From positions 1 to 31,042 of the IMG/VR virus record IMGVR_UViG_3300046657_000008: a stretch of 31,042 nucleotides of DNA; one strand, 5' to 3'. Below are positions 1 to 31,042 of this stretch, piece by piece. How positions within the stretch are numbered: position 1 is the stretch's first letter; every line of letters begins with the position of its first letter. A program made the translations under genes and the position numbers. The notes under the pieces were generated by a model. The model did no database searches and had not been told where the DNA came from. It worked only from the letters and a program-made list of their open reading frames with translations. This DNA comes from a virus.

Positions 1-2
1 GC

Positions 3-434
3 ACGCGTGGACCTATTCCTGAGCGTTCCGAAGCCCGCCGTCGTCGCAACAAGGAGGACGGGCCTGAGCTGGTGCAGGCCCCATCGGGGGCGCCAGCTGA
101 GACGCTGGACCTGCCGGAGCCGGATCCGCTGTGGCATCCGATCGCCACCGACTGGTACCTGTCGTTGCAGCAGTCTGGGCAGGCTCAGTTCTATGAGCCG
201 TCGGATTGGGCGATGGCCAGGTACGCGGCGGAGCTGATGTCCCGGGGCCTGTCGTCGGACCGACCGCCGAACGGCCAGTACGTCGCGGCGCTGAACAGCG
301 TGATGGCGAGTCTCCTGACGACGGAGGGAGACCGACGGCGGGCGCGGATCGAACTGGAGCGGAAGCCGGCCGTGAAGGCTGCGCCGGCGTCCGTGACCGC
401 GATCGCCGACTACCGCGCGTCGATCGGTGGCTGA
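3..434 (+). CDS. Phage terminase small subunit (5' end outside window)
   Basis: Probable DNA-recognition subunit of the packaging motor, partner of the large terminase that follows. The frame is open from base 3, and the residues before the first possible internal start (GTG at 72) read like a coding N-terminus: GPIPERSEARRRRNKEDGP, a basic stretch typical of actinophage small terminases. I therefore infer that the true start lies upstream of the window and that GTG 72 is internal. The rest is a compact, probably helical protein with a WHPIATDWYLSL segment and an Ala/Arg-rich C-terminus. Its stop (432-434) overlaps the large-terminase start by 8 bp, indicating translational coupling. The family call rests on position and general resemblance, without a diagnostic motif. 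Confidence 0.8.
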   Translation, partial: TRGPIPERSEARRRRNKEDGPELVQAPSGAPAETLDLPEPDPLWHPIATDWYLSLQQSGQAQFYEPSDWAMARYAAELMSRGLSSDRPPNGQYVAALNSVMASLLTTEGDRRRARIELERKPAVKAAPASVTAIADYRASIGG

Positions 435-2157
435 GGAGAAAGCCCCCGAGGTCGTCACCCCGTTCACGATCGGGCCGACTTGGAAGCGTGGCTCGGACGG
501 CAGGTTTGTGCTGCCGGAGTACACCCTGGGCTGGCATGCGCTGGCCTGGTCGTCGATGTACTTGCAGCACTACGCGGGGGCGCCGTGGCGGTATACGGCG
601 GAGCAGGCCCGGTTGACGCTGTGGTGGTACGCGATGGATCCGGTGACGAACCGGTTTTTGTGGCGTGACGGTGTGATCCAGAGGCTGAAGGGCTGGGGCA
701 AGGACCCGCTGATTGCTACCTGGTCGGCGTTCGAGTTCGTTGGTCCGTGTCGGTTCGGCTGCATCGCGGACGAGGGTAACGAGTGGGGTGTCCCGGCCGG
801 GCAGCCGCTTGGGGTGCAGCATCCGGCGGCGTGGGTGCAGATTGCTGCGGTCAGCCAGGATCAGACGCGCAACACGATGACGCTCTTTCCTTCGATTCTG
901 ACGAAGCGGGCGATCGAGGAGTACCGGATCGACCTCGGCAAGGAGATCATCTATGCCGACAAGGGCCGCGCCCGGATTGAAGCCGTCACATCGTCACCCC
1001 GGGCGCTCGAGGGCGGTAGGCCGACCGCGGTGAATCTTGGTGAGACGCACCATTGGGTGGAGTCGAACCAGGGTCATGAGATGGCTGCCGTCATCGAGCG
1101 CAACGCCACGAAGTCCGCGGACGGCGCCTCTCGGACGTTGGCGAACACGAACGCCTACGAGCCCGGCGAGGACAGTGTCGCCGAGCGCACACGGGAGGCA
1201 TTCGAGTCCACGGAGTCCGGGCGTGCGGCCGACGTAGGACTGTTCTATGACTCGCTGGAGGCTCCAGCGGAGGCGAAGCTGACCGAGGCGTGGATCGAGC
1301 CGACGTTGCGCGCGGTTCGCGGGGATTCGACGTGGCTGGACATCGATCGGCTGAAGGCGTCGATCCTCGACGTCCGCAATCCGCCGAGCAGGTCTCGCCG
1401 GTTCTGGTTCAACCAGATTGTTGCCGCGGAGGACGCATTCCTGGCCCCTTATGAGTGGGACGCGTGCCCGCATGAGGGCATCGCCTTGCAGGCTGGCGAC
1501 GAGCTGGTGCTGTTCTTCGACGGCTCGAAGTCGGATGACGCGACGGGCTTGGTCGGCTGCCGCATATCGGACGGCTTCATCAAGACGCTCGGCGTGTGGC
1601 AGCGACCGGCGAACTGGCCGGACGGCACTCCTTGGAGGGTGCCGCGCGAGGTGGTTGACGGCGTCGTGGATCAGGTGTTCGCCACGTACAAGCCGCTCGC
1701 GTTCTTTGCGGACCCGGGCGCCGGATACGACGAGGCGGACGGAGAGCGCTACTGGGACGGATTCGTGGACGCCTGGGCACAGCGGTACGGCAAGCGGCTG
1801 AAGCTGAAGGCTGTTTCCTCGGGGCATGGTCAGCATGCGGTGATGTGGGACATGGGGGACCGTCGCCGCCAGCAGTTCTTCACAGAGGCGGTGGACCGGT
1901 TCTACCGGGACGTGCTGGAGCGGCAGTTGACTCATGACGGTCACAAGATTCTGCGGCAGCACGTTGCGAACTCCAGGAGGCGCACGAATGCGTGGGGTTA
2001 CACGATCGGCAAGGAGCACCGCGAATCCGCGCGGAAGGTCGACTTGGCGGTGTGTGCGATCGGGGCGCGGATGCTGCGTCGCATGGTCATGAACTCGGCT
2101 GCTTGGGCGAAGCGTTCTTCTGCTCGCGGTAAGGGACGGGTGGTGGTGCTGCGATGA
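427..2157 (+). CDS. Phage terminase large subunit (ATPase/nuclease)
   Basis: Motor ATPase and headful or cos nuclease that drives DNA into the prohead. 576 residues, normal for the family. The N-terminal ATPase has a Walker A-like RLKGWGKDP at about residues 86-94, the variant form seen in many actinophage terminases. A Walker B-like TAVNLGETHHW lies at 200-210, with E206 as probable catalytic glutamate. The C-terminal RNase H-like nuclease shows three expected acidic positions: D365 in LFFDGSKSDDAT, D429 in FFADPGAGYDE and D539 in RKVDLAVCAIGAR. GTG start at 427 overlaps the small terminase stop, and the stop overlaps the portal ATG (ATGA). I see no frameshift or missing motif. Confidence 0.95.
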   Translation: MAEEKAPEVVTPFTIGPTWKRGSDGRFVLPEYTLGWHALAWSSMYLQHYAGAPWRYTAEQARLTLWWYAMDPVTNRFLWRDGVIQRLKGWGKDPLIATWSAFEFVGPCRFGCIADEGNEWGVPAGQPLGVQHPAAWVQIAAVSQDQTRNTMTLFPSILTKRAIEEYRIDLGKEIIYADKGRARIEAVTSSPRALEGGRPTAVNLGETHHWVESNQGHEMAAVIERNATKSADGASRTLANTNAYEPGEDSVAERTREAFESTESGRAADVGLFYDSLEAPAEAKLTEAWIEPTLRAVRGDSTWLDIDRLKASILDVRNPPSRSRRFWFNQIVAAEDAFLAPYEWDACPHEGIALQAGDELVLFFDGSKSDDATGLVGCRISDGFIKTLGVWQRPANWPDGTPWRVPREVVDGVVDQVFATYKPLAFFADPGAGYDEADGERYWDGFVDAWAQRYGKRLKLKAVSSGHGQHAVMWDMGDRRRQQFFTEAVDRFYRDVLERQLTHDGHKILRQHVANSRRRTNAWGYTIGKEHRESARKVDLAVCAIGARMLRRMVMNSAAWAKRSSARGKGRVVVLR

Positions 2158-3617
2158 CCCTGTCTATCCCCGAGCTGCCTTTGCTGAGCCTGTCGGACGA
2201 CGAGTTGGCGCTGATCCAGGTGCTGCGGCAGGACATGCTGTCGGACCGGTGGCGTCTCCAGTTGCGTGACTCGTATTTCAACGGCGAGCAGTTGATCCGC
2301 GACCTGGGGATTTCGATCCCGCCGCAGCTGAAGGGCCTGCATACGGTCATCGGTTGGCCGCGGATCGGTGTGGAGTCGCTGGAGGAGCGCCTCGACCTGG
2401 AGGCGCTGCGCTGGGCTGACGGCTCGGACTCTTCCGACTTGCAGGAGATCGTCGACGCGAACGACCTATTGGACGAGTCGAGCCTCGCGCATCTGGATGC
2501 CCTGACCTATGGCCGCGAGTATCTGGCGGTCGGTACGGGGGATTGCGGGACGGACGACTGCCCGCCGCTGATCAGTATCGAATCGCCGCTGGATATGACG
2601 CTGATGTGGGATGCCCGGCTGCGGATGGGCACGGCGGCCCTGCGTGAGTGCGCGGCCGGCGACCTGTACGACGCTGGCGGCGATGACCGGATGCTGGTGC
2701 TGTATCTGCCAGATCAGACGGTCCATGCGGTGCCGACGACGTCGGGCGGCTGGGAGGTCGTGGACCGGGACATTCACCAGCTGGGCGTGGTGCCGGTGGT
2801 GCGGATGGCCAATCGCCAGCGGACCGCAGACCGGGTCGGCAAGTCGGAGATCACGCCGGACGTCATGTCCATCACGGATGCGGCGTGCCGCCGCCTGATG
2901 GGCATCGAGGTGGCCAGCGAGTTCTTCGGGGCGCCGCAGCGGTACATTCTCGGCGCTTCGGAGTCGGCTTTCCAGGATGCCGAGGGGAACGCGAAGTCGG
3001 CGTGGGAGACGTACATCGGCAGAGTTTTGGCGCTGGAGAGAGACGAGGACGGCAACGTTCCGACCGTCGGCCAGTTTGCCGCGCATGACCCCAGCGGACA
3101 GACCAAGATCATTGACCTGTATGCGCGGATCATGGCTTCGCAGTTCGGCCTGCCGCCGCACATGCTCGGCTACACGACCGACAACCCGGCCTCGGCCGAT
3201 GCGATCCGTTCCACGGAAGCGAAGCTGGTCAAGCGGGCCGAGCGGCGATCCCGCCGGTTCGGTGCCGCCTGGCAGCAGGCCATGCGCCTCGCCCTGTGGG
3301 TGCGGGACGGGGAGCCACCGGACAAGACGCGGCGGATCGAATGCGTGTGGCGGAACCCGGCTACCCCGACCGTGGCAGCGCAGGCCGACGCCACGGTCAA
3401 GCTTGTACAGGCTGGCATCATCCCCGCCGATTCGGACGTGGCCCTGGAAATGGCCGGTCTCACCGAGGGGCAGCGGCAGCGTGTAGCCGCGGACCGTCGT
3501 CGTTCCACTGCGGGCGCTGGACTGCTGGATCGACTGGCGCAGCTCGACGCAAGTCCTGCTTCGCCAGTCGCCCCTGCAGCCACTTCGGAGGTTTCTGGTG
3601 GCGGCGACGGTTTCTGA
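2154..3617 (+). CDS. Phage portal protein
   Basis: Probable dodecameric portal at the unique capsid vertex, the channel for DNA and the docking site for terminase and tail. 487 residues, in the usual range of SPP1 gp6-like actinophage portals. The N-terminal half has the YFNGEQLIRDLGISIPPQL segment seen in this group, followed by a GWPRIGVESLEERL wing region. The C-terminal half carries a conserved portal-like stretch, FGLPPHMLGYTTDNPASADAI at roughly 325-345, leading into basic helices. The start ATG overlaps the terL stop by four bases. The 3' end overlaps the next gene by 20 bp. The call comes from family resemblance plus the fixed terminase-portal gene order. Confidence 0.93.
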   Translation: MTLSIPELPLLSLSDDELALIQVLRQDMLSDRWRLQLRDSYFNGEQLIRDLGISIPPQLKGLHTVIGWPRIGVESLEERLDLEALRWADGSDSSDLQEIVDANDLLDESSLAHLDALTYGREYLAVGTGDCGTDDCPPLISIESPLDMTLMWDARLRMGTAALRECAAGDLYDAGGDDRMLVLYLPDQTVHAVPTTSGGWEVVDRDIHQLGVVPVVRMANRQRTADRVGKSEITPDVMSITDAACRRLMGIEVASEFFGAPQRYILGASESAFQDAEGNAKSAWETYIGRVLALERDEDGNVPTVGQFAAHDPSGQTKIIDLYARIMASQFGLPPHMLGYTTDNPASADAIRSTEAKLVKRAERRSRRFGAAWQQAMRLALWVRDGEPPDKTRRIECVWRNPATPTVAAQADATVKLVQAGIIPADSDVALEMAGLTEGQRQRVAADRRRSTAGAGLLDRLAQLDASPASPVAPAATSEVSGGGDGF

Positions 3618-4353
3618 CGGTAGCGCCGAAGCGGGCAAGTACCGGCAGGCGCAACGCGGGTTGACTCGTTTGCTGCTCCGGGATGCGGGTCGCTTGCGGC
3701 GACTGATCATCCCGTCACGGCTGCAGGCGACCATCCCCGAATGGCTGGCGGCGATGAACCAGGTGATTGCCCACTACGGAGAAACATCGACTTCGTTGGC
3801 GGCCGAGTTCTATGACGCGCAACGTGCCGCAGCTGGCGTGACGGAGGCGTTCCAGGTGCCATTGCCTGACCCGCCGCCCGCTGAGCAGGTCGACAACTCG
3901 CTGCGCTGGGCCACAAAGGATCTCTGGCCTCGGGACCCTGAAGACCCGAAGACTACGGAGGCTCAGCGGCAGCCGATCGAATCCCGGCTGGAGGAGGCCA
4001 GCAAGAAAGCTGAGGCTGTCGCTCAGAAGTTGGTCACGGACCAAGGGCGCGACACGGTGCAGCGGGCGGTGGCGAAGGATCGCCAGGCGACAGCCTGGGC
4101 TCGTAGCGCCGCACTAGGGGCCTGCGCCTTCTGCAAGTTGCTCTCTTCCCGTGGGGCAGTTTTCAAGCAGGACACCGTCGAGTTCCGAGCTCACGACGGT
4201 TGCCATTGCATGGCCCTTCCCGTCTTTCGGGGGCAGCGTTTCGAGTTGTCTCCTCATGCGCGTGAGTGGGATCGCATCTACCGCGAGTTCGCGGCCCCAT
4301 ATCCGGGCGATCAGTTGCGTCGGTTCCGGCGTGCGATTGCCGAGCACGGCTAA
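3598..4353 (+). CDS. MuF-like / VG15-type minor head protein
   Basis: Likely minor capsid protein placed inside the head near the portal (MuF / VG15-type group). 251 residues from a GTG start at 3598 that overlaps the portal gene by 20 bp. The helical N-terminal two thirds (RLLLRDAGRLRRLI, SLAAEFYDAQRAAAG) resembles the helical half of these proteins. The C-terminal third carries a compact cluster, C176-x2-C179 then H199, C202, H203 and C204 (ACAFCKLLSSRG ... FRAHDGCHC), matching the Cys/His pattern of this family and possibly metal binding. It then ends in a helix rich in Arg and aromatic residues. A position between portal and scaffold is usual. No toxin domain is fused, unlike some MuF proteins. 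Confidence 0.82.
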   Translation: MAATVSDGSAEAGKYRQAQRGLTRLLLRDAGRLRRLIIPSRLQATIPEWLAAMNQVIAHYGETSTSLAAEFYDAQRAAAGVTEAFQVPLPDPPPAEQVDNSLRWATKDLWPRDPEDPKTTEAQRQPIESRLEEASKKAEAVAQKLVTDQGRDTVQRAVAKDRQATAWARSAALGACAFCKLLSSRGAVFKQDTVEFRAHDGCHCMALPVFRGQRFELSPHAREWDRIYREFAAPYPGDQLRRFRRAIAEHG

Positions 4354-4380
4354 CCGCGCTCACAGTTCCACCCGTTCAAC

Positions 4381-4404
4381 GAGGTCGCCCTGGTGGCGGC
4401 CTTT
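4381..4404 (+). terminator. GC hairpin before scaffold gene (possible partial terminator)
   Basis: GGTCGCC at 4383-4389 pairs with GGCGGCC at 4395-4401 (one G-T wobble) around a five-base loop, followed directly by TTTCTCATT. It lies in the 85-bp gap between the MuF-like gene and the scaffold. In the middle of a late operon it probably adjusts relative transcript levels or protects a 3' end, and is unlikely to stop all transcription. Strength is not known. Confidence 0.5.
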
Positions 4405-4438
4405 CTCATTTCCACAGCCCCTGGAGGGCCGATTCGTC

Positions 4439-5095
4439 ATGCCTGAAGAGACCGAGAGCACTGAGCAGCCGTCAGAGGCCGGCACCGAGGAGACCGTCGA
4501 GGAGACGGCGACCGAGGAGAGCGGCAGCGCCGAGTCCACGGATGACGCCCAGGAGGCGGAGGCCGAGGCCGAGGAGAAGCCGTTCGACCGGAAGCAGGCC
4601 GAGGCGAAGATCCGAAAGGCGAACTCGGAGGCTGCGAACCTCCGCAAGCGCCTGAAGGAGCTGGAGCCGAAGGCCGCGGAGCTGCAGCGCATCAAGGACG
4701 CGGAGAAGACCGAGTCCGAGCGCCTCAATGACCAGCTGGAGCGCGCCAACGAGCAGATCACCAAGACGCGTCAGCGTCTGGTGAGGGCCCGTGTGCAGGC
4801 TTTGGCCGGCGTCTCGGCTGGTGAGCGTCCTGCGTTCGCCGATCCTGCAGACGCGTTCGGCGAGCTGGATCTAGACGCATATCTCGATGGCGATGGCGAC
4901 ATCGACGAGGCGGCCATCGAGGCCGACCTTCAGGCGCTGTTGGAGCGCAAGCCGCACTGGGCGCGAGTCCAGCCCCCGGAGGGCCCGCGGCGTCCCGCAC
5001 CGGACCGCACTCAGGCATCCGGCGCTAACAAACCCAGGCCCACCGATCCGGCGGATGTGTTCGCCGGGTGGTTGAAGCCGCAGCTCAAGCAGTAG
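4439..5095 (+). CDS. Phage capsid scaffolding protein
   Basis: Probable internal scaffold that guides capsid assembly and is then removed. 218 residues from ATG 4439, preceded by GGAGGG at about 4423. Residues 1-47 are strikingly acidic (EETVEETATEESGSAES, EAEAEAEEK). A long charged coiled-coil follows at about 50-120 (AEAKIRKANSEAANLRKRLKELEPKAAEL, continuing through EKTESERL and NDQLERANEQITK). The tail is Pro/Arg-rich with a short conserved-looking end, PADVFAGWLKPQLKQ. This acidic plus coiled-coil plus short C-terminal binding motif architecture, directly before the major capsid gene, is typical of siphovirus scaffolds. No protease domain is visible, so processing, if any, would need another enzyme. 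The same frame is open upstream to 4151, but that overlaps the previous gene and lacks a ribosome site. Confidence 0.88.
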   Translation: MPEETESTEQPSEAGTEETVEETATEESGSAESTDDAQEAEAEAEEKPFDRKQAEAKIRKANSEAANLRKRLKELEPKAAELQRIKDAEKTESERLNDQLERANEQITKTRQRLVRARVQALAGVSAGERPAFADPADAFGELDLDAYLDGDGDIDEAAIEADLQALLERKPHWARVQPPEGPRRPAPDRTQASGANKPRPTDPADVFAGWLKPQLKQ

Positions 5096-5115
5096 CTGCG
5101 GGAAGGAGAAACGTC

Positions 5116-6072
5116 ATGGCGGTTACCGCTCCCCTGAAGCTCAGCGATGTCAACGGTTCGCTGCTTCCCCGTGAGATCACGGGCCCGATTTTCGAGAAGA
5201 GTGTTGAGCAGTCGGCGGTGATGGCGCTTGCGCGTCGGGCTCCGCTGGCGATCGACGCGACCACGGCCGTGCCGATTCCGATGGATGTGCCGACCGCCGA
5301 CTGGGTTGGGCAGGCGGCGAAGAAGCCTCTGTCGACGTCCAGTGTTGGCGTGAAGCAGATGACCGCGAAGAAGCTCGCGGTGCTGATCCCGGTCGCCGAA
5401 GAGGTCGTCATGACCAACGCGGGCGGTCTGTGGACGCAACTGCAGACGGATCTGCCGACCGCGTTCGCGCGGGCCTTCGACCATGCGGCGATCCACGGCA
5501 AGACGATGAAGAACGCCACCGGGCCGTTCTCCGACTACCTGGCGATGACCAGTCACTCGGTGGCGCTCGGCACGGCCACGCAGGGGAACGGTGGGGTGTG
5601 GGCCGACCTGGTCACCGGCATGTCTGAGGTCGTCGATGACGACTGGGACTACACCGGCACGATCGCGGACTACCGGCTCAAGCCGACTCTGCTGCTGGCG
5701 ACGGACACCACGGGCCGGCCGATTCTGGTCGACACGCAGACACCGGGCACTGACATGGCCTCTGCTGGTTCGCTGATCGGTCAGCCGCTGGCGTACTCGC
5801 GGTCGGTGTCGGGCAAGCAGCGCCGGCAGTCCGCTTCCAGCGACACGGGGCTGCGGGCAATCGGCGGCGACTGGTCGCAGGCCGCCTTCGGCGTGGGCAT
5901 GGACATCACGGTGCGGATCTCCAAGGAGGCGACCTACGTCGACGAGGAGGGCGGCGTGCACTCCGCGTTCCAGGAGAACTTGGTGTTGCTGCTCGCTGAG
6001 GCCTACTACGGCTACGTGCAGGGTGACCCGGACGCGTTCGTGAAGTACACCGGCACTCCGAGCGGCTCGTGA
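5116..6072 (+). CDS. Major capsid protein (HK97-type fold)
   Basis: Main shell protein of the head. 318 residues from ATG 5116, preceded by GGAAGGAGAA. The start chosen gives MAVTAPLKLSDVNGSLLPREIT, and upstream in-frame codons belong to the scaffold tail. The pattern fits HK97-type capsids: an N-arm, then the segment IFEKSVEQSAVMALARRAPL, a P-loop/E-loop-like region (VPIPMDVPTADWVGQAAKKPLS), a spine helix (LQTDLPTAFARAFDHAAIHG) and a C-terminal beta-rich domain ending near FVKYTGTPSGS. Directly follows the scaffold, as expected. Its TGA overlaps the GTG of the following glycosyltransferase gene, so that gene is probably translated by ribosomes finishing this highly expressed protein. Confidence 0.92.
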   Translation: MAVTAPLKLSDVNGSLLPREITGPIFEKSVEQSAVMALARRAPLAIDATTAVPIPMDVPTADWVGQAAKKPLSTSSVGVKQMTAKKLAVLIPVAEEVVMTNAGGLWTQLQTDLPTAFARAFDHAAIHGKTMKNATGPFSDYLAMTSHSVALGTATQGNGGVWADLVTGMSEVVDDDWDYTGTIADYRLKPTLLLATDTTGRPILVDTQTPGTDMASAGSLIGQPLAYSRSVSGKQRRQSASSDTGLRAIGGDWSQAAFGVGMDITVRISKEATYVDEEGGVHSAFQENLVLLLAEAYYGYVQGDPDAFVKYTGTPSGS

Positions 6073-7100
6073 GCAGGGCCGTCCCGGCTTCCGCGCCGGG
6101 CGGGACGGCCAAGCCGCTGAAGATCGTGGCCCGTGTGCACGCGATGCCTCCGGAGCACAACGCGGGCGCCGAGCACATGCTTGTGAGCATGCTTCGGCCG
6201 CTGGTGGAGCGTGGACACGACGTGTCCGTGTGGCTGTCTCGGTACGGCAAGGCTCACGCCGAGTACGAGTACCGCGGCATCAAGGTCATACCGCTGGAGT
6301 CGCGACTCGATTTCCCGGCGGCGGTGCGGCGGGCGGATGTGCTTCTGGCTCATCTGGAGACGGTGCCGTCGACGGCGTCGCTTGCGCGCGGCTACGGGAG
6401 GCCGTTGGTCGTGGTCTGCCACAACACCCATAGGCCGACGTTCCGGGATGCGGCGGCTGGCGGAATTGCGCTGGCGGTGTACAACTCGCGGTGGATGGAG
6501 GCAGAGGCCGAGCTCTTCCTTGCCGAGTACCCGAAGTCCATGCGCCCGGTTGCCTCGCTGATCATGCGTCCGCCGGTGTTCGCCGGCGAGTACGCGACGA
6601 AGCCCGGCAAGGCCATCACGTTGATCAACTGCAACGAAGCCAAGGGCGGCAAGGTGCTGGAGGCCTTGGCCCGCCGCATGCCGGCTCAGCAGTTCCTTGC
6701 GGTGCGAGGTGCCTACGGCGAGCAGATCCTCCCGGACCTGCCGAACGTCGAGGTTGTCGAGCACGTCCGCGGTGAGGACATGCGGGAACAGGTCTACAGC
6801 CGTACCCGTGTGCTGCTGATGCCGTCGTCCTATGAGAGCTGGGGGAGGGCCGGCGCTGAGGCGCTTGCCTCGGGCATTCCGGTCGTCGCGCACCCCACGC
6901 CGGGGCTCGCCGAATCCCTCGGCGAGGCCGGCATCTTCGTCGATCGCAACGACACGGCTGGCTACGAGGCGGTCCTGCGCAAGCTGCTGACGCCCGCCGA
7001 GTACCGGCTCGCCAGCAAGCGCGCCAAGGCCCGGTCAGCGGAGCTCGACCCGACTGTGGAGCTCGCTGCTTGGTGCGATGCAGTGGAGGCCCTGGCCTGA
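6069..7100 (+). CDS. Glycosyltransferase, GT4-like (GT-B fold)
   Basis: Predicted to move a sugar from a nucleotide donor to an acceptor that cannot be named from sequence. 343 residues. N-terminal Rossmann domain: KIVARVHAMPPEHNAGAEHML (about 18-38), with the glycine/acid loop typical of GT4 acceptor domains. The C-terminal domain has the EX7E motif, E256 and E264 in SSYESWGRAGAEALASGIPVV, followed by the donor-binding strand and TPGLAESLGEAGIF. No signal peptide or membrane segment, so a cytosolic enzyme. Its GTG overlaps the capsid stop (GTGA) and I see only a weak ribosome site, so expression probably depends on coupling to the capsid gene. Placement between capsid and head-tail connector suggests that virion proteins are the acceptor, as reported for some mycobacteriophages, but this is inference. 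Confidence 0.88.
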   Translation: MSRAVPASAPGGTAKPLKIVARVHAMPPEHNAGAEHMLVSMLRPLVERGHDVSVWLSRYGKAHAEYEYRGIKVIPLESRLDFPAAVRRADVLLAHLETVPSTASLARGYGRPLVVVCHNTHRPTFRDAAAGGIALAVYNSRWMEAEAELFLAEYPKSMRPVASLIMRPPVFAGEYATKPGKAITLINCNEAKGGKVLEALARRMPAQQFLAVRGAYGEQILPDLPNVEVVEHVRGEDMREQVYSRTRVLLMPSSYESWGRAGAEALASGIPVVAHPTPGLAESLGEAGIFVDRNDTAGYEAVLRKLLTPAEYRLASKRAKARSAELDPTVELAAWCDAVEALA

Positions 7101-7112
7101 GAGGAGGCTCTC

Positions 7113-7529
7113 GTGGCGTTCGTCGCTCCGACCGCCGAGCAACTCGGCCTGTACCTGGGGCTGGATGAGATTCAGGGGGCTCGCGCAGATCTGCTGATCC
7201 TCCAGGCCGTGGCTCTGGCCGAGTCGGTGGTGAAGCCTTTGCCGGATCAGGCGACGGCGATCGTGCTGTCGGCTGCCGGCAGGGCCTATGTCAATCCGCA
7301 GCAGGTGTCCTACGAGACGATCGGCCCCATGTCGGTGCAGCGGCCCAGCGGCAGCGGGGGCCTGTACCTGACGAAGGCTGACAAGGCGGCATTGAAGTCG
7401 CTGGCGGGTCGTGGTGGGGCGTTCACGGTCGATCCGACGCCGGAGGCCGCGAGCCCGTGGGCTTCATGGCCGCTCGACGGTGATCCGCTGTTGGTGGACG
7501 AGTTCGAGCCGGGCTGGGGGTATCCCTGA
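7113..7529 (+). CDS. Head-tail connector (adaptor-like) protein
   Basis: Probable adaptor ring protein that binds below the portal. 138 residues, GTG start at 7113 with GAGGAGG six bases upstream. The N-terminal helices (TAEQLGLYLGLDEIQGARADLLILQAV) match the helical bundle of gp6/gp15-type head-tail connectors. The middle segment (VLSAAGRAYVNPQQVSYETIGPMSVQRP) resembles the conserved core of actinophage members: Ala-rich helix, Asn-Pro, then a beta hairpin. The short C-terminus (TPEAASPWASWPLDGDPLLVDEF) is common in Streptomyces phage connectors. Stop and next start overlap as TGATG. Assigned mainly by position and this general pattern. Confidence 0.75.
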   Translation: MAFVAPTAEQLGLYLGLDEIQGARADLLILQAVALAESVVKPLPDQATAIVLSAAGRAYVNPQQVSYETIGPMSVQRPSGSGGLYLTKADKAALKSLAGRGGAFTVDPTPEAASPWASWPLDGDPLLVDEFEPGWGYP

Positions 7530-7891
7530 TGCCGGCCCCGTACCCGTATGGGGAGACGGTGGTGCGGCTGCGCCGTGGCCCTTCTCCCGGCCGGGATCCT
7601 CGTGGCCAGCCGATCCCAGGGACGATCGCCGAGCGGCCGGTGACTGGCTGCGTGGTGACCCCGCGTGCGTCGTCGCCGTCTGTGGGTGGCGCGGAGCAGC
7701 AGGCGCGGGACACGGTCATCGTCGGCTACACCGTGTACGCCCCGGCGGGGTCGGATTTCGTCACGACGGATCAGGTCCGTATCCGCGGCGAGGTCTGCGA
7801 GATCACGGGCGAGCCAGGCGACTGGGGCAGGTCCCCATTCACTGGCACCCGCGGGCCGGTGCAGTTCGCCGCGGACAGGGTTACCGGCTAA
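7529..7891 (+). CDS. Head-tail completion / stopper-like protein
   Basis: Probable stopper that seals the packaged head before tail joining. 120 residues, predicted beta-rich, with the ETVVRLRRGPSPGRDPRGQPIPGT start and the RDTVIVGYTVYAPAGSDFVTTDQVRIRGEVCEI core, similar in layout to SPP1 gp16-like proteins (small beta barrel with a loop). The ATG overlaps the preceding stop. The 3' end overlaps the convergent minus-strand gene at 7881-8207 by 11 bp. Function is inferred from position and size, and no catalytic motif is expected. Confidence 0.68.
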   Translation: MPAPYPYGETVVRLRRGPSPGRDPRGQPIPGTIAERPVTGCVVTPRASSPSVGGAEQQARDTVIVGYTVYAPAGSDFVTTDQVRIRGEVCEITGEPGDWGRSPFTGTRGPVQFAADRVTG

Positions 7892-8207
7892 CTCGGGCCT
7901 GTTCCACTGCGGCGACGAGCTTCGCTGCGACGTCGTTGCTCTTGCGCGGGATGGACAGGCTGTGCGGGTCTTCGTAGGGCGGCCGGCCCGCGGCGAGCAC
8001 TCCGCCCTTCTCGGCTGCGGGAGTGCTGCCAGGGAGCACGAATTGCACGTAGCCGTGCATGAGCATGATGCCCGCCTTGTAGCGAGTCCCGGTGACGTCT
8101 GCGGCCCGGATCCGCACCGGCGCCGGCTTGGGCCCTACGGGCGTCTTGGTGATGGTGATCCATTCCCCGTCGAAGCTGATGCTGCCGAGTACGCCCTTGA
8201 CGTCCAT
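7881..8207 (-). CDS. DUF4429-like protein, opposite strand inside the head-tail operon
   Basis: Small soluble protein of 108 residues. MDVKGVLGSISFDGEWITI, then HGYVQFVLPGS and EDPHSLSIPRKSN, match the pattern I know for DUF4429 (SHOCT-associated, PH-like) proteins of Streptomyces. Molecular role is unknown. I chose ATG at 8207. The frame stays open far upstream but there it only mirrors the + strand tail genes, while the DUF pattern begins at this methionine. Upstream on its strand lies GGGGGCGGAT, a weak ribosome site. It converges on the stopper gene with an 11-bp overlap and diverges from 8241, so its transcript would be antisense to the late mRNA. Expression from the prophage state is plausible but unproven. 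Confidence 0.78.
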   Translation of the reverse strand: MDVKGVLGSISFDGEWITITKTPVGPKPAPVRIRAADVTGTRYKAGIMLMHGYVQFVLPGSTPAAEKGGVLAAGRPPYEDPHSLSIPRKSNDVAAKLVAAVEQARVSR

Positions 8208-8240
8208 ATCCGCCCCCAACGTGTGTGAGGAGCTGAGGAT

Positions 8241-8567
8241 ATGGCGGCACGGTTCAAGATGTCCCGGAAAGGCGTGGGAGAGCTTCTGCGTTCGCCCGGG
8301 GTGGAGGCGGACATGTTGCGCCGCGCCGAGCTGATCAAGGCTGCGGCGCAGGCGATTGCTCCCGTCGGCGGGCCGGGTGATCCGCATGCGGGCGCATACA
8401 AGGATTCGTTCAAGACCAGCAGTAGGAAGCGAGGCGGGCGCCGTAAGGATCGCGCGACCGCAACGGTCACGAACACCTCCTACTACGCCCGTTGGGTGGA
8501 GTACGGCACGGAACGTGTAGCCGCCCATCACGTGCTGCTCCGCGCCGCAGAGTCGGGTGGCGACTGA
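8241..8567 (+). CDS. HK97 gp10-like tail component
   Basis: Probable tail completion or minor tail protein. 108 residues starting with MAARFKMSRKGVGELLRSPGV, followed by a long basic helix and the segment ATATVTNTSYYARWVEYGTERV. The Y-Y-A-x-W-V-E-x-G-T core is the recognisable signature of gp10-like head-tail/tail proteins (beta strand with conserved VEYGT). The start ATG has GTGAGGAGCTGAG upstream. It reopens the + strand structural operon after the DUF4429-like gene, and its stop overlaps the next ATG (TGATG). Confidence 0.78.
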   Translation: MAARFKMSRKGVGELLRSPGVEADMLRRAELIKAAAQAIAPVGGPGDPHAGAYKDSFKTSSRKRGGRRKDRATATVTNTSYYARWVEYGTERVAAHHVLLRAAESGGD

Positions 8568-8962
8568 TGGCGGCCGTCGGGTCAGTGGACGTCGAGGTGC
8601 TGCTGATTGGCTGGCTTCAGGAGGAGCTCGGCGACGGGATCGTGGTTCGCGACGAGCTCGACAACAACCTCCTCGAGGAGCTGCCGACTGTGCAGGTTGA
8701 GCGTGTCGGCGGTACGGACGATGGCCTGCGCCTTGATCGCGCCCTGGTCGACATCGACGTGTATGCAGCCACGCGCGGCGAGGCGCTCGACCTCGCCGCT
8801 GACGTTCGTGGGCGGCTTCTCTCATTGCGTGGCTCAACGGTGGGTGGCGCCGTCATTGGGTTGGTGCGCACAGAGTCCGTTCCCGTGATCCGTCCCTACG
8901 AGAACACCGGTCTTCGCCGCGTTGGCGGCACCTACTCGCTGTATCTGCATCCGGTCTCCTGA
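8567..8962 (+). CDS. Tail terminator-like protein
   Basis: Probable tail terminator, the ring that caps the tail tube at its head-proximal end. 131 residues from ATG 8567 (MAAVGSVDVEVLLIGWLQEEL). Alternating strands and helices: LPTVQVERVGGTDDGLRLDRALVDIDVYAATRGEALDLA resembles the core of this family (beta hairpin, then a helix that packs DLAADVRGRLLSL), and a C-terminal strand pair ends YSLYLHPVS. Position immediately before the major tail protein supports the call. The frame extends upstream to 8492 but overlaps the previous gene and has no ribosome site, so ATG 8567 with the TGATG overlap is preferred. Confidence 0.7.
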   Translation: MAAVGSVDVEVLLIGWLQEELGDGIVVRDELDNNLLEELPTVQVERVGGTDDGLRLDRALVDIDVYAATRGEALDLAADVRGRLLSLRGSTVGGAVIGLVRTESVPVIRPYENTGLRRVGGTYSLYLHPVS

Positions 8963-8990
8963 CCGGTTGGGCCCGCGCCGGTCCCTAGTT

Positions 8991-9008
8991 CCCGCCCCGC
9001 GCGGGCTT
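8991..9008 (+). terminator. Hairpin and SD module before major tail gene
   Basis: CCCGC (8991-8995) pairs with GCGGG (9001-9005), followed by CTTCTCGCAT and then TCTGGAG ahead of ATG 9029. A similar hairpin, pyrimidine run, CGCAT and TCTGGAG order precedes the endolysin (20374-20419). It may partly terminate or process upstream mRNA and set a fresh strong ribosome site for an abundant protein. Confidence 0.4.
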
Positions 9009-9028
9009 CTCGCATGTCTGGAGACATC

Positions 9029-9616
9029 ATGGTCAACATCACCCGCGCAGCGGACCTGACGGTTGTCGGAGCAAATGGAGGGGGCTGGGTAGCTTCCGTC
9101 GGCACTGCCGCCCCCGATTCCCCGCTGGAGCAGCCGGATTCGCCTTGGAAGGCGCTCGGTGCGATCAGCGATGACGGTCTCACTTACGGCTTCGATGAGG
9201 ACTCTCAAGAGTTCACGCCGTGGGGCCTGACCTCCCCGTTCCGCACCCAGATCACTAAGAGTGTCCGCACGTTCGGCCTGACGGTGTGGGAGACGTCACG
9301 GCTGGCTGTTCAGGGTCTGCAGTTCCGCCTGGACGAAGCGGACCTGACGCCTGACGTCGGCGGTATCACGAAGTTCGCGGAGACCGCGTCGCCGGCGCCG
9401 GACCGTCGCGCGTTCTGGTTCCTGGTGATGGACGGCGACTCTGCCAGGGGCTTCTACGTGCCGCAGGGGGAGATCTCGGACCGCAGTGACGTCTCGTACA
9501 AGCAGGACGAGATCAGCGGCTTCGAGTGGACCATCACCACGTACCCGGACGAGGCGGGCAACACCGTCTACCACGTCGACAAGCTGCCGATCACGCCGGC
9601 CGAGCCGGCTTCCTGA
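9029..9616 (+). CDS. Major tail tube protein
   Basis: Likely the repeating subunit of the tail tube. 195 residues from ATG 9029, with GGAG at 9020-9023, five bases upstream. An in-frame ATG at 9014 lacks a ribosome site and would place the GGAG inside the gene, so I reject it. MVNITRAADLTVVGANGGGWVASVG opens a beta-rich protein with EFTPWGLTSPFRTQITKSVRTFGLTVWETSRL and the late segment FEWTITTYPDEAGNTVYHVDKLPITP, patterns usual in actinophage major tail proteins. Followed by a strong hairpin and the tail assembly chaperones, the canonical order. I see no fused Ig-like domain. Confidence 0.85.
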   Translation: MVNITRAADLTVVGANGGGWVASVGTAAPDSPLEQPDSPWKALGAISDDGLTYGFDEDSQEFTPWGLTSPFRTQITKSVRTFGLTVWETSRLAVQGLQFRLDEADLTPDVGGITKFAETASPAPDRRAFWFLVMDGDSARGFYVPQGEISDRSDVSYKQDEISGFEWTITTYPDEAGNTVYHVDKLPITPAEPAS

Positions 9617-9620
9617 TCTG

Positions 9621-9663
9621 GGTGGGCGGGCCGCATCCGTGGCGCGGGCCCGGCCCGCCCGCC
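9621..9663 (+). terminator. Strong GC hairpin after major tail gene
   Basis: Left arm GGTGGGCGGGCC (9621-9632) pairs with right arm GGCCCGCCCGCC (9652-9663), 12 bp with one wobble, around a 19-base loop. It starts five bases after the major tail stop. No T-run follows. It probably reduces read-through or protects the abundant tail-protein mRNA. Confidence 0.6.
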
Positions 9664-9678
9664 CTACCCCCTTCAAGA

Positions 9679-9724
9679 GCCCGCGCCATGACCACGTGCC
9701 GTAGGAGGCCCGCGCCATGACCAC
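9679..9724 (+). repeat. 17-bp direct repeat duplicating a start site, with 10-codon mini-ORF
   Basis: GCCCGCGCCATGACCAC occurs twice, at 9679-9695 and 9708-9724. Both copies contain an ATG. The first (9688) opens a mini-ORF, MTTCRRRPAP, whose TGA (9718-9720) overlaps the second ATG (9717), the real start of the chaperone gene. The ribosome site TAGGAGG (9702-9708) lies between the copies and serves the second. It could be a slippage duplication or a small translational leader. Confidence 0.6.
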
Positions 9725-10067
9725 AACGAAGACCGACACCAGCGCCGCGGAGGCGCAGGAGCTTGAGGCCGCCGACGACGGCTACGTCACCGTGCCGCTC
9801 GCCGGATACGACGGCGTCACCAAGGATGTCCGAACCCTGCCGGCCACCAAGTGGCGGGCTTCCGCGATGCGCGCTTTGCGCAGCGGCGACGTCGACGGGT
9901 TCATGGAACGCGTCCTGCACGAGGACGACTTCGAGATCTATGAGGATCTCGACCCCGACCAGGAAGGCATCGGGCGATTCGCTGAGAAGGCTGCGGAGGC
10001 GGCGGGTGAGTCCTTGGGGAAATCCAGTGGACCGTCGCGGTCTGGGAAGAGCACGCGGAGGCGGTAG
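9717..10067 (+). CDS. Tail assembly chaperone, short form (lambda gpG-like)
   Basis: Zero-frame product of the tail chaperone pair, thought to coat and assemble the tape measure. 116 residues: a Thr/Glu-rich start, then GYVTVPLAGYDGVTKDVRTLPATKWRASAMRALRSGDVDGFMERVL, a pattern common to actinophage gpG-like chaperones, and an acidic EIYEDLDPDQ helix. The last 15 or so residues (KSSGPSRSGKSTRRR) are low complexity, as usual downstream of a slippery site. ATG 9717 has TAGGAGG eight bases upstream. Position between the major tail protein and tape measure is diagnostic. The GGGGAAA at 10016-10022 provides the shift to the longer product. Confidence 0.85.
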   Translation: MTTTKTDTSAAEAQELEAADDGYVTVPLAGYDGVTKDVRTLPATKWRASAMRALRSGDVDGFMERVLHEDDFEIYEDLDPDQEGIGRFAEKAAEAAGESLGKSSGPSRSGKSTRRR

Positions 10068-10471
10068 AAGCCGACCTGATCGACCGGCATTACGACGTCG
10101 CCGACGTGCTGACGGGCCGGCGGACTTGGCGGTGGCTGAGGGTCTTCATCCAGCATCTGCCGCCCGAGTCGCACACGATGACGGCTCTGCGCAATGCGAT
10201 GCCTGATGAAGACCTGGAGGAGCAGGCGGAGCAGGGCAGGCCGGAAGAGGGCCGCTGGTCGCAGCTGGAGCAACTGGTGGCGGCATCTTGCGACAGGCTG
10301 GCGCGGATCGAGTACGTGCTGATCTGCGCGAACACGGAGAAGAAGTCCCAGCGCCCGGACCGGCCGGAGCCGATGCGGCGCCCGGGTGCCGCGCCGCGCC
10401 GCAAGAAGTCGGCGCTGTCTGATGCCGGCGCACAGAAGCTCTTCGAGTTGATCAATGGAGGCGCGGCCTGA
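9717..10471 (+). CDS. Tail assembly chaperone, -1 frameshift product (gpGT-like)
   Basis: Long form made by ribosomes slipping back one base at GGGGAAA (10016-10022). The join is 9717-10019 continued from 10019-10471, giving about 251 residues. The downstream frame is open from 10010 only (an in-frame TGA lies at 10007) and has no good start near its beginning, but it continues sensible protein across the join: IQWTVAVWEEHAEAVEADLI, then DRHYDVADVLTGRRTWRWLRVFIQHLPPES, and a basic tail ending LINGGAA. Fusion by -1 frameshift in this pair is a well-established feature of long-tailed phages. The alternative is separate translation from GTG 10106, which would lose the first part of the domain. 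Confidence 0.82.
10016..10045 (+). promoter_or_regulatory. -1 ribosomal frameshift site with downstream hairpin
   Basis: In the zero frame the codons read TTG GGG AAA TCC. The G-run lets the glycine tRNA on GGG slip back one base and pair perfectly with GGG again, after which GAA is read. Two bases after the heptamer, CCA (10024-10026) plus GACC (10030-10033) can pair with GGTC (10039-10042) plus TGG (10043-10045) around GTCGC, a possible stimulatory hairpin. The site is more G-rich than the lambda GGGAAAG. Confidence 0.72.
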
Positions 10472-10492
10472 CGCGCAGGAGGGAGACCTCCT

Positions 10493-13400
10493 GTGGCAAT
10501 CAGTGTCGGCAGCGTCGAGGTCGATGTCGTCCCCAACACGCGGGGCATCCACAGGCGCCTGACAGAGGCGCTGGTTCCTGCGGCGGAGGCTGCTGGCGAG
10601 CTGGCCGGCGCGGCTGCTGGCGAGCGGTTCGGCCCCGCGATGTCGGAGGCCGTGAGTGACACCGTCGGTGAGCGGATCGGCGCGCAGATCGGCCAGCAGG
10701 TCGCGTCACGGATCACAGCGTCGGTTCGTGACGCACTACAGGACGGCGTTTCGCAGGGCGGGGCGCAGGCTCGTGCGTCTGCAACCCGCGAGGGTGACCA
10801 GACGGGCAGCGCGTTTGCCCGGTCCCTGCGGGCACGGCTTGAGGCGGCGATGCGGAACTTGCCGGAGATCCGGCTCACCGCCAACAGCACGGATGCGGAG
10901 CGGGAGATCTACCGGCTCCGCTCCGAGCTTCAGGCGATCAGTGATCTGCGGATCGGCATTGACATCAGCTCGGCTGACGCCACAGCCGCGATCGACCGTA
11001 TCCGTGCCCGTCTTGCGGAGGTTTCGGCATCGGACGCGGATATCGCCCTGCGGGTCGACGCCGCGGCGGCGGTTACTCAGCTCGCTGCCGTGCAGGCGCA
11101 GGTCGATGCCCTCGATGGGGACACGGCTCGTGTCGACGTGGATACCTCTGGTGCGATGTCGGCGGTCTTCCAGTTGGCCATCGCTATCGGTGGGTTGGCT
11201 GCGATCCCGGCTGTGCCGGTGCTGGCTGCTGGTATCGGCTCGATAGCGGCGGCTGGCGTGGCGGCCGGCGTGGGCGTGGGCGCTCTTGCGGCCGTTGCGA
11301 TCCCGGCCTTCACGGGGATCAAGGGCGCTCTGGAGGCACAGAAGCAGGCCCAGGATGCGGCGACGAGCGCAACGTCGAGTGGTGGCCAGGCGGCTTCTCA
11401 GGCCGCGTCAAAATCCTTGCAGATGGCTGGCGCACAGCAGGCTCTGGCGACAGCGCACCGCAATGCGGCCCGACAGATCGCGCAGGCCGAGCAGGGAATC
11501 AGTGACGCTGTTCGGACCGCGGCGCAGAACAACACGGCGGCAGCGGATCAGGTCAAGGCGGCCCGGAAGGGCCTCGCGGATGCGTACCAGCAGGCCGCGG
11601 ATCGCACCCAGTCTGCGAATGACCGGGTGGCGCAGGCCGAGCAGTCGCTGTCGGACGCGCAGCGCACGGCACGTCAGGCGCAGCAGGATCTGACGCAGGC
11701 CCGGCACGAGGCCGCGGTACAGCTGGAGGAGCTGTCGACCCGGGTTACTGATGCTCAGCTCAGCGAGCGGGATGCTGCTCTGGGTGTGCAGGAGGCCCGG
11801 CAGCGGCTCCTGGCGACGCAGGCGGTTGGATCGAAGGCGACCGTGCTGGAGCAGCAGCGGGCGCAGCTCGGCTACGACCAGGCGGTGCAGCGGCTCAAGG
11901 AGCAGCAGGCCGAGACGCGGCGACTGACCGCAGAAAAGAGCGCGGCTGACAAGACTGGCGTCGAGGGCACCGACATTGTGCGGTCCGCCGAGGAGCGTCT
12001 GGCGGCGGCCCGGCGCAACGTGAGTGGGCAGCAGGCTGGCCTGGCGAAGGCCCAGCAGGCTGCGGCACGCACGCAGATCCAGAACCAGCAGGCGATTGCT
12101 GCGGCTCAGGACAAGGTGGCCTCTGCCCAGCGCAACGTGGCCAAGGTTCAGGAAGACGGCGCCCGATCGGTGGCGCGCGCCCAGCAGCAGCTGGTCGCTA
12201 CGCAGCAGTCGGCGGCGGACAGCATCACTTCGGCGCAGCGGCAGATCCAGTCGGCACAGTTGTCGACGGCTGGTGGTGCGAATGCGGCGTCTACGGCGCA
12301 GGCCAAGTATGCGGCGGCGTTGGCGAAGTTGTCGCCGTCGGCTCGGCAGACAATGGCTGCGTTCACGTCGCTCAAGGGTGCGTTCACGAGCTGGTCGACG
12401 TCGTTGCAGCCTGCCGTCATGCCCATTTTCACGCGGGCACTGAACGGCATCAAGGCGGCTCTTCCTGGGCTGACTCCGTTCGTGTTGCAGGCCGCAAGCG
12501 CCATCAAGCGGCTTCAGGATCGGGTGTCGGCCGGCTTCAAGTCACCGTGGTGGAAGAGCCTCAAGACGGACCTGGCGGGATCTGTAGGGCCCGCGATTAC
12601 TGGTCTGGGCATTTCCTTTGGTCGAATTTTCAAGGGCATGGCCGGGGTCATTCAGGCGTTCCTGCCACACATGGACGGAATCTCCTCGAAGATGCAGTCC
12701 ATCACCGGAAAGTTCGCTTCGTGGGGTACCAGCCTCAAGGGCAGCCCCGAGTTCGAGCGGTTCATGGCCTATGTGGCAGATGTAGGGCCCAGGATGGGGG
12801 GCGCTCTCAAGCAGATAGGTGGCGCGTTCCTGGGGGTCGGCCAGGCGCTGGCTCCCCTCTCTGGCCCGCTGCTGGACCTCTTGGGGAAATTGGCTGAGGC
12901 CATCGGCATCATCGCGACGAAGACCCCGTGGATGATTCAACTCATCTACGGGATCATTGTGGCGGTCAAGCTGTGGACGCTGGCGCAGATCGCGTTCAAC
13001 TTCGTTTTGAACCAGAACCCCTTGGTCAGGATCGCCATGCTGATCGGCCTTCTGATCGCGGCGGTCATCTACGCCTACAACAAGTTCGGATGGTTCAGGG
13101 CCGCTGTTCAGGCGGTGTGGGCGGGTATCCAGACGGCGGCCATGTGGGCGTGGAACAACGTTCTCAAGCCTGTGTTCAATGGGCTGAAGGCGGCGTTTTC
13201 TGCGGTGGCTTCGGCGGCGACGTGGCTGTGGCGGAACGTCCTTAGCCCCGTTTTCGGATTCATCGCGATGGCGGCCAAGGTTCTATTCACGGTGCTTGTT
13301 GTTGCCGTGTTTGCGCCGATCGTGATTGCGGTGAAAGCTCTTGGGGCGATCGCGTCGTGGCTGTGGACGAATGCGATCAAGCCTGCGTTCGAGGGCATCG

Positions 13401-15340
13401 CGTGGGTAGCGAGGTGGCTGTGGAGCAACGCCGTGAAGCCGGCATTCGACCTGTTGAAGGCCGGGGTGCGGGCTGTAGGTGCTGTTGCCAGGTGGTTGTG
13501 GCAGAACGTCATCAAGCCGGCCTTCAACGGCATTGGGGCCGTCATCGGCTGGGTGTGGCGTAACGTCGTCTCACCGATTTTCTCCTCGCTCAAGATGGCG
13601 ATTCGAGGCCTGGGGAGCATTTTCTCCTGGCTCTGGAAGACGATCATCAAGCCCGTATTCGGCTGGATAGGCGATCGGATCGGCTGGGTTTGGAGGACCC
13701 TGATCAAACCGCCGTTTGATGCGATCAAGCGCGGGGTCCGCCTCGTCGGCGAAGCCTTCGGCGCCGCGAAGGACATGGTGAAAAAAGCCTGGGACAAGCT
13801 CCAGGACATCACCAAGAAGCCGGTCAACTTCATCATCAAGTGGGTCTACACCAACGGCATCAAGGCGCTCTGGGACAAGGTCGCCGGCTGGGTTGGGCTG
13901 GGCAAACTGCCCGCCGCACCCAAGCTCCTCGAGGCTGGCGGCACTGTCGGCAACGGCTTCGGCCCGGCCCGACCCATGGTCACCAACCGGCCCACGGCCA
14001 TCGTGGGCGAGGGAAACCGACGCTACCCGGAGTACGTCATCCCTACCGACCCCAAGTACAGGGGCCGGGCGCAGGCTCTGCACGCAGCGGCTGGCACGCA
14101 GCTGATGGCGGACGGCGGCATCCTCGGCGACATCTGGGGCGGCATCAAGTCCGCCGGAGGCTGGGTCGCAGACAAGGCCACCGGGGCCCTCAAGGCGGCC
14201 GGGAAGTTCGCGGCCGGCGCCCTCGCCCCTGCTTTCAACCTGGGGCTGAAGGCCATCAGCGGGACGCTCGCCCGGATTCCGGGCGCCGACACGGGCCTGG
14301 GCAAGGTCGTGCGCGCCATCCCCAACAAGGTCGCCGACGGCATCCTCAGCTTCCTCCGAGGCGAGGACGAGAAGTCTGCGGGCGGCGCCAACGTCGCCAA
14401 GGCCCTGACTTGGGCAAAGTCCCAGGCTGGCCTGCCGTATCAGTGGGGCGGAGCGGGCAATCCCAGCTGGGACTGCAGCGGCTTCATGAGCGGTATTCAG
14501 AAGGTCATCGAGGGGCGCAACCCGAAGGGCCGCCTGTGGAGCACTTTCAGCTTCCAGGGGAGCCGAGCTCCGGCGGGATGGAAGTACCACCTGAAGTCGC
14601 CCTTCCAAATCGGTGTCACCAACGCCGGCAAGGGCCACACGGCGGGAACCCTGGCCGGGACGAACGTCGAGTCGCGTGGCGGCGACGGTGTCATCGTCGG
14701 CTCTCGCGCCCGCGGCTACAACGACAGCCTGTTCCACAACAACTGGTACGGCTTGGTATCCGCCCTTGCAGGCGCGTCTGGCGGGGCGGGCGGAGCGAAG
14801 AGCGCCGCACGTCAGATGCTCGGCGAGTTCGGGTGGTCCCAGAAACAGTGGCCCGCCCTCGAGAAGTTGTGGCAGCGCGAATCGGGCTGGAGGTGGAACG
14901 CCAAGAACCCGTCCACTGGCGCATACGGCATCCCGCAGAGCCTGCCCGGCTCGAAGATGGCTTCCGTCGGCGCGGACTGGCGGACCAACCCGGCCACCCA
15001 GATCAAGTGGGGCCTGAAGTACATCAAGGGGCGTTACGGCAGCCCGTCCGCTGCCTGGAACCACTCCCAGAGCGTGAACTGGTACGACAGCGGCGGTCTC
15101 CTACAGCCCGGCCTCAATTTGGCCTACAACGGCACGGGGAGGCCGGAGCCGGTGTTCACCACGCAGCAGGCCAACGCCCTGGTGTCCCTCGCGGGCAGCG
15201 GGGCGGGCGACGTGAGCCTCGGTGACTTGAGCGTGCAGGTGTACGTCGGGGACAGGGAGATCACTGACATCGCCCGAACCGAGGTCCGGCTTGGCCATCA
15301 GCGACTAGCCCAGGTGCTGCGCACGGGCCGGAGGGGGTGA
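10493..15340 (+). CDS. Tape measure protein with NlpC/P60-like and lytic transglycosylase-like domains
   Basis: Sets tail length and passes through the cell envelope at DNA entry. 1615 residues, GTG start behind GGAGGGAGACCTCCT. In order: amphipathic N-terminus; hydrophobic stretch at about 224-275 (LAIAIGGLAAIPAVPVLAAG); Ala/Gln/Arg-rich coiled coil at about 297-615; a second hydrophobic region at about 811-865; and about 885-1085, where a W-L-W-x-N-x-I-K-P-x-F unit recurs eight times. Toward the C-terminus an NlpC/P60-type fold (about 1300-1390) has C1328 in WDCSGF and H1382 in KGHTAGT, resembling the Cys/His pair of gamma-D-Glu-diamino acid peptidases. An SLT-like domain follows with E1463 in RESGWRW and AYGIPQSLPG. 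These probably open peptidoglycan during infection. The family is certain; activity of each domain is inferred. Confidence 0.95.
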   Translation: MAISVGSVEVDVVPNTRGIHRRLTEALVPAAEAAGELAGAAAGERFGPAMSEAVSDTVGERIGAQIGQQVASRITASVRDALQDGVSQGGAQARASATREGDQTGSAFARSLRARLEAAMRNLPEIRLTANSTDAEREIYRLRSELQAISDLRIGIDISSADATAAIDRIRARLAEVSASDADIALRVDAAAAVTQLAAVQAQVDALDGDTARVDVDTSGAMSAVFQLAIAIGGLAAIPAVPVLAAGIGSIAAAGVAAGVGVGALAAVAIPAFTGIKGALEAQKQAQDAATSATSSGGQAASQAASKSLQMAGAQQALATAHRNAARQIAQAEQGISDAVRTAAQNNTAAADQVKAARKGLADAYQQAADRTQSANDRVAQAEQSLSDAQRTARQAQQDLTQARHEAAVQLEELSTRVTDAQLSERDAALGVQEARQRLLATQAVGSKATVLEQQRAQLGYDQAVQRLKEQQAETRRLTAEKSAADKTGVEGTDIVRSAEERLAAARRNVSGQQAGLAKAQQAAARTQIQNQQAIAAAQDKVASAQRNVAKVQEDGARSVARAQQQLVATQQSAADSITSAQRQIQSAQLSTAGGANAASTAQAKYAAALAKLSPSARQTMAAFTSLKGAFTSWSTSLQPAVMPIFTRALNGIKAALPGLTPFVLQAASAIKRLQDRVSAGFKSPWWKSLKTDLAGSVGPAITGLGISFGRIFKGMAGVIQAFLPHMDGISSKMQSITGKFASWGTSLKGSPEFERFMAYVADVGPRMGGALKQIGGAFLGVGQALAPLSGPLLDLLGKLAEAIGIIATKTPWMIQLIYGIIVAVKLWTLAQIAFNFVLNQNPLVRIAMLIGLLIAAVIYAYNKFGWFRAAVQAVWAGIQTAAMWAWNNVLKPVFNGLKAAFSAVASAATWLWRNVLSPVFGFIAMAAKVLFTVLVVAVFAPIVIAVKALGAIASWLWTNAIKPAFEGIAWVARWLWSNAVKPAFDLLKAGVRAVGAVARWLWQNVIKPAFNGIGAVIGWVWRNVVSPIFSSLKMAIRGLGSIFSWLWKTIIKPVFGWIGDRIGWVWRTLIKPPFDAIKRGVRLVGEAFGAAKDMVKKAWDKLQDITKKPVNFIIKWVYTNGIKALWDKVAGWVGLGKLPAAPKLLEAGGTVGNGFGPARPMVTNRPTAIVGEGNRRYPEYVIPTDPKYRGRAQALHAAAGTQLMADGGILGDIWGGIKSAGGWVADKATGALKAAGKFAAGALAPAFNLGLKAISGTLARIPGADTGLGKVVRAIPNKVADGILSFLRGEDEKSAGGANVAKALTWAKSQAGLPYQWGGAGNPSWDCSGFMSGIQKVIEGRNPKGRLWSTFSFQGSRAPAGWKYHLKSPFQIGVTNAGKGHTAGTLAGTNVESRGGDGVIVGSRARGYNDSLFHNNWYGLVSALAGASGGAGGAKSAARQMLGEFGWSQKQWPALEKLWQRESGWRWNAKNPSTGAYGIPQSLPGSKMASVGADWRTNPATQIKWGLKYIKGRYGSPSAAWNHSQSVNWYDSGGLLQPGLNLAYNGTGRPEPVFTTQQANALVSLAGSGAGDVSLGDLSVQVYVGDREITDIARTEVRLGHQRLAQVLRTGRRG

Positions 15341-15343
15341 CGC

Positions 15344-17569
15344 ATGGCGATTCCGGGGAACCTCCTCAGCCCAACGACGGAGGCCGTCGACCCGAACACC
15401 AGCGGTTGGACGGCCAAACTCAACTGCACCATTTCGCTGGGCTCGGGCGGCCGGAGCGGCGACGGGGCACTGACCGTCAAGAGTGTGGCGTCGGGGGAGA
15501 TGCAGGCCCGCACGGTGTCCTCATACCCCGTGGTGGCCGGCCAGGTTTACACGACGTTCGCGGACGCCTCGGGGACGGTTGCTGAGCGCATCGGTATCCG
15601 GTGGCTCACCGCCTCCAACCTCGAGTTGTCGATTACCTGGTCTCTGACCACGGCAGCGGCGTCGGCCTCGTGGCACCGCGTCTCGGTAGCTGGCGTGGCG
15701 CCCGTGGGGGCGGTCCGCGCCCAAGTACTGCTGTCGGCAACCGTCGGCGGCGCGCTGGTCAATCACTTCTGGGAGAACGTGTACCTGGGGTTGGCCTGGC
15801 GCACCACCGGCAACCTGCTGAGCGCCAACGCCGAAACCTCCGAGCTGGATACGTCCGCCTGGGCCGTGGAGGCCAACGCCACCCTGGGCCGGACCGTACC
15901 GGCAATCACCTGGGCCGTGACCGCCTACGCGGTCGGCGGGCACATGCTGACGGCTACTGCCGTCGCGAACGGCAACATGAGCGTTCTCGGCGTCGAGCGA
16001 CCGGTGGTGACACCGGGGGGCGAATACCTTGCCTACACGTACCTGTCCCCGCCGACGGCCGCTAGCGCGGCCTGGATCGAGCTGCGCTTTTACGATGCGG
16101 GCGGCAGCCAGCTGTCGGCGACGCGTGGCCCACTCGCCGCGCCCGGCACGGGGTATTACCGGCAGAGGGCATCCGCCGTGGCGCCTGCTGGGGCGGCGAC
16201 GTGCGCGGTGGCCGCGGGCGTGGACAGTGCCACGACCGGCCAGGCGCTAAGGCTCGACAACACCGTCGTCACGGTGGCGCCCCAGGCGCGGGCTGGCAGC
16301 ATCCTGCCCTACGCCGACTCCAGCTTCGAGCAGGGCGTCGGCGGCTGGACCGTCGCATCCGGCGCGGCGACCCTGGCCAGGAGCACCCCCTGGGGCACGT
16401 ATGCCGTGGATGGCAGCTACAGCCTGACCGTGACCAGTGCGACCGCCACCGCCTCGACGGTGAGGTCCGCGAAGTTCCAGCTCACCGCAGGGGCGGGCGT
16501 GAACTGGCGCACGGAGATCGCCAGCCAGGTCACGGCCGGCGGCTGGACTGCGACAAGGGGCGTCCGCTTCTACGATGCGGCGGGCACCAGCGTCGGCGCG
16601 GACTTGACCTCGTCGGCCACCGTGCCAACCACCGGTTGGTGGCTGTTGACGACCGACGTCGTGGCCCCGGCGGGCGCCACGCAGGCAGCCGTTGAGTGGA
16701 ACCTGACCGCAACCAGCACCAGCTCGGTGCTACGCCTGGATGTGGCATCCATGTGGCCGGCTCTCCCACTGGCTGATGCGGTCGCGAACTCCGTCGCGGG
16801 GTCGGCAACGTTGACGTTGAGGGAGTTGACGGTCGGCTACCTACTGACGGTGTACAGGGTCGGTCAGGACGGCGGACGCACTCTCGTCCGGGGGCAGGCT
16901 GGCCCCCTCAGTAAGACGCCAATCGCGTCCGACCTGATGGTGATCGAGGACTATGAGGCGCCCCTGGGGGTGCCGGTCACCTACTCCGTCGAGATCTATA
17001 CAGCGGCCGGAGTCCTGTCTACCACCCGGTCTGACGGGCCGATCGTCATCGACCCTGGCGATGTCAACGAAGCGTGGCTGACGGACCCCGCCCAGCCGCA
17101 GCGCAATCTCCGCGTGCTCGTCGAGCGTGCCCCGGACTGGTCCCGGCCGATCGAGCAGTCCGCGTACCGGGTGAAGGGCCGCCGTAACGCGGTTGTTCTC
17201 TCCGGCCGGCGCGGCGGCCTGGAGGGGGACCTTACGGTCTGGACGCGGGATGACGACGAGCGCGCGCAGCTCCACTGGCTCCTCGACTCCGGCAACGTGC
17301 TGCTGTGGCGCGCAGCCCCGGGCATGGGCGTCGCGGACATGTACGTCAACGTCGGCTCGGTCGACGAGACGCGCGTCAGGGCCTACGCACCGGAGCCGTG
17401 GCGCACATGGAAGATCCCGCTCACTGAGGCAGACATGCCGGTCTCGGCTGGGGTCGGGGGGACTGCGGGCAGGACGTGGCAGGACATCCTCAGCGAGTTC
17501 GCCACCTACAACGATCTACTCGCGGCGTTCGAGACGGGCGAGGACATGCTCCTCAACAACCGGGGGTGA
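15344..17569 (+). CDS. Large tail protein with three carbohydrate-binding-like modules
   Basis: Probable distal or minor tail protein involved in host-surface contact. 741 residues starting three bases after the tape measure. Three related beta-sandwich-like units are visible. Unit 1 (about 1-155) starts NLLSPTTEAVDPNTSGW, unit 2 (about 157-315) NLLSANAETSELDTSAW and unit 3 (about 319-490) ILPYADSSFEQGVGGW. Each opens with a Leu-rich strand and a G/A-W turn, then an 'ARFYDAAG' type strand and a VAPAGA turn, as in CBM-like jelly rolls. Residues from about 500 form a different beta-rich domain (LTVYRVGQDGG ... LRVLVERAPDWSRPIEQSAYRVKGRRNAVVLSGRRGG) resembling the C-terminal region of actinophage minor tail proteins. 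No enzymatic motif is visible. The stop overlaps or nearly abuts the next gene. Confidence 0.75.
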   Translation: MAIPGNLLSPTTEAVDPNTSGWTAKLNCTISLGSGGRSGDGALTVKSVASGEMQARTVSSYPVVAGQVYTTFADASGTVAERIGIRWLTASNLELSITWSLTTAAASASWHRVSVAGVAPVGAVRAQVLLSATVGGALVNHFWENVYLGLAWRTTGNLLSANAETSELDTSAWAVEANATLGRTVPAITWAVTAYAVGGHMLTATAVANGNMSVLGVERPVVTPGGEYLAYTYLSPPTAASAAWIELRFYDAGGSQLSATRGPLAAPGTGYYRQRASAVAPAGAATCAVAAGVDSATTGQALRLDNTVVTVAPQARAGSILPYADSSFEQGVGGWTVASGAATLARSTPWGTYAVDGSYSLTVTSATATASTVRSAKFQLTAGAGVNWRTEIASQVTAGGWTATRGVRFYDAAGTSVGADLTSSATVPTTGWWLLTTDVVAPAGATQAAVEWNLTATSTSSVLRLDVASMWPALPLADAVANSVAGSATLTLRELTVGYLLTVYRVGQDGGRTLVRGQAGPLSKTPIASDLMVIEDYEAPLGVPVTYSVEIYTAAGVLSTTRSDGPIVIDPGDVNEAWLTDPAQPQRNLRVLVERAPDWSRPIEQSAYRVKGRRNAVVLSGRRGGLEGDLTVWTRDDDERAQLHWLLDSGNVLLWRAAPGMGVADMYVNVGSVDETRVRAYAPEPWRTWKIPLTEADMPVSAGVGGTAGRTWQDILSEFATYNDLLAAFETGEDMLLNNRG

Positions 17570-17571
17570 TC

Positions 17572-18663
17572 GTGTATTCGGTCACCCCCCGGTTCCTGGC
17601 TGCGCTCACCGAATCTCACACCCCCATCTCCCTGGTGACCTTGTTCCGGGCCGACGGGAGAGTGGACACCCTCGAAATCACCGGGGGCAGCGTCCCCGTG
17701 GACCGCGGGCAGTCGGTGCGCCGCACGTGCAGCGTCACGATCACCGACACCTCGCTGATACCGCGGACAGCCACAGACAAGCTGTCCGTGTACGGCTCCC
17801 AGCTGCGGATCTCCCGCGGCGTGCTGTACGCCGACGGCAGCACCGAGCTGGTTCCGCTCGGAGTTTTCCGCCTGGACAGCGTGGACGGCGACGTGGACGA
17901 AGGGCCCGTCACCCTCTCCGGCAAGGGGCTTGAGGCGGTCGTCGCCGACGATAAGTTCACCGCCCCGTACCGGGCCAGCGGCACCGCGGTGGGTGCGATC
18001 ACCGCCCTGATTCAGCGATCCATACCGGACGCCACCGTCGTCAACCGCGCGACGGACGCGGCGATCGGACCGCGCACCTGGGACGTCGAGGGCGATCCGT
18101 GGGCCGCTGTACAGGAGTGCGCCACGGCGATCGGCGCCGAGGTCTACACGGACGCCGACGGCATCTTCATCATCTCCGAGCTGCCTGACCTCCTTACGAC
18201 GACTCCGGCCTGGACGGTCGCCGCAGGGGAAGGCGGCGCCTACATCAAGGCGTCCAGAGGGATGAACGTTGAGGGCGTGTTCAACGGTTGGCTGGCTCGT
18301 GGTGAGAACACGGAGACGGGCACTGCGCCGGTCAGCGCGCTGGTCACGGACGACGACCCGACCAGCCCCACCTACTGGAGCGGGCCGTTCGGACACCGGC
18401 CGGCGTTCTACACCTCCAGCACGATCACCACTCTCAATGCGGCCACCAGCGCGGCCACGCTCAAGCTGCGGGCCAGCCGCACCGCCAACGCGACCGGCGA
18501 TCTCTCCAGCTTGCCGAATCCTGCACTAGAGCCCGGCGATGTCCTCCGCGTGATCTACCCGGACGGCACCGGCGAGCTGCACCAAATCCAGTCCCTTTCA
18601 GTGCCGCTGGACGAAGGCGGCGACTTCCCCATCACCACCATCTCTGCGAAGGAGGACGCCTGA
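17572..18663 (+). CDS. DUF5047-like phage tail protein
   Basis: Probable baseplate or tail-tip hub component. 363 residues if started at GTG 17572, giving MYSVTPRFLAALTESHTPISLVTLFRADG, the usual opening of DUF5047 proteins in Streptomyces phages, and with CGGGGGTGAT as ribosome site. GTG at 17566, overlapping the previous stop (GTGA), is an alternative that adds two residues. The body is beta-rich (GVFRLDSVDGDVDEGPVTLSGKG) with AIGAEVYTDADGIFIISELP and FGHRPAFYTSSTITT, which recall gp27/hub-like folds, although I cannot prove that from sequence. The 3' end overlaps the next ATG as TGATG. Confidence 0.7.
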   Translation: MYSVTPRFLAALTESHTPISLVTLFRADGRVDTLEITGGSVPVDRGQSVRRTCSVTITDTSLIPRTATDKLSVYGSQLRISRGVLYADGSTELVPLGVFRLDSVDGDVDEGPVTLSGKGLEAVVADDKFTAPYRASGTAVGAITALIQRSIPDATVVNRATDAAIGPRTWDVEGDPWAAVQECATAIGAEVYTDADGIFIISELPDLLTTTPAWTVAAGEGGAYIKASRGMNVEGVFNGWLARGENTETGTAPVSALVTDDDPTSPTYWSGPFGHRPAFYTSSTITTLNAATSAATLKLRASRTANATGDLSSLPNPALEPGDVLRVIYPDGTGELHQIQSLSVPLDEGGDFPITTISAKEDA

Positions 18664-19274
18664 TGGCAGCAGGCTCTTCTGAGCTGGCCGTTCACGCTGA
18701 CCTAGCTGCCGCTCTCCAGCAGCAGGCTACGCAGGCAGGCGCCGGCACCCCCGCGGTCCGCGGCTCCGACTGGCGGCAAGCCATCGTCGCCACGGTGGGC
18801 ACGGACGGAACCATCACGACGGCCGACGGCATCATCGCCCGCCGCATGGCAACCTACGTCACCCCGACTGCCGGGGAGACGATCGTCGTCAGCATCTCCA
18901 GCTCAGGCAACTGGCTCGCCCACGGACGCATCGCGGCCACCACCACGGCCGGCACGTGGCAGACCCTCACTCTCTCCGGCGGCTGGACGTCGTTCGGCAG
19001 CCCCTATTGGGCGCCGTCATACCGCATCAACGGCGACGGCACCGTCTCCCTCAGCGGACTGGCTAAGGCTCCGGCCAGTGCGGCCCAGCCACAGACCATC
19101 TGCACATTGCCCGGCGGAATCGTGCCCACCTCGAAGTCACGGTTCGCGACCGAAGTGGCGAACGCAGTCCACGGCGTCCTTGACGTGAACGCCACAGGCA
19201 CGCTCCAAATCCAGGACTACTCCGGCAACGCCGGATGGGCGGCGCTGGATGGCGTGCAATACCGACTCACCTAG
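18663..19274 (+). CDS. Minor tail / receptor-contact protein (paralogous C-terminal domain)
   Basis: 203 residues. The N-terminal half (LAAALQQQATQAGAGTPAVRG, then GTITTADGIIARRMATYV) resembles small beta domains used to dock on the tail tip. The C-terminal half, from about residue 98 (WQTLTLSGGWTSFG ... SYRINGDGTVSLSG ... LPGGIVPTSKSRFA ... WAALDGVQYRLT), has the same order of elements as the C-terminus of the 19564-20196 product: a W/L/SGW opening, Y-R-I strand, LP turn, basic-proline turn, and W-x-x-L-D/N-G-x-x-Y-x-L ending. I infer a shared beta-sandwich domain that could contact the host surface. ATG 18663 overlaps the preceding stop. No enzymatic motif. Confidence 0.68.
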   Translation: MAAGSSELAVHADLAAALQQQATQAGAGTPAVRGSDWRQAIVATVGTDGTITTADGIIARRMATYVTPTAGETIVVSISSSGNWLAHGRIAATTTAGTWQTLTLSGGWTSFGSPYWAPSYRINGDGTVSLSGLAKAPASAAQPQTICTLPGGIVPTSKSRFATEVANAVHGVLDVNATGTLQIQDYSGNAGWAALDGVQYRLT

Positions 19275-19282
19275 GAGGCCCC

Positions 19283-19564
19283 GTGCCGCACCCCGACTCC
19301 GGCTACTACCCGCAGAGCGTCCTGCACCAGGTGCGCGTCGTCGATCTACAGACGGACAGTCCGTTGTTCGCTTGGACCGCCGAGCTCCAACTGGATGGCC
19401 GCGGCCAGGGCGTCACCACCGAGCTCCTGGACCGGGTCACGCAGACCATCGCCGAGTTCGCAGCCGAGCAACTGGCCGAGGCCGGGGGAGTGCAGGAGAC
19501 CCGGGCGACCCTCAGCTACACGGGCGCCTGCGACGTGGTCCTGCTACCCGAACCGGAGGCGTGA
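19283..19564 (+). CDS. Small tail-region protein, unknown function
   Basis: 93 residues from GTG 19283, preceded by CTAGGAGGCC, which decides the start over the upstream open frame to 19235. Sequence MPHPDSGYYPQSVLHQVRVVDL, then FAWTAELQLDGRGQGVTTELL, a helix DRVTQTIAEFAAEQLAE and a C-terminal strand ACDVVLLPEPEA. Predicted soluble alpha/beta. It sits between two receptor-type tail proteins and overlaps the next ATG (TGATG), so it is probably made with them and may be a chaperone or a small structural part. I do not recognise the family. Confidence 0.7.
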   Translation: MPHPDSGYYPQSVLHQVRVVDLQTDSPLFAWTAELQLDGRGQGVTTELLDRVTQTIAEFAAEQLAEAGGVQETRATLSYTGACDVVLLPEPEA

Positions 19565-20196
19565 TGCCGACCAGCGATTCCTACGGGCAAGGCGTGCAGA
19601 TAGCCGCGCTAACGGACGCCCCCAACCAGCAGGTCTTGGCGGCGAATCTCGCAAGTGGCCTGGTGCCGCGTAGCGTGATGCGGTTCGCGTCTGCGTCTGC
19701 CCGCAACGCAACCCTCGCCAGCCCTGTTGCAGGCATGGTCGCATTCCTCACCGCCGAGAAGCTTTTCACCGGCTACGACGGGACTGCCTGGGTGGTCCTC
19801 GCAGCCGGCACGTCGGCCTGGACGTCGATTCCTCTGGCCAGCGGATTCACCCACGATGGCAACTCAAACGGAAGCGCCCAGTACCGGATCGTGAACCTGT
19901 TCGGGGAGCTGACAGTCATGCTCCAGGGCGGCCTGAACCTCACCTATCCGGGCTCGCCGGGCTCGATCAGCAACGGTGGCGTCATCACCTCCTCCGTGCT
20001 GCCGTCGGCCGCCCGGCCCGGATCGCTGCGGACGGTTGCCGCGGCCTGCTCGGCGGTGACCTCAGACTCCCTGACGCTGAAGATCGACGCACAGCCGGAC
20101 GGTCACCTGAAGATTGTTGGCACCACGACGACCACCGCAACTGAACGCATCACACCCCCGTGGGTCAGCTTGAACGGCCTCTTCTACAGCCTCTGA
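19564..20196 (+). CDS. Minor tail protein with receptor-contact-like C-terminal domain
   Basis: 210 residues from ATG 19564 (MPTSDSYGQGVQIAALTDAPN). Residues 1-80 contain ALTDAPNQQVLAANLASGLVPRSVMRFASASARNATLASPVAGMVAFLTAEKLFTGYDGTAW, a pattern very common in Streptomyces phage minor tail proteins: a short N-terminal docking segment, then a V/A-x-x-G-M-V-A-x-L strand and Y-D-G-x-A-W-V-V. Residues 86-210 form a beta-rich domain with the same element order as the end of the 18663-19274 product, finishing ITPPWVSLNGLFYSL. Probably a tail-tip receptor-binding or shaft protein. The start overlaps the previous stop. It is the last tail gene before the lysis block. Confidence 0.75.
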   Translation: MPTSDSYGQGVQIAALTDAPNQQVLAANLASGLVPRSVMRFASASARNATLASPVAGMVAFLTAEKLFTGYDGTAWVVLAAGTSAWTSIPLASGFTHDGNSNGSAQYRIVNLFGELTVMLQGGLNLTYPGSPGSISNGGVITSSVLPSAARPGSLRTVAAACSAVTSDSLTLKIDAQPDGHLKIVGTTTTTATERITPPWVSLNGLFYSL

Positions 20197-20210
20197 TCTG
20201 GAGCTACTGG

Positions 20211-20357
20211 ATGCCTGACCAGCCAGCACCCGTCCCCATCCAGCCGCGGGTGGATGAGAGCGCCGGAGACCTCGACACGCTCGTCGACCTGGGCCTGGCG
20301 GAGCCGCCGCCCGAGCCGTCCCCTGAACCGCCGCCCCCGCCCAGCGCGGATACCTGA
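20211..20357 (+). CDS. Proline-rich acidic micro-protein, copy 1
   Basis: 48 residues from ATG 20211, with CTGGAGC six bases upstream. N-terminal QPAPVPIQPRVDESAGDLDT, then a core shared with 22610-22750: D-L[19 protein letters not shown]. The tail is PPPPSADT. No signal peptide or membrane segment. The second copy lies just after the lysis block, and both keep reading frame, ribosome site and core residues while DNA differs mainly at third positions, so I take both as real genes. Role unknown: the helix-plus-polyproline layout suggests a peptide that binds another protein. A hairpin terminator follows. Confidence 0.6.
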   Translation: MPDQPAPVPIQPRVDESAGDLDTLVDLGLAEPPPEPSPEPPPPPSADT

Positions 20358-20373
20358 CTCTGACAACCTCGAC

Positions 20374-20400
20374 GCCCCGAGCCCGCTGGCCGGGGCCTTT
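20374..20400 (+). terminator. Hairpin terminator before endolysin
   Basis: GCCCCG (20374-20379) pairs with CGGGGC (20391-20396) around an 11-base loop, followed by CTTT and CGCATATCTGGAGG, which carries the ribosome site of the endolysin. Probably separates tail and lysis expression in part. Confidence 0.6.
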
Positions 20401-20418
20401 CGCATATCTGGAGGCCCC

Positions 20419-21363
20419 ATGGCCACACCCATGTCCGCTGCCGATTTCATCGCCGCCCTCAGAGCCGAGGGGGTGCGCGTCGTCGAGGTCGGCAACTGGC
20501 GTACCCACAACCGCAACAGCAAGGGCGCGTGGGGACCGATGCACGGCGTCGTGATCCACCACACCGTCACATCGGGCGTCGACGCGTCGGTGCAGATCTG
20601 CCGCGACGGATACTCCGGGCTTCCGGGCCCGCTGTGCCACGGGGTCATCGACAAGGCTGGCATTGTCCACCTGGTCGGCTACGGGCGAGCGAACCACGCG
20701 GGCGGCGGGGATCCGCGTGTTCTCGACGTGGTGACGACCGAGTCCTATGGCGACCGCCCTCCGGCCCCGACGAAGGGCAACGCAGACGGCGTCGACGGCA
20801 GCCATGCCTTCTACGGCTTCGAGTGCATCAACCTCGGCAACGGCAAGGACCCCTGGCCCGAAGCGCAGCTCGACGCGATTGAGCGGGTGTCAGCAGCGAT
20901 CTGCCGGACGCACGGCTGGTCCGAGAAGAGCGTCATCGGCCACCTGGAGTGGAGCGACGACAAGAGCGATCCGCGCGGCTTCACCATGCCCGACATGCGG
21001 GCTCGCGTCGCCAAGCGGCTCGGGGCGAAACCCTCCGGTGGGACGTCCGCTCCGGCCAAGCCGCCAGCCAGCAAGCCGAAGGTCAGCCTGGCGCACATCA
21101 TCGCCGCGGCCCGCAAGGACCCAGGCGCCGCGCAGGGCCACACCACATACCGGGCCGAAGTGCTTGTCGTCGAGAAGGCTCTGGACGCAGAGGGCCTGCT
21201 GGCGTCGAAGTACGTCGACGGCAGCTTCGGCACGAAGAGTGTGGCCGCCTACGCAGCGCTGCAGCGGCGCTACGGCTACAGCGGCACCGACGCCAACGGC
21301 ATTCCCGGCAAGATCAGTCTCACTCGCCTCGGCACTAAGCACGGCTTCACCGTCACTTCCTGA
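20419..21363 (+). CDS. Endolysin: N-acetylmuramoyl-L-alanine amidase with peptidoglycan-binding domain
   Basis: Cuts the amide bond between MurNAc and the stem peptide at the end of infection. 314 residues from ATG 20419, behind TCTGGAGG; the open frame back to 20254 precedes this ribosome site. Amidase_2/PGRP fold at about 20-200. The Zn site is visible as GVVIHHTVT (H47 or H48), GHLEWSDDKSDPRGF (H175, D184 in place of the Cys of some members) and conserved YGFECINLGNGKDPWP. A Pro/Ala/Lys linker at about 205-225 leads to a peptidoglycan-binding_1-like domain (AAQGHTTYRAEVLVVEKALDAEG; FGTKSVAAYAALQRRYGYSG). No signal peptide, so release needs the holin next door. Confidence 0.92.
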   Translation: MATPMSAADFIAALRAEGVRVVEVGNWRTHNRNSKGAWGPMHGVVIHHTVTSGVDASVQICRDGYSGLPGPLCHGVIDKAGIVHLVGYGRANHAGGGDPRVLDVVTTESYGDRPPAPTKGNADGVDGSHAFYGFECINLGNGKDPWPEAQLDAIERVSAAICRTHGWSEKSVIGHLEWSDDKSDPRGFTMPDMRARVAKRLGAKPSGGTSAPAKPPASKPKVSLAHIIAAARKDPGAAQGHTTYRAEVLVVEKALDAEGLLASKYVDGSFGTKSVAAYAALQRRYGYSGTDANGIPGKISLTRLGTKHGFTVTS

Positions 21364-21376
21364 GAAGGGCACGACC

Positions 21377-21637
21377 ATGACCGACCCGATTTCTCTCCCC
21401 TCCGCAGACACCGTCATCAAGACGGGAGCGACCTTCGCACGCGACCTCCTCGAGCGCGTGCTGGCCACCTTCCTGCAGGCGTTCATTGGTGGCATCTCCG
21501 TCGTCACCCCGCTCGACGGCTCCATGTGGTACGCGGCCCTGGCCGGCGCCGTGGCCGCGGCCCTGTCTCTGGTGAAGGGCCTCTTCGCCCGATTCGGCGA
21601 GGTCAAGAACAGCGCTAGCCTCGCCAAGGGTGTCTGA
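21377..21637 (+). CDS. Holin (two predicted membrane segments)
   Basis: Probably forms the membrane lesion that releases the endolysin. 86 residues, ATG at 21377 with GAGAAGG ten bases upstream. Two hydrophobic segments separated by a short polar loop: VLATFLQAFIGGISVV (about 28-43) and MWYAALAGAVAAALSLVKGLFA (about 50-71). It ends in a charged tail (RFGEVKNSASLAKGV). This size and two-segment plan fit class II / r1t-like holins found directly after amidases in actinophages. The upstream extension of the frame to 20747 mirrors the endolysin and is rejected. Confidence 0.85.
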   Translation: MTDPISLPSADTVIKTGATFARDLLERVLATFLQAFIGGISVVTPLDGSMWYAALAGAVAAALSLVKGLFARFGEVKNSASLAKGV

Positions 21638-21649
21638 GGCGGAGGCCCT

Positions 21650-21946
21650 GTGTCCGACGAGCCGACCCTCGGCGAGGTCGTGAGACGCTTCGAGGATCGG
21701 CTTGCGGACGTCAGGGACGATATCCAGCAGCTCGGCCGACGCCTCGACACAAAAGTCAGCCAGGACGTGTACGACCTGCGGCACGAAGCGTTGGCCTCCC
21801 GCGTCAGCACCCTGGAAACACTGCGGGAGAAAGATGCTGAGCGCATCGTGGCCACTCGAAGGTGGCTGATCGGCGCGGTGATTGTCCCGCTGGTAGGGAT
21901 CCTGCTGCCTGTCGTCATTCTTCTGTTGCGGGGGGTGGGATCGTGA
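21650..21946 (+). CDS. Coiled-coil membrane protein of the lysis block
   Basis: 98 residues, GTG start with GGCGGAGG upstream. Residues 1-68 are a charged helix/coiled coil ([20 protein letters not shown], then [16 protein letters not shown]). One strong membrane segment follows at about 74-93 ([20 protein letters not shown]), with only a few residues beyond. The layout resembles XhlA-like holin partners and phage membrane-tethered coiled coils. Its TGA overlaps the GTG of the collagen-like gene. It could be a second holin, an antiholin or a spanin-like factor; the Gram-positive-type host makes a classical spanin unlikely. Confidence 0.75.
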
Positions 21947-22605
21947 CGCGCTCCCAGCTCCGTGCTGAAGAGCGGCGCTGGCGTCGAGGCGATGCCATTG
22001 CGCTTGCGGGTGCTCTGCTTCTGGGTGCCGTCATGGCGTGGATCGTTCTCGCGGTGCAGCAGCTCGGGGGAGAATTGCAGACCGCTAACTCTGCCCGAGA
22101 CGCCCTCGCTCGACAGGTGCAGCAGCTGGGTGCGAAGCCAATCGCCGGCCCGCCCGGCAGCCGTGGCGAGCCAGGCAAAGCCACCCGCGGGCCCCGAGGC
22201 CCGCGAGGCCCAGAGGGCGAACCCGGCTCGCCCGGCCCTGCTGGCCCCACAGGAAAGACGGGACCGTCTGGTAAGGCAGGGGCGGAGGGGGAGCCCGGGA
22301 GTGGCGGCAACCCGGGCTCGGCAGGCAGCGATGGGGCGAATGGCGTCAACGGCGCCGACGGTCCGGCAGGCCCTCCGGGCCCCCAGGGCCCGCAAGGTGA
22401 GCCCGGTCCTGCCGGCCAGGACGGTAAGGCCGGTGCCGACGGACGAGACGGCCAGGTATGCCCGGATGGGTACAGTCTCCAGCCGCCGGCCGACGACCCT
22501 GACGCGCTGGTGTGCCGCAGAGATGGAGCACCGGATCCCTCACCTGACCCGGCTCCGTCATCGTCGCCGCCCGCAGTGCTCACCCCCGAGCGGCGCCGGT
22601 CGTAA
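21943..22605 (+). CDS. Membrane-anchored collagen-like protein
   Basis: 220 residues from GTG 21943, overlapping the previous stop. A basic N-terminus ([16 protein letters not shown]) precedes one membrane segment at about 18-40 ([26 protein letters not shown]), then a short helical neck. A run of Gly-X-Y triplets follows at about 68-170 ([50 protein letters not shown]). The C-terminal piece contains two cysteines ([20 protein letters not shown]) and ends in a Pro/Ser tail. By charge the N-terminus is cytoplasmic and the collagen rod outside. I infer an envelope-associated or virion-associated rod. Collagen-like proteins are known in phage tails, but the membrane anchor and lysis-block position are less usual. 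Confidence 0.82.
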
Positions 22606-22609
22606 CCCC

Positions 22610-22750
22610 GTGCCGCTGAAGCCTCGTACCGATGAGGCGGCAGCGGACCTTGGCAGTCTCGTGGATCTCGGTATGGCGGAGCCTCCGCCCGAGCCGTCCC
22701 CGGAACCGCCCCCGCCGCCGGCGCAGACCTTCGACGCGCCCGCTGGGTGA
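22610..22750 (+). CDS. Proline-rich acidic micro-protein, copy 2
   Basis: 46 residues from GTG 22610, five bases after the collagen gene stop. [17 protein letters not shown] then the shared core [20 protein letters not shown] and the tail AQTFDAPAG. Same core and length as 20211-20357; N- and C-terminal ends differ. No good ribosome site (GGTCGTAACCCC) is visible, so it is probably translated by coupling. A terminator follows within five bases, marking the end of the late + strand block. Function unknown. Confidence 0.58.
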
Positions 22751-22754
22751 CTTT

Positions 22755-22786
22755 GCCCCGTTCTTGCTTCGGCGGGGCGGGGCGTT
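22755..22786 (+). terminator. Terminator ending the late operon
   Basis: GCCCCG (22755-22760) pairs with CGGGGC (22773-22778), or with the next GGGGC (22779-22783), and TTT follows at 22785. Starts four bases after the last stop codon. Two alternative right arms make a robust stem. It likely ends late transcription. Confidence 0.75.
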
Positions 22787-22789
22787 TCG

Positions 22790-22813
22790 CTGCGGCGTCA
22801 ACTTCCGCCGCAG
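22790..22813 (+). repeat. Second hairpin upstream of metalloprotease
   Basis: Perfect 8-bp inverted repeat: CTGCGGCG (22790-22797) and CGCCGCAG (22806-22813) with loop TCAACTTC. No T-run. It may reinforce the preceding terminator, or be a protein site or RNA hairpin. Confidence 0.55.
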
Positions 22814-22819
22814 ATGATC

Positions 22820-22837
22820 TAGTTGATGGTGCAACTA
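22820..22837 (+). promoter_or_regulatory. MarR-like operator candidate upstream of metalloprotease
   Basis: TAGTTG (22820-22825) and CAACTA (22832-22837) form a perfect 6-6-6 inverted repeat in an AT-richer spot 65 bases before the protease ATG. Spacing and half-site resemble MarR-family operators. No MarR gene is in the window, so the regulator could be host-encoded. No clear -35/-10 pair is visible. Confidence 0.45.
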
Positions 22838-22902
22838 ACTGTCGGGCTTGCGCGTCTCACCATCACCCCCACAACTTCATACGGCATCCACAAGGAGTCC
22901 AC

Positions 22903-23610
22903 ATGCGGAAGATCTACGCCGCTTCTGCCGCCGCCCTCGCCGCCTGCGCGCTCTCGGCCTCGCCCACCCAGGCGGCGACCATCACCACAGCCGGCACCGG
23001 CTGGAAGCTCGCCACCCAGCTCGGCGTCACCTCCGCCAGCCCCGGCCAGACGTACACCGTCACCTACCAGTCCGACGCCATCCGCCAGTTCTACGCACCG
23101 CAGATACAACGCGCCGTCGACCAGATCAACAGCTCCACCGACCTCAACCTGACCATCGGCGGCGTCGAGACCATGGACCCCAACAAGTGCGGGCCCGACT
23201 TCCACATCCAGGTCATGGAGCTCAAGAACCCGATGGGCGACAGCCACCCCGGCTGGTCCCAAGGCATGCCCTGCCCCAACCCCGCCCAGGGCATGAGCCG
23301 CGGCGGCATCGTCGCCATGAACAGCTCCTACCGCGACAGATCCTGGCCCATCAAGCAGGAGACGCTCCAGAACACGGCCGTCCATGAGGTGCTGCACGCT
23401 GTCGGCCTCGACCACCCCAACTACGACATCGACAAGGACGGCACCTTCGAGTCGTATGAGTGCGTCGCCACCAGCTACGGCAACAAGCCGATCATGTGCA
23501 GCCCCAACGGGGGTTACTCCACGTGGAACAACGTGGGCAAGCTCGTCGGCTACGACATCAACGGCCTCAACGCGCTGATCGCCAACGCCCGCGCCCAGGG
23601 CATTCAGTAG
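22903..23610 (+). CDS. Secreted metzincin-type zinc metalloprotease
   Basis: Predicted exported protease, 235 residues, ATG at 22903 with AAGGAG seven bases upstream. Signal peptide at 1-24 (MRKIYAASAAALAACALSA, cleavage likely after SPTQA). The zinc motif HEVLHAVGLDH (H161, E162, H165, G168, H171) is the full metzincin HExxHxxGxxH, and the Met-turn is visible about 30 residues on as PIMCSP. It differs from snapalysin, whose third ligand is Asp. Cys in NKCGPDF, MPCPN, YECVA and IMCSP may form disulfides. No propeptide of usual length is obvious, so the enzyme may be made active or be held by a host inhibitor. It has its own upstream control region and a strong terminator, as for a cargo (moron) gene. 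Substrate unknown. Confidence 0.88.
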   Translation: MRKIYAASAAALAACALSASPTQAATITTAGTGWKLATQLGVTSASPGQTYTVTYQSDAIRQFYAPQIQRAVDQINSSTDLNLTIGGVETMDPNKCGPDFHIQVMELKNPMGDSHPGWSQGMPCPNPAQGMSRGGIVAMNSSYRDRSWPIKQETLQNTAVHEVLHAVGLDHPNYDIDKDGTFESYECVATSYGNKPIMCSPNGGYSTWNNVGKLVGYDINGLNALIANARAQGIQ

Positions 23611-23614
23611 ACAT

Positions 23615-23648
23615 CGCCCCGCCCCTGCTTTCGGCAGGCGGCGGGGCG
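23615..23648 (+). terminator. Bidirectional terminator between convergent genes
   Basis: CGCCCCGCC (23615-23623) plus CCTGC (23624-23628) pair with GCAGG (23634-23638) and GGCGGGGCG (23640-23648), 14 bp with one bulged base and loop TTTCG. It lies between the protease stop and the stop of the minus-strand gene at 23654, so it can serve both. Confidence 0.8.
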
Positions 23649-23653
23649 CTTCG

Positions 23654-23812
23654 TCATGCCAGTGGGCGAACGGCCGCGGCCCACGCAGCGAGCAGGCGCT
23701 CGTACTCGTCCTGCTCGTCTGGGGTGAGCGGCCGCCCGGCGCGGGCGGCCATGAACGTGCGTATCGCCTCGTTAGCCGCCTGGACGGCGTCGGGCACGCA
23801 GGGTGTCGCCAT
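23654..23812 (-). CDS. Small helical protein (52 residues)
   Basis: Reading the minus strand from ATG 23812 gives MATPCVPDAVQAANEAIRTF, then MAARAGRPLTPDEQDEYERLL and AAWAAAVRPLA. LTPDEQDEYERLLAAWAAA resembles a recurring helix in small Streptomyces proteins, and codon bias agrees with coding. Ends eight bases short of the shared terminator. No membrane segment and no DNA-binding motif. It is convergent with the protease gene and divergent from the HTH gene. Function unknown. Confidence 0.65.
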   Translation of the reverse strand: MATPCVPDAVQAANEAIRTFMAARAGRPLTPDEQDEYERLLAAWAAAVRPLA

Positions 23813-23855
23813 GCCGCGATGCTACGGCCGCACGCTGACACCCGCCCACGAATTC

Positions 23856-23882
23856 GGCCCCCGCCAAGAGGTGGCGGGGGCC
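23856..23882. terminator. Perfect 10-bp GC hairpin between divergent genes
   Basis: GGCCCCCGCC (23856-23865) and GGCGGGGGCC (23873-23882) with loop AAGAGGT. It lies between the starts of the 52-residue gene and the HTH gene. Since neither gene ends here, it may be a remnant terminator, an insulator against read-through or a regulator site. No T-run follows on the + strand. Confidence 0.5.
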
Positions 23883-23950
23883 GATCACGTACACCCGGGC
23901 CGGCCGCGGCGTACCGTTCCGAATGTCGAGTTCAGGAACGGAGGCCCATT

Positions 23951-25177
23951 ATGGCGTACTTCAGCGACACTCACGAGGGCGACAGCAACGGCCAGCGCCT
24001 GGCGCGTCTACGGATGCGGCACCGCTGGACACAGCAGCGACTCGCCACCGAGGCCGGCTTCAGCTTGGCGGCCATCAAGGCGTTCGAGCAGGGACGCCGC
24101 GCACTGGACCGGCCGGCCGCGATCCTGCCGCTGTGCCGGGCGTTGGACTGCCACCCCACCGAAATCACCGGAGGCCCCGTCATTCCTCCCCAGGCGGACC
24201 GCGAGGGGCAGGCCGCGGTAGCGGCGGTGGCTCCCGTGCGACGCGCTCTGCTGCGGCATGGCCGGCCGACGCGCGCCGACGACGCGGAGGTTGCGGGCGT
24301 CGATGTGTGCGAGCTGCGAGGGCGGGCCGCGGCTGCGAACGGGGACCGGCATGGCGCGCGGTTGGCGCAGGCAGGCGAGACGCTGCCGGCGCTCCTCCGG
24401 GACCTGCAGGTGGCCGCGGAAGTCACCACTGGAGACGTGCGGCGCGAGGTGTACGGGCTGCTGGCCACGGCCTACGAGTGCTCCATGCAATACCTGTACA
24501 AACTGGGCCACGTCTCGGACGCGACCCTCGCGACCGAGCGGGTGCTGTGGTCCGCGGAGGCGACGGGCGATCCGCTGCGGGTGTTGGCCGCGCGCTGGTA
24601 TGACGCTGGGGAGTTCCTGAACATCGGCGAGCATGATGAGGCGGGCGCCATCATCGACGACGCCCTCGTCGGGTTGACGCGGCGCCAGTCGCCGTCGCCT
24701 GCAGCAGTCTCTCTGCGTGGCGCATTCGAGCTGAAGGCGGCGCTGAACCATGCCCGCGCATCCGATGCGACAGCAGCCGAACGGCACTGGCAGCGCGCCG
24801 TGGGTGACGCCGAACTCCTCGGTGAGGACCGCGACGACTGGCACCTGCAGTTCGGGCCGACGAACGTGGCGATCTGGGGCGTGAGTCTGCCGGTCGAGCT
24901 GGGGCGGGGCCGGGTCGCGGTGGACCGCGCGAAGGACGTCAAGTTGCCGGACTCGTACAGCAGGGAGCGGCGCAGTCACCACTTCATCGACGTCGGCCGG
25001 GCCCACTTCTACAACGGCCAGCGCGACAAGGCGTTGGACGCATTCCTGCGGGCGGAGCGCCTGGCGCCGCAGGCGACGAGGATGCACGCCGGGGTCCGGG
25101 AGACCACATCGACGATGATCCGCACCCAGAAGCGCGGCCAGTTGGTGGAGCTGGGGATCCGTCTCGGCGTCATCTGA
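23951..25177 (+). CDS. HTH (XRE-type) regulator with TPR-like C-terminus
   Basis: Predicted DNA-binding regulator, 408 residues, ATG 23951 behind AACGGAGG. N-terminal HTH at about 14-70: GQRLARLRMRHRWTQQRLATEAGFSLAAIKAFEQGRRALDRP, with the XRE helix pair and the second-helix signature; then LCRALDCHPTEITGG. The region to 130 is a linker. Residues from about 150 to 400 are helical repeats of TPR type (VRREVYGLLATAYECSMQYLYKLG, ATERVLWSAEATGDPLRVLAARWYDAGEFLNIGEHDEAG, SHHFIDVGRAHFYNGQRDKALDAFLRAERLAPQ). This domain plan recurs in Streptomyces regulators and in peptide-sensing RRNPP regulators. It could be a lysogeny or cargo regulator. Proximity to an inverted repeat at 25219-25257 suggests a nearby target, but this is untested. 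Confidence 0.85.
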   Translation: MAYFSDTHEGDSNGQRLARLRMRHRWTQQRLATEAGFSLAAIKAFEQGRRALDRPAAILPLCRALDCHPTEITGGPVIPPQADREGQAAVAAVAPVRRALLRHGRPTRADDAEVAGVDVCELRGRAAAANGDRHGARLAQAGETLPALLRDLQVAAEVTTGDVRREVYGLLATAYECSMQYLYKLGHVSDATLATERVLWSAEATGDPLRVLAARWYDAGEFLNIGEHDEAGAIIDDALVGLTRRQSPSPAAVSLRGAFELKAALNHARASDATAAERHWQRAVGDAELLGEDRDDWHLQFGPTNVAIWGVSLPVELGRGRVAVDRAKDVKLPDSYSRERRSHHFIDVGRAHFYNGQRDKALDAFLRAERLAPQATRMHAGVRETTSTMIRTQKRGQLVELGIRLGVI

Positions 25178-25218
25178 GCTGAGGGATACAAGCTGTAGCC
25201 CTTCCGTCACCCAATGAT

Positions 25219-25257
25219 CCCTAGCGTTGGCAGTGCAGGCCACTTCCGACGCTAGGG
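25219..25257 (+). promoter_or_regulatory. 9-bp inverted repeat holding the ribosome site of the DUF6415-like gene
   Basis: CCCTAGCGT (25219-25227) and ACGCTAGGG (25249-25257) are perfect complements, 21 bases apart. The right arm plus the next G includes AGGGG (25254-25258), which sits seven bases before GTG 25265 and is the only ribosome-site candidate. The arms could serve as operator half-sites or as an RNA stem that hides the ribosome site. Confidence 0.6.
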
Positions 25258-25264
25258 GTTCGTT

Positions 25265-25627
25265 GTGCAACCAGTCCCGCAGGCGAGCCCGTCAGCACCG
25301 CCCGATGCCGATTCGATCGACACGGCCGTGATCCGGGAGACGGTCCGCCTCGGGCTGCTGCTGAGTTCTGGCCCTCTCGACCTCGAGGCGATGACCGGGC
25401 TTCATGAGGCGCTCCGCGGGCATGTCGCGCTGCTGCTCCCTGGCGTCCGCGAGGATGCCGACCGGCTGTGGCGCGGGGGTACGGCCTGGTATCAGCGGGC
25501 CGCCCGCCTGGACGGTATCGCCCGGCAGGCCGAGCAGGCGCTGGCCGTGGACCCGTTCGCGGCGTTGGTGCAGGTGCAGCTCCTCGCCCGCGACTGCGAG
25601 TGGCTCCTCGCCCAGTGCACCGCGTGA
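25265..25627 (+). CDS. DUF6415-like small protein
   Basis: 120 residues from GTG 25265. A polar N-terminus (QPVPQASPSAPPDADSID) precedes helices: TAVIRETVRLGLLLSSGPLDLEAMTGLHEALRGHVALLLPGVREDADRL, then YQRAARLDGIARQAEQALAVDPFAALVQVQLLARDCEWLLAQC. The G-H-V-x-L-L-x-P core plus the final L-A-R-x-C-x-W-L-L resembles proteins labelled DUF6415 in Streptomyces, often next to XRE regulators. Function of that family is not known to me. It follows the HTH gene by 87 bp and has its own control repeat. No membrane segment or signal peptide. Confidence 0.7.
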   Translation: MQPVPQASPSAPPDADSIDTAVIRETVRLGLLLSSGPLDLEAMTGLHEALRGHVALLLPGVREDADRLWRGGTAWYQRAARLDGIARQAEQALAVDPFAALVQVQLLARDCEWLLAQCTA

Positions 25628-25642
25628 GGTATCGGCGAGTGC

Positions 25643-25660
25643 GCCCCACCTTGTCGGGGC
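25643..25660. terminator. Weak hairpin between convergent genes
   Basis: GCCCC (25643-25647) pairs with GGGGC (25656-25660), loop of eight bases. It lies in the 40-bp gap between the DUF6415-like stop and the stop of the minus-strand gene at 25668. No T-run. Probable shared terminator of modest strength. Confidence 0.45.
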
Positions 25661-25667
25661 TAGGGGC

Positions 25668-26117
25668 TCAACAGAGGCTGCGGCCGTAGTCGAGCACCTC
25701 GGAAATGTCGACCTTGAGCCCGTGGCCGAGCTCGGTGTCATCAGCCCAGATCGGCTTCACGGACGGGTAACCGGCGTCCTGCGCAGTGCCGTTCACGCCG
25801 TACTCGGTGCCGCCGGCCTCGAAGGTGACGCTCACGCCGTCGCGGCAGCGGAGCGTGCCCACGTCGACGGTGAACGGCCACTCCTCGAACCGGGCCGCGG
25901 TGACGACGGCGTGGTTGGTGTCGGAGACCGGCGGGCCGGGGGTGGCGTCTTCGTCGCCGCTGCTTACGGTGCTTGCGCTGCTCTCCGTCGGCTCCGTGGA
26001 CGGGGTGTCGTCCGGGGTGCCGCAGCTTTGCGCAAAGGCCAGGATGAGCATCAGCACGAGGAAGCTACCGGCGATGGCACTCCCGGTCTTGCTCGACTGG
26101 CGCGGCTCGTCGGTCAA
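25668..26117 (-). CDS. Membrane-anchored DUF2511-like exported protein
   Basis: 149 residues if started at TTG 26117, behind GAGGGGGACGAA on its strand; the open frame extends to 26294 but shows no coding-like sequence or better ribosome site there. MTDEPRQSSKTGSAIAG leads into a membrane segment (SFLVLMLILAFAQSCG, about 18-33). Its Cys is not in a standard lipobox. A Thr/Ser/Glu/Asp linker follows (PDDTPSTEPTESSAST). The outer domain, from about residue 70 (FEEWPFTVDVGTLRCRDGVSVTFEAGGTEYGVNGTA ... IWADDTE ... DYGRSLC), matches the WPFTVD-x-G-x-L-x-C pattern of DUF2511 proteins with two Cys that may pair. Function unknown. It is separated by terminators on both sides from its neighbours. Confidence 0.78.
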   Translation of the reverse strand: MTDEPRQSSKTGSAIAGSFLVLMLILAFAQSCGTPDDTPSTEPTESSASTVSSGDEDATPGPPVSDTNHAVVTAARFEEWPFTVDVGTLRCRDGVSVTFEAGGTEYGVNGTAQDAGYPSVKPIWADDTELGHGLKVDISEVLDYGRSLC

Positions 26118-26296
26118 TTCGTCCCCCTCGGTCAGCGGAAGGCGAATGTAGTCCGCGGCAGCCAGGCTGGTTGGTCGCGTTACCGAACCGCGACACCATG
26201 CCGCGCCCTCCCGACCGCAGGATCCGTCTGAGGGAACCCCGCACGCCCCATGCGCCCCGGGTTTCCTGCGCGTCACAGGGCCGCGTATCCTCACAT

Positions 26297-26335
26297 GCCG
26301 ATGCCCCGCCTGCTTTCCTCAGGCGGGGCATCGGC
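26297..26335 (-). terminator. 16-bp-stem terminator ending the integrase operon
   Basis: GCCGATGCCCCGCCTG (26297-26312) and CAGGCGGGGCATCGGC (26320-26335) are perfect complements with a 7-base loop (CTTTCCT); A/T pairs extend the stem slightly. It lies 32 bases past the stop of the last operon gene (26368). With the 26118-26296 stretch, where I see no gene, it separates the operon from the DUF2511-like gene. Confidence 0.85.
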
Positions 26336-26367
26336 GTATGCGGGCCAGGCAGGTGGGGGCTTCCTCG

Positions 26368-26529
26368 CTACTTGGACGCTGCGCGGCTGATGGCGCGCAG
26401 TAGGGACTTGGCCCCCTCGACCCTGCCCTGCTCTAGGAGCCGGAGCGCCCGCGCGGCATCGCCCCGCAGTTGCCGGTTCTCCTCGGCCCGGTCCTGTAGC
26501 TCGGCCCGGCGGTAACCTTCGTCGCTCAT
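26368..26529 (-). CDS. Small helical protein (53 residues), last of operon
   Basis: ATG at 26529 with GTGAGGACACT upstream, so the TGA of the preceding gene lies inside the ribosome site. MSDEGYRRAELQDRAEENRQLRGDAARALRLLEQGRVEGAKSLLRAI reads as two amphipathic helices rich in Arg, Glu and Leu, followed by SRAASK. No cysteine, signal or membrane segment. It could be a dimeric partner or small regulator. Unrecognised. The longer open frame to 26691 mirrors the neighbouring gene and is not chosen. Confidence 0.68.
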   Translation of the reverse strand: MSDEGYRRAELQDRAEENRQLRGDAARALRLLEQGRVEGAKSLLRAISRAASK

Positions 26530-26536
26530 AGTGTCC

Positions 26537-26767
26537 TCACGTCTCGTTGCTGGTGTGTGCGATGGCCCGCACGGCGAGCGCATCGGCTTCGATGTCGACG
26601 GCCGCCGCGAAGTCCCCTGCATCGGCGTCGTCGTGGACGTTGCCCCGGCACGCCTCCGCCACCGCCCGCAGCAGTGCCACGACTGCGTCACAGCCCATGT
26701 AAGGCTGGCCGTCCGTGCCGGTGACGATCGGGATGCTCGTCACCGTCGGCTGAAGCGGAGCGCTCAT
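26537..26767 (-). CDS. Small protein (76 residues), distantly DUF6213-like
   Basis: ATG at 26767 behind GTGAGGGCACC. MSAPLQPTVTSIPIVTGTDGQPYMGCDAVVALLRAVAEACRG, then DDADAGDFAAAVDIEADALAVRAIAHTSNET. The order 'PLxPxV, beta hairpin, D-x-V-x-x-LLR helix, acidic helix, IAHTS' reminds me of small Streptomyces proteins labelled DUF6213, but I am not sure. Soluble. Its stop TGA lies within the ribosome site of the following gene, seven bases before its ATG. Confidence 0.65.
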   Translation of the reverse strand: MSAPLQPTVTSIPIVTGTDGQPYMGCDAVVALLRAVAEACRGNVHDDADAGDFAAAVDIEADALAVRAIAHTSNET

Positions 26768-26774
26768 GGTGCCC

Positions 26775-27116
26775 TCACCGCTCGGTGGTGGCGGGGCGGG
26801 CGACGCGGAGTGCGGCGCGTGCATAGTCGGCAGGGGTGGTGTTCGGCCCGTGCACCTCGCTCACCGCGTTCAGCAGCGCAAGGTACAGGGGGTCGGCGTC
26901 GGCCGGGTCCTCCAGTAGCTCGTACGCGCTGCTGGTGAGACGGGTGAGGGAGGCCCGGGTCTTGCGGCCGGCGAAGCCAAACTTGTCGTGCTCGACGAGG
27001 AGTTCGGCACGGTCGCCGGTGACGCTGAGGACGCGGAGGCGACGGTCGCGGTCGACCATGTCGGGCGCGAGATCCCGGTACAGCTGGTTCGGGACGACGG
27101 TTCGGGTGCTGCTCAT
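26775..27116 (-). CDS. DUF6354-like small protein
   Basis: 113 residues from ATG 27116, behind GTGAGGGGCACGACC. The N-terminal half, VVPNQLYRDLAPDMVDRDRRLRVLSVTGDRAELLVEH, matches the recurring 'V-x-P-x-Q-x-x-R-D-x-x-P, R-x-L-R-V-L-x-V' pattern of DUF6354 proteins (small beta barrel-like). GRKTRASLTRLTSSAYELLEDP completes this domain. The C-terminal half (DADPLYLALLNAVSEVHGPNTTPADYARAALRVARPATTER) is a helical extension. Function of the family is unknown. Open frame upstream to 27158 is not chosen because the ribosome site precedes 27116. Confidence 0.72.
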   Translation of the reverse strand: MSSTRTVVPNQLYRDLAPDMVDRDRRLRVLSVTGDRAELLVEHDKFGFAGRKTRASLTRLTSSAYELLEDPADADPLYLALLNAVSEVHGPNTTPADYARAALRVARPATTER

Positions 27117-27127
27117 GGTCGTGCCCC

Positions 27128-27268
27128 TCACTGCTCGGTGGTGGCTTCGTCGATGCACTGCTGGGCTTCGGTCTGGGTCATGGCGTACTGGTCGCCGGGC
27201 TGGGCGATGACGATCTGCGGGTTGTCCTCGTCGGTCCAGTCGACGTCGTAGCGGCGCTGCTCAGGCAT
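27128..27268 (-). CDS. Small acidic protein (46 residues)
   Basis: ATG at 27268 with AAGGAGG ten bases upstream on its strand. Reads MPEQRRYDVDWTDEDNPQIV, then IAQPGDQYAMTQTEAQQCIDEATTEQ. Net acidic, with a predicted strand followed by a helix. Ends with ACC GAG CAG TGA, almost the same codons as the end of the DUF6354-like gene (ACC GAG CGG TGA); in both the TGA sits in the next ribosome site. No known motif. Its start is three bases from the stop of the gene before it. Confidence 0.62.
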   Translation of the reverse strand: MPEQRRYDVDWTDEDNPQIVIAQPGDQYAMTQTEAQQCIDEATTEQ

Positions 27269-27271
27269 TGG

Positions 27272-27514
27272 TCAATCCTCCTTGTCGATGGTGGTGCGGT
27301 AGGTGGCGCTGTTGGGGTCGACCTTGGTGATGACGTTGGCGGCGGCGAGGTCACGGAGCGCCCGCCGGGCCCGCTTCTCCTGCTGCCGCAGGTCACCCTC
27401 GCCGTACCCGGCGTTGCGCAGGGCCGTCACGGCCCGCGCGGTGTCCCACGTTCCGCCGAGAGATCGAACAGTCTGGGCGAGGATCTCCTGGTGCGTCGGC
27501 CGGGGGTTGCCCAT
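27272..27514 (-). CDS. Winged-helix-like small protein
   Basis: 80 residues from ATG 27514, behind AAGGAGAACAGGCC. MGNPRPTHQEILAQTVRSLGG, then TWDTARAVTALRNAGYGEGD, QQEKRARRALRDLAAANVITKVD, and a last strand NSATYRTTI. The helix-helix-helix followed by a beta hairpin (VITKV ... ATYRT) is the plan of a winged helix, with R-A-R-R-A-L-R-D-L as candidate recognition helix. In an integrase operon it is a candidate excisionase or regulator, but that rests only on this resemblance and position. Confidence 0.7.
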   Translation of the reverse strand: MGNPRPTHQEILAQTVRSLGGTWDTARAVTALRNAGYGEGDLRQQEKRARRALRDLAAANVITKVDPNSATYRTTIDKED

Positions 27515-27542
27515 GGCCTGTTCTCCTTGTCGGTGGTGCGGT

Positions 27543-27728
27543 TCAGATCGGGCAGGTGTCGTCGATGATGCGGAGGGCCCGCTCCAGGTGCCACTGCACC
27601 TCTGCGGTCGTGCTGGTGGCCATGGCGGTGGACGCCTCGGTGAGCGCGGCCCGCGCCTGGGCGTACTCGAGGTCGTCGCCGATCGCGTCCATGGCCACGG
27701 CGATGGCCTCTTCGATGTTGGCGGTCAC
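27543..27728 (-). CDS. Small helical protein (61 residues)
   Basis: GTG at 27728, overlapping the integrase stop (GTGA), with GTGAGGAGCC upstream. MTANIEEAIAVAMDAIGDDLEYAQARAALTEASTAMATSTTAEVQWHLERALRIIDDTCPI: two or three amphipathic helices with acidic surface, and a single Cys near the end. No DNA-binding or membrane signal. It is coupled to the integrase, so made in similar amounts, and could modulate it. I do not recognise the family. Confidence 0.68.
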   Translation of the reverse strand: MTANIEEAIAVAMDAIGDDLEYAQARAALTEASTAMATSTTAEVQWHLERALRIIDDTCPI

Positions 27729-28876
27729 GGCTGGCTCCTCACTTCTCGGTGTTGAAACTTCGGGGTGACGTCGGCGAACACGGCTTCCGCGGCGTCGACA
27801 TGGGCCATGTTCCGCTGGCCCTTGTTCCGCCGGTTCCAGTAGCCGACGGTGGTCGCCGGGTTGTCGTGGTCAGCGAACGCCTGCACCTCGGCCAGGTCGA
27901 CGTGGGCGTCGAGCATGTGCGTGATGCGGCTGGCCCGCAGGACGTGGGGGGTGAGCTTGCGGCACCGCTTGCACTTGGAGAAGGCGTGCCCCTTCTCGTT
28001 AATGTCTGGGCAGGTGAGAACGCCGGCTCGGCGTCCCATGCGGGTGAGCATTCGGGCGACGTCGTGCCGGTCTAGCCGTTGGCCGTCGGCGTCCAGCAGC
28101 AGCGGCCCCTCGGTGCGACCCACGGTGTGGGCGTCGAGCATCTCGGCGACGGACAGGGGGAGGGGGAGGATGCGCTCCTTGTGCTCCTTCCTCGTCACGT
28201 CGAGGTAGGAGCGACGTCCACGCTCAATCCGGTCGGTGACGTCGGCGGCGCACATCTCGGAGACGCGGCCGGCGAGGGTGTACAGCAGGGAGACGACGAG
28301 GAGGTCGAACTCGTTCGTGGCTTGGGCGGCGACAGCTTGGATCTCCTCGACTTCCAGCACAGGCGTGCTCGTGCTGGTGTTGCCTTTGTCGACCTTCGGC
28401 CTGTCGTCCTGAGTGACGGGGTTCCTCGGCAGGTCGATCTTCTCTGCGGCGTACCGGTGCAGGGAGGAGAGCGCATTGAGGTAGCGGGCCGTCGTGGTGG
28501 GCGGCGCCTCGCGGGCCTCCATCCGGATTCGCCAGGCGCGGATGTGGTCCGGGGTGAAGCAGCCCAGGAAGAACCGCTCGTGGCTGAGCTCTTGGGCGTA
28601 GGAGGCCCAGACGCGACGGATGTCGTCGACGTAGTTCCGCTTGGTCTGGAGGCTGCCGCGCCGGGTGGACGACAGCCAGTCCATGACCATGACGAACGTC
28701 TCGGGGGTGACGGCTTCGGCGAGGAGTTCGGCGCGGGGCCGGTAGATGCGCTCCTGTCCGTTGCGGCCGATCTGCACCATGCCGAGGTCGTCGACGAGCT
28801 TGCGGCGGACTTCCTCGAACAGGTCCGAGCCGGGCAGCGCCAGGGTCTGCCCGGCTTGAGGTTGGGGGAGGTTCAC
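27725..28876 (-). CDS. Tyrosine recombinase integrase with Cys/His insert
   Basis: Site-specific recombinase for integration and, with a partner, excision. 383 residues if started at GTG 28876, which overlaps the preceding stop (GTGA) and has GGGAGG just upstream; ATG 28891 would add five residues. An N-terminal arm-type/SAM-like region (WLSSTRRGSLQTKRNYVDDI, then RRVWASYAQELSHE) precedes the catalytic domain. The active-site set is visible: R in TLAGRVSEMCAADV, K in VTRKEHKERILPLP, H-x-x-R in TPHVLRASRI, H in AFADHDNP, and Tyr in TTVGYWNRRNKG. Between the Lys strand and HxxR lies an insert, LTCPDINEKGHAFSKCKRC, with three Cys and one His, possibly a zinc knuckle. Confidence 0.92.
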   Translation of the reverse strand: MNLPQPQAGQTLALPGSDLFEEVRRKLVDDLGMVQIGRNGQERIYRPRAELLAEAVTPETFVMVMDWLSSTRRGSLQTKRNYVDDIRRVWASYAQELSHERFFLGCFTPDHIRAWRIRMEAREAPPTTTARYLNALSSLHRYAAEKIDLPRNPVTQDDRPKVDKGNTSTSTPVLEVEEIQAVAAQATNEFDLLVVSLLYTLAGRVSEMCAADVTDRIERGRRSYLDVTRKEHKERILPLPLSVAEMLDAHTVGRTEGPLLLDADGQRLDRHDVARMLTRMGRRAGVLTCPDINEKGHAFSKCKRCRKLTPHVLRASRITHMLDAHVDLAEVQAFADHDNPATTVGYWNRRNKGQRNMAHVDAAEAVFADVTPKFQHREVRSQP

Positions 28877-29154
28877 TGCCTCCCACCCCATCGAGGACAC
28901 CCGGGACGACAGTCCTCCGGTGCGTGGCTGGCAGCCGGCCGCCCAGAGACGAGGGCGACGACGTCGTAGTGCCCGCTGTCGAGGATGGCGGCACCTTTGG
29001 AGCTGATCCAGAAGTGGCCTCCACCGTGGCCCTCTTCGGGTGCCCATCCGGCCGGGATGGTCTTGGTGCACGGCAGGCCGTCGGGGCTGGGGACTGGGCA
29101 GGGCATGGTGCCATCTGAGATGACCGGGGTGCCAGCTTCAGAGGTCTGATTCAT
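28873..29154 (-). CDS. Small Cys/His-rich protein, first gene of integrase operon
   Basis: 93 residues from ATG 29154. The start lies six bases past a -10-like TAGAAT, so the mRNA may be leaderless; TTG at 29160 is less likely. MNQTSEAGTPVISDGTMPCPVPS, then DGLPCTKTIPAGWAPEEGHGGGHFWISSKG. The C-x8-C ... GHGGGHFW layout suggests a metal-binding fold and resembles a recurring Streptomyces type that I cannot name. The C-terminus (HAPEDCRPGCPRWGGRQ) has two more Cys. Its stop overlaps the integrase GTG. It may regulate or assist recombination, an inference from coupling only. Confidence 0.72.
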   Translation of the reverse strand: MNQTSEAGTPVISDGTMPCPVPSPDGLPCTKTIPAGWAPEEGHGGGHFWISSKGAAILDSGHYDVVALVSGRPAASHAPEDCRPGCPRWGGRQ

Positions 29155-29160
29155 CCTCAA

Positions 29161-29192
29161 ATTCTAGCGCATAAGGGAACGTTATGCGCTAG
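29161..29192 (-). promoter_or_regulatory. Integrase-operon promoter element and 11-bp inverted-repeat operator
   Basis: CTAGCGCATAA (29164-29174) and TTATGCGCTAG (29182-29192) form a perfect inverted repeat with a 7-base spacer. On the minus strand the -10-like TAGAAT (29166-29161) overlaps the inner end of the repeat, so binding there should block that promoter. I see no good -35 on the minus strand. The + strand promoter at 29205-29233 begins 13 bases beyond the other edge, so one protein could control both directions. Confidence 0.7.
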
Positions 29193-29204
29193 CACAGCTT
29201 GGTC

Positions 29205-29233
29205 TTGCTGACTCAGCGAGCGCGGACTAGCCT
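29205..29233 (+). promoter_or_regulatory. Probable housekeeping-type promoter for 29263 gene
   Basis: TTGCTG (29205-29210), 17-base spacer, TAGCCT (29228-29233); close to the Streptomyces HrdB-type pattern TTGAC-N17-18-TAGnnT. The start codon is 29 bases further on, with CGGAGGCG as ribosome site. Confidence 0.55.
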
Positions 29234-29262
29234 CGCCGCCACCCCAGGCAACGGAGGCGACG

Positions 29263-29577
29263 ATGACCTTGGATGTGCGGCCGGCTGGCCAGGCAGGGTT
29301 CTTCGATCTGTACGAGCTCGACGAAAAGATCGGGACCATCACCTACGAGCGTGACGACGAAGATGGCGATGTCATCGAATGCTGGGACGTCCAGATGTGG
29401 AGCCTCATGGGCACTGGCAAGGTCTGGTGCGGAGGAGACCCCGAGTCCGAAGAAGAAGCCTTCGAGGCAGCGCACGAGCTCTACAAGGAGTACGTCGCCG
29501 AACGCCGCGAACTCACGCGCCCCCTCCCGGGAGTGCGGGTCATCAACACTCCAATGGGAGGCCAGCGCCGCCGATAG
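29263..29577 (+). CDS. Small acidic protein, unknown function
   Basis: 104 residues, ATG at 29263 behind CGGAGGCGACG. MTLDVRPAGQAGFFDLYELDEKIGTITYERDDEDGDVIECWDVQMWSLMGTGKVWCGGDPESEEEAFEAAHELYKEYVAERRELTRPLPGVRV: beta strands, then an acidic helix, and a basic C-terminal end. Two tryptophans and two Cys in the strand region. No HTH or membrane segment. It is transcribed away from the integrase operon, the place where a phage repressor or anti-repressor would be expected, but I see no DNA-binding motif. A host chromosomal gene next to the element is also possible. Confidence 0.72.
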   Translation: MTLDVRPAGQAGFFDLYELDEKIGTITYERDDEDGDVIECWDVQMWSLMGTGKVWCGGDPESEEEAFEAAHELYKEYVAERRELTRPLPGVRVINTPMGGQRRR

Positions 29578-29665
29578 TCGCGCACCCTCTCATCTGCGGG
29601 CCACGCCCAGATTCATACGGTGCGCGCTGGCCGCGCTACCTGCTCAAGGTGTTGCACCGGCTCCT

Positions 29666-29695
29666 GCGCCCCGCCCTCGTCGGCGGGGCGCTTCG
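29666..29695 (+). terminator. Terminator after the 29263 gene
   Basis: GCGCCCCGCC (29666-29675) and GGCGGGGCGC (29682-29691), perfect 10-bp stem, loop CTCGTC, then TTCG. Lies 89 bases after the stop, with no gene seen between 29578 and 29665. Confidence 0.75.
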
Positions 29696-29761
29696 CTGTT
29701 CTGCCTCCGTGTCGCAGGGCGACGCGGGATGATGTCGTCACACACCGGCGGGAGGAGCAGT

Positions 29762-30364
29762 ATGCGTAGCGCCCAGTTCGAGAGTCGCGAGGAAGCGCAG
29801 GCGTCGGCGGATCGACAGGGGGCGCCGCCGCTTGTCCAGCGGCCGATCCTCTCTGGCGCGGACGGTCGGGCTGTACTGGCTGCCACCCGCGACGACCCGC
29901 TGGTGCACGCCAGTACCGCGCTGATGCTGCTGGCCGGCCTACGCCCCGGCGAGGTGTCTGACTTGCAGGTACGGGACTACGAGGCAGGGGAGCAGCGTTT
30001 GACCGTCGGCGGGGCGCGCCGCCCGCGGACTATCCGCATCGCCCCGTCCGCGGCAGATGCCGTCGACACCTACCTCGAAGGCCAGGACGCCGCCCCGGGC
30101 GAGCCGCTGCTGCTGGCCGGCTTGCAGGGGGTCAAGGTCGTGACGCTGTTCTCGGCGGCGATGCGGCGGGCTGGGGTGGATGCCCGCGTACACGACCTGC
30201 GCAGGGCGGCGATGGCTGCCGTACTGGAGGACGGGGCGCCAGTGCAGCACCTGGAGGCCTACTTCGGGATCACCAAGTCGACGGCCCGCAAGGATCTGAC
30301 GCCGGTGCGCGAGGGCTACGACGAGGGGATCGCGGCCCTGCTGGAGGCCGAGTTCGCCAGCTAG
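29762..30364 (+). CDS. Tyrosine-recombinase-like protein, no obvious catalytic tyrosine
   Basis: 200 residues from ATG 29762 with GGGAGGAGCAG upstream; the longer open frame back to 29273 mirrors other sequence. Only a catalytic-type domain is visible: LMLLAGLRPGEVSDLQVRDYE (first Arg in G-L-R-P-G-E-V), RRPRTIRIAPSAADAVDTYLE, then VHDLRRAAMAAVLEDGAP (H-x-x-R), and QHLEAYFGITKSTARKDL. At the place where the catalytic Tyr is normally found after the last His region (GHS-x8-Y) the sequence reads STARKDL; the nearest Tyr is in REGYDEG. The N-terminal DNA-binding domain is also short. It may be a regulator or remnant of an integrase. Terminator follows. Confidence 0.7.
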   Translation: MRSAQFESREEAQASADRQGAPPLVQRPILSGADGRAVLAATRDDPLVHASTALMLLAGLRPGEVSDLQVRDYEAGEQRLTVGGARRPRTIRIAPSAADAVDTYLEGQDAAPGEPLLLAGLQGVKVVTLFSAAMRRAGVDARVHDLRRAAMAAVLEDGAPVQHLEAYFGITKSTARKDLTPVREGYDEGIAALLEAEFAS

Positions 30365-30391
30365 CAGCTCGCTGCCTGCCACACTGTTCCC

Positions 30392-30426
30392 GGGCCCCGC
30401 CGCGAACCCCCGTCGCGGCGAGGCCC
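30392..30426 (+). terminator. Terminator after recombinase-like gene
   Basis: CGCCGCGA (30398-30405) pairs with TCGCGGCG (30413-30420) and outer GGGCC (30392-30396) with GGCCC (30422-30426), around loop ACCCCCG. Starts 28 bases after the stop codon. No T-run. Confidence 0.7.
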
Positions 30427-30569
30427 GCTCGTTGCTGGTGCAGCGTGCGACCCGCTGGGGATGTCCACCCTGTATCCTGGTAACGGCCCGTTTTCCCAAT
30501 CGAGCGAGTCCGACGGCGCGTGACCGTCATGGCAACCTCGGATCGGACGCATCGTTTGGGGCGCGGCCC
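30427..30569. other. Stretch without a recognised gene
   Basis: I see no coding pattern of convincing bias here on either strand and no tRNA-like sequence. The short open frames are shadows. The spot TGTATCCTGG near 30470-30480 is AT-richer and might be part of a promoter, but I cannot pair it with a -35. Confidence 0.4.
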
Positions 30570-30598
30570 TTGCTCGCCGTTGGAGTCACGTCTAGCGG
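30570..30598 (+). promoter_or_regulatory. Possible promoter ahead of small + strand gene
   Basis: TTGCTC (30570-30575), 17-base spacer, TAGCGG (30593-30598). Resembles a housekeeping-type pair. The hairpin at 30650-30669 follows, so it may drive a short RNA or, by read-through, the 30701 gene. Confidence 0.35.
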
Positions 30599-30649
30599 AG
30601 GACAGCCCGCTACCTACGGGTACAGACGGGCCAGGGGCTGCGCGCCCTC

Positions 30650-30669
30650 GCCCCTCCTTCGGGAGGGGC
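30650..30669 (+). terminator. UUCG-loop hairpin
   Basis: GCCCCTCC (30650-30657), loop TTCG (30658-30661), GGAGGGGC (30662-30669), then GTTGTG. A perfect 8-bp stem with a very stable tetraloop. Together with the promoter-like pair 50 bases upstream it would bound a short transcript. Confidence 0.65.
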
Positions 30670-30700
30670 GTTGTGCTGTAGCCCGCGAGGGGAGGCGCAG

Positions 30701-30862
30701 GTGGAGCATCGTTCGCGCGCCGAGCAGGTTGTCGACGGCTGGATTGACGACGTGACTGCCGGATTGCGCCCGCTCGTCGAGGCGGTACGTTCCGCTATCC
30801 GCCGACCCCGTAGTCGTGGGGCCGCCCGCCGCGCCATTCCACCCAGGTCGGATCGTCGATGA
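30701..30862 (+). CDS. Small basic protein (53 residues), tentative
   Basis: GTG at 30701 with GGGGAGGCGCAG upstream. MEHRSRAEQVVDGWIDDVTA then GLRPLVEAVRSAIRRPRSRGAARRAIPPRSDRR: one or two amphipathic helices and an Arg-rich tail. Its last 68 bases overlap the convergent gene 30795-31013, and that tail reads like the mirror of the other gene, so the real product may be shorter or the ORF may be fortuitous. I do not recognise a family. Confidence 0.4.
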   Translation: MEHRSRAEQVVDGWIDDVTAGLRPLVEAVRSAIRRPRSRGAARRAIPPRSDRR

Positions 30863-31013
30863 TCCGCTCGGCCTCGTCGACACCGGCCCGCCGCAAGAAC
30901 TCGACGAGGTCGATGTCGTCGTAGGCCAGCCCCAGGATCTGCCCGCGCACGGTGACCCGCCGGCCGCCGCTGGGAGAGGTCGGGTGCACGATGATCAGGG
31001 CGTGGTCCCGCAT
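30795..31013 (-). CDS. Small Streptomyces-type hypothetical protein
   Basis: 72 residues from ATG 31013, with GGGAGG directly before the ATG. MRDHALIIVHPTSPSGGRRVTVRGQILG, then LAYDDIDLVEFLRRAGVDEAERIIDDPTWVEWRGGRPHDYGV. The pattern 'L-I-I-V-H-P-x-S-P-x-G-G-R-R-V, E-F-L-R-R-A-G, V-E-W-R-G-G' resembles small proteins I know from Streptomyces chromosomes and mobile elements, without known function. Strand-rich N-terminus, one helix, C-terminal strand. It points back toward the recombinase-like gene, and its upstream region is outside the window. Confidence 0.68.
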   Translation of the reverse strand: MRDHALIIVHPTSPSGGRRVTVRGQILGLAYDDIDLVEFLRRAGVDEAERIIDDPTWVEWRGGRPHDYGVGG

Positions 31014-31042
31014 CCTCCCAGGGTGCGGGACCCCGCCCCTGT

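Follow-up and report, generated by a model that had tools for sequence, protein, structure and literature searches.

Two similar, short, proline-rich open reading frames (ORFs) stand one on each side of the lysis genes of a 31,042-base IMG/VR virus record, which is referred to here, at its full length, as the window and has the layout of a Streptomyces-type temperate siphophage. What are these micro-proteins, and why does one close each flank of this block? The original prediction had regarded them as a duplicated peptide of no described family, selected at its protein core and acting in lysis timing or in virion or envelope association. Both ORFs were confirmed at their expected lengths, copy 1 between a tail gene and an amidase endolysin and copy 2 after a collagen-like gene (Table 1), and a search of the window with copy 1 recovered copy 2 with an E-value of 4e-16 and 77% identity over residues 7-45. 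The GTG of copy 2 lies 4 nt past the stop of the collagen-like gene and has no Shine-Dalgarno sequence.

Table 1. Coordinates of the micro-protein genes, their neighbours and their relatives
Feature	Record	Position	Strand	Basis or remark
Tail-appendage gene, directly 5' of copy 1	Window	19564..20196	+	phrog_16452 1.7e-61; same gene precedes the L003 copy
Shine-Dalgarno GGAG of copy 1	Window	20200..20203	+	Sequence; 7 nt before ATG
Copy 1, micro-protein gene	Window	20211..20357	+	48 aa; position 1, before endolysin
Terminator-like stem-loop after copy 1	Window	20374..20396	+	RNA fold; 16 nt past stop; not individually significant against shuffles
Endolysin	Window	20419..21363	+	Amidase_2 PF01510 5e-19; phrog_880 3e-68; weak C-terminal PG-binding match
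Holin	Window	21377..21637	+	phrog_443 1.9e-9
Small lysis-cassette protein	Window	21650..21946	+	phrog_38457 1.4e-10; coiled-coil-like N-terminal part and C-terminal hydrophobic segment (sequence)
Collagen-like protein	Window	21943..22605	+	PF01391 2e-15; phrog_18350 2e-35; N-terminal hydrophobic segment
Copy 2, micro-protein gene	Window	22610..22750	+	46 aa; GTG start; position 2, lysis-block end
Terminator-like stem-loop after copy 2	Window	22755..22783	+	RNA fold, family rule; 4 nt past stop
Fused-form micro-protein	L085	8001-8303		
Fused-form micro-protein	L119	7989-8315		
Relic micro-ORF, Streptomyces chromosome	L161	8281 (start)	+	
Relic micro-ORF, Streptomyces chromosome	L162	8103 (start)	+	
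Relic micro-ORF, Streptomyces chromosome	L163	7986 (start)	+	
Relic micro-ORF, Streptomyces chromosome	L181	4925 (start)	+	

Comparison of the two copies supports selection on the protein core, as had been proposed. Of the 25 base differences within the 33-codon core, 3 are at first, 5 at second and 17 at third codon positions, and together they change only 6 residues, against a mean of 15.6 expected when 25 changes are placed randomly; none of 20,000 simulations of the core divergence gave 6 or fewer residue changes (p<5e-5). There is nevertheless little sign of a fresh duplication: copy 1 is closer to the gene at the same position in another phage, L003 (92% identity, pN/pS 0.10), than to copy 2 (about 74-78%). 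In composition, copy 1 has 15 prolines, 10 acidic (Asp and Glu) and 1 basic (Lys or Arg) residue, and copy 2 has 13, 8 and 2, respectively. Inspection of the two sequences revealed no hydrophobic stretch, and an AlphaFold2 model contained only a 6-residue helix (residues 21-26), with a pTM of 0.36. Composition and this low-pTM model together suggest a soluble, mostly unstructured protein.

To find relatives, a family profile was built from ten members and searched against viral contigs, genome contigs and 393 Streptomyces genomes, which yielded over 40 distinct relatives, carried by prophages and phage-plasmids of Streptomyces. Family members are 43-63 aa long, with about 23% proline and a mean net charge of -8. 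At least 47 of the 393 Streptomyces genomes had a match at E<=1e-3, of which the weakest (E 1e-4 to 1e-3) may be chance, and at least 27, as counted from the table of matches, had one reaching 1e-8; in a class-wide sample, at least 4 of 395 genomes matched at 1e-6. The N-terminal core follows the motif RxD[ED]xAxDxxxLxxLGxxE. The C-termini vary by subgroup and end in PPPPP, in YxGLFxEPDxPP or in an added helical domain, with lengths from 43 to more than 100 aa, and this variation, which leaves no fixed arrest sequence, led us to reject a nascent-chain arrest peptide. The longer motif PxPxYxGLFxEPDxPP is found in several subgroups and is missing from both copies of the window. Several members (L075, L085, L119, L138, L147 and L154) carry a helical-looking C-terminal domain, of roughly 50 residues in the last five, which AlphaFold2 modelled in the fused form as a low-confidence three-helix tail; searched alone, this tail found only its own record in the viral contigs and nothing credible in phages.

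The view that no family had been described also held. Neither copy, nor the motif-bearing relatives, matched Pfam or NCBIfam; the best PHROGs hit of copy 2 had an E-value of 0.1 and copy 1 had none; Rfam gave no match, and a PDB sequence search with the C-terminal motif gave none either. Our literature searches found no paper on the family, and a close relative on a phage-plasmid (WP_331763236.1) is annotated merely as a "hypothetical protein". A tblastn search with several members, covering 50,697 phage records, gave no credible match in isolated phages, which could reflect sampling together with the BLAST low-complexity filter. No member was seen in the stretches read of the annotated phages ZL12, SV1, Austintatious, Vondra, phiSAJS1 and EhyElimayoE, or in those of the prophage Samy, the induction of which has been described (PMC11302927). 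At least about one in eight of the sampled Streptomyces genomes has a match, yet none of the curated families covers it, and the proteins are short enough for gene callers to miss.

Selection was also evident across the family. Among six close pairs, pN/pS was 0.20 in the ORF frame, whereas the two remaining sense frames gave 1.8 and 3.5. A low value, 0.22, was also obtained for the antisense frame that mirrors the ORF, as expected because its third positions coincide with those of the ORF frame; a gene on the antisense strand was rejected, since this frame is interrupted in 14 of 41 members. Broken frames at homologous loci, the outcome that had been named as speaking against the peptide, were looked for and did not overturn the proposal: nearly all members have an intact frame together with a GGAG-like site at normal spacing before an ATG or GTG, with copy 2 of the window as the exception for the site. 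In GC-rich DNA, frames rich in proline arise easily, and some of the weakest matches may be of this kind, but silent changes dominate, among the sense frames, in the ORF frame only, the start, the ribosome site and the frame are all in place in independent relatives, and the ORF is conserved beyond its flanks in one relic group (see below). The chance that these are functionless, GC-rich, proline-coding ORFs is therefore negligible. Together, these results show that the proteins, small, acidic and rich in proline, form a hitherto undescribed family in temperate phages of Streptomyces and that this family is under protein-level selection.

Gene-context analysis placed the members at two sites. 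At position 1 the gene lies after the last tail gene and before the endolysin; this site is occupied by copy 1, by the L003 copy and by L151A, and L099 and L103 also follow a tail gene. At position 2, where most of the other relatives in phage context are found, the gene ends the lysis block. The prophage L151 (genome G052) has a member at each position, with a divergent endolysin and a different gene upstream at position 1, and the window is therefore not the only case of the bracketing arrangement; a second match in L152 (11898) was rejected as a true pair, being only a partial copy beside host genes. The micro-protein gene is the last ORF of its transcription unit, and the window pair close the tail unit and the lysis unit. 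Immediately upstream of position 2, the adjacent gene is of at least four unrelated types, namely collagen-like, N-terminal transmembrane (TM) ending in VDEYNRTGV, N-terminal TM ending in ILNGIDV, YIRHIDA or FIHHDV, and coiled-coil/TM. With the tail appendage included, at least five unrelated gene types are found upstream, and holin types also vary. Because these neighbours differ between members, no single phage partner is evident next door.

Separately, the collagen-like proteins upstream of the micro-ORF, in the window and in relatives, often end in GLLGLGALxxTxxYRRL or LDPxRRQYP, and in L118 LDPTRRQYP occurs on a protein that lacks the collagen C-terminus.

The linkage to the lysis block that had been pointed out was upheld, including by the second two-copy arrangement in L151. 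An Amidase_2-type endolysin region is present in 30 of the 33 loci examined, both window copies flank the lysis block, and most relatives lie directly after a small membrane or coiled-coil gene of this block, often overlapping its stop. One reading of this linkage is a soluble cytoplasmic regulator that would tune lysis timing by binding the endolysin, the holin or a one-TM protein like LysF1b. The holin-like LysF1a and LysF1b of cluster F1 mycobacteriophages are likewise encoded by small genes of an actinophage lysis cassette, and LysF1b-type one-TM proteins control lysis timing in mycobacteriophages (PMC13056207). The neighbours of the micro-ORF resemble them in arrangement, with a holin gene and then a gene for a one-TM protein that has a charged part. 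Unlike a holin, an antiholin or LysF1b, however, the micro-protein has no apparent transmembrane segment, judging from its composition. The immediate upstream gene and the holin type differ between members, L099 and L103 lie only after tail genes, and chromosomal relics persist with no lysis genes nearby. A lysis regulator is possible though on balance doubtful, and nothing links the peptide to lysis timing specifically: it has no hydrophobic segment, at least five gene types lie upstream of it, and one subgroup is retained intact in host chromosomes despite the decay of its phage neighbour, which points to a host-side role.

The other proposed role, in the virion or envelope, fared no better: no evidence links the peptide to either, and it lacks a hydrophobic segment. 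Each window copy does directly follow a putative tail or fibre-like gene, and distal tail genes are present in about 24-25 of the 33 loci, as would suit a minor component of the virion, a protein associated with the tail or a fibre-protein chaperone. Such co-occurrence is expected from the shared phage type, however, many relatives follow non-structural membrane genes, and relics persist with no tail genes nearby; we consider a virion role quite improbable.

The ends of the genes show a further regularity. Under strict criteria, which left 24 of the tested entries without a stem, 33 members at position 2 are followed by a strong GC-rich stem at a median of 3 nt past the stop codon (range -2 to 10), with 94% at 8 nt or less. 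For comparison, 36 ends of other genes from these loci, which carry stems of equal strength followed by T, had a median of 14.5 nt, with 19% at 8 nt or less (Mann-Whitney p=9e-8, for control genes called by codon GC bias and members related to one another); a looser control gave 3 versus 19 nt. A first stem scan had found that 42 of 59 members beat their own shuffles at p<0.05. The same junction occurs in members found later, outside the set from which the rule was made (L153, L154, L155 and L158), and the longer fused variants L075, L119, L147 and L154 keep it. Stems like that of copy 1 are also present after the position-1 copies of L003, L151 and L103. The folding z-scores of the two window stems are modest (-1.4 to -1.5), the stem of copy 1 being the weaker, so that the claim of terminators in the window leans on the family.

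In E. coli, a terminator a few base pairs past a stop codon is almost fully or largely repressed by translating ribosomes (PMC4824070). By analogy, the main function of the micro-ORF might be a translation-sensitive terminator, at which a ribosome finishing at the stop would cover the 5' arm of the hairpin, translation would lower termination and read-through would track late translation. In geometry, position 2, and this position only, resembles pyrBI-type attenuators and ribosome-repressed terminators (PMC4824070), with the stop codon near enough to the stem for a ribosome footprint to span both: the distance is 4 nt for copy 2, close to the family median, whereas copy 1, at 16 nt, lacks this feature. 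The short distance compared with other gene ends and the persistence of the junction in fused variants fit such a device. It leaves the amino-acid conservation unexplained, however, and unlike in pyrBI-type attenuators the core of the protein is conserved and the ORF closes the operon rather than leading it. In addition, the window stem at position 1, where read-through into the lysis genes would matter most, is the weaker and more distant one, no obvious abutting strong stem was found in the 40-48 nt inspected after the relics, and coupling in Streptomyces would have to be assumed from E. coli. Termination control as the main function is therefore unlikely. The junction nevertheless offers a simple, direct test of whether phages tune late termination by translation.

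Chromosomal copies bear on all of these readings. The C-terminal motif PxPxYxGLFxEPDxPP led to small ORFs at several Streptomyces chromosomal loci, and these are relatives over their full length, as a profile of four of them also matches phage-type copies at 6e-9 and 1.5e-10. Just 5' of the relic ORFs lies the decayed 3' end of a phage collagen gene (GYSLQ..., and TAMYRRPD, which overlaps the ribosome site). This remnant is interrupted by stops or frameshifts and indicates transfer from phage to chromosome. The LVDLG core is eroded in the relics, and the first residues and the C-terminal motif remain. Beside a gene labelled undecaprenyl-diphosphatase-like from its sequence, relics in three genomes (out of L161, L162, L163 and L181; Table 1) are 97-98% identical in the ORF, 81-87% in the upstream flank and 56-73% in the downstream flank; with a fourth genome at this locus, the values are 89-90%, 74-78% and 54-55%. 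The pair L189/L190, a few hundred bases from a tRNA-Trp gene, is 93% identical in the ORF and 85% and 68% in the flanks. Relics were also found in five genomes (L182-L185 and L188) at another locus, with an FAD-oxidase-like gene on one side and a gene for a small membrane protein on the other; here the C-terminal motif is nearly invariant and the ORF is not conserved above its upstream flank. These identities show a micro-protein that, on the aligned sequences, is kept better than its surroundings in at least two relic groups, and at one relic locus the better conservation of the ORF than of its flanks suggests that the protein seems to be kept for its own sake.

Two other small proteins were encountered with parts of this motif. 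One, by ParA/ParB on Streptomyces plasmids (L159 3776-4138 and L160 3962-4138), is a different protein that shares only PQYQGLFLEP with the phage family, and in L186/L187 PQHQGLFLEP lies near the N-terminus of another.

We favour, tentatively and with somewhat less than even confidence, a soluble, late, host-directed accessory protein of moron-like kind, encoded at operon ends. The copies come last in the tail and lysis units, ahead of a terminator, and from this position would be expressed late. The conserved N-terminal core and, in other subgroups, the C-terminal PxPxYxGLFxEPDxPP may be short linear motifs that dock onto a partner. This partner would most likely be a host protein, because the ORF has survived in several chromosomes where the phage gene next to it decayed, and because no constant neighbour is found, with this host-side argument coming from sister subgroups, since the window copies lack the GLFxEP motif that is best kept in the relics. 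The likeliest benefit would be the adjustment of host physiology or the exclusion of related phages, rather than virion building or a lysis pore. A fuller version, in which short motifs act on a conserved Streptomyces host protein, the host retains the gene after prophage decay (for example, as protection against related phages) and late-operon ends are translation-sensitive, is rather unlikely as a whole. Should the evidence from the relics hold, a phage micro-protein has been selected for by its hosts, which would offer a clean handle on how phages and hosts interact by way of short linear motifs in a genus that produces antibiotics.

Morons, or lysogenic-conversion genes, are accessory genes of temperate phages. 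The micro-protein gene resembles them in being a small accessory gene at transcription-unit boundaries, patchy in distribution, with unrelated neighbours and kept in relics. Unlike a typical moron, it is the last ORF inside a late operon and no promoter of its own was found; a scan of 19500-23000 for sigma-70-like promoters, which covers Streptomyces promoters poorly, detected none. The gene is thus moron-like, not a proven moron. The general kind is already known, and what is new is a protein family outside the curated databases, an unusual stop-terminator junction and retention in relics.

Two further genes of the window were noted. After the late operon, a secreted metalloprotease-like gene (22903-23610) with a weak Reprolysin_5 match is a possible lysogenic-conversion gene, and between the head and tail genes an ORF (6069-7100) resembles glycosyltransferases, as read from its sequence.
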